64,000 nt of DNA. Source: an uncultured Nitrospira sp. GTDB taxonomy: Bacteria; Nitrospirota; Nitrospiria; Nitrospirales; Nitrospiraceae. The translations under genes and the position numbers were made by a program. Below the pieces are notes generated by a model. The model was not told where the DNA came from and did no database searches. It saw only the letters and a list, made by a program, of their open reading frames with translations. Location: NCBI GenBank assembly GCA_902500995.1, contig CABVSR010000013.1:1-64000 (forward strand), given 5' to 3'. Positions 1 through 64,000 of the stretch are shown here, piece after piece (the first letter of the stretch is position 1; every line of letters starts with the position of its first letter).

Positions 1-346
1 CGTACTTCTGCCAATAGGTGTAGTCGGCGTGGCCGGGACGGAAGGTGTCGATGAGGTTGCCGTAATCCCGGCTGCGTTGGTCTTCGTTCCGAATGAGGAG
101 GGCGATCGGCGTTCCCGTCGTGATCCCCTCGAACAGGCCTGACAGAATTTCGACACGGTCGGATTCCTGCCGCTGCGTGACATGGCGGGAGGTGCCGGGT
201 TTCCGCCGGTCCAAGTCCTGCTGGATATCCTCAGCGGAGAGTGCCAGCCCGGGCGGGCAGCCGTCGACGACGCAGCCGATGGCCGGTCCATGGCTTTCGC
301 CGAATGAGGTGACAGTGAAGACTCGGCCCAACGTATTGCCAGCCAT
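1..346 (-). CDS. aroC: Chorismate synthase, N-terminal part (cut by window edge)
   Basis: Chorismate synthase converts 5-enolpyruvylshikimate-3-phosphate to chorismate, the last common step to the aromatic amino acids, using reduced FMN. About 115 N-terminal residues are visible. The start at 346 gives [20 protein letters not shown], the family N-terminus with the SFGESHG block, followed by the [10 protein letters not shown] segment and the RRKPGTSRH region. The reading frame is open to position 1, so the C-terminal two thirds lie outside. aspS follows 18 nt downstream of nothing visible here, i.e. its stop codon lies just upstream of this start on the same strand, so the two are probably co-transcribed. 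Identification is firm; completeness cannot be judged. Confidence 0.95.
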
Positions 347-364
347 GAAGGGGATGGCTCCTGC

Positions 365-2128
365 CTACTCGAGAAGATCCAGCTTGATCCGAAGTTCCTT
401 CAACTGATCAACGCTCACCGCGGATGGGGCCTCTGTCAGCGGGCACTGCGCGCGTTGGGTCTTAGGGAACGCGATGACATCCCGGATGGAATCGGCGCTG
501 CCTAGGAGCATGATCAACCGATCCAGACCGAAGGCGATCCCGCCGTGCGGCGGCGCGCCATAGTCCAGCGCCTCCAGGAGAAAGCCGAACTTCGCCTGCG
601 CCTGCTCTTTGCTGATGCCCAGCAGGTCGAGAATCTGGAACTGAATCTCGCTGCGATGATTGCGTATGCTGCCGCCGCCGATCTCACTGCCATTCAGGAC
701 CATGTCGTAGGCCTTGGCTCTGGCCTTCAAGGGCTCCGTATCCAGGAACGGAAGATCCTCATCCATCGGCGCCGCAAAGGGATTGTGCATGAAGACATAG
801 CGTTTTTCTTCAGGCGAATAATCCAGCAGCGGAAACTCTGTCACCCAAAGCGGTTTCCAGGCGGTGTGGTCGATCAAATTCAATTCTTCGCCCAGGAGCA
901 GACGAATTCGTCCCAACACGTCATGCACGACTGCCGGCTTATCGGCGCCGAAGAGCACCAGATCACCGGGCTTCGCCTCCGGCAAGGCCGCCGCAAAAGC
1001 CTGCACGTCGAGGAACTTGGCGATCACGGACTCCAACTGCCCCTCCGCAGTCACCTTCAACCAAGCCAGACCTTTGGCCCCAAAGCTTTTCGCTGTTTCT
1101 CCGAGCGCATCGATACGACTCCGCGCAATGGTGGCCCCGCCGGAGACGATCAACGCCTTCACCAGCCCGCCTTTGGTCGCCGCATCTTTGAACACTTTGA
1201 AATCGCTCTTCGCCGCGAAAGCGGTCACATCGTACAGCGGCATATCGAAGCGCAGGTCCGGCTTGTCGGAACCGTAACGGCCCATGGCCTCGGCATAGGT
1301 CATTCTCGGGAACGGGACGGGCAACTGCACGCCGCCGGCATCCTTGAACACGGACACGATCATCTGCTCCATGAGCGCCATGACCTGTTCCCGATCGACG
1401 AACGACATTTCGAGATCGATCTGGGTAAATTCCGGTTGGCGGTCATTGCGCAAGTCCTCGTCACGGAAGCAACGGGCGATCTGGTAATACCGATCCACAC
1501 CGCTGACCATGAGGACCTGCTTGAACAACTGCGGCGATTGCGGCAGCGCGAAGAACATGCCCGGATTGACTCGGCTCGGCACCAGGTAGTCACGCGCGCC
1601 TTCCGGGGTGCTCTTCGTCAGCACCGGCGTTTCCACTTCAAGAAAGTGCTCGGCATTGAGGAACGCGCGCACGGCCTGCATGATCGCATGCCGCAATTCC
1701 AACAGCCGTTGCATCCGCGGCCGCCTGAGGTCGAGGTAGCGATATTTCAGCCGGAGCGACTCAGTGATGTCGATATCGTCTTCAATCATGAACGGCGGCG
1801 TTTTCGCCTCGTTTAAGATCTCGACGGCATCGACGAAGATTTCAATCTCGCCGGTCGGCAGATGCGGGTTGCGGGATTCCTCGGGACGTGCCATCACCAG
1901 GCCGGTCACCGACACGACACATTCACTTCGCAGGGTGTGGGCGGCTTGATGGACGGCGGTATTCCGCTCGGCGTTGAAAACGACCTGTGTGAGTCCGGTG
2001 CGATCACGCAAGTCGATAAACAGCACCATGCCGTGATCGCGTCGCCGTTGCACCCAGCCATTCAACACCACCTGTTGACCGACCTGCGCCTTGGTCAACT
2101 CTCCGCATCGATGGGTCCTGATCTTCAT
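365..2128 (-). CDS. aspS: Aspartyl-tRNA synthetase
   Basis: Charges tRNA(Asp), and possibly tRNA(Asn) if non-discriminating, with aspartate in the cytoplasm. The 587-residue length is that of the bacterial type. It has an N-terminal OB-fold anticodon-binding domain (about 1-110), the class II catalytic core with motif 2 ([17 protein letters not shown]), a GAD insertion around 280-420, and motif 3 ([13 protein letters not shown]) near the C-terminus. Its ATG overlaps the TGA of the upstream pseudouridine synthase gene as ATGA, which suggests translational coupling. Whether it is discriminating cannot be told by eye; a search of the full genome for gatCAB and asnS would settle that. Confidence 0.97.
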
Positions 2129-3270
2129 GCTCTTCTCCGCGTTGAATTCCGCGACTGCCTTGCAGGACCCCGTTGGCCTGAATGCGCGCGTGAAGGCCCG
2201 CTACGCCGGTTGGGTTGAGGTTTCCGGCCTGGGCCCGAACGACCCGCCGGCAGGCCACGAGCAGGGTCCCCCGCCTTCCTGAACGCATCAACGTCCTTTG
2301 CCTTGGTGGGACGGCGGAACTTCGCGCCAGGGCTGAGGGGCCGTTTCATGCCGCCAGGACCGCGGCGTCCTGTGGTGGCTGCTTCCGGCGACCGCTGAGT
2401 CCGAGAGCCCGATTCCGGGCGTTGAGATTTGGGGCCTCGCCCTGAACGTTCCGGCTTGGGCGGCCTTGGAGGGGCGGGCTCCGTCGGCGGCATCCATCGG
2501 ACCGGCCTGCCTGACGCATCCAATTCCGGATGCTCGGCTCTCGCCACCCGATCTTCGACCAGTTCGCGCAGCCGATTCGCTTCACGGTCCGTCAGAAATC
2601 GATACTCTCCTGACGCCAAATCGCCCAGGAGCAACGGTCCCATACGGACACGCGTCAGCTTGATGACCGAATGGCCGACGGCCTCAATCATCCGCTTGAC
2701 CTGATGTTTGCGGCCCTCATGGATGGTGACTTCCAGCCAGGAGTTGCTCTCGGCCCTGCTGACCTTTGTGACCTTCGCCGGGGCGGTGAAGCCATCTTCA
2801 AGTTTGACGCCCCGTTCGAGTGCGTCAATCTTGGCATCGTCGAGCACGCCTTTGACCTTGATGAGATAGGTCTTCGGCACGTGGTAGCGCGGATGCAGCA
2901 GCGCCTGCGCCAAATCACCGTGATTCGTGAGCAACATGAGGCCTTCGCTATCGAAATCCAACCGGCCGACCGGAAACACGCGCACCGTCACGCCACGCAA
3001 AAAATCCTTCACGGTCGGACGCCCTTCGGGATCGTCAAGCGTAGACATGACGTTCTTGGGCTTATTGAGGATCAGATAGACGTAAGGTTGCGCGGCGCGC
3101 AGATGTTTGCCGTTGACCTTCACGTGGTCGCGGTCCGGATCGACTTTCGTGCCAAGCTCTTTGACGACGTGGCCGTTGATCGTGACCCGGCCGGATACAA
3201 TCAATTCTTCGGCTTTACGGCGCGACGCGATCCCCGTTCCGGCGATCAGTTTTTGTAGGCGGACTTCCAT
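2125..3270 (-). CDS. RsuA/RluB-family pseudouridine synthase with long basic tail
   Basis: Predicted rRNA pseudouridine synthase. An S4 RNA-binding domain occupies residues 1-60 and is followed by the catalytic domain with the [10 protein letters not shown] motif, in which Asp105 is the expected catalytic aspartate. LNKP (about 68-71) and the [10 protein letters not shown] region (about 185-195) are also typical. From about residue 245 to 381 the protein becomes a low-complexity Arg/Pro/Gly/Ser tail, longer than in most homologues, probably a disordered RNA-binding extension. The gene ends in the ATGA overlap with aspS. RluB is the closest functional guess, but RluB, RluE, RluF and RsuA cannot be separated by eye, so no symbol is given. 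Confidence 0.9.
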
Positions 3271-3280
3271 TCAAACTTTC

Positions 3281-3367
3281 TGTGAAGCGTATCTCGTCTC
3301 TCGTCGTTCGCAGAATCAGACCGGATATATATTCATCGTTTCACGCTTCACGAGCGACGCTTCACGA
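3281..3367. repeat. Intergenic TTTCACG/CTTCACG repeat, copy A
   Basis: The gap between guaA and the pseudouridine synthase gene carries GTGAAGCGTATCTCG near 3282 and the inverse-oriented CGTTTCACGCTTCACGAG at about 3337, followed by GACGCTTCACGA. The same words recur in the next gap (4935-5013) and between purB and nusB (37849-37933). They are short, partly palindromic and intergenic, and look like a dispersed repeat family rather than a gene. Confidence 0.6.
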
Positions 3368-3372
3368 CCGCA

Positions 3373-4929
3373 CTATTCCCATTCGATTGTTGAGGGCGGC
3401 TTGGAGCTGATGTCGTAGACGACTCGGTTGACGCCCTTCACTTCATTGATGATCCGGCTCGACATTCTTCCCAGCACGTCGTTCGGGATCTTGGCCCAGT
3501 CTGCCGTCATCCCGTCGAGGCTCGTGACCGCGCGAATCGCAATTACGTACTCATACGTCCGTTGATCGCCCATCACACCGACGGTTCGAATCGGCAACAA
3601 GACCGCGAACGCCTGCCAGATTTCCCGATACAGTCCGGCGGCGCGAATCTCCTGATCGACGATCGTCTCCGCACCACGGAGAATAGTCAGTCGCTCTTTG
3701 GTGACCGCACCGAGCACCCGAATGGCCAACCCGGGACCGGGAAACGGCTGCCGCCAAATGATGTCATCCGGCAAACCCAGTTCCTGCCCCAACACTCGAA
3801 CTTCGTCTTTGAACAATTCGCGCAAGGGCTCCACCAGCTTCAGTTTCATTCTGGTCGGCAATCCGCCCACGTTGTGATGGGTCTTGATCGTCGCCGACGG
3901 GCCCTTAAAGCTCACACTTTCGATCACATCGGGATACAGCGTGCCTTGGACGAGGTATTTGATCCCCTTGAGTTTCTTGGACTCGGCTTCGAAATTCTTG
4001 ATGAAGAGGCGGCCGATAATCTTCCGCTTGCGTTCCGGATCAGTCACCTGCTTGAGGCTCTCCAGAAACTGGCTCGTGCGATCGAGGATCCGCATGTTCA
4101 AATGCAGTTGCGACGCGAAGGTCTTCTCGACCTGCTCACGTTCACCGGCACGTAACACCCCGTTATCGACGAAGATACAGGTCAGTTGATCGCCGACTGC
4201 CCGATGCGTCAAGGCGGCCGCAACCGACGAGTCCACTCCGCCGCTCAACGCACAGATCACACGCTCCGTCCCGACCTGTTGCCGGATCTGCTCCACCGCC
4301 GTGTCGACATAGGACCGCATGGTCCACGTCGGCTTGCAGCCGCAAATATCGTAGACAAAGTTTTTCAGGATCGTCGCACCCTCGGTGGTATGGGCCACTT
4401 CCGGATGAAACTGCAGGCAATAGATACGCTGCTTGGCATCATGGCGCTTCATGGCCGCAATGGGGGAATTGTCCGTGTGGGCGATCGAGCGGAAGCCGGG
4501 CGGCATGCGCTCGATGCGGTCCCCGTGCGACATCCACACAACAGTGGACCCTCCGGGTCCAATGCCCTTAAACAGATCGGAGCGATCGTCAAGTTGCAGC
4601 TCTGCCCGGCCAAATTCTCGGTGGGGAGCCTTCTCCACTTCACCGCCCTGCAGATGGGTGACCAATTGCATGCCGTAGCAGATCCCGAGAATGGGAATGC
4701 CCTGCTCGAAGAGCTGCTTGGGCACCTTGGGGGCCTTCTTGTCATAGACACTGGATGGACCGCCGGAGAGTACGATGCCTTTGGGCCGATAGGCCAACAC
4801 CGTCGCGAGCGGTACGTTGCAGGGCAGAATCTGGGAGTAGACCTGCGCTTCCCGGATACGCCGTGCAATCAGTTGGGTGTACTGTGAGCCGAAATCGAGG
4901 ACGAGGATTCTATCGTGCCAGAGTTCCAT
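3373..4929 (-). CDS. guaA: GMP synthase (glutamine-hydrolysing)
   Basis: Amidates XMP to GMP using glutamine and ATP, the last step of de novo GMP synthesis. At 518 residues it is full length. The N-terminal class I amidotransferase has Cys84 in the GICYGMQ nucleophile elbow and the His/Glu pair in FHPEV (about 175-177). The ATP pyrophosphatase domain has the PP-loop SGGVDSS (229-235), and the C-terminal dimerisation domain ends in the typical [10 protein letters not shown]. guaB lies immediately upstream on the same strand, separated only by a short repeat-containing gap, so both GMP-branch enzymes are probably expressed together. Confidence 0.98.
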
Positions 4930-4934
4930 ATAGT

Positions 4935-5013
4935 CGTATCTCGTGAAGCGTGAATCGTCGTGTGTGAGAGGATCTGAACTGCGAGATACGCTTCACGTGG
5001 AACGCTTCACGCG
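4935..5013. repeat. Intergenic TTTCACG/CTTCACG repeat, copy B
   Basis: The guaB-guaA gap contains CGTATCTCGTGAAGCGTGAA (from about 4935) and the inversely oriented GCGAGATACGCTTCACGTGG plus AACGCTTCACGCG (4981-5013). The two halves are imperfect inverted copies of one another and could form a long hairpin in the guaBA transcript. The words match copy A at 3281-3367. Confidence 0.6.
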
Positions 5014-5017
5014 GGGG

Positions 5018-6484
5018 TTATTCCCAATCGGTGCGATAATTGGGCGCTTCTTTGGTGATGATGACGTCGTGCACGTGTCCTTCGCGGAGCCCGGCCAATG
5101 TCTGGCGGATGAAGGTGGCCTTCTGCTGCAGATCGGGGATGGTCTTGCAGCCGCAATAACCCATACCGGACTTCACGCCGCCCACCATTTGATAGATATG
5201 CGGCGCGAGCAGCCCCTTGTACGGCACGCGACCTTCGATGCCTTCCGGAACCAGCTTCGGTGTCGGCCGTCCGCCCTGTCCATACCGATCACCGCCGCCG
5301 CGTTCCATGGCCCCGATGGACCCCATTCCGCGGTACACCTTGTAGGTTCGCGCTTGGAACAGCACTGTCTCCCCGGGAGCTTCTTCCGTACCGGCCAGCA
5401 AGCTTCCGAGCATGACCACTGAGGCGCCCGCGGCCAAGGCTTTCGTAATATCCCCCGAATACTTAATGCCGCCGTCGGCAATGACCGGGATTCCTGAGCC
5501 GGCCAAGGCCCTGGCGCAATCGGCGATCGCCGTCAATTGCGGCATACCGGCACCCGAGACCATGCGCGTGGTGCAAATCGAGCCTGGCCCGACCCCGACT
5601 TTCACGGCATCGACGCCCGCTTTCACCAGATCTTTAGCCGCCTGAGCCGTCGCAATGTTGCCGGCAATGATATCCAGTTTTGGATAGGCTTTCCGGACCA
5701 TCTTGACCGTATCGAGCACCGCTTGCGAATGGCCGTGCGCCGTATCGACTACGACAACATCCACTCCGGCTTTCACGAGCAAGTCCACCCTGTCTCTGGT
5801 ATCAGGACCGACGCCCAGCGCCGCGCCGACGCGCAATCGCCCATGAGCATCCTTGCACGCGTTGGGGTACTTGATCCGCTTTTCAATGTCTTTGATCGTG
5901 ATCAGGCCCTTGAGCTCGAACTGCTTGTTCACCACCGGCAGCTTCTCAATCCGGTGCTCGTGCAGGATCTCGCGAGCCTTTTCCAAACTGGTCCCTTCCG
6001 GTGCGGTGATGAGCTTGTCGCGCTTCATCACCTGAGAAACCTTGAGCTCCATCCTGGTCTCAAACCGCAGGTCGCGGTTCGTCAGGATGCCGACCAACTT
6101 GCCGCCCTTGGTCACAGGAATGCCGGAGATCCGGTACTTGGCCATGAGGTCGTGGGCATCGCGAATGGTTTGATCAGGCGAGATGGTGATCGGATCAAGA
6201 ATCATCCCGCTTTCGGATTTCTTCACCCGATCGATTTCAGCGGCCTGATCGGCCGGGGACAGGACGCGATGGACAATGCCGATCCCGCCCTCTTGGGCCA
6301 TCGCAATGGCGAGGCGCGCTTCGGTCACAGTATCCATTGCCGCGCTGACAATGGGAATGTTCAGGTGTATGTTCCGAGAGAGGCGAGTGCGGGTATCGAC
6401 TTCGGTTGGAAGCACTTGCGATTTAGCCGGAACCAGGACGACGTCGTCATAGGTCAACCCGAGCCGAATCTCCTTCTCTAACAT
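5018..6484 (-). CDS. guaB: Inosine-5'-monophosphate dehydrogenase
   Basis: Oxidises IMP to XMP with NAD+, the committed step of guanine nucleotide synthesis. At 488 residues it is the full-length bacterial form. The TIM barrel is interrupted by a pair of CBS domains (about 95-205), and the active-site loop [11 protein letters not shown] places the catalytic cysteine at 304. The end (YRTDWE) is typical of the family. It is the first gene of a guaB-guaA pair that runs on towards the pseudouridine synthase and aspS genes. The large NHL-repeat gene upstream is on the same strand but 38 nt away and functionally unrelated. Confidence 0.98.
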
Positions 6485-6522
6485 CCGTGGCCACCCTCTC
6501 CCGGGCTTCCTGCCCGCTGCGC

Positions 6523-9492
6523 CTACACTCTCGTGGTTTTATCGATCTGCCCCAGTTCCGCGGCGGCGTCCGCCTCTTCCTGCAACCGCTCGCTGCCTTC
6601 TTCCGCCGGCATGAACTGCTGCACCCTGGTATTGCCGCTATCGACGGCGAAGACACTGCCGCGTGGATCAACGACAATGCCGTAAGGAAAGTTGAATTGC
6701 CCGTCCCCCCCGCCGAAGCCGCCCCACTGAGAAATAAAGTTGCCCTCACGGTCGAACTTTTCAAGACGGTGGTTGCCGGTGTCCGTGACGTACACGTCGC
6801 CATGACCATCAACGGCGATGCCCCACGGCGATCGTAATTGGCCCGCTTCCTGCGCCAAGGGACTGCTGGCATGGCCGGCTTCGGAGCTTCCCCCCCATTT
6901 GGTCAGCAATTGCGGCAAGACGTTCGTGCTCGTATCGAATTTCTGCACGCGATGGTTCCCCATATCGACGACATACACGGTGCCGTCTGCCTGGTCCACC
7001 GCAATTCCGCGCGGGAAATAGAATTGGCCGTCGCCGTTGCCGAAGCTTCCCCAGGACATGATGAATTCCCCGCTCATGTCGAATTTCTGCACCCTGAAGT
7101 TCGCGCTGTCGACGACATAGATGTACCCGCGCACCCGGTCGATGGCGATGCCCCACGGCGCGTTAAACTGGCCTTCCCCGTTCCCCCGCGAACCGAACTT
7201 CGAGATGTAGCCGCCTAATTTGCCGTCGAATTTCTGGACGCGGTGATTGTTCGTATCAACCACGTAGACATCGCCCTTGGCATCGCAGGCGATCCCGGTC
7301 GGATTGTGAAAGTTCGCGTTGGCCGCGCCGAAATTTCCCCACAGGATGATGAAATTTCCGTTGCGATCGAACTTCTGAATCCGATTGTTGCCGTTGTCGA
7401 CGACAAAGAGGGAACCTTGCTGATCGATGGCCAACCCGTACATCGGCGCCATGAACTCGCCGCCGTGCAATAAGGACGCGCCACGACCCGGCTTGCCCCA
7501 TTTGGAGACGCAGAGGTAGCCGGAGGTGTTGACGAGAATGGTGGCGCTCGCCGGCGTCGAGATGTTGTTGCCGAGATCTTTAAACCAGACAATGACGGTT
7601 TTTTGCCCGTCGCCTGGTGAGAGAATAAACGGAATCGTCGCCCCGAATTTGATGGCCGGCGGCACTTCGACCCATCCGGGTGTTCCCGCCATGGGGGTCA
7701 TCGGATTTTCGGAGATATAGTACGCGGCCACCCCCGTGTCGAGGTCGGTCGCTGAAATCGTCACGACAATTTCCGGCGAGTTCGTCATGAAGGCGCCATG
7801 GTTGATCACGGCGTACGGCGTTTGCGGGGCCGTGATGTCGATCAACACCGGGGTAGCCGAGACCTCTTCAGACAAGGTGCTCTCCGTGCCGTCTTCGTAG
7901 ACCGCGGTCAGGGCATAGAAGTACGCCTGGTCATTGGTCAGGCCGGTATGATTGTAGGGACTGGTGACGCCCTCGATCTTCGTCCCGCCTTCCACCGTCA
8001 GGTTGGGAGAGGTATGGAAGTACAGATTGTAGGAGGTGGCCTTTGGCACATCCAGCCAGCTCAGGAATGTTTCTGTATCGCCGGGCTTGATCGCGAGATT
8101 CCCCGGAGCAGGATATTCGCTGACGGCCTGAGCGCGCTCACGTTCTTCTTTGCCGCGATTCAATTCTTCGTCCGTCGGCACGTACTTGATGATGCGATGA
8201 TTGCCGCTATCGACGACATAGACCGCACCCTCTTTGTCGACGGCGACACCCGAGGGGAAGTTGAGCTGGCCTTCGGTTTTCCCGCGATTGCCCCAGGCGC
8301 AGAGGAACGTGCCGTTCCCGTCGAACTTCTGAATGCGGTGATTGCCCTGATCGACGACGTATACATTACCCAACGCATCACAGGTGACGCCCCAGGGCGC
8401 TTTGAATTGGCCCGGCCCGCTGCCCTCGCGTCCCCATTTCGTCAGAAAGCTGCCGCGCGTATCGAACTTTTGAATCCGGTTGTTGCCCTCATCGGCCACA
8501 TACGTATTTCCAACGAAGTCCACGGCGACTCCGCGGGGAAAGAAAAACGCGCCGTCAAAGCTTCCGTCCCGCCCCCATTTCAATAACGGCGTGCCGTCGC
8601 CTTTAAATTTTTGAATGCGGGCATTGTTGGTGTCGGTGACGTAGATGTTGCCCTCCTGGTCGGTGGTCACGCCCCAGGGCGCATCGAACTTGTTCATATC
8701 GGCACCGCGCCAGGCGAATCCGAACTTCCCCCAGGACTTCATGGGATTGCCGTCGGTATCGAGCCGCTGCACGCGGTTGTTACCGGTGTCGGCAACGTAG
8801 ACCTGCCCGTCGTTATTGGTGGTCAGGCCGCGGGGATAGTAATAACTCCCTTCCGCGCTGCCTGCCTCTCCGCCCCAGCGACCGAGAAACGTTCCTTCTT
8901 TATCGAATTTTTGAATGGAATGATTGTCCGTATCGGCCACGTAGATATTGCCGTCTTTGTCTACCGCAATACCGGTCGGAGAGCTGAACTCCCCGTCATC
9001 CACCCCTTCCTGGCCGATGATTTTCGCAATCAGGTAGGGAGCCGGGATCGCCATCACTTCTTGAGACTCCGGGCTCTCCCCCTTCTGCGTCACCACTGTC
9101 ACGACATAGTGGTAACAGGTTCCGTTCGCCAAATCGTCATGCATGAAGGGTGACTGCGCCCCTTCGATGCAGGTCCCTTTTTCTTTCGTCACACCGATGA
9201 CGGTCTTGAAATCCTCTGCGCTGGCGATAGGACGGGTGAGTTCTGAAAACTTGATTTGCACGCCCTTCGTCGTCATAAAGTACAAGTTGTAATACATGGC
9301 GTCCGGCACGGCATCCCAGGTAATCATGACCCGGCCATTTCCGGCTTTGGCGGCCACCCCCGTCGGCGCAGGAGGCAGATCCTCCTCCTCTGCTACGGAG
9401 TCCCCGGCGCCCCACTCGCTCTGACTTCCCTCTGCGGTGAGATACCGGCGGTCAAACCGAAACATTTCGTCGAGCAGCCAAGCCTTGATCAT
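6523..9492 (-). CDS. Double NHL-repeat beta-propeller protein with fibronectin-III-like domains
   Basis: A 989-residue modular protein of unknown function. A fibronectin-III-like segment (about 35-145) is followed by six NHL repeats (about 155-445), each with the pattern [15 protein letters not shown] and a W-G closing strand. Then come a second FN3-like segment (about 460-545), an Ig-like linker (about 550-660) and a second run of six NHL repeats (about 665-960). The two runs should fold as two six-bladed propellers, usually protein- or ligand-binding scaffolds. No signal peptide or membrane segment is visible at the chosen start ([16 protein letters not shown]), which is unusual for this domain mix. 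Enzymatic activity is not suggested by any motif. Confidence 0.85.
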
Positions 9493-9799
9493 GGTGTTCC
9501 TCGTGGTACGAGATTGGTGAAGATTGGCGGATGTTTCAACAACTTAGATCGGGCAGTCTAACAAAGCGAAAAGAAGGGAGTCAAGGCAACACCAACGCGT
9601 CTTGCGGCGCCTGCGCGGTCGGTGATTCTGTCGCAGTCCAGTCGGTCTGAGTCTGGTCTTGTCCGGATCCGCAGGCGGCAAGCCTCCATCCCTCTAAAGC
9701 TGGATGGACGCATTTCTTTCGAATGCCTTAGGCTCTGCCCTCTCGACAACAGAAGACAACGCGCGTCGCCCGGCAAGACTAACCAATCGGAGGTGCACC
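9493..9799. other. Divergent intergenic region
   Basis: About 300 bases between two divergently oriented genes. I see no convincing coding frame and no textbook promoter. A 7-bp inverted repeat (TCCATCC/GGATGGA, 9685-9708) is present, and a Shine-Dalgarno sequence GGAGGTG lies just before the ATG at 9800. Confidence 0.4.
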
Positions 9800-10369
9800 A
9801 TGTGGCCAACACGACTTCTACTCGCAACCCTCGCCGCGAGTGTCCTTCTCGCCCCCGGTGTGCAGGCAAGCGAGCCCTCCCCGGTCGAAATGTGGGAATG
9901 CCCAGGCCCCGAAGGAACAACCCTATATACGAATAAGGAACGACCCGAATGCCAGCCGAAAGAACTCAAGGCACTCTCCATCGTGCCTTCGCTGCCTGAT
10001 GCGGTCTTCCTCCCCTCCACCAACAGCTTGCCCCCTCAGTCAGGGTCGCGCCCCAAAGAATTTTCGTATGATACTCCTATCGGCGCCGTACGAAATTTAT
10101 CGCAGATTCCGGATTTCGGACAGGATTGGTATGCCGGCCTTACTGCCGGTGGGTCGGTGCAGGCTGAAGTCTGTTCCATGTACATGGAATGGATTCATCT
10201 CAATCAGAATACCCGGGGCGGATTCATCTTCGGCACGGATCCATCCTACGGCGGCAACCCGACGGCTCGGAACTGGTACGCCCCGAGCTACTCGTTTTAC
10301 GACAACACCCGGTATGTCGCATTGTCACGGATGTTCGGCGCCGGCTTTATTCCAATCGGCTGCCGCTAA
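9800..10369 (+). CDS. Exported protein with DUF4124-like N-terminus
   Basis: The start at 9800 is chosen because GGAGGTG precedes it at good distance and because MWPTRLLLATLAASVLLAPG then gives a clean signal peptide ending near VQA. The 189-residue precursor continues with MWECPGPEGTTLYTNKE, which resembles the short DUF4124 module of exported proteins (W/YxC, then TxYTN). The C-terminal half is rich in Tyr, Gly and Asn and matches nothing I know. Location is probably periplasmic or outer membrane. It stands alone, flanked by a divergent gene and by a strong hairpin downstream. Confidence 0.7.
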   Translation: MWPTRLLLATLAASVLLAPGVQASEPSPVEMWECPGPEGTTLYTNKERPECQPKELKALSIVPSLPDAVFLPSTNSLPPQSGSRPKEFSYDTPIGAVRNLSQIPDFGQDWYAGLTAGGSVQAEVCSMYMEWIHLNQNTRGGFIFGTDPSYGGNPTARNWYAPSYSFYDNTRYVALSRMFGAGFIPIGCR

Positions 10370-10390
10370 AGCAGCGTATCCGGCCATCTG

Positions 10391-10444
10391 CACAAACGGC
10401 CTTTGGGCACTTCGTCGGGAAGCGATGCCCAAAGGCCGTTCGTG
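10391..10444. terminator. Long hairpin, probable bidirectional terminator
   Basis: CACAAACGGCCTTTGGGCA (10391-10409) is matched by its inverse at 10426-10444 with one mismatch, giving a 19-bp stem and a 16-nt loop. It lies between the convergent exported-protein gene and scpB. No long T tract follows on either strand, so termination strength is uncertain. Confidence 0.65.
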
Positions 10445-10528
10445 CGTACAGACCTGGTGCAGGTTAGAACCGGGGAGAAAAGAACGGTCGCGGACGTCTA
10501 CGTAGAACCCGTAGTGGTGCTGATGCGA

Positions 10529-11455
10529 TTAGGACTCTTCTGCCACCTCGGCTGCCAGTAGCTCGGTATCAGAATCCATTTCAATCGCAGGCTTGTCGGA
10601 CGAGAGTTCTCCGTTGCCGTTCATCTCCACATACTCCGCCGACCCGTTTAATTCTGCGGGAACCTCCTCAGCGGCAAGCTCAGCGGTAGGGGACGACGCT
10701 TCCTGCCCCACAGATTCAGTGTCGTCAATGGGCAACATCGCCTGCTCGGATTCGCCCAACTCTTTGAACTCCCGCAAGGGCGGCAGCTGCGACAAGTCGC
10801 GAAGCCCGAAATGTTCGAGAAACAGCTTGGTCGTGCCGTACATGATCGGACGACCGGGTTCCTCTTTCCTTCCGACGATCCGTACGAGTTTTCGCTCCAA
10901 CAGCGTCCGGATGACCCCAGAGGTTTCAACGCCCCGAATTTGTTCGACTTCTCCACGGACGATGGGCTGTTTGTAGGCGATAATCGCCAGGGATTCAAGC
11001 GCGGATCGCGACAGCTTCGACGGCGCCTTGACCTTCTCCAGGCGTTTGAGCCAGGGAGCAAATTCGGCCTTGGTGACGATGCGGTAGCCCCCGGCCACCT
11101 CAGCCAATTGCAGGCCTCGACCTTCTTGTTCATAGTCTTCGCGGAGACTGGCCAGCGCCCGATCGACCTCCTGCTTGGTCACGGCCCCGAGTAATGCCAG
11201 GAACCGCGTGACAGGAATCGGGTCGGCCGTCACAAAGAGCAAGGCTTCAAGAATTCCCTTTAAGGCTCGCATATCGGAGAGAGCAGGGTCAAAAACCGAG
11301 GCCGCTGCAGCCGGCCCGGAGACAGCCGAATCCCCGATCCTGGACGCTTCCTCGAGTTCAGCAACCGGCTCGTCAGAAACCTCCGGCTCCCTCTCGCCGG
11401 GCTCGGCAGACTGCTCGACTGCGTCCTCCACGCTGAGACTCATAGGTTCTTCCAT
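10529..11455 (-). CDS. scpB: Segregation and condensation protein B
   Basis: Non-SMC subunit of the SMC-ScpAB condensin complex, needed for chromosome compaction and segregation. The conserved core (about 60-220) holds two winged-helix domains, with the blocks LEALLFVTADPI, ESLAIIAYKQPIVRGEVEQIRGV and GRPIMYGTTKLFLEHFGL. Both ends are extended by acidic low-complexity sequence, making the protein (308 residues) longer than the roughly 200 residues usual for ScpB. The start overlaps the end of scpA by 16 nt, the typical scpA-scpB arrangement. Confidence 0.95.
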   Translation of the reverse strand: MEEPMSLSVEDAVEQSAEPGEREPEVSDEPVAELEEASRIGDSAVSGPAAAASVFDPALSDMRALKGILEALLFVTADPIPVTRFLALLGAVTKQEVDRALASLREDYEQEGRGLQLAEVAGGYRIVTKAEFAPWLKRLEKVKAPSKLSRSALESLAIIAYKQPIVRGEVEQIRGVETSGVIRTLLERKLVRIVGRKEEPGRPIMYGTTKLFLEHFGLRDLSQLPPLREFKELGESEQAMLPIDDTESVGQEASSPTAELAAEEVPAELNGSAEYVEMNGNGELSSDKPAIEMDSDTELLAAEVAEES

Positions 11456-12219
11456 TCAGACTCCTCCACTAGCTCGCCGTCCGCTACTGCCGTAAAGGCC
11501 CGGGAGACCAGAATTGCGCCGAAAGTTTCGCTTTGAAAGACCCGCACGACCCGGATACGGATCAGTTCGAGCAAGGCCAGGAACGTCACAATCACGACCA
11601 GCCGATGGCTCGATTCCTCAAACAGCGCCGTAAACGGCATGGATTCGTGGACCTCCAGCGCCTCGATGATCGCGCTCATGCGCGTGCGAACGGTCAGATT
11701 GTCCGGGATAATTTCGACCAGCCGTTTTCCAGGATGGCGAGACAGGACCCCCTGTAGGGCATCGACCAGGTCAAAGAGAGAAATCTCGTCGAGCAGGCTT
11801 TCATCCTTGGCGACCTCGATTGGTGGACCGGACTCGCGGCCAAAGGTATCCCGCCACAGGCGCTCTTTATAATCCAACTGGGAAGCCGCTTCCTTAAACT
11901 GCTTATATTCGAGCAACCGCCGCACGAGTTCTTCTCGAGGATCCGGCCCGTCCTCCTCATCCACGGCCACTTCGTCCACCGGCAATAACATGCGCGATTT
12001 AATATGCAGCAACGTCGCGGCCATGACCAAAAACTCGCCGGCGACCGCGAGGTTCAATTCCTTCATCACCGACAGATAGTCCAAATATTGCTGAGCGATC
12101 AGCGCGATGGGAATGTCGTAGATGTTGATTTCGTTTTTCTTGATGAGATGCAACAGGAGATCGAGCGGGCCTTCGAAATTCTCGATTTTAACTTGATAGG
12201 GCAGTTCAGGTTGGTCCAT
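11440..12219 (-). CDS. scpA: Segregation and condensation protein A
   Basis: The kleisin subunit bridging the SMC heads. At 259 residues it has the usual length. The N-terminus (YQVKIENFEGPLDLLLHLIK) is the ScpA signature, followed by NEINIYDIPIALIAQQYLDY and the LVMAATLLHIKSRMLLP helix. The C-terminal winged helix ends near EESEWKNL. It precedes and overlaps scpB. A plausible promoter lies about 35-65 nt upstream in an AT-rich patch. Confidence 0.96.
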   Translation of the reverse strand: MDQPELPYQVKIENFEGPLDLLLHLIKKNEINIYDIPIALIAQQYLDYLSVMKELNLAVAGEFLVMAATLLHIKSRMLLPVDEVAVDEEDGPDPREELVRRLLEYKQFKEAASQLDYKERLWRDTFGRESGPPIEVAKDESLLDEISLFDLVDALQGVLSRHPGKRLVEIIPDNLTVRTRMSAIIEALEVHESMPFTALFEESSHRLVVIVTFLALLELIRIRVVRVFQSETFGAILVSRAFTAVADGELVEESEWKNL

Positions 12220-12254
12220 CAGGTACCAGACGTGGACTTGGATAAATTTTTAAT

Positions 12255-12284
12255 CTTATACCAATTTATGGGGGGATGGGGCAA
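12255..12284 (-). promoter_or_regulatory. Candidate promoter for scpAB
   Basis: On the minus strand TTGCCC (12284-12279) and TATAAG (12260-12255) are separated by 18 nt. A TGG precedes the -10, giving an extended -10 context. The patch is AT-rich relative to its surroundings and lies 36 nt before the scpA start. Confidence 0.4.
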
Positions 12285-12316
12285 GACTAAAACTATATAT
12301 TGGGGTTCTGAAAGAC

Positions 12317-13417
12317 CTATTTCGCCTTGAGGATGTAGATCAAGGCTCCCATTGCCGCGACGAACAGGCCGATCGTCACCACCTGGGGAAACGGCTCCGC
12401 TTGCGAAGACCCAGGTGTAGCCGACACGACGCGAGCCGTTCTGGTCATGACCGGGGGGCGAGCGAACGTGGCCTGCGCTAGGTCATCCGACTCCTTGAAG
12501 GACGCATCGGAAAAATCGGCTTGGGAATGAAAGCGCGCGGAGGCAAACGTCACCGCCCGCTCAAACCGGGCAAACAGGAAAAATGTCTCGCGATCGAACT
12601 GCGTCGAGGAGAAATCGCATTTACCGCGGCAGTGCGCGCCGGAAAATCCGGTTCCCATATGAAAGACCGCGCGTGAAAAATTTGCCCCCTGCTCAAAGAC
12701 CACTTCCAGAAACTCGGTGAGCCCGGGAAAGTCCGCGCCACGAAAGATGGCCGGACCGTCGAACACCGACCGGTGAAATCTGGTATGCGGGCCGAATCGG
12801 CCCTCCGTAAACATGGCGCCCTGCGTGAACCGGTCCTGCACGAAATAGCTTTCCTGCTCAAATCTCGCGTGCGATCCGTCCACCAGCCCGAGAAACACTG
12901 TGCGCGACAAATCCACGAGGCCGACAAAATCGGTGTGCATCAGCACCACCGGTCCGGTGATGAGCAAAAACCCTCGCTTGAGACGATTGACGATTGTCCC
13001 CTTGACCCGGGAGTGCTTGATCACGAATGGGCCGCGGATGACATGCACCTCTTCGTCATTGAGGCCCTCGAGTACTCGGCGATCCTCCAGCGACAATCCC
13101 TGGACCGAGGCCACCTTCTGCGCGGGTAACTCATCGAGCAGCAGGTCTCCCTGAACAACGACTCCTGACAGGTCAATGCCCTTCCCGGCCGCCAAGGCCT
13201 GCAAGAGCTGTTGCGCCGGAATGGCCCGCGCCTCCCGCTCCGCCTCCGTGCAGGTGCTGCTCAAATGCAGCGTCAACACCGTGGTCGAGCTCTTTCCACC
13301 GTCATCACTCGTACATTCCGCAAGGAGCAATGCGGGAAAAACGGCGATCACCCACGCCATCCCCAGCATCCACAAGCAGACGCGGTACGGAACTCTGCCC
13401 CGAGACGATCCCTTCAT
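12317..13417 (-). CDS. Exported pentapeptide-repeat-like protein with C-terminal anchor
   Basis: A 366-residue protein of unknown function. An N-terminal hydrophobic segment (about 12-32) looks like a signal peptide. Residues about 150-325 show irregular five-residue periodicity with F or L at the centre (for example FRGADF, FSRAVF, FSGAHC, FASARF), the pattern of pentapeptide-repeat beta-helices. A hydrophobic stretch near the C-terminus (about 345-362) followed by KAK looks like a membrane anchor. The likely picture is a beta-helix held outside the cytoplasmic membrane. No enzymatic motif is visible. Confidence 0.75.
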   Translation of the reverse strand: MKGSSRGRVPYRVCLWMLGMAWVIAVFPALLLAECTSDDGGKSSTTVLTLHLSSTCTEAEREARAIPAQQLLQALAAGKGIDLSGVVVQGDLLLDELPAQKVASVQGLSLEDRRVLEGLNDEEVHVIRGPFVIKHSRVKGTIVNRLKRGFLLITGPVVLMHTDFVGLVDLSRTVFLGLVDGSHARFEQESYFVQDRFTQGAMFTEGRFGPHTRFHRSVFDGPAIFRGADFPGLTEFLEVVFEQGANFSRAVFHMGTGFSGAHCRGKCDFSSTQFDRETFFLFARFERAVTFASARFHSQADFSDASFKESDDLAQATFARPPVMTRTARVVSATPGSSQAEPFPQVVTIGLFVAAMGALIYILKAK

Positions 13418-13488
13418 AGCACTCCCGTCGAAACGAAAACTACCGCGACACTTTACTCCGTCACAAGCTTTGTTACACTCGCCTGCAG

Positions 13489-14169
13489 ATGCCGGCTACC
13501 ACACATCATTCGAGCTTCCGCCTCGCTCTGCGGCTCTTCTGCCTGTCCTCCCTCTGCTTCTGGCCGTTTGCCGTAAACCCGAGGCAGGCCAATGCCGAGT
13601 CGGTCGTCGAAGTGCCCATGTTGGCCGCCATGCAGTCCAACGACCTTGGAGTATTCGAAGTGCTCCTGTTTCGATGGGATCAGCAAGGGACGCCTGCCCC
13701 AATTGAATTGCAGTGGCAAGGCGGAAACATCCAGCCAGGGCATACCAACCTTGGCTCTATGGCCCAGGCTTTCCAGTATGCCCTCGAGCATACGCCAGCA
13801 GCCGGCCATACCGGAACCGTCAGTGCCATCGGTATTGCCTACGCCGCAACCGGCACCGACGGTCCCAGTGCCGGAGCGGTCATGACCGTGGGATTTGCCG
13901 CCCTGCTCAAGGGAGACCGCATCCGTCGCGGCATTGCCATGACCGGCACCCTCAATAAGGACGGCACGATCGGTCCGGTCGGAAAGATCCCTGACAAAAT
14001 CCGCGCCGCGGCCCGTGAGGGATATCGCACGATTCTGATCCCGCAGGGTCAACGCGACGATCCGCGGTGGAATCTCACCCGGCTCGCTTGGGATCTCAAT
14101 GTCGAGGTCAAGGAGGTCTACAGGGTCGAAGAGGCCTACCACCTCATGACTGGGGGCACTCTCGACTAG
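13489..14169 (+). CDS. Exported stand-alone Lon-type (S16) protease domain
   Basis: The 226-residue precursor has an N-terminal hydrophobic signal-like segment (about 10-36) and then only the proteolytic domain of Lon, with no AAA+ ATPase and no visible PDZ domain. The catalytic motif DGPSAG places Ser127, and Lys170 lies exactly 43 residues later in IGPVGKIPDK, the same Ser-Lys spacing as the S679/K722 dyad of E. coli Lon. TGTLNKDGTIGPVGKI matches the region before the catalytic lysine. An active periplasmic or membrane-tethered Ser-Lys peptidase is therefore plausible. Stand-alone S16 domains are known, but the substrate cannot be inferred. It is divergent from the pentapeptide-repeat gene, 71 nt apart. 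Confidence 0.85.
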   Translation: MPATTHHSSFRLALRLFCLSSLCFWPFAVNPRQANAESVVEVPMLAAMQSNDLGVFEVLLFRWDQQGTPAPIELQWQGGNIQPGHTNLGSMAQAFQYALEHTPAAGHTGTVSAIGIAYAATGTDGPSAGAVMTVGFAALLKGDRIRRGIAMTGTLNKDGTIGPVGKIPDKIRAAAREGYRTILIPQGQRDDPRWNLTRLAWDLNVEVKEVYRVEEAYHLMTGGTLD

Positions 14170-14199
14170 CGGTCTGAGTGGAGAGGAACCGCGCACCGA

Positions 14200-14652
14200 T
14201 CACGGCTCCGCGCCCAAGCCCTCGACAATCGCCCGGTATTCCTCCTGTGAAAGACGGTGCATCCCCAGGCTCAGCCGCCTGGACAGCTCCGTCTGTTCTG
14301 CAATACCCAGCACTCGCTGAAGCAGTACTTGGCACTCGGGGGCCTTTCCCTCCCAGCGTCGAACCGGTGAGACCCGCACGAAGCCATAACGAGCTTCCGT
14401 CCGCAGCTCATCTTTCAGCAACTCATCCAGCGCCTGAAAAGGCTGAACCGGCGAGATGATCGAAAACTCGGCTCGAATCCCTTCCTTCAATACATAGACG
14501 AGGCCGTGAGACTCAGGCGTCACGAATTTTTGGAGATTGTCGCGAATTAACGACGTGCAGAGGCCCCAGATTCCTGCCTTGAGCTGCAACTCGGCGCTCT
14601 CCGGAGAGCTGCGTTCACGCAAGGCACCGGCAATAAACAGAAAATGACTCAT
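14200..14652 (-). CDS. Conserved hypothetical protein
   Basis: A 150-residue soluble protein that I do not recognise. The start at 14652 (MSHFLFIAGALRER) is preferred; an in-frame ATG five codons earlier is possible. The composition is ordinary, and no signal peptide, membrane segment or cofactor motif is visible. It ends convergently with the Lon-like gene, 30 nt away. The approximately 210 bases between this gene and the histone-like gene upstream hold nothing I can support. Confidence 0.6.
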   Translation of the reverse strand: MSHFLFIAGALRERSSPESAELQLKAGIWGLCTSLIRDNLQKFVTPESHGLVYVLKEGIRAEFSIISPVQPFQALDELLKDELRTEARYGFVRVSPVRRWEGKAPECQVLLQRVLGIAEQTELSRRLSLGMHRLSQEEYRAIVEGLGAEP

Positions 14653-14861
14653 GCAAGGGGTGAGCAAACCGCGCTGGCGACTCGTGCGGCGAGCCGCATG
14701 GTGCCGACAAGACCAAGGCCGAAGGCGCGCCGAAATTCCATATCGGGCGCACTGAAAACCACCATGGCATCAGGCATGTTCAGTGGGACCTTCACTGGTG
14801 AGAAAACAGGCGCGCAGAGACATCGACCAGGATGACCGGTACAGCTCCGCATCGCGCCGGG

Positions 14862-15467
14862 CTAGTTGTTACGATACTCGTCTGCGTCGTCGAGCAGATC
14901 TTCAGACTTGTCGAGGTAATCGACGTCGTCTTCTTCACCATCGAGTCCGAGTTCCTCTTCTATCTCTTCTTCGATTTCTTCCGACACATCCTCCAGATCT
15001 TCGGCCATCTCCTCATCGTCGTCGTCGAGCTCAAGCTGCGGTGGCTCAATCTCGACCTTCGAAGGCTTGCTCACCTGTGCCGGAGCCGCAGACTTCACCG
15101 GCTTCGACTCTGCAACGGCCGAAGGAGCGTCCGGGGGCATCTTCGCCGCAGGCGGTGCGGAAGTAACCTTGGGCTTGGACCTGGGTTTTGGCGCAGGCTT
15201 TGCGGCCTTCGACGCCGCTTTGGCTTTGGGAGTACGGGCAGACTTCGCAGAAGTCTGCTTGCGGACGCTCTTTTTGGCTGTTTTCTTGACCGGCTTTTTG
15301 GAAGCTTTCGGTTGTGCGGCCTTCTTCGCCTTTACCGGCTTTTTGGCGGTCGCAGCCTTCTTGGCCTTCACGACTTTCTTGGGCTTGCTCGCCTTTCTTG
15401 CCGCAACCTTTTTGGGCCGCGCAGCTTTTACGCCAGCGCCCTTCTTTTTCACGGTTTTCTTCGCCAT
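14862..15467 (-). CDS. Histone H1-like Lys/Ala/Pro-rich protein with acidic tail
   Basis: The start at 15467 is chosen because GAGGAGG lies just upstream and MAKKTVKKK is a natural N-terminus. Of 201 residues, about 1-130 are almost only Lys, Ala, Pro, Val, Ser and Arg in short repeats (KKP, KKA, AKK), as in bacterial histone H1-like DNA-binding proteins. About 140-201 are strongly acidic (runs of Asp and Glu). Such a charge-split chain suggests DNA or RNA compaction with self-masking by the tail; an RNase- or ribosome-associated role is also possible. The sequence is low-complexity, so similarity alone is weak evidence of function. Confidence 0.75.
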   Translation of the reverse strand: MAKKTVKKKGAGVKAARPKKVAARKASKPKKVVKAKKAATAKKPVKAKKAAQPKASKKPVKKTAKKSVRKQTSAKSARTPKAKAASKAAKPAPKPRSKPKVTSAPPAAKMPPDAPSAVAESKPVKSAAPAQVSKPSKVEIEPPQLELDDDDEEMAEDLEDVSEEIEEEIEEELGLDGEEDDVDYLDKSEDLLDDADEYRNN

Positions 15468-15698
15468 TCCACGTCCTCCTCTCAGGTCTTCAACATGGTA
15501 CGTCGGTGGTAAAGCGGCCTCCATCTAGCATGAACCGCCGGGTTCTTGCAACCTTCTCACACCCGCGCAGACCTGTGTCAGAATGTCACGCGAGGCCCAA
15601 GGCCCATGCGGGTGACCCAGACTCGAAACCGCCGAGCCACGATCAGAGTTTCACCGGGAAAGATTCAGCCACTGCGCTGACGGCAGCCCGGTGAATCC

Positions 15699-15727
15699 TT
15701 CGCATTCGGGTTGTCTCTAGGTATAAT
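15699..15727 (+). promoter_or_regulatory. Promoter for the cupredoxin gene
   Basis: TTCGCA (15699-15704) and a perfect TATAAT (15722-15727) are separated by 17 nt. Transcription would start near 15734, downstream of the upstream in-frame ATG at 15731, which supports translation from the ATG at 15761. Confidence 0.6.
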
Positions 15728-15760
15728 AGAATGATTGTATTCACTGGAGTGACGAATCCC

Positions 15761-16135
15761 ATGAGCTGGCGCATTCTCTTGTTGAGTCTCACCCTGGCAA
15801 CGCTAACGGCGTGGCCCTCCTCCGCAACTCCTCCGGCGGTGCATGTTCTCATGGACAGCGGCTCGCCCTACTATGTGCCCGCCGCCGCCACCGTGACCGC
15901 AGGCGGCGCCATCAGATGGGACAACCCCACCCCGACTCACCACACTGTCACCCACGACGGCTGCCTTGAGGAAACGGGGCGCTGCGCGTTCGACTCGGGA
16001 GCCGTCGAGCCTGGCGGCACCTATACCATTCCCAACCTACCTCCCGGCCGGTACCCCTATCAATGCCGCATCCATCCGATTATGCGCGGGATCATCATCG
16101 TGACCGATTCGCCGCTCCTTCCGTCACAAACCTAG
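15761..16135 (+). CDS. Exported plastocyanin-like blue copper protein
   Basis: A 124-residue precursor: signal peptide (about 1-24) and a single cupredoxin domain. Type 1 copper ligands are recognisable: a histidine in PTHHTVTHDG (His60 or 61) and Cys102, His105, Met108 in YQCRIHPIM, the C-x2-H-x2-M pattern of small plastocyanins and amicyanin-like proteins. It is probably a periplasmic electron carrier, though the partner is not evident from the neighbours. The start at 15761 is preferred over 15731 because of the promoter position. Small cupredoxins of this kind are frequent in nitrite oxidisers. Confidence 0.88.
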   Translation: MSWRILLLSLTLATLTAWPSSATPPAVHVLMDSGSPYYVPAAATVTAGGAIRWDNPTPTHHTVTHDGCLEETGRCAFDSGAVEPGGTYTIPNLPPGRYPYQCRIHPIMRGIIIVTDSPLLPSQT

Positions 16136-16225
16136 GTCTTTCCTGATCCCGGGTTCTTGCAGGTCGGCGTGACCCTCGTGTAGGCTGCGGCTTCTTTCTT
16201 TTGTGATGATGCACCGCCCGATGCG

Positions 16226-17719
16226 ATGAAAGCTGCCGCAGCCATACAAGAGCCGCTTGATTTAAGCGGCGATCGTCTCAGTCTCCTCGCCTGGCGAATT
16301 CCCGACCTGGTCGCCTACCAGCATGCCTACGACGAATGGTGGTTGGCCCCGCTCGACGACGACTTTCCGCTCGTTCGGCTCAACGCGGTCGGAATGGAAA
16401 TGCTGACCAGCATGAACGGCCACATTACGGTCGGTGCCCTCGTGGAGAAATACGGCAATAAGATCTGCGGGCCTGACGGCCAGCCCGGTTCCTGGCACCT
16501 GGCACGGTGGTCTATTCCCAACTACTCCCTCTGTTATTTCGGGACAGAACCGCCAGGAGGCCACCGGCACAAGGCCAAATGGGATCTTCTGCTGCAGCAA
16601 ATCCGCGAGAGCTGGTCAGGACAAGAGGATTTCGAAGGCGAAGAACATCTCGAAGATTTCCATGTTCACGAGCTCAAGGAAAGCGACCTGGAAGACGGTC
16701 ACTTCGATCTGATCGAAACCACCGTCTCGCACCTCTTCCGCGAACCCTGCGAGGCGCTGGGCGGCACGACTTACGGGCGCCTCCTCATGCGCCAGCTGCG
16801 CCGCCTGGGCTGGTTCAAGCCAAAACCCAAGGTGATTGTGGAGATCGGCGGCGGGCTGGGCTATGTCGCCCGAGAACTCGGACAGGAGCTGCTGCCGTTC
16901 GAAAAACAGGGGATTCACTATATTTCGCTGGATGTGACTCGCCCGTTCCTCCAACTCCAAACCAAGCGCGCGAAGGCGGGTGGCTGGCCCGGCGCCGGTA
17001 CTCATGCCAATGGTGAATGGCTGCCGTTTAAGGATAACTCCGTCGATCTCCTCATCGACAACGAAAACATGGCGGATATGACCCCGGTCAAACTGAGCCG
17101 GAAAGAGCTCTCGGAAGGCCGTGGGGACACTGCCCAGCATCAGGAAGCGTTGGATTGGATCAGGCGACTGCGCCTGCCACTCGAAAAGGACCTGCCGGAA
17201 GAGGTGATTTTCAACCTGGGCCCGATGCGATTCGTCGCCGAGGTTTGGCGAGTCCTGAAACCGGGGGGCCGGGCATTCCTGACGGAATTCGGCATTGAAG
17301 CAGGCTGGCCTGCCGCAGTGAAGCTTCCGCACCACACTGAATACGAAGTCCAGTACGGCCACTTACGCCAGGCCGTGCGATGGCTGGGTTTTCAGGAGCG
17401 TTATCTCCCGCTGCCTCAGTTTCTCCAGATCAAGCCCGACACGAAGGTCCTGTGCACGGGCGCGGCCTATACGATACAACGATTCTGCCAGGGACTCGGT
17501 CAACCCTTCGCCGTGAGAGCGTATACGGAAAGCGAGTTGGCCAAGACGTTGGGTGAGATCCTGCCGAAGCTGCAAGGCTGCCACTACCATGATATCGCCG
17601 ATCCCGCCTGGTTCGGCCTGATCGACTTCAAGGTGCTGCTGCTGGAAAAGCCCGGCGGCGTGCCTCAAGCCACCTTCACCGAACAAAAGAGCGGGTTCCG
17701 CTGGTATTCGCAGCGGTAA
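16226..17719 (+). CDS. PqqD-like domain plus class I methyltransferase-like protein
   Basis: A 497-residue cytoplasmic protein. Residues about 30-75 (VRLNAVGMEML, then G-ITVGALVEKY) resemble the PqqD/RiPP-recognition winged helix. From about 200 there is a SAM-binding fold with motif I VEIGGGLGYVAREL, an acidic strand end (ISLDVT) and a late motif EVWRVLKPGGRAFLTE typical of class I methyltransferases. A PqqD-like domain normally binds a leader peptide or protein substrate, so a peptide-modifying methyltransferase is possible, but no precursor gene was found beside it. Alternative: a general SAM-dependent enzyme with an unrelated N-terminal helical domain. Confidence 0.65.
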   Translation: MKAAAAIQEPLDLSGDRLSLLAWRIPDLVAYQHAYDEWWLAPLDDDFPLVRLNAVGMEMLTSMNGHITVGALVEKYGNKICGPDGQPGSWHLARWSIPNYSLCYFGTEPPGGHRHKAKWDLLLQQIRESWSGQEDFEGEEHLEDFHVHELKESDLEDGHFDLIETTVSHLFREPCEALGGTTYGRLLMRQLRRLGWFKPKPKVIVEIGGGLGYVARELGQELLPFEKQGIHYISLDVTRPFLQLQTKRAKAGGWPGAGTHANGEWLPFKDNSVDLLIDNENMADMTPVKLSRKELSEGRGDTAQHQEALDWIRRLRLPLEKDLPEEVIFNLGPMRFVAEVWRVLKPGGRAFLTEFGIEAGWPAAVKLPHHTEYEVQYGHLRQAVRWLGFQERYLPLPQFLQIKPDTKVLCTGAAYTIQRFCQGLGQPFAVRAYTESELAKTLGEILPKLQGCHYHDIADPAWFGLIDFKVLLLEKPGGVPQATFTEQKSGFRWYSQR

Positions 17720-17720
17720 C

Positions 17721-17753
17721 CACCGGCAGCCTTATACACGCACGGTGCCGGTG
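17721..17753. terminator. Hairpin between convergent genes
   Basis: CACCGGCA (17721-17728) is the inverse of TGCCGGTG (17746-17753), loop 17 nt. It sits just after the methyltransferase stop and before the convergent Ppx/GppA gene. No T tract follows, so it is only a candidate terminator. Confidence 0.4.
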
Positions 17754-17786
17754 AGCCCTCGCTCACATCGACTGCCGCGGCAGGCG

Positions 17787-18740
17787 TCAGCTCAAACGGT
17801 TCGCCAAATGCAGCAGCACCCCTTCGCGAAGCCCAAGATCGCTGACGAGAACCGTGCCCATGCCAAGCGTCTCTATCATCGTCTTGAGGATGATCGCCCC
17901 GGCGGCAATGACATCCTCTCGGCCGCGCTCGAGGCCCGGCATGCCCTCTCGCTGCGCATTCGACCTGCTCAGGAGCTCCGCTTCGAGGCGCTTCACCATG
18001 TCGAGCGACAAGATGTAATTGTGAATTCTCGCCGGTTCATAGGCGGGCAGCTGCTGCGCCATAGCAGCCAGCGCCGTGATCGTGCCGGCCGTGCCGATGC
18101 AGGTCAGTCCCGGCGTCAAGGGCATGGTGGCGACAGCCGCTTCCGTCTCATTTCGTATCCATTGACGCGCCTGTTCCAATTCGCCCGCGGTAGGAGGATC
18201 GCTCTTCAGCACCCGTTCGCCCAGCCGCACCACACCGATGTCCATCGATCGCGCCACCGGCAGCTGGCCGGGTCGGTCCAAAATACATTCCGTGCTTCCA
18301 CCGCCGATGTCCAAGGCGAGGATGCCGGCCATATCAGCGGGCAGGCCGGAACGAATCCCGAGCATGGTTCGCCGCGCTTCTTCCTCGCCGGAGATCATTT
18401 CCACCTGTAGTCCCGTTTCATGGGCGATCAGGTCTAGAAAGGCGTCACGGTTTCGGGCATCCCGGACGGCGCTCGTCGCCACTACCGCCGTCGCCTCAAC
18501 CTGATGACGCTCGATGATCCGGCGCCAATCTTTGAGCGTCGCGACCACCCGCGCCATGGCATCGGCACGGAGCACTCGATCCTTATCGACGCCCTCCCCG
18601 AGCCGAAGGATACGTCGATCGGATCGCACTTCTCGCAACTGTCGGGACGAGGACACTTCGGCAATCAACAAGCGGCAGGTCAAGGTCCCGATATCAATAC
18701 CGGCAAACATTCGCGGAGCCGTCGTCGATGCGCCGGTCAT
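17787..18740 (-). CDS. Ppx/GppA phosphatase family protein
   Basis: A 317-residue protein with the ASKHA fold of exopolyphosphatase / pppGpp phosphatase enzymes. FAGIDIGTLTCRLLIAEV near the N-terminus is the phosphate-1 motif, and ALDIGGGSTECIL (about 165-177) the second nucleotide-binding motif. It is the short form with only the catalytic N-terminal half (no HD-like C-terminal domain). Polyphosphate or (p)ppGpp hydrolysis is the family activity; which applies here is not decidable by eye. A short coiled-coil gene lies 8 nt upstream on the same strand, and recG precedes that. Confidence 0.88.
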   Translation of the reverse strand: MTGASTTAPRMFAGIDIGTLTCRLLIAEVSSSRQLREVRSDRRILRLGEGVDKDRVLRADAMARVVATLKDWRRIIERHQVEATAVVATSAVRDARNRDAFLDLIAHETGLQVEMISGEEEARRTMLGIRSGLPADMAGILALDIGGGSTECILDRPGQLPVARSMDIGVVRLGERVLKSDPPTAGELEQARQWIRNETEAAVATMPLTPGLTCIGTAGTITALAAMAQQLPAYEPARIHNYILSLDMVKRLEAELLSRSNAQREGMPGLERGREDVIAAGAIILKTMIETLGMGTVLVSDLGLREGVLLHLANRLS

Positions 18741-18748
18741 GCGATCGC

Positions 18749-19075
18749 TTAGGCCTCTTCTACCGTGATGTCGTTCATTTCCAGAAGGAGCTTGGTCCGT
18801 TCGTCTTGCAGCGTACGCACCTGTTTCATCATGCGCACAATCTCGGCATCACTCACCAGACGATCCGGCGCTTCGCCGCGATCATGTAACTCGATCGTCC
18901 GTTCACCGATGTCTGCATGCAGATCGTTGAGTTGCTGCTCCACCTTTCGCAACTCCAGGCGGTAACGAAGCAACTCTCCCTCCTCCAGCGCCCTGGCGGC
19001 CGCTTTGGCAGTGCCATGGCGTAGCGTCACCCATCCGGCGCGAAGATCGTGACTCAACCGTTGCAGCATTCCCAT
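18749..19075 (-). CDS. Small coiled-coil protein of unknown function
   Basis: A 108-residue, charged, mostly helical protein (Leu, Glu, Arg-rich; RLELRKVEQQLNDLHADIGE and VRTLQDERTKLLLEMND look like coiled-coil segments). No known domain recognised. It sits between recG and the Ppx/GppA gene, 37 nt and 8 nt from them, so it is likely part of that transcript. Confidence 0.65.
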   Translation of the reverse strand: MGMLQRLSHDLRAGWVTLRHGTAKAAARALEEGELLRYRLELRKVEQQLNDLHADIGERTIELHDRGEAPDRLVSDAEIVRMMKQVRTLQDERTKLLLEMNDITVEEA

Positions 19076-19112
19076 CGATCGGCCCTCCGCTCCTTCGCCA
19101 GGTGGCGCGGAG

Positions 19113-21668
19113 CTAACTCACATCTCCTAAAGCCAACTTGCCAGTCCAGCGCCGAGCCATTGCCGCCTTGACCGCCTGATGCTGGGGCAGGGTCAAGCCT
19201 GGGTCCCGGCTCACCATCGCGAAGGCCTCTTGTCTGGCCAGCTCCAGCAACGGCGCGTCGCGGACGAGATTGGCCGCCCGGAATTCCGGCAAGCCCCATT
19301 GCCGCAACCCCAGGAATTCTCCCGGACCTCTGATCCGGAGATCTTCCTCGGCAATGATGAATCCATCGTGTGAATTCACCAGCGCCGCCAATCGTTGTTG
19401 GGCAGTGGAGACATTGGCGTCAGGCTTTCCGTCAGGGGTGACTCTCGGCCTGACCTCCCGCGGAAGATACGACGCCATCAAGATGCAGAAGGATTGATGC
19501 GTTCCACGCCCGACACGCCCGCGCAATTGATGGAGCTGGGCCAGTCCGAACCGTTCCGCATGTTCGATGACCATGATTGTTGCGTTGGGCACATCAACCC
19601 CCACTTCAATGACCGTCGTGGCGACCAGAATCTGAATCGCGCCGGCCTTGAAGGCCGCCATCGTACGCTCTTTTTCAACCGTGGGCATCCTGCCATGTAA
19701 GAGCCCGATCTTTGCCTGCAGAAAGATCTCGCGCTGCAGCTGCTCGGCCCCTTGTATGGCCGCCTTGAGATCACTCTTCTCCGACTCCTCCACCAACGGG
19801 TAGACGATGTACGCCTGGTGCCCAGCCTTCAGCTCGTCTCCGACCAGCTGCCACGTCTTGTGGCGCTGGCCCTCGGAATAGCGCATGGTCCGGACCGGCT
19901 TGCGACCCGGCGGCACCTGATCGATGACCGATACGTCCAGATCTCCATAGACGGTCATGGCCAAGGTGCGCGGAATGGGCGTGGCGGTCATCACCAGCAC
20001 ATCCGGGCGGTAGCCTTTCTCCAGCAGGGTCTTTCGTTGCAGCACACCGAACTTGTGCTGTTCGTCGACCACCACCAGGCCAAGCTTGGCAAACCCCACG
20101 CGCTTTTGAATGAGGGCATGTGTCCCGATCGCGACCTGCGCCTCACCCGATGCCAACTGCCTCAGCGCGGCATGGCGATCCTTCGCCTTGCCGCCGCTCG
20201 TGAGCAACAGGGTTTTGAACCCGACCGCCTCCAGCAGAGGTCTGAGGTTCAGATAATGCTGCTCCGCCAGGATTTCGGTCGGGACCATCAACGCTGCTTG
20301 ACAACCGGAGCCACAGGCCATCACCAAGGCATGCAGCGCCACAACGGTCTTCCCCGATCCGACATCCCCCTGCACCAGGCGATTCATGGGTCGCGACGCC
20401 GCCATATCGGTCTGGATTTCGTGCCACACCCGCTCTTGGGCGGCCGTCAGGGTGAAGGGCAAATTCTGCGCAAGCTGTCTCAGCTGCGTCACATGAGGAT
20501 TGAATCGAACGGGTTTGTGTTCTGCTTTCACCTGCTGTTGCCGGAGCACCAGAGCCGTCTGGAGCAGGAACAATTCCTCGAAGGCCAGTCGGCGATGGGC
20601 AGCCGTTACGCCGCGGTCAAGCGTCGCCAGGTCTACGTCTGGCTGTGGAAAATGCACCTGCTGAATCGCCTCGCCGATAGGCGGGAAGCGATGCCGCGCG
20701 CGCACGGACAAGGGCAGAGCGTCCTGCATCTCCGCGCCATACTCGGCCAGCAAGCCCTGGATCAAGATGCGCATCTGGCGAGAGGTCCATCCTTTCGTCT
20801 CGTGGTAGATCGGAACGATCCGTCCCACGTGGAGCAATTCATCTTCCTGCCCGCTCAGCACTTCAAATTGCGTCGGCTCCAGCCGCAGATCCATCCATCC
20901 ACGCCGACCGGCGACTACTCGTCCGGCCATCATCACCCGCGCTCCATCCTTCAACACGGCTTCCAGATAGGGTTGGTTAAAAAAGACGGCGTGCACCGTT
21001 CCGGTGTCATCCTGAACCGTCAGGTCGAGAATCGACAGCCGGCGAGACCGTGCCTGCGTGGCTTCCGCTCGAGTGATGCCTCCGCAGATACACTGCGTGA
21101 CGCCTGGCAACAGTTTCCCGATCGGGGTGATGGTCGATCGATCGTCATACCGCCAGGGCAAAGTCCACAACGCCTCTTCGACCGTCTGGATGCCGAGGCG
21201 TTTCAAGAGCAACGTTCGCTTCGGACCTACCCCTCGAGCAAACTGAATCGATGCTTCTAAAGTAGGCGGCGCGGACACACTCGTACCGGCAGCGTGAGCA
21301 GGATGACTGGCCTCTGACCTATCGACGCGAGAAGGACTCGTAGATGAGCCGGCTTGAAGGCGGCGGAGAATTTGAAGCGCTTGCGTCAGTCGATGTTGCT
21401 GTTCAGCAGACGTGAGCCCTGCGTGAAAATCGACGAACAGATTCCGTAAGGAAAGCAGATCCATCTCGAGCCCGCGAGGATGGAGTCGCTCACCGAGCGC
21501 GCCAATCACCTGGTCCGATACAAAACGGTCCAGGTTTTTTACTGTCGGGAGATGAGCATAGGCATCGCGGCACGCGAATTCGATGGGTCTGGCCACTCGT
21601 TGCAGGAATGCTCGAAAGTGCTCCTGGGACTCAGAGGAATCTGACTCAGAGGAATCAGGACGTGGCAT
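19113..21668 (-). CDS. recG: ATP-dependent DNA helicase RecG
   Basis: Branch migration helicase acting on stalled forks and Holliday junctions. After an N-terminal extension of about 130 residues comes the wedge OB-fold (about 150-300), then the helicase motor with Walker A (GDVGSGKTVVALHAL), DEQH box (VVVDEQHKFGV), motif III (TATPIPRTLAMT) and motif VI (QLRGRVGRG). The C-terminal region ends with the EDLRIRGPGEFLG block. About 850 residues, longer than the roughly 690 of E. coli because of the N-terminal extension seen in several other phyla. The start at 21668 (MPRPDSSESDSS) is a choice; 21707 is also open. Confidence 0.95.
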   Translation of the reverse strand: MPRPDSSESDSSESQEHFRAFLQRVARPIEFACRDAYAHLPTVKNLDRFVSDQVIGALGERLHPRGLEMDLLSLRNLFVDFHAGLTSAEQQHRLTQALQILRRLQAGSSTSPSRVDRSEASHPAHAAGTSVSAPPTLEASIQFARGVGPKRTLLLKRLGIQTVEEALWTLPWRYDDRSTITPIGKLLPGVTQCICGGITRAEATQARSRRLSILDLTVQDDTGTVHAVFFNQPYLEAVLKDGARVMMAGRVVAGRRGWMDLRLEPTQFEVLSGQEDELLHVGRIVPIYHETKGWTSRQMRILIQGLLAEYGAEMQDALPLSVRARHRFPPIGEAIQQVHFPQPDVDLATLDRGVTAAHRRLAFEELFLLQTALVLRQQQVKAEHKPVRFNPHVTQLRQLAQNLPFTLTAAQERVWHEIQTDMAASRPMNRLVQGDVGSGKTVVALHALVMACGSGCQAALMVPTEILAEQHYLNLRPLLEAVGFKTLLLTSGGKAKDRHAALRQLASGEAQVAIGTHALIQKRVGFAKLGLVVVDEQHKFGVLQRKTLLEKGYRPDVLVMTATPIPRTLAMTVYGDLDVSVIDQVPPGRKPVRTMRYSEGQRHKTWQLVGDELKAGHQAYIVYPLVEESEKSDLKAAIQGAEQLQREIFLQAKIGLLHGRMPTVEKERTMAAFKAGAIQILVATTVIEVGVDVPNATIMVIEHAERFGLAQLHQLRGRVGRGTHQSFCILMASYLPREVRPRVTPDGKPDANVSTAQQRLAALVNSHDGFIIAEEDLRIRGPGEFLGLRQWGLPEFRAANLVRDAPLLELARQEAFAMVSRDPGLTLPQHQAVKAAMARRWTGKLALGDVS

Positions 21669-21832
21669 CCTGTGCGGGATCCTATCATAGGCGGGCTGGC
21701 GGCTCAACGAAGGTCGGGTGAACTAGATGAAGCGTCCCACCATCAACCTGCGCCGGCTTTTGCGACTTTCCTTGGCCCTTTACCACCTCGATGCTAGAGT
21801 CATTTCGTGTAGGACTCACGGAAGGATCTCCC

Positions 21833-23275
21833 ATGTATCGACGCAATATTAAGCATATTCTCGGGCCATTGGCCCTGCTGATTGCTGTTTTCGTCTTTTA
21901 TCAGACCTGGCTCAAACCGCGCTATTTCCACGACGTGCCTGCTGCGCCCCCACAGATCATTGAACAAGACGTGCCCGCCTCTCCCGAAGCCGTTGCGCGC
22001 CCGCCGCAAGCCGCTGCGCCTGAAGCGAAGCGATCCCGCACCATCGATCCGGTCAGCATTCCGGTTCCCCGGCATTCTGAATTGCTTGGCGCAATTCACG
22101 ACGAGCTTGAGAAGCACAATATTACAGCCGCGGAAGCAAAACTCGTGGAACTCCCCGCCTCGATCCTTTCGGAGTCCGCCACCAAGCGCCATGTGGCGAT
22201 CTTGTGGAATAACCTCGGCATTCTTCAGGAAAATGCCGGCGGAACCGAAATTTCCGTCAAAGCGTTCAAACAAGCCGTGATGCTTGATCCACACAATCCA
22301 GTGGCCCACCTTAATCTTGCGCACGCCTACTGGGGACTGCGGGATCCGGGTCTGACGGAGGAGTTCTTGCGGAAGGTGTTGACCTTGTCTCCCGATGAGC
22401 CGTTCCCGCACGTTGCCCTCGCAGACCTCCTCCAGGAAAAAGATCGCCTTACGGAAGCGGCCAAACATCTGGCGCAGGCCAAGGATCGTTTGAAAAGGGA
22501 CCCGGGGCTTCAATCGTACGTGAAGGTCGTGACCGCCAAGGTGCATCGCGCGGAAAATGCCGAAGAGAAGTTCTCCACACATAACAGCGTCCACTTCACG
22601 GTCAAGTACGACGGTAATCAGGACCCCGAGACCTGGACCACTGTGCTCGACATTCTCGAGACGGCCTATCGAGAAATCGGCCAGAAGTTCAATTTCTTTC
22701 CAACCAAACCCATTATGGTCGTGCTGCATACCAAGGCCCAGTTCCAAGGAGCCACCGGAAGCCCAGTATGGGCGGACGGGTTATTTGACCCTGTCCTCGG
22801 GCGCATTCAGATTCCGAGTCAAGGCGCCGCAACGGATCGCGCCTGGCTGACACGCGTACTCCGGCATGAGTTTGTTCATGCGCTGATTCATGAGGAGTTG
22901 GGCGCGAGGGGTGGAGCGATTCCGACGTGGCTCAATGAGGGGCTGGCCATGCAGTTGGCCAGTGACTCCTGGCAGGAGATCGGGAGCATGCCGCCCGGAG
23001 AACAGAACTTGCTCCCACTGGCGGCCCTCGAGGGAAGTTGGGAAAGTTTACCGGCTGAAACGGTGGGCGCGGCTTACATGGAAGCGAATGCCGCCACTCA
23101 CTATCTCATCGAACGATTCGGCATGCACAAGGTTCATGAACTGCTTCTTCATCTGAAGGCCCGCCAGACCATCGCTGCCGCCATGCAGGATCGTCTCCTG
23201 CTCTCCTATGAAAGTTTCCAGCAACAGTGGGCGGAAAGCCTGGGCGCCACCATATCGGCGCCCAAATCCTCATAG
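21833..23275 (+). CDS. Membrane-anchored TPR protein with peptidase MA-like (gluzincin) domain
   Basis: The start at 21833 follows GGAAGGA and gives MYRRNIKHILGPLALLIAVF, a single N-terminal anchor. After a proline/alanine linker, TPR-like helices occupy about 75-235. A metallopeptidase domain carries HEFVHALIHEE (HExxH-like zinc site) followed by TWLNEGLAMQLAS, in which the Glu of NEG is the third ligand, the gluzincin/peptidase MA pattern. It probably acts in the periplasm on unknown protein substrates. The last 6 nt overlap the convergent gene on the other strand. Confidence 0.82.
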   Translation: MYRRNIKHILGPLALLIAVFVFYQTWLKPRYFHDVPAAPPQIIEQDVPASPEAVARPPQAAAPEAKRSRTIDPVSIPVPRHSELLGAIHDELEKHNITAAEAKLVELPASILSESATKRHVAILWNNLGILQENAGGTEISVKAFKQAVMLDPHNPVAHLNLAHAYWGLRDPGLTEEFLRKVLTLSPDEPFPHVALADLLQEKDRLTEAAKHLAQAKDRLKRDPGLQSYVKVVTAKVHRAENAEEKFSTHNSVHFTVKYDGNQDPETWTTVLDILETAYREIGQKFNFFPTKPIMVVLHTKAQFQGATGSPVWADGLFDPVLGRIQIPSQGAATDRAWLTRVLRHEFVHALIHEELGARGGAIPTWLNEGLAMQLASDSWQEIGSMPPGEQNLLPLAALEGSWESLPAETVGAAYMEANAATHYLIERFGMHKVHELLLHLKARQTIAAAMQDRLLLSYESFQQQWAESLGATISAPKSS

Positions 23276-24232
23276 AGATCGTCGCGCCGCTGGATAGATG
23301 CCGGCCTCATTCGCACGGGTCGGATGCCAGAATGGAACCGCATGGGGATAACCATTCGTCTCCGGCTCGCTGTCCGCACCATCCTGACTGTGATCGATTT
23401 CTTCGAACGAGTCCTCCCATAACAGAATGCCCGAACTGCGATCGTAGGTTCGCACAACCAAATCGAAAATGTGCCCGATGGGTTGACCCATCGCTGTGAC
23501 CGAACGGTTCCTGTATGACACCCCCACGCGGGCCGGTTCTCTTCGATTCCCCGGCGCAAACTGATCTTGCCACACAAGGTTACCGGTAAGAGGATTGACC
23601 GCCCGCACAGAAAAGAGGGATTGGAATGCTTGTGGAGGGTGATCTGCGGCGGGCACTGCGAAGGAAACATGTGGAATAATCGTCGCCTTCACTTTCGCCG
23701 ATTCGCCTTCGCTCACTTTGAGCAAGTGCAATTGCCCCTCCCAGAGAAATCTTCCCGTTTCCGCGTCATACACCCTCAGCATGAATTTTGAGTTTCCCTG
23801 ACTGTCGACACCGATTCCTCCTGCGAAAATGCGTCCCCTGTTGCCATCAGTTTCAGCAGCCCCTTCTTCCTTGACGCTCACGTCGAATGAGTCCTCCGAG
23901 AGTACGGCGCCCGTCGGCACATCGTACGTACGAACCATTATTACCGACGATCCTGCAGCCTGAACACCGAAGCCCGCAGCCAACACCGGTGAATGATCGC
24001 CCGGCACCTGCGCCACCGGCTCGACAATCGACCCATCTCTCTTCCCGCTTCCGGTTGAATGGTATGACGCAGCCATGGAAAACCCCGGGACAAAAGTCAC
24101 TAACACGATTGACCACACGATCAGACGCAACGACCGCCAGATGTCCACATGGCTCAGCTGAATCGATGTTGCGGCCCTGCGTGATTTGTCGCTTCGATAC
24201 CCGCATCTTTTACGATCTGTGTGTAGGGTCAC
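23270..24232 (-). CDS. Exported protein with YDxxTGxxLWE repeats
   Basis: A GTG start at 24232 is chosen because AGGAGGT lies four bases upstream and because it places a hydrophobic segment (about 32-50) as a signal/anchor. In the 320-residue product four segments repeat the pattern V-R-YD-TG-LWED (YDVPTGAVLSED, YDAETGRFLWEG, VNPLTGNLVWQD, YDRSSGILLWED), spaced about 55-65 residues. This is reminiscent of PQQ-type propeller blades, but four such units are too few for a full eight-bladed propeller. Function unknown; probably extracytoplasmic. Confidence 0.65.
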   Translation of the reverse strand: MTLHTDRKRCGYRSDKSRRAATSIQLSHVDIWRSLRLIVWSIVLVTFVPGFSMAASYHSTGSGKRDGSIVEPVAQVPGDHSPVLAAGFGVQAAGSSVIMVRTYDVPTGAVLSEDSFDVSVKEEGAAETDGNRGRIFAGGIGVDSQGNSKFMLRVYDAETGRFLWEGQLHLLKVSEGESAKVKATIIPHVSFAVPAADHPPQAFQSLFSVRAVNPLTGNLVWQDQFAPGNRREPARVGVSYRNRSVTAMGQPIGHIFDLVVRTYDRSSGILLWEDSFEEIDHSQDGADSEPETNGYPHAVPFWHPTRANEAGIYPAARRSL

Positions 24233-24420
24233 GTGAACCTCCTGATGAGGCGGATTGTCACGTGAGGAAGGATTTGCGGTAAATGACTCACCTGATCTGG
24301 TTGCCCCCTCAAAGGATGGGCGGGCACATGGCATGGTCGTCCATGAGTGACGCCTGGCGCGAAACCCAAGAACGAGTCCGAGCGCTTGCGACAGAGAGGC
24401 GCTCGGGCTATAGTGCCGCA

Positions 24421-24828
24421 ATGCACCATACGCGTTCGGTAATCGTGCTTTTTGTCGCCCTCATTGCCTTGGAATGCGTTCTCTTCGGGATTGAATCGAA
24501 TTCCTCACTGACGACGATCAAAAACGGTGTCCTGCTGGGATTTCTATTTGCATGTCCCGTGCTTCTCATTGGCGGGATGATGTTGATCCGTCAACCATGG
24601 ACTATGATGGTGGCGGTCATCTATAGCACGATCGCCCTCGCACTGGACCTCGCAACGATCGTGCAGGAAGCCAGTCAACCATCACCACGCATCACCTTCC
24701 TGATCCTGACCCTAGGAAGCAGCCTGCTTAATTTTCTTATCATGGTCCTTGGAGGGCGTTGCCTCCTCACCTTCCAGCCTCGGGCTCGGCCTGCGGAGAG
24801 CCATCTTCCCAAGCTTCACCTCCCCTGA
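24421..24828 (+). CDS. Small integral membrane protein
   Basis: A 135-residue protein with about four hydrophobic helices (residues about 5-25, 35-55, 62-85, 93-115), starting MHHTRSVIVLFVALIALE. No family recognised. An open frame extends further upstream, but the added residues have no hydrophobic or conserved character, so the ATG at 24421 is preferred. The following 280 bases, to the next gene, show no convincing gene. Confidence 0.6.
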   Translation: MHHTRSVIVLFVALIALECVLFGIESNSSLTTIKNGVLLGFLFACPVLLIGGMMLIRQPWTMMVAVIYSTIALALDLATIVQEASQPSPRITFLILTLGSSLLNFLIMVLGGRCLLTFQPRARPAESHLPKLHLP

Positions 24829-25107
24829 TCATCGTAGTCGGCCTAGTAAGTATCTTGAATCCTCAGCCAGTGGGCATCTCCCACGCTTGACTACATGAAA
24901 ACATGGCAACTTTTGGCAAAAATTTTGAACTCGAGCATGTTTGTTGCGGAAATAGGTGCCGGCCGGCGAGGAGGCTGTATTCCAGTTCTCGCAACTGCGC
25001 AAATAGAGAGGGCTGCAGGATTCAGGGAACAGCGAGCACTGGAATGGTCACTAAGGCGGGATGGGTGTCTGAAAGGAACGGAAACGTCAGGACCCGATTC
25101 GCGAGGA

Positions 25108-25539
25108 CTACGACTTAAAAAGATTCTGGCACCAGCGCACGGCGGAAAGAACATCTTCATAGCGATCAAACTCGACCGCCTTCAGGAACGTAATCGCGAC
25201 ATATTCGTCGTTCATATCGGTCCGCTCAGCGAACCCCGCCTTGAGGAGAGCGGGACGTTTCTTGGATACCGCTGGGCCCAGGAAGTACTTGGCTTGTTTT
25301 GCCACTTCATCGGTTCCCAAATCCTCGGTCGTCCCGTCACACATCAAACTCTTCACATCATCCATGGCTATTCCATGCTGACAGAGTAATTGACCATCCG
25401 ACCGCAGCTCCAGGACCCATCCATCGTCGCCCAAATCGAGGACGAGAGCCCCTCCCGGTTCCAGCTCATAGAATTCGGGAACGTCGGCGCGAAGCTTTGC
25501 ACGAGCCGCCTCCCAGGCGTGAAGAGCCGCAGTACTCAT
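25108..25539 (-). CDS. Conserved hypothetical protein
   Basis: A 143-residue soluble, acidic protein that I do not recognise. It begins MSTAALHAWEAARAKL and contains a beta-rich stretch (GALVLDLGDDGWVLELRSDG), a possible small alpha/beta fold. Its ATG overlaps the TGA of the upstream TPR gene (ATGA, 25536-25539), so the two products are probably made together and may interact. Confidence 0.7.
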   Translation of the reverse strand: MSTAALHAWEAARAKLRADVPEFYELEPGGALVLDLGDDGWVLELRSDGQLLCQHGIAMDDVKSLMCDGTTEDLGTDEVAKQAKYFLGPAVSKKRPALLKAGFAERTDMNDEYVAITFLKAVEFDRYEDVLSAVRWCQNLFKS

Positions 25540-26360
25540 GCGCGCGACCGCCTGGGTTGGGGCGTGGGATCTTCAGCATCCAGGCGAGCTCGCAGACTTT
25601 CTAGCCGGGCGATGTTTTCGGCCAATTTCGGCAGATCATATTTGCGATCCATACGCACGACTTGCTCCAGCATTTCCACCGCGAGGTGTAATTGCCCCAG
25701 ATCTTCGTAGCATTGAGCCAACACGTACCTCGCCCCTCCGGTCCGGAGTTCATCACGGCTCCGTTCGGCAATTGATTGACTTGTTTGGCAGCAGGCAATG
25801 GCGTCTTCATATCGCTTTTGTATCGCGAAGGTCCGACCCATCATGCGCCAGGCATCCGCGACGCCGCCTTGGTTATTCAGGCGACGCATGAGAACCAGCG
25901 ACTGTTCGTAATATCGAAGCGCGTCATCACACTGCCCGGTTTCTCGAGCCACCAAGCCGAGATCGGAAAACAACACAGCCTTGCCCAATTCATCATGCAC
26001 GCGAGTCATAATATCGAGCGCTTCGAGATAATACGCTCTGGCGCGGTCCCATTCACCAGCGTCCGCACGGAGATTGCCCAGATTGGCCAATGTTGTCCCG
26101 ATGCCTTTGTCGTCTCCCAGGACTTTTTGCAACTCCAGGACTTCTTGATAATAATTTTGCGCGGAGTCGCGGCGGCCGCTCACGGCGCAAATGTTTCCAA
26201 GATTCCCCAACGTGGCGCTCAGCGCGCGATGGTCGCCCGTCAAACGGTCACACTCCAAGGCTTTTGCGTAACAGGCATAGGCGTCCGTGTAGTGGCCTCG
26301 AGCAAAATGCTCATTGCCCTGGCGATTCAGTTCTTCCGACAATCCGTTTCGAAGCGCCAT
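25536..26360 (-). CDS. TPR-repeat protein
   Basis: A 274-residue protein made of six or so tetratricopeptide-like repeats of about 40 residues (G-A-YYQEVLEL, G--LANLGNLRADAGEWDRA, YYLEALDI and so on), of the type found in LGN/Rapsyn-like scaffolds. No signal peptide. It should act as a cytoplasmic protein-binding scaffold. It is translationally coupled to the small downstream gene and follows the MBL-fold gene by 6 nt. Confidence 0.8.
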   Translation of the reverse strand: MALRNGLSEELNRQGNEHFARGHYTDAYACYAKALECDRLTGDHRALSATLGNLGNICAVSGRRDSAQNYYQEVLELQKVLGDDKGIGTTLANLGNLRADAGEWDRARAYYLEALDIMTRVHDELGKAVLFSDLGLVARETGQCDDALRYYEQSLVLMRRLNNQGGVADAWRMMGRTFAIQKRYEDAIACCQTSQSIAERSRDELRTGGARYVLAQCYEDLGQLHLAVEMLEQVVRMDRKYDLPKLAENIARLESLRARLDAEDPTPQPRRSRA

Positions 26361-26366
26361 GATTCT

Positions 26367-26963
26367 TTAGACCTGGAGCGCATGCTCCACCGCCTGCTTG
26401 GCTCCTACGGTGATGCTAGCCCCATCACCCACGAGAATCGAGTCGAAGTGATATTTCAACAACCGGCGAAGGCCCTCCTTCGCCTTCGCCACGTCCGCAT
26501 ATCGTTCGGAGGGCAGCAGACTCAAGGCCCCGGCTGGTTTCCCGATCAAGGCATCTCCGACAATCAGCAGGCCTTTCCCCTGTTGAATATAGAGCGCCGA
26601 CTCCCCCGGAGACTTCTGATCCTTTAGCTGTATCACCCAAATACCGCCGGGCAGAAGCTCTCCGTCCTTGTAGGTTTTTGACGGCTTGACGTCCATGTGA
26701 GGCGCATCGGCCTCGGGTACCTGCAATTGGCAGCGGAATTCCGCCTGGCAGGTCTCTGCCTCGCGTATATGGTCGCGGTTCGTAACGATAATATAATCCA
26801 ACCCTCCCTGGCGCCTGATAAGGGTACTCACATCGGCCGTCATCGGCGGGGGATCGATGAGAATCTTGTGTTCACCGACCGTGAGAAAGAGTCCGTTGAA
26901 ATCGAGTTGTTTTTCTTCGGAGAACCAAGACCATTGCCACACGCCAGGCAGCAGCTGTTTCAC
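26367..26963 (-). CDS. Metallo-beta-lactamase-fold protein with degenerate metal site
   Basis: A 198-residue protein with the strand order of an MBL fold: WQWSWFSEEKQLDFNGLFLTVGEHKILIDPPPMT, then DYIIVTNRDHIREAE in place of the usual THxHxDH, and later LLIVGDALIGKP, the strand that normally carries the bridging Asp. The first two zinc-ligand histidines are missing (TNRDH), so hydrolase activity by the classical two-metal mechanism is doubtful. It may have become a binding protein or use one metal. It lies between a TPR gene and a small gene on the same strand. Confidence 0.65.
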   Translation of the reverse strand: MKQLLPGVWQWSWFSEEKQLDFNGLFLTVGEHKILIDPPPMTADVSTLIRRQGGLDYIIVTNRDHIREAETCQAEFRCQLQVPEADAPHMDVKPSKTYKDGELLPGGIWVIQLKDQKSPGESALYIQQGKGLLIVGDALIGKPAGALSLLPSERYADVAKAKEGLRRLLKYHFDSILVGDGASITVGAKQAVEHALQV

Positions 26964-26985
26964 GCGCTTTCCCTCACTGTGGACA

Positions 26986-27225
26986 TCACAAAGTTGAAAC
27001 CGCCGCCTGCAAGGTTTTGATCATCTTCTCACGAATGCCGGCCTCTGTCGGAAGATCAATGATATCGTCCTCTGATATCGTCAGAAACTTCCGGTTTGCG
27101 CCTTTGGTGAGGGAGATGAGAAACATGCTGTTGGTCGGTTTTGTCGGAATCACCACCTCAACGCCTTGGTCAATGCCCTTGATGACTTCAAGAAACGTGA
27201 GTTTCCCCTCTTCCCATTCGTCCAT
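26986..27225 (-). CDS. Small conserved hypothetical protein
   Basis: A 79-residue protein. The start at 27225 (MDEWEEGKLTFLEVIKG) is chosen because GAAGAGGA precedes it and because longer frames overlap the upstream gene. Acidic N-terminus, then strand-rich VEVVIPTKPTNSMFLISL and a C-terminal helix. No family recognised. It sits 17 nt after the TlpA-like gene and is probably in the same transcript. Confidence 0.6.
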   Translation of the reverse strand: MDEWEEGKLTFLEVIKGIDQGVEVVIPTKPTNSMFLISLTKGANRKFLTISEDDIIDLPTEAGIREKMIKTLQAAVSTL

Positions 27226-27242
27226 GAATCCTCTTCTCCCTG

Positions 27243-27785
27243 TTACATGAGGCCTGGTCCGCCAGGCGCAGAAGCCAGGAGTTTCTCCACCTCCTGAAGA
27301 ATGACCTCGGCTCCGGCCAGTTCCATATTGCCCACCCGCTGCCATCGGATCACGCCACGCTGGTCGATCACATACACGTTGGGAATAAATTTACCGCCAC
27401 CATAGAGTTTGTCCGTGATCTTGTTCGGATCAAGGAGATATGGATAGGAGACTTTCACCGGAAATGCGCTCAGGAACTCGCCCACGTCTCGCTTGGAGTT
27501 ACCCGATGAATTGATACCGACGACCGCAACATTTTTTCCGGCCACCGCCTCATGAACCTTTTGCAGATTTGTTCCTTGCATCATGCAGGGATCGCAAATA
27601 TGAAAGAGTCCCAGAACCACGACCTTCCCTTTTAACTGTTCGAGTGAAAGAGGATCTCCGGTGATTGAAGTGAGTGCGAAAGCGGGCGCAGGCTCCCCCA
27701 CCTTAAAAAATCCAGCAGCAACGGCCACATGGGCTGCCGATACAGGGAAGAGAACCAACGCAAGTATGATCAGAACCCGTTTCAT
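27243..27785 (-). CDS. Exported thioredoxin-like (TlpA/AhpC-TSA) protein
   Basis: A 180-residue precursor with an N-terminal signal peptide (about 1-24) and a thioredoxin fold of the TlpA/ResA/peroxiredoxin group. GEPAPAFALTSITGD is the usual N-terminal strand, and Cys64-Asp-Pro-Cys67 the redox motif (CDPC). FIPNVYVIDQRGVI is the cis-proline region. It may serve periplasmic thiol reduction, for example in cytochrome c maturation; a peroxidase role is less likely because of the CxxC pair. Confidence 0.85.
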   Translation of the reverse strand: MKRVLIILALVLFPVSAAHVAVAAGFFKVGEPAPAFALTSITGDPLSLEQLKGKVVVLGLFHICDPCMMQGTNLQKVHEAVAGKNVAVVGINSSGNSKRDVGEFLSAFPVKVSYPYLLDPNKITDKLYGGGKFIPNVYVIDQRGVIRWQRVGNMELAGAEVILQEVEKLLASAPGGPGLM

Positions 27786-27971
27786 CAGCGCCTCCTTTCG
27801 CAGGACAAGCGAGAGAGCAAACCGCTTTCTTCACTCGTCGATCCCTTGCATGAACTATTGTGACTGATCATGCTGGCATCCTAGCACGCGATTTTTTTCA
27901 GGAGCAACCACTTCGCAGGGAGGACTGCAGGCTGGCAACGAAGTACCTGTCAGGACAAGGCCGGATCCCTA

Positions 27972-29264
27972 TTAGCAACCGCGCAACCACCGCACCAGCC
28001 TATCTCCGATTCGGTCCCACAGGATGTTTTTGGGGAGGGCTGTGAGGAATGGTCTCAGGCATCTCGACAGAATCTGCAGCTTCCTTTGCCCTCGGAACCA
28101 TGGCAGCGACTGAGCACACACATCGGCATCGGTTCGACAAAGCACTAGGGCCAGTTTCCATCGTTCCCATGAGGAATCCGCGATGGTGACACACAAGGCG
28201 TCAAGACTATCTTCATCGATGCCCTGGCCGGGATGCTTGAGTAACTGCCGGGGCATTCTGCGCACGAGGACGGAAATGTCTCCGTCCTTTTCGATCTCAA
28301 GGCTCACCGTACGCGGCAGCTCAATGTCGAAGAGATTCTGAGCCATAGCCAAGCCGAGCAAGACCATCCTCCGACATTTCCACTCGCTTGCCTGGAACAA
28401 TAGCCGGCTCCAGTCTAGCGCGGGTTTTCGGCGCACGAGCTCGGCTACATCACACACCCATTTCAATTGCCCCCAGGCATGGATGGTGCCATGAACGCAG
28501 AGCAGAAGGAGCAAATCCTCCGGACAGAGCCCCATGACCGAGGTCGTCGGCAGACGAACCGGCTTCAGTCGACTCCAAAACGCGCGCCGGTCCGCTCGAA
28601 AGCCTGCGTGGCGGCGAACAATAGCCCATTGCAGGTCAGCCGCAACCATCCCATTTCTTTTCAGAAACACGTGAGAGGACTCATCCGATTCGGCCCCGGT
28701 CTCCATTTCAGAACCACTCAGTCTATATCCCTGCGACCAAAGCACTTTCCGTGCTTGGGAGAGAGCGCCCTCCTCAATAATCAAATCATTGTCCGCACAT
28801 TCGCGCACTGTGAGATCACCGTAGGCAGCTTGGGCTACCGTGACGCCTTTGAAGGGAATTGCAGTGATCCCCTGTGCAGCCAGCGCACCAAGCAGGACCA
28901 CGAGTTCTTTCGCAAGCACATTGTTCATCAAGGTCGTCGCTTGATTGTGCCGGCGGTATGCCTCATGAATCGACGACGGGACTGCCGCAGGACAAATGGT
29001 GGCAAGATTTCGATAGACCAACGGCGCGATGCCATGGTCTTTCGACAGGCTCCAGACTAACTCCCAGTTGATTGCGTCACAAGCCAGATCCGCGATTTCA
29101 ACCCGGACAAACTCACTGACGGACGTTCGTGCGCAGAGCACGAGCAACCGACCCTCCAGGCTCATCGACGGGAGGCCGGGGGACGAAATCCTCTGCTTTC
29201 GAAAGACTTCTACCCTGCGTGAAGGTTTCCATCGAGCGATCCTGGACCTTATTTGCTGTCCCAT
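27972..29264 (-). CDS. Nucleotidyltransferase-family protein (NTP_transf_5-like)
   Basis: A 430-residue protein that resembles the uncharacterised nucleotidyltransferase family often seen near polysaccharide or natural-product genes. The segment PFKGVTVAQAAYGDLTVREC followed by ADNDLII corresponds to the family motif K-G, YG, R, D-x-D-ll; the acidic pair here is D-x-L (NDL), a possible deviation. The remainder is helical with tryptophan-rich patches. Substrate unknown. No polysaccharide gene is adjacent; a short open frame lies 28 nt upstream. Confidence 0.65.
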   Translation of the reverse strand: MGQQIRSRIARWKPSRRVEVFRKQRISSPGLPSMSLEGRLLVLCARTSVSEFVRVEIADLACDAINWELVWSLSKDHGIAPLVYRNLATICPAAVPSSIHEAYRRHNQATTLMNNVLAKELVVLLGALAAQGITAIPFKGVTVAQAAYGDLTVRECADNDLIIEEGALSQARKVLWSQGYRLSGSEMETGAESDESSHVFLKRNGMVAADLQWAIVRRHAGFRADRRAFWSRLKPVRLPTTSVMGLCPEDLLLLLCVHGTIHAWGQLKWVCDVAELVRRKPALDWSRLLFQASEWKCRRMVLLGLAMAQNLFDIELPRTVSLEIEKDGDISVLVRRMPRQLLKHPGQGIDEDSLDALCVTIADSSWERWKLALVLCRTDADVCAQSLPWFRGQRKLQILSRCLRPFLTALPKNILWDRIGDRLVRWLRGC

Positions 29265-29292
29265 CTGATGTCTATCTCCGGCCTAACGGTTT

Positions 29293-29436
29293 CTAAGAAA
29301 TGGGGTGCTCACCGCGCTGAAAGCCCCTCACGCTATGTCCGAAGTAACCAAAGAGGCTGGCTCCAGCCGGTGCGACAAAAGTTTGCTGGAAGCGCTCAAT
29401 CGTGGGCTTGCTCGAAATTGATACGGTGGCGGACAT
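29293..29436 (-). CDS. Candidate 47-residue peptide gene
   Basis: A 48-codon frame running from ATG (29436) to TAG, 28 nt before the nucleotidyltransferase gene on the same strand. The peptide begins MSATVSISSKPTIERFQQ and is rich in Gly, Phe, Ser towards the end. The Shine-Dalgarno is weak (AGG). The frame may be fortuitous; it is listed because it is the only plausible coding stretch in a long gap and because its neighbour belongs to a family found beside peptide-modification clusters. Confidence 0.25.
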   Translation of the reverse strand: MSATVSISSKPTIERFQQTFVAPAGASLFGYFGHSVRGFQRGEHPIS

Positions 29437-29817
29437 AACGAACAGCCTGATGCAAATCACGGACACCTTCACTCTCGCTTGGTTCTCAACTCAGTCATGT
29501 CTGTGAGTTGTCAGCACTTGCGCCGAAAGCATGCAATCGGTTGGCTGCGCTGTGGGCAACGTAGCCGCAGCATGTCGGTTTCTCTATTCCCAGACTGGTT
29601 GGGGAGGCATCTCTTTCGGGGGGAATGTAGCCTGTGGGCAAACCGGCAGAAGTAGAGCGACGCACGCCTTGCGCGACGGCGGGAGAGCAGGCATTCCTCG
29701 AATGCCTGCCGAGTGAGAGACACTATCGGGAAAGTGCGCGGTCAGAACAGGGCTGGCAGTGACTCGCGGAATTCACGCCGACGAAGTCTAGCTAGCGAGT
29801 GGAGCACACAGGGCATG
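29437..29817. other. Non-coding region with hairpin downstream of purF
   Basis: About 380 bases without a convincing gene. A perfect 10-bp hairpin (GCAGGCATTC / GAATGCCTGC, loop CTC, 29687-29709) lies about 110 bases beyond the purF stop. It may end or stabilise the long pur transcript; no T tract follows it. A weak resemblance to a c-di-GMP-I motif on the plus strand was judged insufficient. Confidence 0.4.
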
Positions 29818-31248
29818 TCAACGTGGCGGTTCGAAGAGCCCGAGCTGCAGTTCTTCCGCTCGAGTAAAGGAGATGGGATATTGCTCAGTGAAGCATGCAT
29901 CGCAATATTGGCCGGGTGCACCAGGCGCAGCCTTGACCATGCCGTCAAGGCTCAGATAGGCGAGACTGTCGGCGGTAATATATTTGCGAATTTCGTCGGT
30001 TGTGTGGCTGGAGGCGATCAATTCTTTCTTCGTGGGTGTATCAATGCCATAGAAGCAGGGGGACACGATCGGCGGCGAACTAATTCGCATGTGCACCTCT
30101 TTGGCGCCCGCATGACGTAGCATTTTCACAATCTTGCGGCTGGTGGTTCCTCGCACCAAGGAATCGTCCACCACAACGACACGCTTCCCTTGAAGCACTT
30201 CGGGAACGGCATTGAGCTTGACCTTGACTCCGAAATGGCGGATCGATTGCTCCGGCTCAATAAACGTTCGTCCCACATAGTGATTCCGAATGAGCCCGCT
30301 CTCAAATGGGACGCCCGATCCCTCCGAATACCCTAAAGCCGCCGGCACCCCGGAATCCGGCACAGGGATCACGATATCCGCGTCCACGGCTGATTCCAGC
30401 GCCAATTGTCGACCGAACGCCTTCCGAATCGAGTACACCGCGCTCCCACCGAAAATACGGCTGTCGGGACGTGAAAAATACACATACTCGAAGATGCACA
30501 TCGCGGGCCGGGTCGGTGCAAAAGGCTTATAACTGGTCACGCCCCGATGATCCAGGACGACCAACTCTCCCGGTTCGATTTCCCGCACATATTCCGCGTC
30601 AAGCAAATCGAACGCGCAACTTTCGGACGCGACAATCCAGGCATCGCGAAAGCGCCCCAGGCAGAGCGGACGGAATCCATGCGGATCGCGAGCGGCAATG
30701 ACTCCCTGATCGGTCATGAGCACCACGGAAAATGCGCCACGAACCTGGGTGAGCGAATCGATCACTCGATCAAGCAGCGTATCCGCCCGCGAATGGGCAA
30801 TCAGATGGATAATGACTTCCGTATCGGACGTCGACTGAAAAATAGCGCCGTACGCTTCCAATTCGCTGCGAAGCATGGTGGCATTGATGAGGTTGCCGTT
30901 ATGCGCCACCGCCAGGTTTCCGAAGGCAAAGTTGACGCTCAGCGGTTGCACATTCTTCAGACCGGCGCCGCCGGCAGTGGAATAACGGTTGTGCCCGATG
31001 GCCATGGAACCGGGGAGTCGCGCCAGGGCGTGCTGCGAGAAGATATCGGCCACGTGACCTTGGCCCTTCTCGACATAAAACTGTTCACCATCATTGGAGA
31101 CAATGCCGGAGGCTTCCTGCCCGCGATGTTGCAGCGCATAGAGGCCGAGATAGGCAAGATTCGCCGCCTCCTTATGGCCGTAAATGCCGAAGACGGCGCA
31201 CTCGTCATGAAATCGGTCGGCCGAGATGAGGGGTAATTCTTTGGCCAT
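29818..31248 (-). CDS. purF: Amidophosphoribosyltransferase
   Basis: First committed enzyme of purine synthesis: PRPP plus glutamine to phosphoribosylamine. At 476 residues it is of the Bacillus type, with a short propeptide followed by Cys17 ([11 protein letters not shown]), which becomes the N-terminal nucleophile after processing. The C-terminal phosphoribosyltransferase motif is [14 protein letters not shown]. Cysteines in YCDAC near the C-terminus and in SPCFYG fit the 4Fe-4S cluster of this subclass. It is the last gene of the pur run, 12 nt after purL. Confidence 0.97.
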
Positions 31249-31260
31249 GGCGTCTCTACG

Positions 31261-33507
31261 CTAATCCAGAGCGAGGGCCCGTGGGATCGCCATGGCCCAA
31301 CGTTCATGCACGGTTAGCAGGTCGAGATCGATAGAGGACCCAGGAGCACTCCGGTCGCCGTCCACCCGAATCACCAACCGCCCGCCTCCGACGATACCGA
31401 TGCGGGCTGCAGGCACGCCGGCCCTTCGGGCTACATCCAAAACCTTGTCGGCCTCTTCCTGCTTGACCGACAGCACGATGCGCGATTGACTTTCCCCGAA
31501 GAGCAACGCATCGCGGCGCAAACCATCACGCGCCAATTCTACCACAGCGCCGATTCGCCCATCGGCACCCGAGATACAACATTCCGCCAGCGCCACCGCT
31601 AATCCGCCATCGGAGCAATCATGCGCAGACTGCACCAACCCCTCACGGATCAGTCGAATCGTACAGGCCTGTACCGCTTGCTCGTCCTCAAGATTCAGCA
31701 ACGGCGGCGACCCCTGCTCGCGATGGTGCACCACTTTGAGGTACTCCGTGCCACCGAGGTCTTCACGCGTTCGCCCCAGGAGAATAATGACATCACCGGC
31801 TTGTTTGAACCACTGCGTGGCAGTGCGATCGGCCTGCTCAATCAATCCCACCATCCCGATCATCGGCGTGGGATAGATCGACAGATCGTTCGTCTCATTG
31901 TACAAACTCACATTCCCGCTGACGATGGGCACGCGCAAGGCCTCGCAGGCGTCTTTCAGCCCTTCGATGGCCAGCACGAACTGCCACATGACTTCGGGTC
32001 GTTGCGGATTACCGAAATTCAAACAGTCGGTGACGCCGATCGGTTCCGCACCTGAACAGGCGAGATTGCGCGCACATTCCGCGATGGCAATCTTGGCGCC
32101 TTCGTAGGGATTCAAGAGACAATACCGTCCGTTACAATCCACCGACAAGGCCAGGGCCTTATCGGTGCCTTTCACCCGCAGCACCGCCGCATCCGATCCC
32201 GGCCGCACCATCGTGTTGGTCCGCACCATGTGATCATATTGCTCATAGACCCAGCGTTTACTCGCAATCGTCGGCGATCCCAACAGTTCGAGCAAGGCCG
32301 CATTGGCGTCCTTCACGTCCGGTAAGGCGTCATAATTCAAGGCCTGCAACATCTCCTGATAGGCCGGCGGCGAGCTGGGCCGATCGTATCGCGGGCCGTC
32401 ATCTGCCAGAGCCTTAGCCGGAATCTCCGCCACGATGTGCCCGTTCTCCTTGAGCACCACCTTGCCGGTATCCGTCACCCGCCCGATGACCGCGACATCC
32501 AAATCCCATTTGCGGCAAATCTTGATGACTTCGTCCTCATGGCCGGCCTTCGCGACCATCAACATGCGCTCCTGCGATTCGGACAGCATGATTTCATACG
32601 GCGTCATGCCAGGCTCTCGACGCGGCACATCGGCCAATTCCAATTCCACGCCTGTCCCTTCCCGCGAGGCCATTTCGCAGGCCGAACTCGTCAAACCCGC
32701 CGCGCCCATGTCTTGAATGCCGACCAGACAATCGCCGGCCATGAGTTCCAAGCAGGCCTCCAGCAGAAGTTTTTCCGTGAACGGATCACCGACTTGAACG
32801 GTGGGACGTTTTTGAGCCGCTTCCTCGTCGAATGAATCCGAGGCCATGGTTGCGCCGTGAATGCCGTCGCGCCCGGTCTTGGAGCCGAAATAGATCACCG
32901 GATTCCCCACCCCCGCCGCCTTGCCCAGAAAAATCTTCTCCTTCCTGGCAATGCCGAGGCAGAACACGTTGACCAAAGGATTGAGCGCATAGATGTCATT
33001 GAAGACGATCTCACCGCCGACGGTCGGCACCCCCATGCAATTGCCGTAACCGGCGATGCCCGACACCACTCCTTTCAGAAGATGGCGGGTATTCGCATTG
33101 TCCAGGCTGCCGAATCGCAGCGAGTTCAGCAGAGCGATCGGCCGCGCGCCCATCGTGAAAATATCTCGGAGGATGCCGCCGACCCCGGTCGCCGCGCCCT
33201 GATAGGGTTCGATGAAGGAGGGATGGTTGTGAGATTCCATCTTGAAGACGGCGCATAGGCCGTCGCCGATATCCACCGCTCCGGCATTCTCACCGGGGCC
33301 CTGGACGACACGCGGGCCGGTCGTCGGCAATTTTTTCAGATGGATGCGGGAGCTTTTGTAGGAGCAATGTTCGCTCCACATGGCCGAGAACATCCCCAGT
33401 TCCGTCCAGTTCGGCTCCCGTCCCAGAATCTCCAGAATCTTTTTATATTCATCCTCGCTCAGTTTGTGCTGCTCAAGGATCGCTTGGGTAATGACCAATG
33501 ATTTCAT
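31261..33507 (-). CDS. purL: Phosphoribosylformylglycinamidine synthase subunit PurL
   Basis: Large catalytic subunit of FGAM synthase, which converts FGAR to FGAM with ATP and ammonia delivered by PurQ. The length (748 residues) and the presence of separate purS and purQ show the three-subunit (Bacillus-type) enzyme. Conserved blocks include [10 protein letters not shown] near the N-terminus, [20 protein letters not shown] and [14 protein letters not shown]. The start at 33507 (MKSLVITQ) is preferred to the ATG three codons upstream. Confidence 0.97.
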
Positions 33508-33571
33508 GCGTTGCACATCTTTATCGTGAATGAGTCCCGACGCATCCGGCGCTCCTGTTCTCTCGCCGCGT

Positions 33572-34294
33572 TCACACGCGTACCAATCGGGACTGCTGTT
33601 CTGTCTTGCCGAAGGCGCTCAGCATGGACAAAAAAATCAGCCGGCCGTCCTCATTGCCCAGCAGCGTTTCCGCGCTTCGTTCGGGATGCGGCATCATCCC
33701 CAACACGTTACCGTCGGCGTTCATCATGCCCGCGATATTGTCCAGCGAGCCGTTCGGATTGGCTTCAGGCGTCACCTTGCCGTCTGGCGTGCAATACCGG
33801 AAGATCACCTGGGCATTGGCCTTGATACCGGCGAGCGTCACGGGATCGGTATAATAGTTGCCGTCCGCATGCGCGATGGGAATCTTCAACACCTGGCCGG
33901 ACTCGCAACGATTCGTAAACCGAGTCGCGGCATTCTCCACCTTCACATACACATCTCGGCAAATAAAATTCAGGGAGGTATTTCTTACCATCACGCCGGG
34001 TAACAGGCCCGCTTCGAGAAGAATTTGGAACCCGTTGCAAATACCGATGACCAGCCCGCCGTTATCCGCAAACGCCTTCACCGCCCCCATCACGGGCGAG
34101 AACCGCGCAATGGCACCCGTGCGCAGATAGTCTCCATAGGAAAACCCTCCCGGCAGAACCACGGCATCTAATCCTCCCGGCAGGGTATCCTTGTGCCAGA
34201 TCATCCGCACAGACTGGCCCAGCACATCCTGAAAGACATACGCGCAATCGTGATCGCAATTGCTGCCGGGAAAGACCACCACGCCGATGTTCAT
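33572..34294 (-). CDS. purQ: Phosphoribosylformylglycinamidine synthase subunit PurQ
   Basis: Glutamine amidotransferase subunit supplying ammonia to PurL. About 240 residues, with the nucleophile elbow GICNGFQIL and the PHPERS motif containing the catalytic His/Glu near the C-terminus. Start at 34294 ([16 protein letters not shown]) matches the family N-terminus; a longer frame adds eight unlikely residues. It lies between purS and purL. Confidence 0.97.
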
Positions 34295-34442
34295 CCTTGT
34301 GTTCCTACCTCTACCCATCCCGAGCTGCGAGACACATTGACCGGGCAGTCGAACTGGATTCTACTGCGCGCATCGAACGAGCACTGTTTCATCGTGCGCG
34401 TTCTGCGCGCAAAGAATCGAGTTCGGCCGCCCGGTCTTGAAC

Positions 34443-34682
34443 CTACTGCAGTTCGTACCGATATTCTTCAATCACCGTGTTCGCCAGCAGTTTCTCGCAC
34501 ATCTGCTTGACCTGCGCATCGGCTTTCGCCGCATCTGTTTCATTGACGTCGACTTCCATGTACTTGCCCACCCGCACGTTCGCCGCATTCTTAAACCCCA
34601 GCGAGTCCAAGGCATGCTCGATCGCTTTCCCCTGAGGGTCTAAAATCCCTTGCTTCAGCGTGACATGAATTTTGGCTTTCAT
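34443..34682 (-). CDS. purS: Phosphoribosylformylglycinamidine synthase subunit PurS
   Basis: Small structural subunit bridging PurL and PurQ. 79 residues, the usual size, with KIHVTLKQGILDPQGKAIEH and the ALDSLGFKNAANVRVGKYME block diagnostic for PurS. Its ATG overlaps the stop of the upstream small membrane gene (ATGA). The gap of about 150 nt to purQ contains no gene. Confidence 0.96.
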   Translation of the reverse strand: MKAKIHVTLKQGILDPQGKAIEHALDSLGFKNAANVRVGKYMEVDVNETDAAKADAQVKQMCEKLLANTVIEEYRYELQ

Positions 34683-34906
34683 TCGACTTTCCCTGCGCGC
34701 TCTCGAGCCTGCGCGGTGTTATTCACATATCGACGAATCCAGAAAATGACTCCAATCGTCCCGAGGCCCGCCAGGGACAATAACACGAAGGCCCAACGCC
34801 AGGGCGACTCATGAAGATGATAGGCCATCAAGGCGATGGTGGCCGCCCACACGAGAATCGCCGCGACCAGGCCATAATGCAAAAACAACCGCACAAACCG
34901 ATTCAT
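34679..34906 (-). CDS. Small two-helix membrane protein in the pur cluster
   Basis: About 75 residues with two hydrophobic helices (LFLHYGLVAAILVWAATIAL and WAFVLLSLAGLGTIGVIFWI). Start at 34906 (MNRFVRLFLHY) is preferred; ATGs at 34930 and 34987 are in frame, the last overlapping purC. Coupled to purS by an ATGA overlap. No family recognised. Its position inside a purine operon does not reveal a role. Confidence 0.6.
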   Translation of the reverse strand: MNRFVRLFLHYGLVAAILVWAATIALMAYHLHESPWRWAFVLLSLAGLGTIGVIFWIRRYVNNTAQARERAGKVE

Positions 34907-34977
34907 CGTCCGGCGTCCCACTTCCCACATGTCAGCAGATGGCCCAGCGGAGAGTGAGGCGTCTGCTTCACTTTCCG

Positions 34978-35691
34978 CTAACCGCACACCCTTTTCAGCA
35001 CCTCTTGATAGGCCTCTTCGATGCGGCCCAGATCTTTCCGGAACCGGTCCTTATCCATCGACTCTTTGGTCGCCTGATCCCAGAAGCGGCAGGTGTCGGG
35101 AGAAATCTCGTCGGCGAGGATCAATCGATTGTGAAAGACGCCGAACTCCAGCTTGAAATCCACCAACAGCATACGCCGCTCTTTGAAGAAGGGGACCAGG
35201 ACCGCATTGATTTTGTGGCCCAGTTCGCGCATCTCTCTCAGCACGGCCGGCGTGGCGACGTTCAACAAGCGCAAATGATCGTCGTTCACCAGCGGATCGC
35301 CCAGCGCGTCGTCCTTGTAATAAAATTCGATGATGGCCGGATCGATCCCTGCGCCTTCCTTGAGGCCCAGCCGTTTGGCAAGGCTTCCCGCCACGACATT
35401 CCGGACCACGACTTCCACCGGAACAATCGTCACTTTTTTGGTGAGCATCTCGCGGTCGCTCACGCGTTGGATGAAGTGAGTCTGGATGCCCTGTTGCTCC
35501 AGCAGCCGGAACAGCCGCTCCGACACCTTATTGTTCACCACGCCTTTATCGACAATGGTTCCGCGCTTTTGCGCATTGAAGGCCGTCGCGTCGTCCTTGA
35601 AGTACTGCAACACCTGATCCGGCCGTTCGGTCGTGAAAATTTTCTTGGCTTTTCCCTCGTAGAGCATCGTGCCTGCCGGTTCGCCACTCAT
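34978..35691 (-). CDS. purC: SAICAR synthetase
   Basis: Phosphoribosylaminoimidazole-succinocarboxamide synthase: joins CAIR and aspartate with ATP. 237 residues, typical of the short bacterial form. LYEGKAKKIFTTE at the N-terminus, EVVVRNVVAGSLAKR and LVDFKLEFG are family signatures. It follows the chlorite dismutase gene by 14 nt. Confidence 0.97.
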   Translation of the reverse strand: MSGEPAGTMLYEGKAKKIFTTERPDQVLQYFKDDATAFNAQKRGTIVDKGVVNNKVSERLFRLLEQQGIQTHFIQRVSDREMLTKKVTIVPVEVVVRNVVAGSLAKRLGLKEGAGIDPAIIEFYYKDDALGDPLVNDDHLRLLNVATPAVLREMRELGHKINAVLVPFFKERRMLLVDFKLEFGVFHNRLILADEISPDTCRFWDQATKESMDKDRFRKDLGRIEEAYQEVLKRVCG

Positions 35692-35705
35692 CCTCTCCCC
35701 TCCAA

Positions 35706-36503
35706 CTACCGTGCGAACAATTCCAGAATGTCGTCGAGCGGTCTGATCGTTCCCAGCAACGTGGGGTGCCCGAACCGCCGGTCATGCCGGTATTCTTTCA
35801 CCTGTTCGAGAGCGCGGATCAAACTGTGAAAATCGTCCAGTTTGTCCGTTTCGAAATAGGTGATGAAGTCGAAGTCGTCCAGTCCGCTGGAATGATACAG
35901 TTTCCGCTTCACGGTGTTGATGTAGGGCAGCGCGGCCTGCGTATGCTCCTGCATGAGCGCGGCGCGAGTGTCTTGATCCAGCGCCCACCATTCAGCGTCT
36001 TTTCTGATCGGAATGACGACGGCGTACGACTTCGCTCCTGCGTCGTTGGCGGGTGGCTGCAACGCCTTTTTCATCTGCTCCGGAAACCCTGGGGCGTAGA
36101 CAGCCTGTTTGGTCAGGCCATGCAGGTAACTTGTCGCGACGAGATGGCGTCCCAGGCGCGTGCCGAGTAAAGAGGTGAGAAACTGCTGCGTATCCGAGAG
36201 GGCAGGCGCATGCACCCGGAGCATGAAGTCGGCATGGTCCGACAGGCCACGAAGCAGATACGACTCGATCGCGATCTTCTGCGAGAACTGCTCGATCAGC
36301 CCCTTGACCTCAGACACGGCGATCACACGCGCTTCGCCAGTGAGATCCCACCAGTCGTGATCCATCTGAAACGCCGCAAAGCTGCCGTAGACACCTGGTT
36401 GGGTCAACAACGCCTCCCGATCGGCTGCCCGGGCCGGCCACACCGCTGCCCCGAGCAACAGGGCCACCAGCATCGCGACTCTCATCGTTGACGCAGCCTT
36501 CAT
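35706..36503 (-). CDS. cld: Periplasmic chlorite dismutase
   Basis: Haem b enzyme converting chlorite to chloride and O2. 265-residue precursor with signal peptide (about 1-26, ending WPARA) and a mature part beginning ADREALL. The sequence resembles the characterised Nitrospira enzyme very closely from recall. His187 in MQEHTQAALPY (proximal haem ligand) and Arg200 in VKRKLYHSSG (distal catalytic Arg) are present, 13 residues apart as expected for His160/Arg173 numbering. The pentameric, long-chain lineage is indicated by length. The start ATG overlaps the purB stop (ATGA), and purC follows 14 nt later, so it is embedded in the purine operon. An in-frame ATG seven codons in is an alternative start. 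Confidence 0.95.
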   Translation of the reverse strand: MKAASTMRVAMLVALLLGAAVWPARAADREALLTQPGVYGSFAAFQMDHDWWDLTGEARVIAVSEVKGLIEQFSQKIAIESYLLRGLSDHADFMLRVHAPALSDTQQFLTSLLGTRLGRHLVATSYLHGLTKQAVYAPGFPEQMKKALQPPANDAGAKSYAVVIPIRKDAEWWALDQDTRAALMQEHTQAALPYINTVKRKLYHSSGLDDFDFITYFETDKLDDFHSLIRALEQVKEYRHDRRFGHPTLLGTIRPLDDILELFAR

Positions 36504-37834
36504 GCGCGCCCCTTCCGACGCCGGCCGGACGGAACGGCGCGAGCCCCGAACACACGGCGAAACACCTGATCCAGATGCCGCAAATAATACATGGGATCGA
36601 AACAGGCGGTGATTTCGGTCGGCTTCAAGTGGGTCGTAATGAACGGATCGCGCCGGACCAATTCTTGAAATCCGATCCCGCCCTTCCAGGCCGTCATGGC
36701 ATTGCGTTGGACGGCCTCATACGATTCCTTGCGCTGGGCGCCCTTTTCGATCAGCGCCAGTAGCAACCGCTGCGAATACACCAGCCCCCCGGTCAAATCG
36801 AGATTGCGCTGCATCCGCTCGGGGTACACCACGAGATTTTTAACCAAGTCCGTGACGCGGGCCAGCATGTAGTCGATCAGAATAGTGCTGTCGGGCATGA
36901 TCACCCGCTCGACCGAGGAGTGGCTGATATCCCGCTCGTGCCAGAGTGCAACGTTTTCCATTGCCGCCAGACTGTTGCCGCGGACGAGACGCGCCAAGCC
37001 ACAGAGATTCTCCGAGGCAATCGGGTTGCGTTTATGGGGCATCGCCGACGAGCCCTTCTGCCCCTCGGAGAAGTATTCTTCCGCCTCCAGCACTTCCGTC
37101 CGTTGCAGGTGGCGAATTTCCGTGGCGATTTTCTCGATGGTCGCCGCCAGCAAGGCCAACGCGGACGCATAGGCCGCATGCCGGTCGCGCTGCACGATTT
37201 GATTGGAGACCGGATCCGACGCCAGCCCCATCTTGGCACAGACGTATTCTTCGATTTCAGGCCCTTGGTGCGCGAAGGTTCCCATCGCGCCCGACAGTTT
37301 ACCCACCGCAATATCGGCTCTCGCGGCGAGAAGACGTGTCCGGTGCCGGCAAGCCTCCTCATACCAAATCGCCAACTTGAACCCGAAGGACACCGGTTCG
37401 CCGTGGATGCCGTGCGAGCGGCCGACCATCACGGTGTGACGATGCTCCAGCGCGCGTTTTTTCAGGACGGCGATCAACTCGTCGAGGTCTTCGAGAATCA
37501 GATCGAGCGCCTCGGTCATCTGCACGGCCAGCGACGTATCCACGATGTCGGAAGAGGTCAGCCCCATGTGTAAAAACCGGTGGTCGGGCCCGACGGATTC
37601 CATGAGCGACTCGAGAAACGCAATCACGTCATGTTTCGTGACTTTCTCGATGTCGGCGATACGCGCCACGTCGATCATCGCATTTTTTCGGATCCTAGCA
37701 CTCGTGCCGCGCGGGATTTGCCCGGCCCGCTCAAACGCCGCGCAAGCCTGCAATTCGACTTCCAGCCAGATCTCGTACTTGTGTGTGAGATCCCAGATTG
37801 CACTCATGCGGGACCGGGTATATCGCTCAATCAT
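36500..37834 (-). CDS. purB: Adenylosuccinate lyase
   Basis: Cleaves SAICAR and adenylosuccinate, releasing fumarate. 444 residues. The N-terminus MIERYTRSRMSAIWDL and the signature loop GSSAMPHKRNPI identify PurB. The C-terminal tail is basic. It overlaps cld by four nt. Upstream, after a 75-nt repeat-bearing gap, lie nusB and ribH on the same strand, so purB may be co-transcribed with the riboflavin genes or start from the gap. Confidence 0.97.
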   Translation of the reverse strand: MIERYTRSRMSAIWDLTHKYEIWLEVELQACAAFERAGQIPRGTSARIRKNAMIDVARIADIEKVTKHDVIAFLESLMESVGPDHRFLHMGLTSSDIVDTSLAVQMTEALDLILEDLDELIAVLKKRALEHRHTVMVGRSHGIHGEPVSFGFKLAIWYEEACRHRTRLLAARADIAVGKLSGAMGTFAHQGPEIEEYVCAKMGLASDPVSNQIVQRDRHAAYASALALLAATIEKIATEIRHLQRTEVLEAEEYFSEGQKGSSAMPHKRNPIASENLCGLARLVRGNSLAAMENVALWHERDISHSSVERVIMPDSTILIDYMLARVTDLVKNLVVYPERMQRNLDLTGGLVYSQRLLLALIEKGAQRKESYEAVQRNAMTAWKGGIGFQELVRRDPFITTHLKPTEITACFDPMYYLRHLDQVFRRVFGARAVPSGRRRKGRA

Positions 37835-37848
37835 CTCTTCCTCAATCT

Positions 37849-37933
37849 GCGTTTCACGTGAAGCGTCGTTCGTTCCGGAAATCCGAAGGAAGCTCCCGCA
37901 AACGACGTCTCACGTTTCACGTTTCACGTTTCC
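37849..37933. repeat. Intergenic TTTCACG repeat, copy C (enters nusB)
   Basis: The purB-nusB gap contains GCGTTTCACGTGAAGCGTCG (from 37849) and then a threefold tandem CACGTTT (about 37911-37931), matching the words of the copies at 3281-3367 and 4935-5013. The tandem part lies inside nusB and supplies its last codons and stop (NVKRET then TGA). Confidence 0.65.
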
Positions 37934-38389
37934 ATCGTCCCCCGCCCCCACCACCGGCAGTTCCGGAAAGGCGCGTTTGCGTTCCAACCGGGTGTCCGAC
38001 CCGAGCACCTTGTCGAGAATCCCGTTGACGAACTTGGAGGCCTCTTCATCGCCGAAACTTTTCGCCAGCTCGATCGCCTCATTCAGCGTGACCTTCGCCG
38101 GCACCTCGGGGGCATAGAGCAATTCAAAACAGCCCAGGCGAAGAATATTGCGATCGATGATCGGCATGCGGCCGACCTTCCAATTGGTGGCGTGGGCGCC
38201 GATCACTGTGTCCAGTTCTTTCTTATGCTCCCTGACCCCGGCCACCAATCGCTCCGCAAACACCCGCAGATCATCGGCAAGGGGATAGTGCGCCCAGAAA
38301 TCGTCCAGCCAAGGACCAGCCTGACCATGTATGTCATATTGAAAGAGAATCTGTACCGCCCGTTCACGGGCTTGATGTCGAGAGGCCAT
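37910..38389 (-). CDS. nusB: Transcription antitermination factor NusB
   Basis: Binds boxA RNA with NusE and acts in rRNA antitermination. The start at 38389 ([20 protein letters not shown]) is the family N-terminus; a longer frame upstream overlaps ribH and is not used. 159 residues, all helical, with [11 protein letters not shown] and the [20 protein letters not shown] signature. The last residues and stop codon are formed by an intergenic repeat. Gene order ribBA-ribH-nusB is common. Confidence 0.95.
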
Positions 38390-38402
38390 AGTCCAACGCC
38401 GG

Positions 38403-38942
38403 TCAGCGTGTCGACCTCGGGGCCGTTCGTCGGGCTGGTCGTGAGGAGGCGGCGGGCGGCACGCCCTCGAGCTCTTCTTTCTTGAGCTGCCGCATGACAT
38501 TGACCATTTCAATCGCTGTCTTCGCGGCATCGGCCCCGCGATTGAGTTTCGCCGGATCCGCGCGTTCGACCGCCTGCGCCACCGTATCAGTCGTGAGCAC
38601 TCCGAAGACCACCGGCAGATTCGTTTCCAGAGAAGCCTGCAGAATGCCGCGGCTGACTTCGGCGCTGATAAATTCAAAATGAGGCGTGTCACCTCGGATG
38701 ACGGCGCCCAGACAGATCACCGCATCGAAACGACCGGACCGGGCCAGCTGGCGGGCGACGAGAGGGATTTCGAACGCGCCGGGCACCCGCACGACCTCGA
38801 TCGCCTCATCGGACGCCCCGGCGGCAGTCAGCGCCTTGATGCACTCGGTCAGGAGGCGGCTGGTGACGGATTTATTGAATTTGCTCGCGACAATCCCGAC
38901 AGCCAGACCTGCCGCGTTTTGGGAGCCCTTGCGAAGCTTCAT
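38403..38942 (-). CDS. ribH: 6,7-dimethyl-8-ribityllumazine synthase
   Basis: Penultimate enzyme of riboflavin synthesis. Core of about 155 residues with [32 protein letters not shown] and [15 protein letters not shown]; His of TPHFE is catalytic. Unusual C-terminal extension of about 20 residues, basic and proline-rich. 13 nt upstream of nusB; about 150 nt after ribBA. Confidence 0.96.
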
Positions 38943-39092
38943 GGAATGCGATACCGATTGAGACGATTCATGGATTGCGCGTCTGTCGAAGAAAGAGGGC
39001 GATCATACCTGGAAACCCCCTCAAATGGCTACACGTTTCGGCTGCGCCTCTTCCTACAAACCCGCTCCGGAAGACGAGGCACCGCGGGCAGG

Positions 39093-40301
39093 TTACACTT
39101 TTTTCAATAGGTGACCGAGCTTTGCTTTTTTGGTGCGGAGATACTTTTCATTATCCGCTCGCGGCGCGATTTCAATCGGCACCCGCTCGACCACTTTGAG
39201 CCCATACCCTTCGATGCCGACAATCTTCCGCGGATTGTTGGTGATCAAGCGGATCTTGTGCAGCCCGAGCTGGACGAGGATCTGCGCCCCAACGCCATAA
39301 TCGCGCAAATCGGCTTTGAAACCGAGTTGAAGATTCGCTTCGACTGTATCGCTGCCGGAATCCTGGAGCCCATAGGCCCTGATTTTGTTCAGCAGGCCGA
39401 TTCCGCGCCCTTCCTGATTGAGATACAGCAATACCCCGCGGCCGTCCTTCTGAATGATTTCCATGGCCCGGTGAAGTTGCTCACGACAATCACATCGCAG
39501 CGATCCCAGCACGTCCGCCGTCAAGCAGCCGGAGTGGACCCGCACGAGCATGGGCGTCTCGGCATCCGCCTGCCCTTTCACCAACGCAATGTGCGTGGCC
39601 CCATCGATTTCACTCTCGAATGCAATCGCCTCAAAATCACCGAACATGGTCGGCAGGAACGCGCTGGCCGCCCGCCGCACAAAGGTTTCACGATGCATCC
39701 GGTACTCGATCAAGGCTTTGATCGTCACCATCTTCAATTTGTGCCGCTTGGCGAACTTGGTCAATTCGGCCACGCGCGCCATCGTCCCGTCTTCATTCAT
39801 GATTTCGCAGATGACGCCGGCGGGATAGAGCCCGGCGAGGCGCGCCAAGTCCACCGACCCTTCGGTCTGCCCCGCGCGCCGCAGCACGCCGCCGACTTGC
39901 GCCTTCAGTGGAAAAATGTGCCCGGGACGCGCCAGGTCAGCCGGTGTACTGCGCGGATCGATTGCGACATGGATCGTCGTCGCGCGATCGGCCGCCGAAA
40001 TACCCGTCGTGATCCCTTTGCGGGCATCGACCGACACCGTAAACGCCGTGCCGAAGGTGGCCGTATTTTCCGCAGCCTGCGGCGCGAGCTGCAACTCCTC
40101 CACCCGATCCGGTGTCAGGGCCAGGCAGATCAACCCGCGCGCATGTTTGGCCATGAAGTTGACCGCCTGCGGGGTCACCTTGCTGGCCGCCATCACGAGA
40201 TCCCCTTCGTTCTCACGGTCTTCATCATCCACGAGGATGATGAACTTCCCCTTCTTGATGTCGCGAATGGCTTCTTCGATCGAATTAAACGGTGTCGCCA
40301 T
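39093..40301 (-). CDS. ribBA: Bifunctional DHBP synthase / GTP cyclohydrolase II
   Basis: Supplies both precursors of riboflavin. The N-terminal half (1-205) is 3,4-dihydroxy-2-butanone-4-phosphate synthase ([23 protein letters not shown]). The C-terminal half (206-402) is GTP cyclohydrolase II with zinc cysteines in [20 protein letters not shown] and [14 protein letters not shown]. The 63-nt upstream gap is too short for an FMN riboswitch and none is seen. Confidence 0.97.
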
Positions 40302-40364
40302 AGTCCCTCAATTGTGCAGACCGGCCTGCGTGGATGCTCAGCTAACCCTTTTCAAATCACCCTG

Positions 40365-41606
40365 TCAACGGGAAAAACCTTGGGCGTTGGAGGTCTGCGC
40401 GACGGACCGGGGACGCCATCGCAGGGCCGAACTCACCGTCAATGCGGCAGCCATGCTCGCCAGCGCCAATCCGAGAAATCCGGGCACAAACGTCCCTGTC
40501 CCTTCCCGGAGCAGACCGAACCCAATCGGCACAAAGAACCCGCCGATCCCTCCGGCAGCCCCGACTAGGCCCGACGCCAAACCGATATCCTTTGGAAACC
40601 ATTCCGAGACGATTTGAAAGATGACCCCGTTGCCGAATCCCATGACAGCGATGGTCACCGTCAGCAGGCCGGCCAGCCAGGGCAAGGCGGGAAGCGATGC
40701 AGCCAACGCCGTCGCGAGAGCAAGCACCACAAACAGGCCGGCCAGAACCGGCAGACCGCCCCAGCGATCCGCCACGTATCCACCGACCGGGCGAATGAGG
40801 CTCCCGATCAATCCGCAGAGCGCGGCAATAGCGCCACCGATGATCGGGTCGCTGCCGTACTGATCATGCAGCAGCACCGGGAGAAAACTCGTGAGGCCGA
40901 CAAATCCGCCGAACGTAATCCCGTAGACCAGGCAGAGCCAATAGACCGGCGGCACATGGACCATCCCCCAGGCCTGCCGCCACCAGGCGCCTCCTATGGC
41001 AGAACGGGTTGGAGACTCTTTTCTCACCACCAGAGCAAACAGGCCCAGGGTCACCAGAACCGGACCCGCCATGATCCCGCAGGCCCCATGCCATCCCAGC
41101 TGGGCTTCCCAGCGTGGCGCCAACAGCAACACCAGCACGGTTCCGATATTGCCGGACGCGACCAATCCCAACACCAGGCCTTGATGAGCAGGAGGGTACA
41201 CCCGGCTGGCAACCGGCATGGCCACGGCAAAACTTGCCCCGCCGGCGCCCAGGAGCAGCGCAATGGCCAGCAATTCGACATACTCTGTCCCGCTCAACGC
41301 CGCCCAGACGATCGCAATCAGTTGCAGGCCCAACACCACAAGACCGGTTCGCCTGGATCCGTACCAATCGCAAGCCCAACCGGCCACCACCCGCGATAAC
41401 GCGCCGCTCAGAAGCGGGAGCGCGACCACCAGACTCAGTTGCGTCGCGGTCAGGTGAAGATCGTCACCGATCGCCACGGCCAACGCCCCGAAGAGCACCC
41501 ACACCATGAAACTGACGGTGAGATGCAGCCAGGCACCGGCCAAGGTCGGCCAATGCCCGCTGCGCAGGGCGCTTTCCAATGTTCTGAGACTTCCCCACGA
41601 GTTCAT
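40365..41606 (-). CDS. NarK/NasA-type nitrate/nitrite transporter (MFS)
   Basis: 413 residues with 12 predicted hydrophobic helices. The two nitrate-signature regions of the NNP family are recognisable: GAGGASFAVAMPVASR in helix 5 and MGFGNGVIFQIVSEWFPKD...GLVGAAGGIGGFFVP in helices 10-11. Probably imports nitrate/nitrite or exchanges them at the inner membrane. The start at 41606 (MNSWGSLRTLESAL) is chosen; the longer open frame upstream overlaps a promoter region. Divergent from the sigma factor gene. Confidence 0.88.
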   Translation of the reverse strand: MNSWGSLRTLESALRSGHWPTLAGAWLHLTVSFMVWVLFGALAVAIGDDLHLTATQLSLVVALPLLSGALSRVVAGWACDWYGSRRTGLVVLGLQLIAIVWAALSGTEYVELLAIALLLGAGGASFAVAMPVASRVYPPAHQGLVLGLVASGNIGTVLVLLLAPRWEAQLGWHGACGIMAGPVLVTLGLFALVVRKESPTRSAIGGAWWRQAWGMVHVPPVYWLCLVYGITFGGFVGLTSFLPVLLHDQYGSDPIIGGAIAALCGLIGSLIRPVGGYVADRWGGLPVLAGLFVVLALATALAASLPALPWLAGLLTVTIAVMGFGNGVIFQIVSEWFPKDIGLASGLVGAAGGIGGFFVPIGFGLLREGTGTFVPGFLGLALASMAAALTVSSALRWRPRSVAQTSNAQGFSR

Positions 41607-41717
41607 GTCGCGCTGCTGATTCCTCACATGACTCCGGTTTTCAGCACCAACGCGCACTATACGAGGCGCGATTTCACCGGCGCAAGAGAGGCAGGAACGG
41701 CTCGGCCCGGTTCGTTG

Positions 41718-41745
41718 TTGCCCGGCACCTGACATCTGGTATAGT
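41718..41745 (+). promoter_or_regulatory. Candidate promoter for the RpoH-like sigma gene
   Basis: TTGCCC (41718-41723), 16-nt spacer, TATAGT (41740-41745) preceded by TGG (extended -10). It lies 33 nt before the ATG at 41778. Confidence 0.45.
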
Positions 41746-41777
41746 CAGTCCCTGTCTTTTTCACGGATTCGATTCGC

Positions 41778-42812
41778 ATGAAACAACGGAAGCCAAAGCG
41801 CGATGCCGATTCCGGTTCACAGGCGGAGCTGGACGAGGACGACGTCCATGAATCGGAGTCTCCGGAGCCCATGGAGCCGACGGACGAGGAGGTGACGGAA
41901 GAACATGAGGCGGCCGACCGGCAATCCTCCAAGGAGCCGCAGTCCGCCCCCTTAAGCACGTCCCTGGTTCCCGTCACGACCCTGCAGCAATACCTGACGG
42001 AAATTCGCCGCTATCCCTATTTGAGCAAGGAAGAAGAGTTACGCCTCTTCGAGGAGTATCAGCTGCGCGGGAGCCGCGATGCGGCGATGAAGCTCATTCT
42101 GGCCAATCTGCGGGTCTCCGTCTCCATCGCCTCCGAATACCTGCACACAGGCGCCGACCATATGGACTTGATCCAGGAAGGCAATGTCGGGCTGCTCCAG
42201 GCCATCAAGAAATTCGACCCGACGAAAAACGTGCGCTTTTACGCCTACGCGGCCTGGTGGTCGCGGGCCTACATTCTCCGCTACCTACTGAACACCTATC
42301 GCCTGATTAAGGTCGGTACCACCCAGGATCAACGCAAGCTCTTCTACAATCTGAAGAAGGAAAAGGCCAAGCTTGAACGCGAAGGTTTTGCGCCGGACAG
42401 CAAACTCCTGGCCGACCGTCTCAACGTACGAGAGCGCGATGTCATCGAAATGGATCAGCGGCTGGGCAATTGGGAGTTGTCGCTGGATCAGCCCATCGGC
42501 CAGGAGCATGACGGCACGTTGATGGACGTCCTCCCCGCCCATGAGGAGCCCGCTGACGAACAACTGGCCGACACCCAGCTGAAGGCCCTGTTTCGACGCA
42601 AGCTGGCGGAGTTCACCAAAACCCTCGACGAGCGCGAGGAAGACATCCTCCGCAATCGCATCCTCTCCGAAACGCCGCTCACGCTGGAAGACATGGGCGC
42701 CAAGTATGGCATCACCAAGGAACGCACCAGGCAGCTGGAGGCGCGAATCATTTCGCGGCTCCGGGATTTCATCAAAAAGGATGTGAAGGACTTTGACCGT
42801 CTTCGGATGTAA
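41778..42812 (+). CDS. RpoH-like alternative sigma factor
   Basis: A 344-residue sigma-70 family protein. After an acidic N-terminal extension of about 65 residues come region 1.2 (LQQYLTEIRRYPYLSKEEE), region 2 (NLRVSVSIASEYLHTGADHMDLIQEGN; FYAYAAWWSRAYILRYLL), an RpoH-box-like segment TTQDQRKLFYNLKKEK, and region 4 with the TKERTRQLEARI helix-turn-helix. The RpoH box and the groESL operon about 2 kb downstream suggest a heat-shock-type sigma. No region 1.1, so it is not the primary sigma. Which promoters it reads is untested. Confidence 0.85.
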   Translation: MKQRKPKRDADSGSQAELDEDDVHESESPEPMEPTDEEVTEEHEAADRQSSKEPQSAPLSTSLVPVTTLQQYLTEIRRYPYLSKEEELRLFEEYQLRGSRDAAMKLILANLRVSVSIASEYLHTGADHMDLIQEGNVGLLQAIKKFDPTKNVRFYAYAAWWSRAYILRYLLNTYRLIKVGTTQDQRKLFYNLKKEKAKLEREGFAPDSKLLADRLNVRERDVIEMDQRLGNWELSLDQPIGQEHDGTLMDVLPAHEEPADEQLADTQLKALFRRKLAEFTKTLDEREEDILRNRILSETPLTLEDMGAKYGITKERTRQLEARIISRLRDFIKKDVKDFDRLRM

Positions 42813-44340
42813 GGCGAGGCGCCAGGGCCGCATCGTCCTCGCCGGGCTCCTGCTCTCCCTCCTTAGTCTCCCTCCCGCCCGTGCCGCCTCCCCGATCACG
42901 CTGGAGAATGCCCGCCCCGGGCAGTCCGACTGGGTCCTGACCGATCCCGCCGACCATGAAGTCGAGGGCTACGCCTCGGCGACCAGCATCCAGCGCGGCG
43001 AGCCGCTTCGCCTGTACATTCACAGCACCGATCCCGCCGTAACGCTCGCAGTCTATCGCATGGGGTGGTATGGCGGGGCCGGCGCAAGATTAATACGTGG
43101 CGGTATGACAATCCCGGGCATCCGGCAACCCATGCCGACGTCGGATCCCGTGACCGGCCTCATCGAATGCCAGTGGCAGGTGTCCTACCTCCTGACCACC
43201 GCATCACCCGAGGCTTCTGACTGGCTCAGCGGCGTGTATCTCATCAAGCTGACCGGCTCGGCCAGCGGCAAGCAGAGCTATATCATCTTTGTGATCAGGG
43301 AAGACGATCGACCGTCGGATGTTCTCTTCCAATCCAGCGTGACGACCTTTCAGGCCTACAACAATTGGGGCGGGAAATCGACCTATCCGTCCAACAGCCG
43401 GGATGAGCAATGGGCACGGAAGGTCTCCTTCAACCGTCCCTACGGGCGGAGCCAGCATCCTCGGGGCGGAAGCGGCGTGGGGGCAGGCGAATTCCTGACC
43501 GCGATGTCGATTCATCCGACCCGTGCCCTCTCCACTGCCGGCTGGGAATACAACATGGTGCGATGGCTGGAGCGGAATGGATACGATGTGACCTATAGCA
43601 CCGACATCGATACCCATACGCAGCCGGAGTTTTGGAAAGGACACCGGGCTTGGTTATCCGTCGGGCACGACGAATATTGGTCGCGTGACATGCGACGCCA
43701 TGTCGAGGCGGCTCGCGATCATGGCGTCGGGCTCGGGTTTTTTTCCGCCAATACCTGCTATTGGCACATCAGACTGGAACCCAGCCTCCTGACGGGAGAA
43801 CCGGACCGCACCATGGTGAGCTATAAGGAAGTCGCGCTCCTGGAAGACCCTCTCGCCCTGGATGGCAACCCCTCGAATGATCATCTGATCACCGTCCAAT
43901 GGCGCGAGGCTCCGGTGCAACAGCCGGAACAGACGCTGCTGGGCGTGATGTTTGGAACGGTCCCAGTGGATGGAGATATTCTCATTACTCAATCTACGCA
44001 TCCGCTGTTTGAGGGCGTCGACCTGCCCCCCGACCATCGTCTATCCGGCCTGCTGGGCTATGAAATCGACCAGGCGTTTCCCGGCGGACCAGCCGGCCTG
44101 ACCGTCCTGGCACATTCTCCCTACCTGAAGGATGGACAGGTGAGCCATGGCGACATGACCCTCTATCGGGCCGAAAGCGGCGCTCCCGTCTTCGCTGCAG
44201 GGACGATCCAATGGAGCTGGGGCCTCGACGATTACAATGCTCCGTCCTTACGCACCGCCCGATCCAGCGACGCAGTGCAACAAATGACCGTCAACGTATT
44301 GAGATTGCTCGTCTCTGGGGCTGCCGAAACGCCTCAGTGA
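42793..44340 (+). CDS. Exported DMFA2_C-like protein
   Basis: The frame overlaps the sigma gene by 20 nt and begins with TTG (42793); a signal peptide follows (GRIVLAGLLLSLLSLPPARA). In about 515 residues it has an N-terminal beta-domain (about 35-165) and a C-terminal alpha/beta domain with FQSSVTTFQAYNNWGGKSTY and GHDEYWS, as in the family named after the N,N-dimethylformamidase large subunit C-terminus. Most members are of unknown function, so dimethylformamide hydrolysis is not implied. No dimethylformamidase small subunit is adjacent. Confidence 0.75.
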   Translation: MTVFGCKARRQGRIVLAGLLLSLLSLPPARAASPITLENARPGQSDWVLTDPADHEVEGYASATSIQRGEPLRLYIHSTDPAVTLAVYRMGWYGGAGARLIRGGMTIPGIRQPMPTSDPVTGLIECQWQVSYLLTTASPEASDWLSGVYLIKLTGSASGKQSYIIFVIREDDRPSDVLFQSSVTTFQAYNNWGGKSTYPSNSRDEQWARKVSFNRPYGRSQHPRGGSGVGAGEFLTAMSIHPTRALSTAGWEYNMVRWLERNGYDVTYSTDIDTHTQPEFWKGHRAWLSVGHDEYWSRDMRRHVEAARDHGVGLGFFSANTCYWHIRLEPSLLTGEPDRTMVSYKEVALLEDPLALDGNPSNDHLITVQWREAPVQQPEQTLLGVMFGTVPVDGDILITQSTHPLFEGVDLPPDHRLSGLLGYEIDQAFPGGPAGLTVLAHSPYLKDGQVSHGDMTLYRAESGAPVFAAGTIQWSWGLDDYNAPSLRTARSSDAVQQMTVNVLRLLVSGAAETPQ

Positions 44341-44654
44341 GAAACGCCGGTCGTCTCCCGACTCCCGTAGCAACCTGCGGTTCCGCCTCAGTGCCACCAG
44401 GCTCTCATACGGCCCGCGTCGAGCCAACGAGCCGCAGAATTCGTAGAATCAATAACTTGCGCGATACTTTGTCGTTGCATCTGGCGGAAGAATAATTTTA
44501 TAGTCATCCATTGACTTCCCTCGTCATAGCGCTATCTATGACTCGAGTTTTCTGCAGGTAGCCCTTGCAGTAACACGTCAGAGCTGAATTTCCAGCTTTC
44601 ACACAACTGTACATCGGGGCCTCGACGCTCACTAATCTAGAAGGAGGATTGGGT
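44341..44654. other. groESL upstream region
   Basis: About 310 bases without a gene. It holds two candidate promoters and a palindromic site described separately. No CIRCE element (TTAGCACTC-N9-GAGTGCTAA) was found, so HrcA control is not indicated. AAGGAGG (44641-44647) is the groES ribosome-binding site. Confidence 0.5.
44475..44542 (+). promoter_or_regulatory. Candidate groESL promoters with palindromic operator-like site
   Basis: Candidate 1: TTGCAT (44475-44480), 18 nt, TATAGT (44499-44504). Candidate 2: TTGACT (44511-44516), 16 nt, TATCTA (44533-44538). Over the second -10 lies GTCATAG (44523-44529) repeated inversely as CTATGAC (44536-44542), with the inner perfect palindrome ATAGCGCTAT (44526-44535). 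A repressor binding here would block candidate 2. Confidence 0.4.
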
Positions 44655-44957
44655 ATGGCTACGGAATCGAAAGAGAAGAAATCAACGGCGGCGAAGAATT
44701 TCCAGCCGCTCGGTGATCGCCTGTTCGTCACCTACACAGAAGAAATGGAACGAACCTCGGGCGGCATTTATGTGCCTGACTCCGCGAAAGAGAAGCCGCA
44801 GCGGGGTATCGTGCAGGCCATCGGAAAGAAGGTCGAGAACATCAAGGTCGGCGATCAGGTGTTGTTCGACAAGTATTCCGGCAGCAAGCTGCGGATCGAC
44901 GACGAAGAGTGCCTCATCCTCAAGGAAGAAGACATCCTGGGTATCTTCACCCACTAA
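44655..44957 (+). CDS. groES: Co-chaperonin GroES
   Basis: Heptameric lid of the GroEL chaperonin. 100 residues; start ATG at 44655 follows AAGGAGG. Family features: NFQPLGDRLFV, the mobile loop ERTSGGIYVPDSAKEKPQRG and the end ECLILKEEDILGIF. An N-terminal extension of about 12 residues (TESKEKKSTAAK) is unusual but mild. groEL follows after 50 nt with its own ribosome-binding site. Confidence 0.98.
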   Translation: MATESKEKKSTAAKNFQPLGDRLFVTYTEEMERTSGGIYVPDSAKEKPQRGIVQAIGKKVENIKVGDQVLFDKYSGSKLRIDDEECLILKEEDILGIFTH

Positions 44958-44995
44958 TTTTCACCAACCCGACGAACGACTATTCTGACGATTAA

Positions 44996-48459
<3,464 letters not shown>

Positions 48460-48467
48460 GGCGCCGC

Positions 48468-48496
48468 ATTATACTGGCGCAATTCTTCCGGTACAA
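48468..48496 (-). promoter_or_regulatory. Promoter for GlnE-like unit 1 (divergent region)
   Basis: On the minus strand TTGTAC (48496-48491), 17 nt, perfect TATAAT (48473-48468), only 8 nt before the ATG at 48459. On the plus strand TATACT (48513-48518) lies 11 nt before the ATG at 48530 but lacks a good -35. The two GlnE-like genes are thus driven from a 70-bp gap with very short leaders. Confidence 0.5.
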
Positions 48497-48529
48497 CGAG
48501 ACCACCTTCGGGTATACTCCTCGGCAATC

Positions 48530-50806
48530 ATGCCGCATGCGAACATCGATCGCGACCGGATCCTCGCCACCCTGGCCCCGCTCTGTCCGGGCGTCGAGGC
48601 CGACATCCTCCAAGACTTCACGACCAGGATGGATCAGGATTATTTTGCGGCGTTTCCACCCAATATTCTTGCCGGACATGTCAGGCTGGCCGCGCTGCTG
48701 ACACCTGATCATCCCTGCGAAGTTCGATTCGCAAAGCTCGACCGCAAACGGTGGACGATCACGATCGTGGCCTACGATTACTTTTCGGAATTCGCCACGA
48801 TCTGCGGACTGCTCTCGGCATTCGGATTGAATATCGAAGAAGGACGCATCTTTACCTCCGCGGAAAGCGAACCGGCGCGGTCCGGTCATTCGCACGCTCC
48901 CTACGGCACCCGCCCCAGGCCGCAGGGCCGTCCGGGACTCACGCGCAAAAAGATCGTGGACGTCTTTACCGTAAGTCCCACCGAAGCACAGACGTTCGCC
49001 GCCGAAGACCAAAGCCGGCTGGCGGATCAACTTTCGCGCATGATCCTGCTGCTGGATAGCAACCAATTCGACGAAGCGCGGCAACAGGTCAACCGGCAGC
49101 TGATCGAACACCTGGGGAAACAGCGCAGTTCTTTCAGCGGCCTGCTCCATACCGTGCACATCACCTTCGACAACAGCCAGTCGGCGACGGACACGATCAT
49201 GGACATCCGGTCAGACGACACGCCGGCGTTTCTCTACGCCTTCGCCAATGCGCTGGCCATGCGCAATGTCTATATCAGCAAGGCCCAGTTCGCGATCGAA
49301 GACGGGAAACTGCACGACCGGTTCTATGTCCGCAACCGTTTCGGTCAGAAGCTCTTGGACCCCAGCGACCAGGAGCAACTGCGCCTCACCGCCGTGCTCA
49401 TCAAACAGTTCACCCACGCGCTCACCTGGGCGCCCGACCCGGCCAAAGCGCTGGAATCGTTTGATCAGTTCCTCGACCTCGTGCTCGAGGGTTCGCGCCG
49501 CGCCGGAAAGAAGCAGGCCTGGGACTTCGTCAACGACAAGAAGACGTTTCCCATCCTGGCGCGCCTGCTCGGGGCCAGCGACTTTTTGTGGGAAGATTTT
49601 CTCCGGCGTCAACATGTCAACCTGCTGCCGCTGCTCCAGGACTATCGCGACGCGCCGCTGATCAAGCCGCAAGCCACGCTCCGCAAGGAGCTCAACCGCG
49701 CCATCGCCAAGGCCAAAACTGATGCGGCGCGCAAGGAGGCTCTCAACCGCTTCAAGGATCAAGAATTGTTCCGCATCGACATGAAACACATCGTCGAACC
49801 GGGGACGAACCTTCCCGACTTCTCGCTCGCGATCTCAGAGCTGGCCGAGGTGATCGTGGAACGCAGTCTCACCGATTGCCAAGCCAAGCTCACCAAGCTG
49901 TACGGGTCCCCTCGCCTCTCCAATAAGAAACCCTGCCCCTTCGCCATCCTGGGCGCGGGAAAGTTCGGCGGCCGGGAACTTGGCTATGCCTCCGATATCG
50001 AAGTGCTCTTCGTCTACGCAGGTCCCGGGCACACGACGGGAAAACACGGCATCGAGAACAGCGAATATTTCGAACGGCTGGCGCAGGAACTGCTGCAATG
50101 GATTGAAGCCAAACAGGAAGGCATCTTCCATATCGACGTCCGCCTTCGACCGCACGGCGGGAAGGGGTCCCTCTCGAACGCGTTCGACGAGGTCTGCAAA
50201 TACTATAGCGCCGACGGCCTCGCTGCTCCGTTCGAGCGGCAGGCCCTGATCAAGTTGCGCCATATTGCGGGAGACGCCCCGCTGGGCAAGAAGGTCGAAG
50301 CCCATCGCGACAGTTTTGTGTATAGCGGCGCTCCCTGGGATCTCGCCACCGCGCTCGACCTGCGACGGCAACAGGTGAAGCAGCTGGTCGAGCCGGGTCA
50401 AATCAACCTCAAACATAGCCACGGCGGCATCGTCACGCTGGAATACGCCATTCAATACTTACAGGTCATGCACGGCCATCGCCACTCCAGTTTGCGTACG
50501 CCCAACACGCTGCGAGCCTTGGCCGCTCTAATCGACGTCGGCCTGATCCCGCGCACGACCGGCGAGACTCTGCGCAAGTCCTACCTCTTCATCCGCATGT
50601 TGATCGACGGGCTGCGCATGGTACGCGGCAACACGAAGGACCTTGTCCTCCCGCCAGCGGACTCCGACGAATTCATTTTCCTCGCCCGTCGCGTCGGCTA
50701 TCAAACCGAAGATTGGCAAGCCGGGGCCAAACACCTGCTCTCGGACATCGAACAGCATATGAAACAGAATCGGGAGTTTTTTGAGCAGATGTTCGGGAAG
50801 GTGTGA
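48530..50806 (+). CDS. GlnE-type nucleotidyltransferase fused to N-terminal ACT-like domains
   Basis: 758 residues from the ATG at 48530 (MPHANIDRDRILATLAP). Two ACT-like segments lie at about 74-110 (WTITIVAYDYFSEFATICGL) and about 230-270 (TPAFLYAFANALAMRNVYIS), the latter resembling the GlnD C-terminal ACT. The GlnE-type catalytic domain follows: GAGKFGGRELGYASDIEV (475-492), IDVRLRPHGGKG, and LKHSHGGIVTLEYAIQYLQV. The metal motif is Asp489-x-Glu491 rather than D-x-D. ACT domains normally bind small effectors such as glutamine, so the protein may sense glutamine directly. It is divergent from unit 1. Confidence 0.82.
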   Translation: MPHANIDRDRILATLAPLCPGVEADILQDFTTRMDQDYFAAFPPNILAGHVRLAALLTPDHPCEVRFAKLDRKRWTITIVAYDYFSEFATICGLLSAFGLNIEEGRIFTSAESEPARSGHSHAPYGTRPRPQGRPGLTRKKIVDVFTVSPTEAQTFAAEDQSRLADQLSRMILLLDSNQFDEARQQVNRQLIEHLGKQRSSFSGLLHTVHITFDNSQSATDTIMDIRSDDTPAFLYAFANALAMRNVYISKAQFAIEDGKLHDRFYVRNRFGQKLLDPSDQEQLRLTAVLIKQFTHALTWAPDPAKALESFDQFLDLVLEGSRRAGKKQAWDFVNDKKTFPILARLLGASDFLWEDFLRRQHVNLLPLLQDYRDAPLIKPQATLRKELNRAIAKAKTDAARKEALNRFKDQELFRIDMKHIVEPGTNLPDFSLAISELAEVIVERSLTDCQAKLTKLYGSPRLSNKKPCPFAILGAGKFGGRELGYASDIEVLFVYAGPGHTTGKHGIENSEYFERLAQELLQWIEAKQEGIFHIDVRLRPHGGKGSLSNAFDEVCKYYSADGLAAPFERQALIKLRHIAGDAPLGKKVEAHRDSFVYSGAPWDLATALDLRRQQVKQLVEPGQINLKHSHGGIVTLEYAIQYLQVMHGHRHSSLRTPNTLRALAALIDVGLIPRTTGETLRKSYLFIRMLIDGLRMVRGNTKDLVLPPADSDEFIFLARRVGYQTEDWQAGAKHLLSDIEQHMKQNREFFEQMFGKV

Positions 50807-50929
50807 GGGACGGAGAAAAGCCAGCCGCTCAAGTCGAGTTGGTATTCCGGGCAGATGGGCGCCGGAACCGTCGTGCGCTCCGGCGGCACTTCGAATCAAT
50901 GGGCCTCCGCTACGCAGGGCGCCGCAACC

Positions 50930-50950
50930 GGCGGCCTATTGAAGGCCGCC
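50930..50950. terminator. Hairpin between convergent genes
   Basis: GGCGGCCT (50930-50937) and AGGCCGCC (50943-50950) with a 5-nt loop, in the 230-bp gap after GlnE-like unit 2 and before the convergent glycosidase-like gene. No T tract. The remainder of this gap shows nothing recognisable. Confidence 0.4.
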
Positions 50951-51037
50951 TGCGGCAGCTAACCGGACGGCCGAAACACAGCATCGCGTGAGGTTTTCTG
51001 CGCGAGCGGTGGTCTCTGCGTTTCCATCCGCCTGTTA

Positions 51038-52135
51038 CTATTCAACGCAGGAGACGTAGGCCTTTGGACAGGCTGCATCCAGCCCCCCGGCCGGGTTGCC
51101 CTGTAGCGGAATTCGCTGCAACTGGTCCAACACCTGCTGGAAATGGCCGGGCGCGCGCGTCCAGAACAGGTAGTTGGCTCTCAACCGGTCACGGCCGAAC
51201 GCGAGCAGTTCGGCGATGGTCGGCACCCGCCCCTTCCCGTCATGACGAGTGTTGTCGTAATTGGCCTGCATCACCGAGGGCGTCAATGGAATCATGCCTG
51301 ACATGTGCGGGTAGTAGAGATAGATTCCTTTGGGCTTGTTCGGATGATCGAAGTTCAATCCCGGATCGTCCGGAAAAATGTCAGGGCCTCCCAACCCGGA
51401 GCCGATGGCCTTCAGGTGATCGACGAACTCGGCCAGGATCTCGCGCGGGTAATTCACAAATTGATAGGTCAATGTATTCGGAAAGGCGGCACGCATCTGC
51501 CGTTGCACATCCAACAGATTGTCGTAGTACTTGTCGGTGTCGTGGCTGGACACGAGCTCGATCGGCTGCCCGAAAGCGGTCTCCGGCAGGCCGATGCCTT
51601 CAAAGCCGGGCTGGCCATTGAAGCGTTTGCCCAGCTCAGCCAGCAGCGCCACCAGCCGATCGCGCACACCCGAGTTCCAGAGTTTGAGGTTATACCCGCG
51701 CGGAGTGTGTTGCCCGAAGGTGCTGAAGGGAAAGGCGCCGCCTTCGTAGGCTTCCGTTCGCATATACGACGGCACCGGCAGGACTTGCGGATTGAACGAC
51801 TTCAGCTCCAGGAGAATCACCAACTGTTTGTTGAGGGGAGCGAGTTCCGCCAGGATTTTTTCGATCCCTTTGAAGTCATAGACGCCCTCCTCCGGCTCCA
51901 GCTCCGGCCATGCAAACCGCACCTGGAGGCCACGTAGCGCAGGCGTGGCCCTCAACTCGGCATAGATTTGGGTCATGATGTTCGGATTCGCCCGCATGAA
52001 GTTCATGGGCGCATAGTAGTGGCCCGGATGCCATTTCACCACGCCGGGCGTGGTCGGTACTTCGCCCGCAATGGCCGCGGGATCGCCAAGACAGGGCCAG
52101 AACAGTACGAGAACAGTGAGGAAGAGGAGCTGCAT
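51038..52135 (-). CDS. Exported glycoside hydrolase-like TIM-barrel protein
   Basis: A 365-residue precursor with an N-terminal signal peptide (LLFLTVLVLFWPCLG). The body has a barrel-like pattern: GLQVRFAWPELEPEEGVYDF resembles the beta-2/beta-3 region of clan A glycosidases, and GFEGIGLPETAFG could place an acid/base Glu. No exact family is recognised, and carbohydrate activity is an inference. Two cysteines near the C-terminus (AACPKAYVSCVE) may form a disulfide. Isolated on its strand, with about 280 non-coding bases upstream. Confidence 0.6.
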   Translation of the reverse strand: MQLLFLTVLVLFWPCLGDPAAIAGEVPTTPGVVKWHPGHYYAPMNFMRANPNIMTQIYAELRATPALRGLQVRFAWPELEPEEGVYDFKGIEKILAELAPLNKQLVILLELKSFNPQVLPVPSYMRTEAYEGGAFPFSTFGQHTPRGYNLKLWNSGVRDRLVALLAELGKRFNGQPGFEGIGLPETAFGQPIELVSSHDTDKYYDNLLDVQRQMRAAFPNTLTYQFVNYPREILAEFVDHLKAIGSGLGGPDIFPDDPGLNFDHPNKPKGIYLYYPHMSGMIPLTPSVMQANYDNTRHDGKGRVPTIAELLAFGRDRLRANYLFWTRAPGHFQQVLDQLQRIPLQGNPAGGLDAACPKAYVSCVE

Positions 52136-52411
52136 ACATGTCCTTTCGAAACAGATGAACCGCGATGTGGCTTGTGAGCACCACAGGGACTGATGAAGGA
52201 GGGGGCCATGCTAACACGAGAGGCCCTGTCGTGCTGTCCTGTGCGGTTCCGTTCGAATGTAGTCCAGGTGATGAGGATAATCGGCTGGGGTCCGTCTGAG
52301 TCCAAGTCGGAGGGAAGGGTCGGCCGACACTGAGTGCGGGAGCGTCAAGAAGGTAGGCGCAGGCCGCACCGCGGTCGTTCTCGCGCCGGTGCGACCCGCT
52401 CAACATCGCGC

Positions 52412-53188
52412 TTACAGCTCAAGCATCTTTTGATAGGCTCGCAGAAGGTCTCCGACCGACAGGACACCGATGATCGTGCCGTCTTCGGTGACCGGCAGGT
52501 GACGGATGCCTTCTTTCTTCATGACCCGCAGCGCTTCCTTGATCGGTTCGCTGTCTTCAATCGTGACCACGGCCTTGCTCATGCAGGTCACGACCGTCGT
52601 ACTGTTCGGATCCAACCCCTTCGCCACGGCTTTCCGGCTGAGATCGGTATCCGTGATGATGCCGATATAGCGGGATCCGTCATCGACGAGGAGCGAGCCG
52701 ATCCGCCACTTCTGCAGCAGGCGACCCGCCTCCTTGATGGACGCGCTCTTATGCACACTGCGGACTTCCGACGACATGAACTCCGCGACGGTACGGCCAT
52801 CGATCCGCTCTCCAAGGGTTCGCCGCCAATCGCGGCCGACCCTGGCGCTCCTCTTCAATTCGAGCTGTGCCAGGCAGCTTTCCAGCACCTGCTTGCGTTG
52901 ATGCAGGCTCTCGCGATCCAGATTGTGCGCCCCCGCCTCTTGCGCCTCCTCCGGGAGAATCGCCGCTTCCCCCAGTTTCGCGTACTGATAGGCTTCCAGT
53001 TCCTCCGATGCGGCACCGAAGGTTTCGCTGAGCACCTCTTCGGCCTGCTCGTCAAACCCCTCCAACGAGGCGTTCCCTTTGCGACGGGACAAAAACGGCT
53101 GGAATGCCACCAATGTCTCACGGACCTCTTCTATGTGCCGGCTCAGCAGATCAGCCGGTTCTTGATTCGATTTCGATCTCTTGGCCAT
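52412..53188 (-). CDS. CBS-domain pair protein
   Basis: 258 residues. An N-terminal helical, charged region (1-120) of unknown type precedes two CBS motifs (about 130-190 and 195-255; for example GSLLVDDGSRYIGIITDTDL and IRHLPVTEDGTIIGVLSVGD). Such Bateman modules bind adenine nucleotides and regulate partners. The start at 53188 (MAKRSKSNQEPADLL) is chosen because AAGGGAGG precedes it; the longer frame runs back almost to nirA. It is 105 nt after nirA and may be the last gene of the nitrite/cyanate operon. Confidence 0.8.
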   Translation of the reverse strand: MAKRSKSNQEPADLLSRHIEEVRETLVAFQPFLSRRKGNASLEGFDEQAEEVLSETFGAASEELEAYQYAKLGEAAILPEEAQEAGAHNLDRESLHQRKQVLESCLAQLELKRSARVGRDWRRTLGERIDGRTVAEFMSSEVRSVHKSASIKEAGRLLQKWRIGSLLVDDGSRYIGIITDTDLSRKAVAKGLDPNSTTVVTCMSKAVVTIEDSEPIKEALRVMKKEGIRHLPVTEDGTIIGVLSVGDLLRAYQKMLEL

Positions 53189-53293
53189 GCTGCCTCCCTT
53201 GTTGAGTCCAAGAGAATAACCGAACTGTCCCACCGGCTCAAGCCTTCGAACCGGGTGGCAGGCTGAACATGTTTGGCCTCCCTCCAAGGCAGT

Positions 53294-54892
53294 TTAAGCA
53301 GGGAGCGGTTGAGGTGTGAGCCCGGCCGCATCGTTGCCGGACGCTGCCGGCTTCGCGGACCCCGCCGGTTTAGGTACAGCCTTTCCTCGCACGCGGTGCA
53401 TTTTGTCCCTTGTATGATACGGCATGAGGTTTTCCAGAACGGCCGGCAGTTTGTCGCACGGCACGTCCTCCATGATTTTGGTTGCCGGTTTCGGATCCGG
53501 TCCCGAACGGCCACCCACGAAGATATCGACGGCATCGACCACTTTGCCGCCCACTCGAGCTTTCTTACCGAGCAGCCCGATATCCGCGACGAGGTGATTG
53601 CCGCACCCGGCCGGGCACCCGGACCAGTGCAGCGTAATCGGCTTGAGTCCCTCCCCCAACTTCCGTTCCAGAGCGTGCGCCGTTTCAACCGCCCGCCCCT
53701 TGGTTTCAATCACGGCGAGATTGCAATAGTCGCTGCCCACACAGCTAACCAGCCCTTTGTAGAGCGGTGACGGATTATAGGCAAATTGCTTCACCAGCGG
53801 TTCCTCGGCCAATTCGCCCACGACGCGGTCGTTGATGTGCGGAATCACGAAAGCTTGCGCAGGCGACAGGCGCACCTCCCCCGTCCCGTATCGATCTGCC
53901 ACCGCGGCGATGTTGCGGAGATCGACGGCCTTGATCCTTCCCACCAAGACCTTCAGGCCGATATAGTTCAAGCCGCGTTGCTTTTGCCGGAAAATGCCGA
54001 TGTGATCGCGCTCGCCCGCCGCCCTGGCATCGACTCCTGCCGGCGACAATGAACGACCCATGCGCGTCTCCACCTCGTGCCGTAGCCTGGTCTCACCCCA
54101 CGCTTCCACCAGAAATGCCAACCGAGCCTGGGTGCGATTTTCACGCGGTCCGTGATCACGGTAGATGTGCAACAGCGTCCGGCAGACCTCGAAGGCTTCC
54201 GCGGGATTCACAAACATGTCCAACGAACTGGCGATGCGATATCCTCCTGAACCCAGCTTGCCGCCGACCAATACGTTGTACCCGAAACATTTGTCGTGCC
54301 CTAAATCATGATAGGCCGGCACCAGCGCGATATCCTGCGTCTCCGTGTGGAGGCAGTTGTCCGTACAGCCGGTGACCGCAATATTGCACTTGCGCGGCAA
54401 ATTCGTATAAGCCGGGTTCCCCAACACCTCCTGATTGAGGGCACGAACGATGTCGGTTCCATCCATCAACTCATTCGGATTCAAACCTGCGACCGGGCAG
54501 GTCATGACGTTGCGCACGCTGTCCATCCCGGTTTGCATCGACGTGAGCCCGACTTCTTCCAATTTGGCAAAGACCGCCGGCACGTGGGCGATCGTCAGAT
54601 GGCGAAGTTGCACTTGCTGCCGCGTGGTCACGTCGACCACGCCGTTGCCGTAGGCGAGGGCGATGTCCGCCAAAGCTTGCAGTTGAACCGAGGTGGTTTG
54701 CCCGCCCGGCATGCGCACGCGCAGCATGAAGTGCCCCGGCGTCGGATTCCGCAGAAACAACCCGTACCATTTCAGCCGTTGGATGTCGTCTTCCGGAATT
54801 GTTTCCCACCCTGCTTGCGCATAATGTGCCAACCTCTCGCGAACCGACAATCCGTCTCCCTCTGACTTGATCGCTTCAATTTTGTTCATCAC
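53294..54892 (-). CDS. nirA: Ferredoxin-type assimilatory nitrite reductase
   Basis: Six-electron reduction of nitrite to ammonium in the cytoplasm with reduced ferredoxin. 532 residues with two ferrodoxin-like half-domains and two sirohaem-binding halves. Cluster/sirohaem cysteines Cys384, Cys390, Cys426 and Cys430 form the C-x5-C-x35-C-x3-C pattern (SCVGSDYCN; SGCPAGCGN). NVMTCPVAGLNPNELMDG and LPRKCNIAVTGCTDNC fit nitrite rather than sulfite reductases, but sulfite reductase cannot be fully excluded. A Pro/Ala-rich C-terminal tail is extra. The start overlaps the stop of the small wHTH-like gene (ATGA). Confidence 0.93.
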   Translation of the reverse strand: MMNKIEAIKSEGDGLSVRERLAHYAQAGWETIPEDDIQRLKWYGLFLRNPTPGHFMLRVRMPGGQTTSVQLQALADIALAYGNGVVDVTTRQQVQLRHLTIAHVPAVFAKLEEVGLTSMQTGMDSVRNVMTCPVAGLNPNELMDGTDIVRALNQEVLGNPAYTNLPRKCNIAVTGCTDNCLHTETQDIALVPAYHDLGHDKCFGYNVLVGGKLGSGGYRIASSLDMFVNPAEAFEVCRTLLHIYRDHGPRENRTQARLAFLVEAWGETRLRHEVETRMGRSLSPAGVDARAAGERDHIGIFRQKQRGLNYIGLKVLVGRIKAVDLRNIAAVADRYGTGEVRLSPAQAFVIPHINDRVVGELAEEPLVKQFAYNPSPLYKGLVSCVGSDYCNLAVIETKGRAVETAHALERKLGEGLKPITLHWSGCPAGCGNHLVADIGLLGKKARVGGKVVDAVDIFVGGRSGPDPKPATKIMEDVPCDKLPAVLENLMPYHTRDKMHRVRGKAVPKPAGSAKPAASGNDAAGLTPQPLPA

Positions 54893-55083
54893 GCGTCCCC
54901 CAATGCGACGGAATAGTCCGGTCCGGATTTTCTCAACACCACCGCCCCCTCTCGGCTCAATCGATCCACCACCAGCAAGATCTGTGACGCGCTCAGACCA
55001 GAGAGGGCCATCAATTCCTCGAATGACTGCGGCGCCTGCCGCCGGAGAAGCGTCAGCACTGCGGTTTCTTCATTCGTCTTCAT
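54889..55083 (-). CDS. Small winged-helix-like protein between cynS and nirA
   Basis: 64 residues from the ATG at 55083, preceded by GGGAGGAC. FEELMALSGLSASQILLVVDR looks like a helix-turn-helix recognition unit and REGAVVLRKSGPDYSVAL like a wing. Translationally coupled to nirA. It could be a tiny DNA-binding regulator or a NirA partner. Confidence 0.6.
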   Translation of the reverse strand: MKTNEETAVLTLLRRQAPQSFEELMALSGLSASQILLVVDRLSREGAVVLRKSGPDYSVALGDA

Positions 55084-55136
55084 GATGTCCTCCCTTCGTC
55101 TGAGTGCGCTACAGCGGCACCGGTTGACCGATCCGC

Positions 55137-55577
55137 TTAAAACGTCTTGTACTCGAGCCACTTGCCGTTCAGCGTGATCTTGCAGCGAGCTTCTCCCTGG
55201 CTGCCGGTGACTTTTTCCATATCCAGGGTGAAGTCGATCGCGCTCATAATTCCGTCGCCGAACATTTCATTCGCCATCTCCCGCATGGAATCTCCGTAGA
55301 CCCCGATGACTTCCATCAGGCGATATTTAAACGGGTCCGTCGCATTGGGAAAATCGGCCCGGATAGGGAACGTGCTCAGGGCGCTGATTTGTTCCTTATC
55401 CAAATCCAGCAGCCTTCCCACTTTGCTCGCTTCATCCGGTGACAGCCGGTGGTTGCCGTTCAACGCCGCGGCAACGAACGTCGGATTCTTGCCGACCGCC
55501 TTCGCCACCTCTGCAATCGTGACTTTCTTGTTCAACCGTTGCTCCTTGATCGCCTTTCGCATCGCGTCCTTTTCCAT
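55137..55577 (-). CDS. cynS: Cyanate hydratase (cyanase)
   Basis: Converts cyanate and bicarbonate to ammonia and CO2, letting the cell use cyanate as a nitrogen source and detoxify it. 146 residues from 55577 (MEKDAMRKAIKEQRL). N-terminal HTH-like domain (1-75) and the C-terminal catalytic domain with Arg86 and Glu89 in YRLMEVIGVYG and Ser112 in GDGIMSAIDF, spaced like Arg96/Glu99/Ser122 of E. coli cyanase. No cynT carbonic anhydrase is adjacent. Confidence 0.96.
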   Translation of the reverse strand: MEKDAMRKAIKEQRLNKKVTIAEVAKAVGKNPTFVAAALNGNHRLSPDEASKVGRLLDLDKEQISALSTFPIRADFPNATDPFKYRLMEVIGVYGDSMREMANEMFGDGIMSAIDFTLDMEKVTGSQGEARCKITLNGKWLEYKTF

Positions 55578-55635
55578 TATTTCCTCCAATATGTGAATTG
55601 ATCCGCCTGCCATGATGCGCGCTCGCCATTCCGCT

Positions 55636-56466
55636 CTACGATCCGACCACCGCTGATGTGGCCGGGCTGGACACCGGTGCCACCGGAGCTTCGGCTACAC
55701 GATAGGGACTCACCATCCAGTACAGCCCACCGACAAACAATCCGCCGCCGACCAGATTCCCGAGCACGACAAATAGCTGGTTGTACCAAAAGGCCGCCCA
55801 GGTCACGGTCGCCTCATGCGGTAACAAGAGCGCCATGCCCAGTAGCGATTGGTTCGCGATGCTGTGCTCGAAGCCCGTGCCGATAAAGGCGAACAGGCAC
55901 CAGAAGATCAGCAAGATCTTGGCCGTGTCGTTGCTGGTTCGTCCGCTCATCCAGACGGCCAGGCAGATCAGCCAATTGCAGAGAATGCCCCGCACAAACA
56001 GCTCCCAGGCCGGAAGCGACATTTTCACCGCCGCCACCTTTTCGATGAGCTCTGCCGTCGGGCCCTTTGCAAAGACACCCGATTGCACGATCAACCAGGC
56101 CAGTCCCATCGAGCCGGCGAGATTTCCAATCCACGACCAGGCATTGAGTTGAATGACTTGCGACCAGGAAAGGCTTCGTGAGAGGCCGCCGACGACGCCG
56201 ATTAAATTGTTTCCCGTGAACAGCTCCGAACCGGCAAAAATCACGAGCGTCAGGGCAATGCCGAACGACACCCCCATGACGAGTTTCACCACCGGCGACC
56301 CGGCCGCCGCCAATGGCCCTCCGAGGCTGAAGATCAACGCGATGCCGAACCCGAGATAGATCCCGGCCAGAGCCGCCAGAATGACATACCCGCCCGGCGA
56401 CCGTTCGAAAAACGACCACTTCTTTGCCGCCACTCCTGCGATTCGCTCATGATCCGCTGTATGCAT
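55636..56466 (-). CDS. nirC: Formate/nitrite transporter family channel (NirC-like)
   Basis: Inner-membrane nitrite (or nitrite/formate) channel, normally a pentamer. 276 residues from 56466 (MHTADHERIAG), preceded by AAAGGAGA. Six hydrophobic helices; GSELFTGNNLIGVVG and GTGFEHSIANQSLLG are the two FNT signatures, the latter with the conserved His. First gene of nirC-cynS-wHTH-nirA, after a leader containing two terminators. Confidence 0.92.
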   Translation of the reverse strand: MHTADHERIAGVAAKKWSFFERSPGGYVILAALAGIYLGFGIALIFSLGGPLAAAGSPVVKLVMGVSFGIALTLVIFAGSELFTGNNLIGVVGGLSRSLSWSQVIQLNAWSWIGNLAGSMGLAWLIVQSGVFAKGPTAELIEKVAAVKMSLPAWELFVRGILCNWLICLAVWMSGRTSNDTAKILLIFWCLFAFIGTGFEHSIANQSLLGMALLLPHEATVTWAAFWYNQLFVVLGNLVGGGLFVGGLYWMVSPYRVAEAPVAPVSSPATSAVVGS

Positions 56467-56505
56467 CAGGCTCTCCTTTCGGTGGTCATTCTGCCCGCGC
56501 ACGAC

Positions 56506-56553
56506 AAAAAAAAAGACGCCCTCATCCCGCAATTGGGAAAGGAGGACGTCTTT
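56506..56553 (-). terminator. Second intrinsic terminator in the nirC leader (T2)
   Basis: On the minus strand AAAGACGTCCTC (56553-56542) pairs with GAGGGCGTCTTT (56523-56512), 12 bp with one G-U, followed directly by the rest of a nine-T run (56514-56506). nirC starts 40 nt later, so this is an attenuator, not an operon end. Confidence 0.9.
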
Positions 56554-56612
56554 GTCCTGTTCGGCGAGGTCCTACACCTCGTCGTTATGGTGTGCCGACT
56601 TCAGCGTCGGCA
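56543..56612 (-). promoter_or_regulatory. Second antiterminator-like hairpin unit before T2
   Basis: Minus strand: hairpin TGCCGAC-GCTGAA-GTCGGCA (56612-56593), a small hairpin CGAGGT/ACCTCG (56581-56565), then AGGAC-AAAGAC-GTCCT (56558-56543). The last has an A1/G4 hexaloop and shares its loop and 3' arm with the T2 stem, so the two folds exclude each other. The first hairpin's loop has G4 but G instead of A at position 1. Confidence 0.6.
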
Positions 56613-56618
56613 GAAACT

Positions 56619-56660
56619 AAAAAGGCGTCCGCCACTCTTGGAAGAATGACGGACGCCTTT
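56619..56660 (-). terminator. First intrinsic terminator after glnA / in the nirC leader (T1)
   Basis: Minus strand AAAGGCGTCCG (56660-56650) pairs with CGGACGCCTTT (56631-56621), 11 perfect bp, 18-nt loop, ending in TTTTT (56623-56619). It ends glnA read-through and prematurely stops transcripts from the promoter at 56757. Confidence 0.9.
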
Positions 56661-56710
56661 GTCCGTGTGCCGTATGTGATGCAGGTTCGATGTCAGGCGC
56701 CATTGCCTGA
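56649..56710 (-). promoter_or_regulatory. ANTAR-type tandem hairpin antiterminator (nirC leader)
   Basis: Minus strand hairpin P1: TCAGGC-AATGGC-GCCTGA (56710-56693); after 26 nt hairpin P2: ACGGAC-AAAGGC-GTCCGT (56666-56649). Both are perfect 6-bp stems with six-base loops having A at position 1 and G at position 4, the recognition pattern of ANTAR regulators (NasR, NasT, EutV). P2's loop and 3' arm are the 5' arm of terminator T1, so P2 and T1 are mutually exclusive. P1 begins about 12 nt after the predicted transcription start. Confidence 0.8.
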
Positions 56711-56728
56711 TCTCCCCCGCGCCCTGCA

Positions 56729-56757
56729 TGTATACCATCGCCTCCAGGATTCGTCAA
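56729..56757 (-). promoter_or_regulatory. Promoter of the nirC-cynS-nirA leader
   Basis: Minus strand TTGACG (56757-56752), 17-nt spacer, TATACA (56734-56729) with a preceding TGG (extended -10). It lies just beyond the glnA stop codon and points into the hairpin leader. Confidence 0.7.
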
Positions 56758-56783
56758 GCGCTCTCGACGAAGAGGCGGCAGGA

Positions 56784-58193
56784 CTACACGTCGTAGTACA
56801 GGAAGAATTCGTACGGGTGCGGCCGCAGCCGCATGGTATCGACTTCCTTGGTCCGCTTGTACCCGATCCACGCCTCGATGAGATCTTCGCTGAACACCCC
56901 CCCCTTGAGAAGGAATTGATGGTCCTTCTCCAGGTGGTTGAGGGCCTCGTCGAGGCTGCCCGGCATAGTGCGGATCTTAGCCGCTTCCTTGGCCTCGAGA
57001 TCGTACAAATCCTTTTCCGCCGGTTCTCCCGGATTGATCTTATTCTCGATCCCATCCAGGCCCGCCATCAGCATCGCGGAAAAGGCCAGGTAGGGATTGG
57101 CGGCCGGGTCCGGGAACCGGACTTCGATCCGCTTCGCCTTCGGGCTCGGGGAATACATGGGGATCCGGATACCGGCCGACCGGTTGCGGCTCGAATAGGC
57201 CAACAACACCGGCGCTTCGAAGCCCGGCGTCAACCGCTTATACGAGTTGGTCGAGGGATTGGTGAGCGCAGCCAGCGCAGGTGCATGCTTCAGAATGCCG
57301 CCGATGTAGTGGAGGCACATTTGGGAGACGCCGGCGTATTCTTTCCCGGCAAAGAGCGGCTTGCCGTCCTTCCAAATGCTCTGGTGCGTGTGCATGCCCG
57401 ATCCGTTATCGCCGAAGATGGGCTTCGGCATAAAGGTGACGGTCTTGCCGTGCCGGCGCGCCACGTTCTTGACGATGTATTTGAACATCATCATTTTGTC
57501 CGCCGTGCGTAACAGGCTATCGAAGCGGATATCGATTTCTGCCTGGCCTGCCGTGGCCACTTCGTGGTGATGCTTTTCGGTGGCGATCCCCGCCTTTTCC
57601 ATCTCGAGAATCATTTCCGTGCGGATGTCCTGCTGCGTATCGGTCGGCGCCACGGGGAAATAGCCTTCCTTGTGACGGATCTTGCCGCCTAGGTTGACGC
57701 CTTCCTGGCCCATGTTCCACACGCCTTCATCGGAATCGATGTGGTAGTACGCGCTGTGGTTCGTCTGGTCGTAGCGGGCATGGTCGAAAATGAAGAACTC
57801 GGCCTCCGGCCCCCAGTACGAGGTGTCGCCGATCTTAGTGCTCTGCAGATATTTTTCCGCCTTCTGGGCGATGTACCGCGGATCGCGATCGTACATTTCC
57901 CGCGTGATCGGATCGACGACATTGCCGATGAGGCTCAGGGTGGGCACCGAACAAAACGGATCCATGCAGGCGGTTGCCGGGTCCGGCACGAGCAGCATGT
58001 CGCTGTTGTTGATCGCTCTCCAACCGCGAATCGACGAACCATCAAGCCCGGAGCCGTCCTTGAACAGGCCTTCGGTCAACTCGCTGACAGGAATAGTAAA
58101 ATGCTGCCAGGTGCCGATCAGGTCGACGAACTTCATGTCGACGACCTGGACCTTATTCTTCTTTGCAAACTCTAACACCTCACGAACGTTCAT
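56784..58193 (-). CDS. glnA: Glutamine synthetase type I
   Basis: Central ammonium-assimilating enzyme; dodecamer. 469 residues with [13 protein letters not shown] (substrate/metal loop), [15 protein letters not shown], the [19 protein letters not shown] region and the NRSAGIRIP block. Tyr397 in [10 protein letters not shown] is the adenylylation site and has the same number as in E. coli, consistent with the GlnE-like pair in this window. Follows glnD by 52 nt; GGAGGAGGGG precedes the ATG. Confidence 0.98.
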
Positions 58194-58244
58194 CCCCTCC
58201 TCCTTTCAACCGCCGATAAAAACACCCTTACCACAGCCGACCGT

Positions 58245-60923
58245 TTACGCCGCATGAGCCCCGAGAAACCGTTCAATTTCGTTGAGAATCGACGCCCGGA
58301 TTGTTTCCAGGCGGCCGGCGTCCTCCACCTTTTTGCTGTCTGACCCCGTCACGTAAAACACGTCGGCCACCTGATCGAGCCGGGTGGAAATCCTGGACGC
58401 ATGCACCGACAAGCCCAATTGAAAAATGGCGTTCGTGATAATGTACAGCAATCCCTGCCGATCATCCGCAAAAACATCCAGAATGGTAAAACGATCGGAC
58501 GTTTCATTGTCGATGCGCACTTCAGCCGGTTGCCGGTGAGCGGGTAATGATCGGCCCATGCTCAACCGGGCCCCGCGCCGCATCACCGCATCGATCGAGT
58601 GGCGGCCATTCAACACCTCCGTGATGGTTTCCCCGATCGACTCGCATCGCTCCGCAGGCGGCGCGCCCTGGTAATCGGGATCGGCCACTTGGAACGTATC
58701 GACGACCACGCCGTCTTTTCTGGTCACAATCTGCGCGTCTAAAATCTGCAACCCGCCTGCCGCCATCACCCCTGCAATTTTGGAAAACAATCCCGGGATG
58801 AGATCGTTATGCGCAATCACGGCATACTCACAAGTCCCCAATGGGGCATGGAATTCCGTCTCCACCACGACGCCGCCCTCTTCCAGGCGCCGAATGGCTT
58901 CGAGGTGCACCGCGATACGCCGTGGGCTGGTCCCATACACATATCGCAGGGGAAACTGTTCGAGTTCACAGCGAATCCAGGCCTTGTCGGCCGGGAGATC
59001 GCCGGGTGACTGTGCCGCCACATCATCGGCAATTCGCGCCAGCCGCCGGGGCTCATCGGCCGTCGCCCGCTCGCCGGACACTTCCTGCATGGCCCGCAGG
59101 TACAACTCGACCAGTAGAGATTCTTTCCATTTGGTGAGCACGTCGGGGCCCACTGCCGCGATGTCTGCAGCGGTTAACGCCAGCAACTTGCGCAGCACTT
59201 CCGGCGTGCCGACTTCGCGCGCGAACGGCAAGAGCACCTTTTCATCGTAGGGGTCGCGGCGGAACGCCGTGTGGGCCATCAACAAATGGCGGTGGACCAG
59301 CATGACCAGCGTGCGCGTGTCTGACTCGTCGAACCCCAGACGCGCGGCCGTTTCTTCCGCCAACCGCTTCCCGACTTCGCTATGATCTTCTTCATGGCCC
59401 TTCCCCAGGTCGTGAAGAAGGAGCGCCAGGTGCAGCAGATCTTTCCGCTTGATCTCCCGGTACACTTCACCGAGCACTCCGGCATGGTCGGCAAGCGCTT
59501 CGGCTTTTGCCACCGCCAGCAGACTATGCTCATCGACGGTGTACTTGTGATACTGATTGAATTGCATCAAGCCCCGCACCCGCGAAAACGCCGGCACCAG
59601 CTTTTCCAGGAGGTGCGCCCGATGCATGGCTTCCAAGGTCCGCGCCGTCCCCGGTCCCGCCAAAATGGAGAGAAAGGTGCGGCCGGCCTCCGGCGTATGG
59701 AACTGTTCGAGAGACAGCGTCTCCGCATGCCGGTGAATATCTTCCAGGAGAGACGGATCGATGCTCAGTTTGCGTGATCGGGCCAGATCGAACAGAGTCA
59801 GGAGCAAGGACGGTTGCCCGAGCACCTGCGAACGGAGTTCCGGCGGCACGGTCAGCGCCTCCCCGTCGACCGCAAAATATTTCTGAATGCGCGGAGACGG
59901 CAGCCGGCGCACGATTCGCTGCCACAGCGAGCGGCGGCGGCAGCGCTCGACAAATCGCATCATGGCCGCATGCAGCCCCATCGTGTGCCGATAGTATTGC
60001 TGCATGAACTGCTCGACGGCGAGCAAATGCGGACGATCGGCGAACCCGAGATGCTTCGCCAACCATACCTGTTCGTCGAACGTGAGAATTTCCTGCGCCA
60101 TGCCGGCTCGAATATGAAGAAACGAACGGACCCTCAACAGGAATTCGCGCGCGTCCTTGATGGCACGATAGTCGGATTGGGACAAAATTCCCCGGTCGGA
60201 GAGTTCGCGAATGGTGGGCGCCTGGAATCGCGCCGCACCGATCCATTGCAGCAGGTGGAGATCTCGTAAGCCGCCCTGGCTTTTTTTGACGTTCGGCTCC
60301 AGCAGATACACCGTCTCGCCGAACTTCTGGTACTCACGTTGCCGTTCGGCCACTTTCTGTTCGAGATACCCGTCGAAGCCGCTCGACGCAACTTTGCGTA
60401 CATACCGCGCATGGAACTGCTGGAAGAGCTCGGGACTTCCCGCCAGAAACCGAGCCTCCATCATGGAGGTGCGAACGGTCAGATCCGCCAGGCCCAACTC
60501 AATACAATCTTGAATGGTGCGTACGCTATGGCCGACCTGAAATCCGATATCCCAAAGCGGATGCAGCACCTGCTTCACCAGCTCAGGCATCACCTTGGCC
60601 GCATCCTGGTGAAACAGAAACATGAGGTCGATATCGGAATGGGGCGCCAGTTCCCGCCGGCCGTAGCCGCCGATTGCCACCAGACAACAATGTTGAAACC
60701 CTACCGTGGTGAGGGCCTCGCCGCCGGTCCGCGCGGCGGTCCGGTACCGGCCGATGATTACACCATCGACCATGTCTGTCGTAGCCGCGACCACCTCGTC
60801 GCCCGACGCACCGGCCATCAACCGGTGCTGAATCGCCTGACGCTGTTCAGCCAGCAGGTGGGCCACCGAGATGGGAGCCGAGTCCTGCACCATATGGGAA
60901 TCCGCGTTCAACGCCTGCGACAT
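58245..60923 (-). CDS. glnD: PII uridylyltransferase / uridylyl-removing enzyme
   Basis: Senses glutamine and uridylylates or deuridylylates PII. 892 residues. Order: nucleotidyltransferase (GGYGRRELAPHSDIDLMFLF, about 88-107), UR helical domain, HD hydrolase (LLLHDLGKGHEEDHSE), and two C-terminal ACT domains (YAVIAHNDLIPGLFSKIAGV; FTILDVFADDRQGLLYIITN). It starts 2 nt after the PII stop, so it is tightly coupled to its substrate gene. Confidence 0.97.
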   Translation of the reverse strand: MSQALNADSHMVQDSAPISVAHLLAEQRQAIQHRLMAGASGDEVVAATTDMVDGVIIGRYRTAARTGGEALTTVGFQHCCLVAIGGYGRRELAPHSDIDLMFLFHQDAAKVMPELVKQVLHPLWDIGFQVGHSVRTIQDCIELGLADLTVRTSMMEARFLAGSPELFQQFHARYVRKVASSGFDGYLEQKVAERQREYQKFGETVYLLEPNVKKSQGGLRDLHLLQWIGAARFQAPTIRELSDRGILSQSDYRAIKDAREFLLRVRSFLHIRAGMAQEILTFDEQVWLAKHLGFADRPHLLAVEQFMQQYYRHTMGLHAAMMRFVERCRRRSLWQRIVRRLPSPRIQKYFAVDGEALTVPPELRSQVLGQPSLLLTLFDLARSRKLSIDPSLLEDIHRHAETLSLEQFHTPEAGRTFLSILAGPGTARTLEAMHRAHLLEKLVPAFSRVRGLMQFNQYHKYTVDEHSLLAVAKAEALADHAGVLGEVYREIKRKDLLHLALLLHDLGKGHEEDHSEVGKRLAEETAARLGFDESDTRTLVMLVHRHLLMAHTAFRRDPYDEKVLLPFAREVGTPEVLRKLLALTAADIAAVGPDVLTKWKESLLVELYLRAMQEVSGERATADEPRRLARIADDVAAQSPGDLPADKAWIRCELEQFPLRYVYGTSPRRIAVHLEAIRRLEEGGVVVETEFHAPLGTCEYAVIAHNDLIPGLFSKIAGVMAAGGLQILDAQIVTRKDGVVVDTFQVADPDYQGAPPAERCESIGETITEVLNGRHSIDAVMRRGARLSMGRSLPAHRQPAEVRIDNETSDRFTILDVFADDRQGLLYIITNAIFQLGLSVHASRISTRLDQVADVFYVTGSDSKKVEDAGRLETIRASILNEIERFLGAHAA

Positions 60924-60925
60924 AT

Positions 60926-61300
<375 letters not shown>

Positions 61301-61360
61301 TCAGCGGAATGAAGCGTCCGACTAGGCTCATGAGAACCGATGGCTTGCGCATCGCTCGCG

Positions 61361-62689
61361 TCACGAATAGGCGCGTTCGTTATGTTGACTCAAATCCAGA
61401 CCGGTCGCTTCCTCTTCTGGCGAGACCCGCAGCCCCGTCATCGCATCGACGATTTTGAGGATGGCAAAGGTGCCGGCCAGCGTGAAGACCGTCGTGACGA
61501 CCACGACCAGGAATTGGATGCCGAACAAGCCGGGGTTGCCGAAGACCAGTCCATCGGCGCCTCCGGGATTGACGACCTTGCTGGCGAAGAGTCCTGTCGC
61601 CAGCACTCCGATCACCCCGCCGACTCCGTGGATGCCCACGACGTCAAGCGAGTCATCATAGCCGAATCGCCCCTTCCAGACAATCGCCGCGTAGCAAGAC
61701 ATGCCGGCAACCAAGCCGATGAGGATTGCCGGCAAGGCGCTAATATAGCCCGCCGCCGGCGTGACCGTCGCCAGGCCGGCTACCGCTCCGCTGGCTACTC
61801 CCAGCACCGTGGGTTTCCCGCGATGCACCCATTCCGCCCCGCACCACGAGAGGGCCCCCATGCACGCCGCCGCATGGGTCGCGATGACGGCCGAGACCGC
61901 CACGCCATTCGCCCCCAGCGCGCTCCCCCCGTTAAACCCGAACCAGCCGAACCACAGAAATCCTGTCCCGAGCAACGTCATCGGCAGATTGTGGGGCGCC
62001 ATGTAATCCGTTCCATAGCCCCGCCGCTGTCCGAGCACAATCGCGCAAACCAAGGCCGCCGTGCCGGAACTGATATGGATCACCGCCCCGCCGGCGAAAT
62101 CCAAGGCGCCCATCTGAGCCAGCCACCCTCCGCCCCAGATCCAATGTGCCAGCGGCACATAGACCAAGATCGACCACATGGCGGCAAACAGCACGACCGA
62201 CGTGAACCGCTTGCGTTCGGCAAAGGCGCCGGTGATCAGCGCGGGCGCGATGGCGGCAAACATCAACTGGAACAGCATGAACGCTTGATGCGGAATCGTG
62301 GGCCCGTAGACCGGATGCGGCTGGCTCCCCACCCCGCTGAGCCCGATCCAATCCAGTCCGCCGATGATCCCGCCTTTATCCGGTCCGAAGGCCAAGCTGT
62401 AGCCAAATACAATCCATAACAGGCTCACCACCCCCAGGATCATGATGCTCTGCATGATAGTCCCGAGCACATTCTTGGTGCGCACGAGCCCGCCGTAAAA
62501 TAGGGCAAGTCCCGGCATCAGCATGGCCAGCACGAAGGCTGACGAGACCAAAACCCACGCCGTATCGCCGCTGTCGACCTTGAGCGGCGCATTCTCCGCC
62601 CAGGCCTGCTCCGCTCCCGATCCCACTGCCAGGGCGAGTGCCCCTGCCAGGCCCACGATGAACGTTTTCCACTGCGCCGATGCCTTCAC
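61361..62689 (-). CDS. amt: Ammonium transporter
   Basis: Amt/MEP/Rh channel, trimeric, inner membrane. 442-residue precursor, GTG start (62689) preceded by GGAGGAAAG, with a signal peptide (about 5-31) and eleven helices. The twin histidines are recognisable in GAVIHISSGTAALV and VGIHGVGGVIGVLATG. The C-terminal tail is short. amt is followed by the PII gene at 96 nt, the classical amt-glnK pair with inverted gene order common outside Enterobacteria. Confidence 0.96.
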   Translation of the reverse strand: MKASAQWKTFIVGLAGALALAVGSGAEQAWAENAPLKVDSGDTAWVLVSSAFVLAMLMPGLALFYGGLVRTKNVLGTIMQSIMILGVVSLLWIVFGYSLAFGPDKGGIIGGLDWIGLSGVGSQPHPVYGPTIPHQAFMLFQLMFAAIAPALITGAFAERKRFTSVVLFAAMWSILVYVPLAHWIWGGGWLAQMGALDFAGGAVIHISSGTAALVCAIVLGQRRGYGTDYMAPHNLPMTLLGTGFLWFGWFGFNGGSALGANGVAVSAVIATHAAACMGALSWCGAEWVHRGKPTVLGVASGAVAGLATVTPAAGYISALPAILIGLVAGMSCYAAIVWKGRFGYDDSLDVVGIHGVGGVIGVLATGLFASKVVNPGGADGLVFGNPGLFGIQFLVVVVTTVFTLAGTFAILKIVDAMTGLRVSPEEEATGLDLSQHNERAYS

Positions 62690-62722
62690 GCTTTCCTCCT
62701 TCGGCTACGCTGCTTGCCAGAA

Positions 62723-62755
62723 GGCCTCCTCCCTCACCACGCTCAGGAGGAGGCC
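62723..62755 (-). terminator. Hairpin between porin and amt
   Basis: Minus strand GGCCTCCTCC and GGAGGAGGCC (10 perfect bp, 13-nt loop) followed by TTCTGG. A weak T tract suggests partial termination or an mRNA-stabilising hairpin that lowers amt expression relative to the porin. Confidence 0.55.
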
Positions 62756-62765
62756 CGGCAGAAGC

Positions 62766-63641
62766 TTAAAACGTCTTCGTGAACTTCAACTTATAAAAAT
62801 CCTGATTGTCTGTCAGATCTTTCCCTGCCGTGAACCGGAAGGCCATGTTCCCGGGCAGCTTCATTTCAACGTAGGGACCGATCCAGCGATAGTAATCTTG
62901 AGCCGCCCCCGGCGCGCTACTGTCGCGCGTCGTCAACAAATGCTCATAGTGAGCCCCGACAGACCACATGCTGTTCACCCGCACGCCGAGGTTCGCCCAG
63001 TAGTGCAGAAAGTCCCAGGTGCCCCGGCCGCCGGTCTGGCTGGTGCCCAAGCAATTCGTATCGACGAGGCCGCTGCAACCGGTTGCGCCGCCCCCTCCGC
63101 TGCCGCCCTCGCTACGGATCGCTTTGTAGTAGCCCAGATAGAACTCGCCCTCGAAACGATCGTCGAGGTAGTTCGCGATGATATTGGGTACGACGCCTTC
63201 AAATGCGGTGGTCCGCTCATTGACGCTCCCGCCGCCGTTCGGGAAAAACCCGCCGCGTGACGAGAGGAGTTGACCATGCACGAAACCGATCATCGGTGTG
63301 ACGGACAATCGTTTGTCCAACAGGGTGAAATTCAAGCCCACATCCGTTTCGAGCCAGGGCGCGTTATCGTGCACACCGATGCCGTTGATCATGGTCCAAT
63401 ATGTGAAATTAAACGCGAGGGCGATGTTATCGGTCAGACCGTAGGTCCCATAAATAGATGGATTGAAGCCGAAAAAACTGTCGGCCTGCATCGCCATCGT
63501 CACCGATACCGGGTGCTTGGTGGTGTCCATCAGGTCGTCCGTCGCAGCCTGCGCCTCGGCACATACTCCTCCCACTCCAAGAACCATTAAGGTTACGCCC
63601 AACACCCATGCCCGTGCCTGTCGCCCAACCAGCATATTCAT
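62766..63641 (-). CDS. Outer-membrane beta-barrel protein upstream of amt
   Basis: 291-residue precursor with signal peptide (about 5-32, ending AEAQA) and alternating amphipathic strands ending in Phe (KLKFTKTF), the C-terminal phenylalanine signature of outer-membrane barrels. Predicted porin-like; linkage to amt suggests a path for ammonium or small nitrogen compounds across the outer membrane, but specificity is not shown. GGAGG precedes the ATG. Confidence 0.8.
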   Translation of the reverse strand: MNMLVGRQARAWVLGVTLMVLGVGGVCAEAQAATDDLMDTTKHPVSVTMAMQADSFFGFNPSIYGTYGLTDNIALAFNFTYWTMINGIGVHDNAPWLETDVGLNFTLLDKRLSVTPMIGFVHGQLLSSRGGFFPNGGGSVNERTTAFEGVVPNIIANYLDDRFEGEFYLGYYKAIRSEGGSGGGGATGCSGLVDTNCLGTSQTGGRGTWDFLHYWANLGVRVNSMWSVGAHYEHLLTTRDSSAPGAAQDYYRWIGPYVEMKLPGNMAFRFTAGKDLTDNQDFYKLKFTKTF

Positions 63642-63719
63642 GACGCCTCCAAAGAGAGAAGAAGTGAAAGTGGCCCGCTTCTAACCCGCCGTGCCCGACG
63701 AGCTGGAAGTTCCGTCACT

Positions 63720-63762
63720 CTGGCGCCATTGCCAGTGTTGCTGACCGACGTCGTTGTCGGTC
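63720..63762 (-). promoter_or_regulatory. ANTAR-type tandem hairpins (porin-amt leader)
   Basis: Minus strand: GACCGAC-AACGAC-GTCGGTC (63762-63743), 7-nt linker, CTGGC-AATGGC-GCCAG (63735-63720). Both loops are hexamers with A1 and G4, and the second loop is identical to P1 of the nirC leader. No T-rich terminator overlaps here; instead ATGGCGCC (63729-63722) could pair with GGCGTCAT (63647-63640) over the porin ribosome-binding site and start, suggesting a translational switch. Confidence 0.65.
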
Positions 63763-63776
63763 GGGATACGACCTGC

Positions 63777-64000
63777 CTACCGATATCCGTTGGTGATCGG
63801 CATCCGCCGGTCCTTGCCGAATGCCCGATGCGTGATCTTGATGCCGAGCGGCGCTTGCCTGCGCTTATATTCGCTGCGATCGACCATCACCATGACCCGT
63901 GCCACAGTCTCCCGATCAAACCCCATGGCCACGATGTCCTCGAGGGCGCGATCCTCCTCGACATAGGCCTTCAAGATGGGATCCAACACAGGATAGGGCG
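63777..64000 (-). CDS. nadE: Glutamine-dependent NAD+ synthetase, C-terminal end (cut by window edge)
   Basis: About 73 C-terminal residues. [20 protein letters not shown] followed by KDRRMPI is the terminal block of NadE, which amidates nicotinic acid adenine dinucleotide. The frame runs open to the right edge, and the stop TAG is at 63777. It is on the same strand as the porin-amt genes; the 135-nt gap holds the ANTAR-type hairpins. Confidence 0.85.

Follow-up and report, generated by a model that had tools for sequence, protein, structure and literature searches.

The leader in front of the nirC-like gene of this uncultured Nitrospira is highly likely to consist of two serial ANTAR-controlled attenuators, which would belong to a nitrogen-assimilation regulon governed by a GAF-ANTAR protein through transcription antitermination. 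We propose that the single ANTAR protein of the genome very probably overrides the two serial terminators. Nitrospira are among the main bacteria that oxidise nitrite in soils, waters and treatment plants, and no regulator that decides nitrite or cyanate assimilation in these bacteria is described in the open-access literature. The finding offers one protein, candidate RNA sites and a predicted regulon for Nitrospira nitrogen assimilation.

We analyzed a window of 64,000 nucleotides, in which the leader occupies the minus-strand interval between the stop codon of glnA and the ATG of the nirC-like gene (Table 1). Its promoter lies 27 nt past the glnA stop and is followed by P1, P2 and the terminator T1. 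The initial annotation had described this promoter, two perfect 6-bp hairpins with hexaloops, and an intrinsic terminator formed from the loop and 3' arm of the second hairpin, and each of these elements is present on the minus strand exactly as described. The promoter was not called by the promoter scan, given that TATACA lacks the final T demanded by the strict -10 rule. The same description stopped at T1 and missed a second module downstream of it (56612-56506, minus strand), in which Ha, Hb, P2' and T2 follow in series.

Table 1. Features of the glnA-nirC leader, the genes around it and the nadE leader of the same genome
Feature	Position	Strand	Basis or remark
glnA (glutamine synthetase), upstream gene	56784..58193	-	ORF, stop at 56784; relatives' loci carry glnA 85-100% identical
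Leader promoter TTGACG, 17 nt, TATACA	56729..56757	-	TTGACG 56757-56752; TATACA 56734-56729
P1 hairpin TCAGGC-AATGGC-GCCTGA, loop AATGGC (A1, G4)	56693..56710	-	sequence and folding
P2 hairpin ACGGAC-AAAGGC-GTCCGT, loop AAAGGC (A1, G4)	56649..56666	-	sequence and folding
T1 intrinsic terminator; 5' arm = P2 loop and P2 3' arm	56614..56660	-	-30.6 kcal/mol; model R1 53.2 bits
Ha, upstream hairpin of module 2, TGCCGAC-GCTGAA-GTCGGCA, hexaloop GCTGAA (G1, G4)	56593..56612	-	folding
Hb, variable spacer hairpin CGAGGT-GTAGG-ACCTCG, pentaloop	56565..56581	-	sequence and folding
P2' hairpin of module 2, AGGAC-AAAGAC-GTCCT, loop AAAGAC (A1, G4)	56543..56558	-	sequence and folding
T2 intrinsic terminator, U9; 5' arm = P2' loop and 3' arm	56506..56553	-	-24.9 kcal/mol; model R1 62.3 bits
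nirC-like formate/nitrite transporter, first gene behind leader	55636..56466	-	PF01226; ATG at 56466
cynS, cyanase	55137..55613	-	PF02560, PF21291
Small winged-helix-like ORF between cynS and nirA	54889..55161	-	MarR E 7e-4, below Pfam cut-off
nirA, assimilatory nitrite reductase	53294..54892	-	PF01077, PF03460
nadE leader of the window's genome	G000:C13:60000-72000, position 5750 of that segment	-	covariance-model match

The pairing of T1 spans 56660-56621 (18 bp, -30.6 kcal/mol, z -9.2), and folding of the whole leader gave a z of -8.2, about eight standard deviations below the shuffled sequences. According to the computed structures, P2 and T1 are mutually exclusive, as are P2' and T2. The terminators are far more stable than the hairpins they exclude (T1, -30.6 versus -8.7 kcal/mol for P2; T2, -24.9 versus -5.9 kcal/mol for P2'), and therefore termination would be the default state, with readthrough needing a protein. 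A strict scan of the 64-kb window (stem of at least 5, A1/G4 hexaloop, overlapping terminator of at least 12 bp) returned two matches, compared with none in 40 dinucleotide shuffles. Two other A1/G4 scan matches, at 63313 and 8597, were rejected as chance, their terminators being imperfect and of 8-11 bp. An Rfam search near the leader yielded four weak matches, none of them relevant; the only one on the leader itself, a sub-threshold match to P11 (E 0.12), corresponds to the terminator stem.

We also considered ANTAR control of the opposite sense, or control at translation through hairpins near the ribosome site. Other ANTAR targets have been reported that have no terminator or are located at ribosome sites (PMC3369931). 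In the present leader, however, each of the two modules overlaps a strong terminator with a U tail, and the end of T2 precedes nirC by 40 nt and the Shine-Dalgarno sequence by about 27 nt. The terminators, and not the ribosome site, are therefore the obvious targets, and we regard control of this other kind as highly improbable.

Next, conservation was analyzed within the genus. A close nirC occurs in 24 of 29 genus genomes, and the order glnA-leader-nirC is kept in 23 of these 24. In-frame TGA codons flagged in nirC paralogues were attributed to alignments that run beyond the stop codon. Throughout the 23 leaders, loop positions A1, A2 and G4 are invariant in P1, P2 and P2', and position 3 varies (consensus AAYGRC for P1, AANGG[C/T] for P2 and AANGRC for P2'). 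The initial annotation had looked to orthologous leaders for conserved stems and A1/G4 positions, and this conservation holds in all 23. In the loop of Ha, position 4 is G in 22 leaders, and position 1 is split between G (21 leaders) and A (2 leaders). The TTGACG and TATA of the promoter are invariant with a variable spacer, the linkers have an average entropy of about 0.9-1.0 bit per column, and the sequence of Hb drifts across the 23 species. P1 takes part in no terminator; therefore, the invariance of its loop is not attributable to terminator pairing. An ANTAR target RNA is recognized by two hairpins of at least 3 bp each with A1/G4 hexaloops and by a terminator whose 5' arm overlaps P2. 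P1 and P2 form such a pair in 23/23 leaders, and the overlap is found at both T1 and T2. In module 2, P2' conforms to the dual A1/G4 rule and Ha does not.

Two pairs of the P1 stem have changed on both sides among the 23 leaders. P2 and T1 show almost no variation within the genus, as would fit strands that each have two alternative pairing partners, so that covariation at this level supports mainly P1. The compensatory evidence for the terminator comes from pooled leaders, not from the genus leaders alone: in the pooled hairpin/terminator units 98% of cells are paired, and 29 double changes were counted against 7.9 expected, a value reached in 0 of 500 shuffles. In the nadE leaders (n = 19, 56% mean identity), what persists is P1 and P2 with A1, A2 and G4.

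The 4-Mb genome was then searched with a covariance model (R1) built from 34 hairpin/terminator units. The search gave exactly three real matches (62.3, 54.0 and 53.2 bits); the match ranked fourth, at 17.9 bits, is one of these three sites read on the opposite strand. All three belonged to the building set of the model, so that the scores they obtain cannot serve as independent evidence; the result of the search is the lack of such units elsewhere in the genome. T2 is the top-scoring match of the genome. The third match, besides T1 and T2, is the nadE leader, which lies on the minus strand 1.7 kb past the window end and includes a separate promoter-like sequence as well as a P1-P2 pair; nadE there heads the run DUF6733-amtB-glnB-glnD-glnA. 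The regulon in the window's genome is defined by model and pattern searches.

To characterize the upstream partner hairpin, we used 115 hairpin/terminator units as anchors and took the best upstream hexaloop hairpin of each, with any loop sequence allowed. Such a hairpin was present in 89/115 units, compared with 12% of random window positions. Among these 89 partners, 87 have G4 and 59 have both A1 and G4 (random A1/G4, 0.5%). Their spacing peaks at 43-44 nt, where every one is A1/G4, and a second peak at 55 nt corresponds to Ha of module 2. In the EutV structure, G4 stacks on Tyr164, whereas no specific contact between A1 and the protein is seen (PMC8934654), and the relaxed first loop position of Ha is plausible for this reason.

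The ANTAR-domain protein that the initial annotation had called for was found. Its gene is the sole one of its kind in the genome (G000:C13:67340-68674, minus strand, 70.8 bits) and is found 3.4 kb past the end of the window, in the same orientation as the leader; exactly one such gene occurs in each of the 29 genus genomes (29/29). A regulator of the NasR or NasT kind had been expected, and this proved right as to the ANTAR domain and wrong as to the rest, since the protein consists of two GAF domains and ANTAR only, with neither the NIT domain typical of NasR nor the receiver or pseudo-receiver domain typical of EutV and NasT. When aligned with EutV, whose RNA contacts are given in PMC8934654, the protein is identical at R142, K143, K149, E160, M172 and R175; K147 is replaced by R, Y164 by F and R168 by Q (these last two as in Rv1626 of M. 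tuberculosis), N173 by D and R177 by S. The nearest solved structures to the first GAF are a conserved-domain protein and PtsP-type phosphotransferase GAFs, with the regulator nlh1 lower in the list; this likeness hints, at most, at nitrogen status. The GAF-ANTAR class was reported as uncharacterised in 2012 (PMC3369931), and the finding supplies a GAF-ANTAR protein with candidate targets.

We also compared the distributions of regulator and leader across 175 genomes of the family, of which 104 have ANTAR and 107 have at least one covariance-model match. In good genomes (completeness of 90% or more, contamination of 5% or less), leaders were found in 71 of 73 with ANTAR and in 0 of 41 without. 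The mismatches comprise seven genomes with a leader and no ANTAR, all less than 90% complete, and four with ANTAR and no leader match. In the genus of G054 (G052-G130), which we take to be the N. moscoviensis-type genus, leader matches occur in 14/14 ANTAR-positive and 1/65 ANTAR-negative genomes. An exact 14-base motif gave a Fisher p of 2.5e-12 in this genus, with a flat reversed control pattern; this and the other co-occurrence statistics ignore kinship, and because the genomes are related they should not be read as counting independent events. In the same genus amoA is present in 48 of the 65 ANTAR-negative genomes and in one of the 14 ANTAR-positive ones, a 54% complete assembly. ANTAR and amoA are almost mutually exclusive there; the circuit marks nitrite oxidisers, not comammox, and the leader system is missing from most comammox relatives. 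Its presence or absence is thus tied to the split between the two. A nitrogen-anabolism cluster has been reported to be absent from comammox (PMC12342949), and in six ANTAR-negative genomes that we examined glnA is present without the leader or a nirC operon behind it. The whole glnA-linked operon is missing in these six, so that part of the co-occurrence is accounted for by the joint loss of a block of genes. Together, the co-occurrence and the missing assimilation block indicate that regulator, leaders and assimilation block are inherited together.

These distributions also bear on the idea that the leader is a constitutive or ligand-driven attenuator, such as a riboswitch or the target of another RNA-binding protein, that resembles an ANTAR RNA. 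The alternation of P2 with its terminator would work with any ligand, binding of the ANTAR protein to the leader is a prediction, and the one Rfam match on the leader is the P11 match at the terminator. However, there is no conserved aptamer-like core beyond the small hexaloop hairpins, the A1/G4 pattern and the 43-44 nt spacing speak against this idea, and leader presence tracks the ANTAR gene genome by genome. We therefore assign this explanation only a very small probability and retain ANTAR-controlled attenuation.

Behind the glnA-linked leader stand nirC-cynS-nirA in the window and in most of the genus, and in relatives nrtA (G017, G002 and several other genera), cynS-amtB-amtB (G004) or cynS-nirA (G013), where gene names such as nrtA and nirB come from reading the sequences and from locus similarity, not from a family search. 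N. defluvii has a nirC-type leader. The genes behind the switch are thus exchanged among relatives while the leader stays. Other leaders across the family precede nadE, porin-amtB, amtB, a porin adjoining the ANTAR gene, nirB (G017; L100, position 3256, minus strand) and lipoprotein genes. In G004 a further dual-hexaloop pair with an overlapping terminator and a weak U-tract lies between cynS and amtB (L101, about 5740-5825, minus strand). In many relatives (L098, L102, L104, L106, L107, L112, L113), a separate dual-hexaloop leader precedes the porin-like gene that lies directly 3' of the ANTAR gene; no leader of this porin type was found in the window's genome. The antitermination switch for nitrite and cyanate assimilation suggested by the initial annotation is therefore supported as a reading and too narrow in extent, given the two serial modules and the leaders before nadE, amtB, nrtA, nirB and porins. 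Judged from the genes that follow them, the leaders appear to make up a regulon for nitrogen assimilation and not a switch confined to nitrite and cyanate. In other Nitrospira, nirA or onr is expressed without ammonium (PMC12342949).

That T1 and T2 are plain strong terminators of glnA, with incidental hexaloop hairpins, is highly improbable and was rejected: they are indeed strong terminators, and the nirC/nrtA-type leader always lies behind glnA, but a conserved promoter separates glnA from P1, the P1 loop keeps A1, A2 and G4 outside every terminator, like units stand before nadE, amtB, nirB and porins away from glnA, the six ANTAR-negative genomes have glnA without such a leader, and leader and ANTAR gene closely co-occur.

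Based on these results, we propose the following course of events for ANTAR-controlled antitermination. RNA polymerase would initiate downstream of glnA, at the leader promoter, and would in the default state stop at T1, or at T2 once past T1. The active GAF-GAF-ANTAR protein would bind the hexaloop hairpins, P1 with P2 and then Ha with P2'. In both P2 and P2' it would hold the loop and the 3' arm; T1 and T2 would then be unable to form, and nirC-cynS-nirA would be transcribed. The signal may be nitrogen shortage sensed by the GAF domains. The same protein would also control the nadE leader and, in relatives, homologous leaders before nrtA, cynS, nirB, amtB and porins. Taken as a whole, the Nitrospira ANTAR circuit is a strongly supported prediction from sequence. 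A wider proposal, to which we give slightly less than an even chance, is that GAF-GAF-ANTAR serves nitrite-oxidising Nitrospiraceae as the master regulator of nitrogen limitation and acts on several antitermination leaders per genome, that the circuit is absent from comammox, and that module 2 is read via a relaxed R1/G4 pair.

As the initial annotation supposed, we found no description of an ANTAR system in Nitrospira in the open-access literature outside Table S2 of Ramesh 2012, where N. defluvii may be listed. Open-access searches on comammox and antitermination found nothing, and those on Nitrospira and antiterminator found only a wastewater-community study. Among known systems, the EutV/eutP-type leaders of Enterococcus faecalis share the dual A1/G4 hexaloop hairpins, the P2-overlapping terminator and most of the ANTAR RNA-contact residues. 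However, EutV has a phosphorylated receiver where the Nitrospira protein has a GAF-GAF sensor, its leaders serve ethanolamine rather than nitrogen assimilation, and the Nitrospira leader has two serial modules, the second with G1 in its upstream hairpin. The NasR/nasF leader of Klebsiella likewise combines a one-component ANTAR regulator, a nitrite/nitrate assimilation operon and an overlapped terminator, whereas the Nitrospira protein lacks the NIT nitrate-sensing domain and its regulon includes nadE and amtB. NasS-NasT of proteobacteria also uses an ANTAR protein for antitermination of nitrite/nitrate assimilation genes, but the Nitrospira protein has no receiver domain. The GnfR system of Geobacter is another possible parallel. 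Desulfotomaculum and Pelobacter also have ANTAR nitrogen regulons, described in a study that scanned 1902 genomes (Ramesh 2012, PMC3369931), in which one motif recurs in front of ammonium transporter, nitrite reductase and further nitrogen genes, with several units per operon and 13 matches in six transcription units. Those regulons belong to other phyla, and nadE, cynS and nirC are not named as targets in the accessible text of that paper. Thus, other phyla already provide examples of ANTAR nitrogen regulons in which one operon carries several attenuators, and the Nitrospira instance is apparently new.
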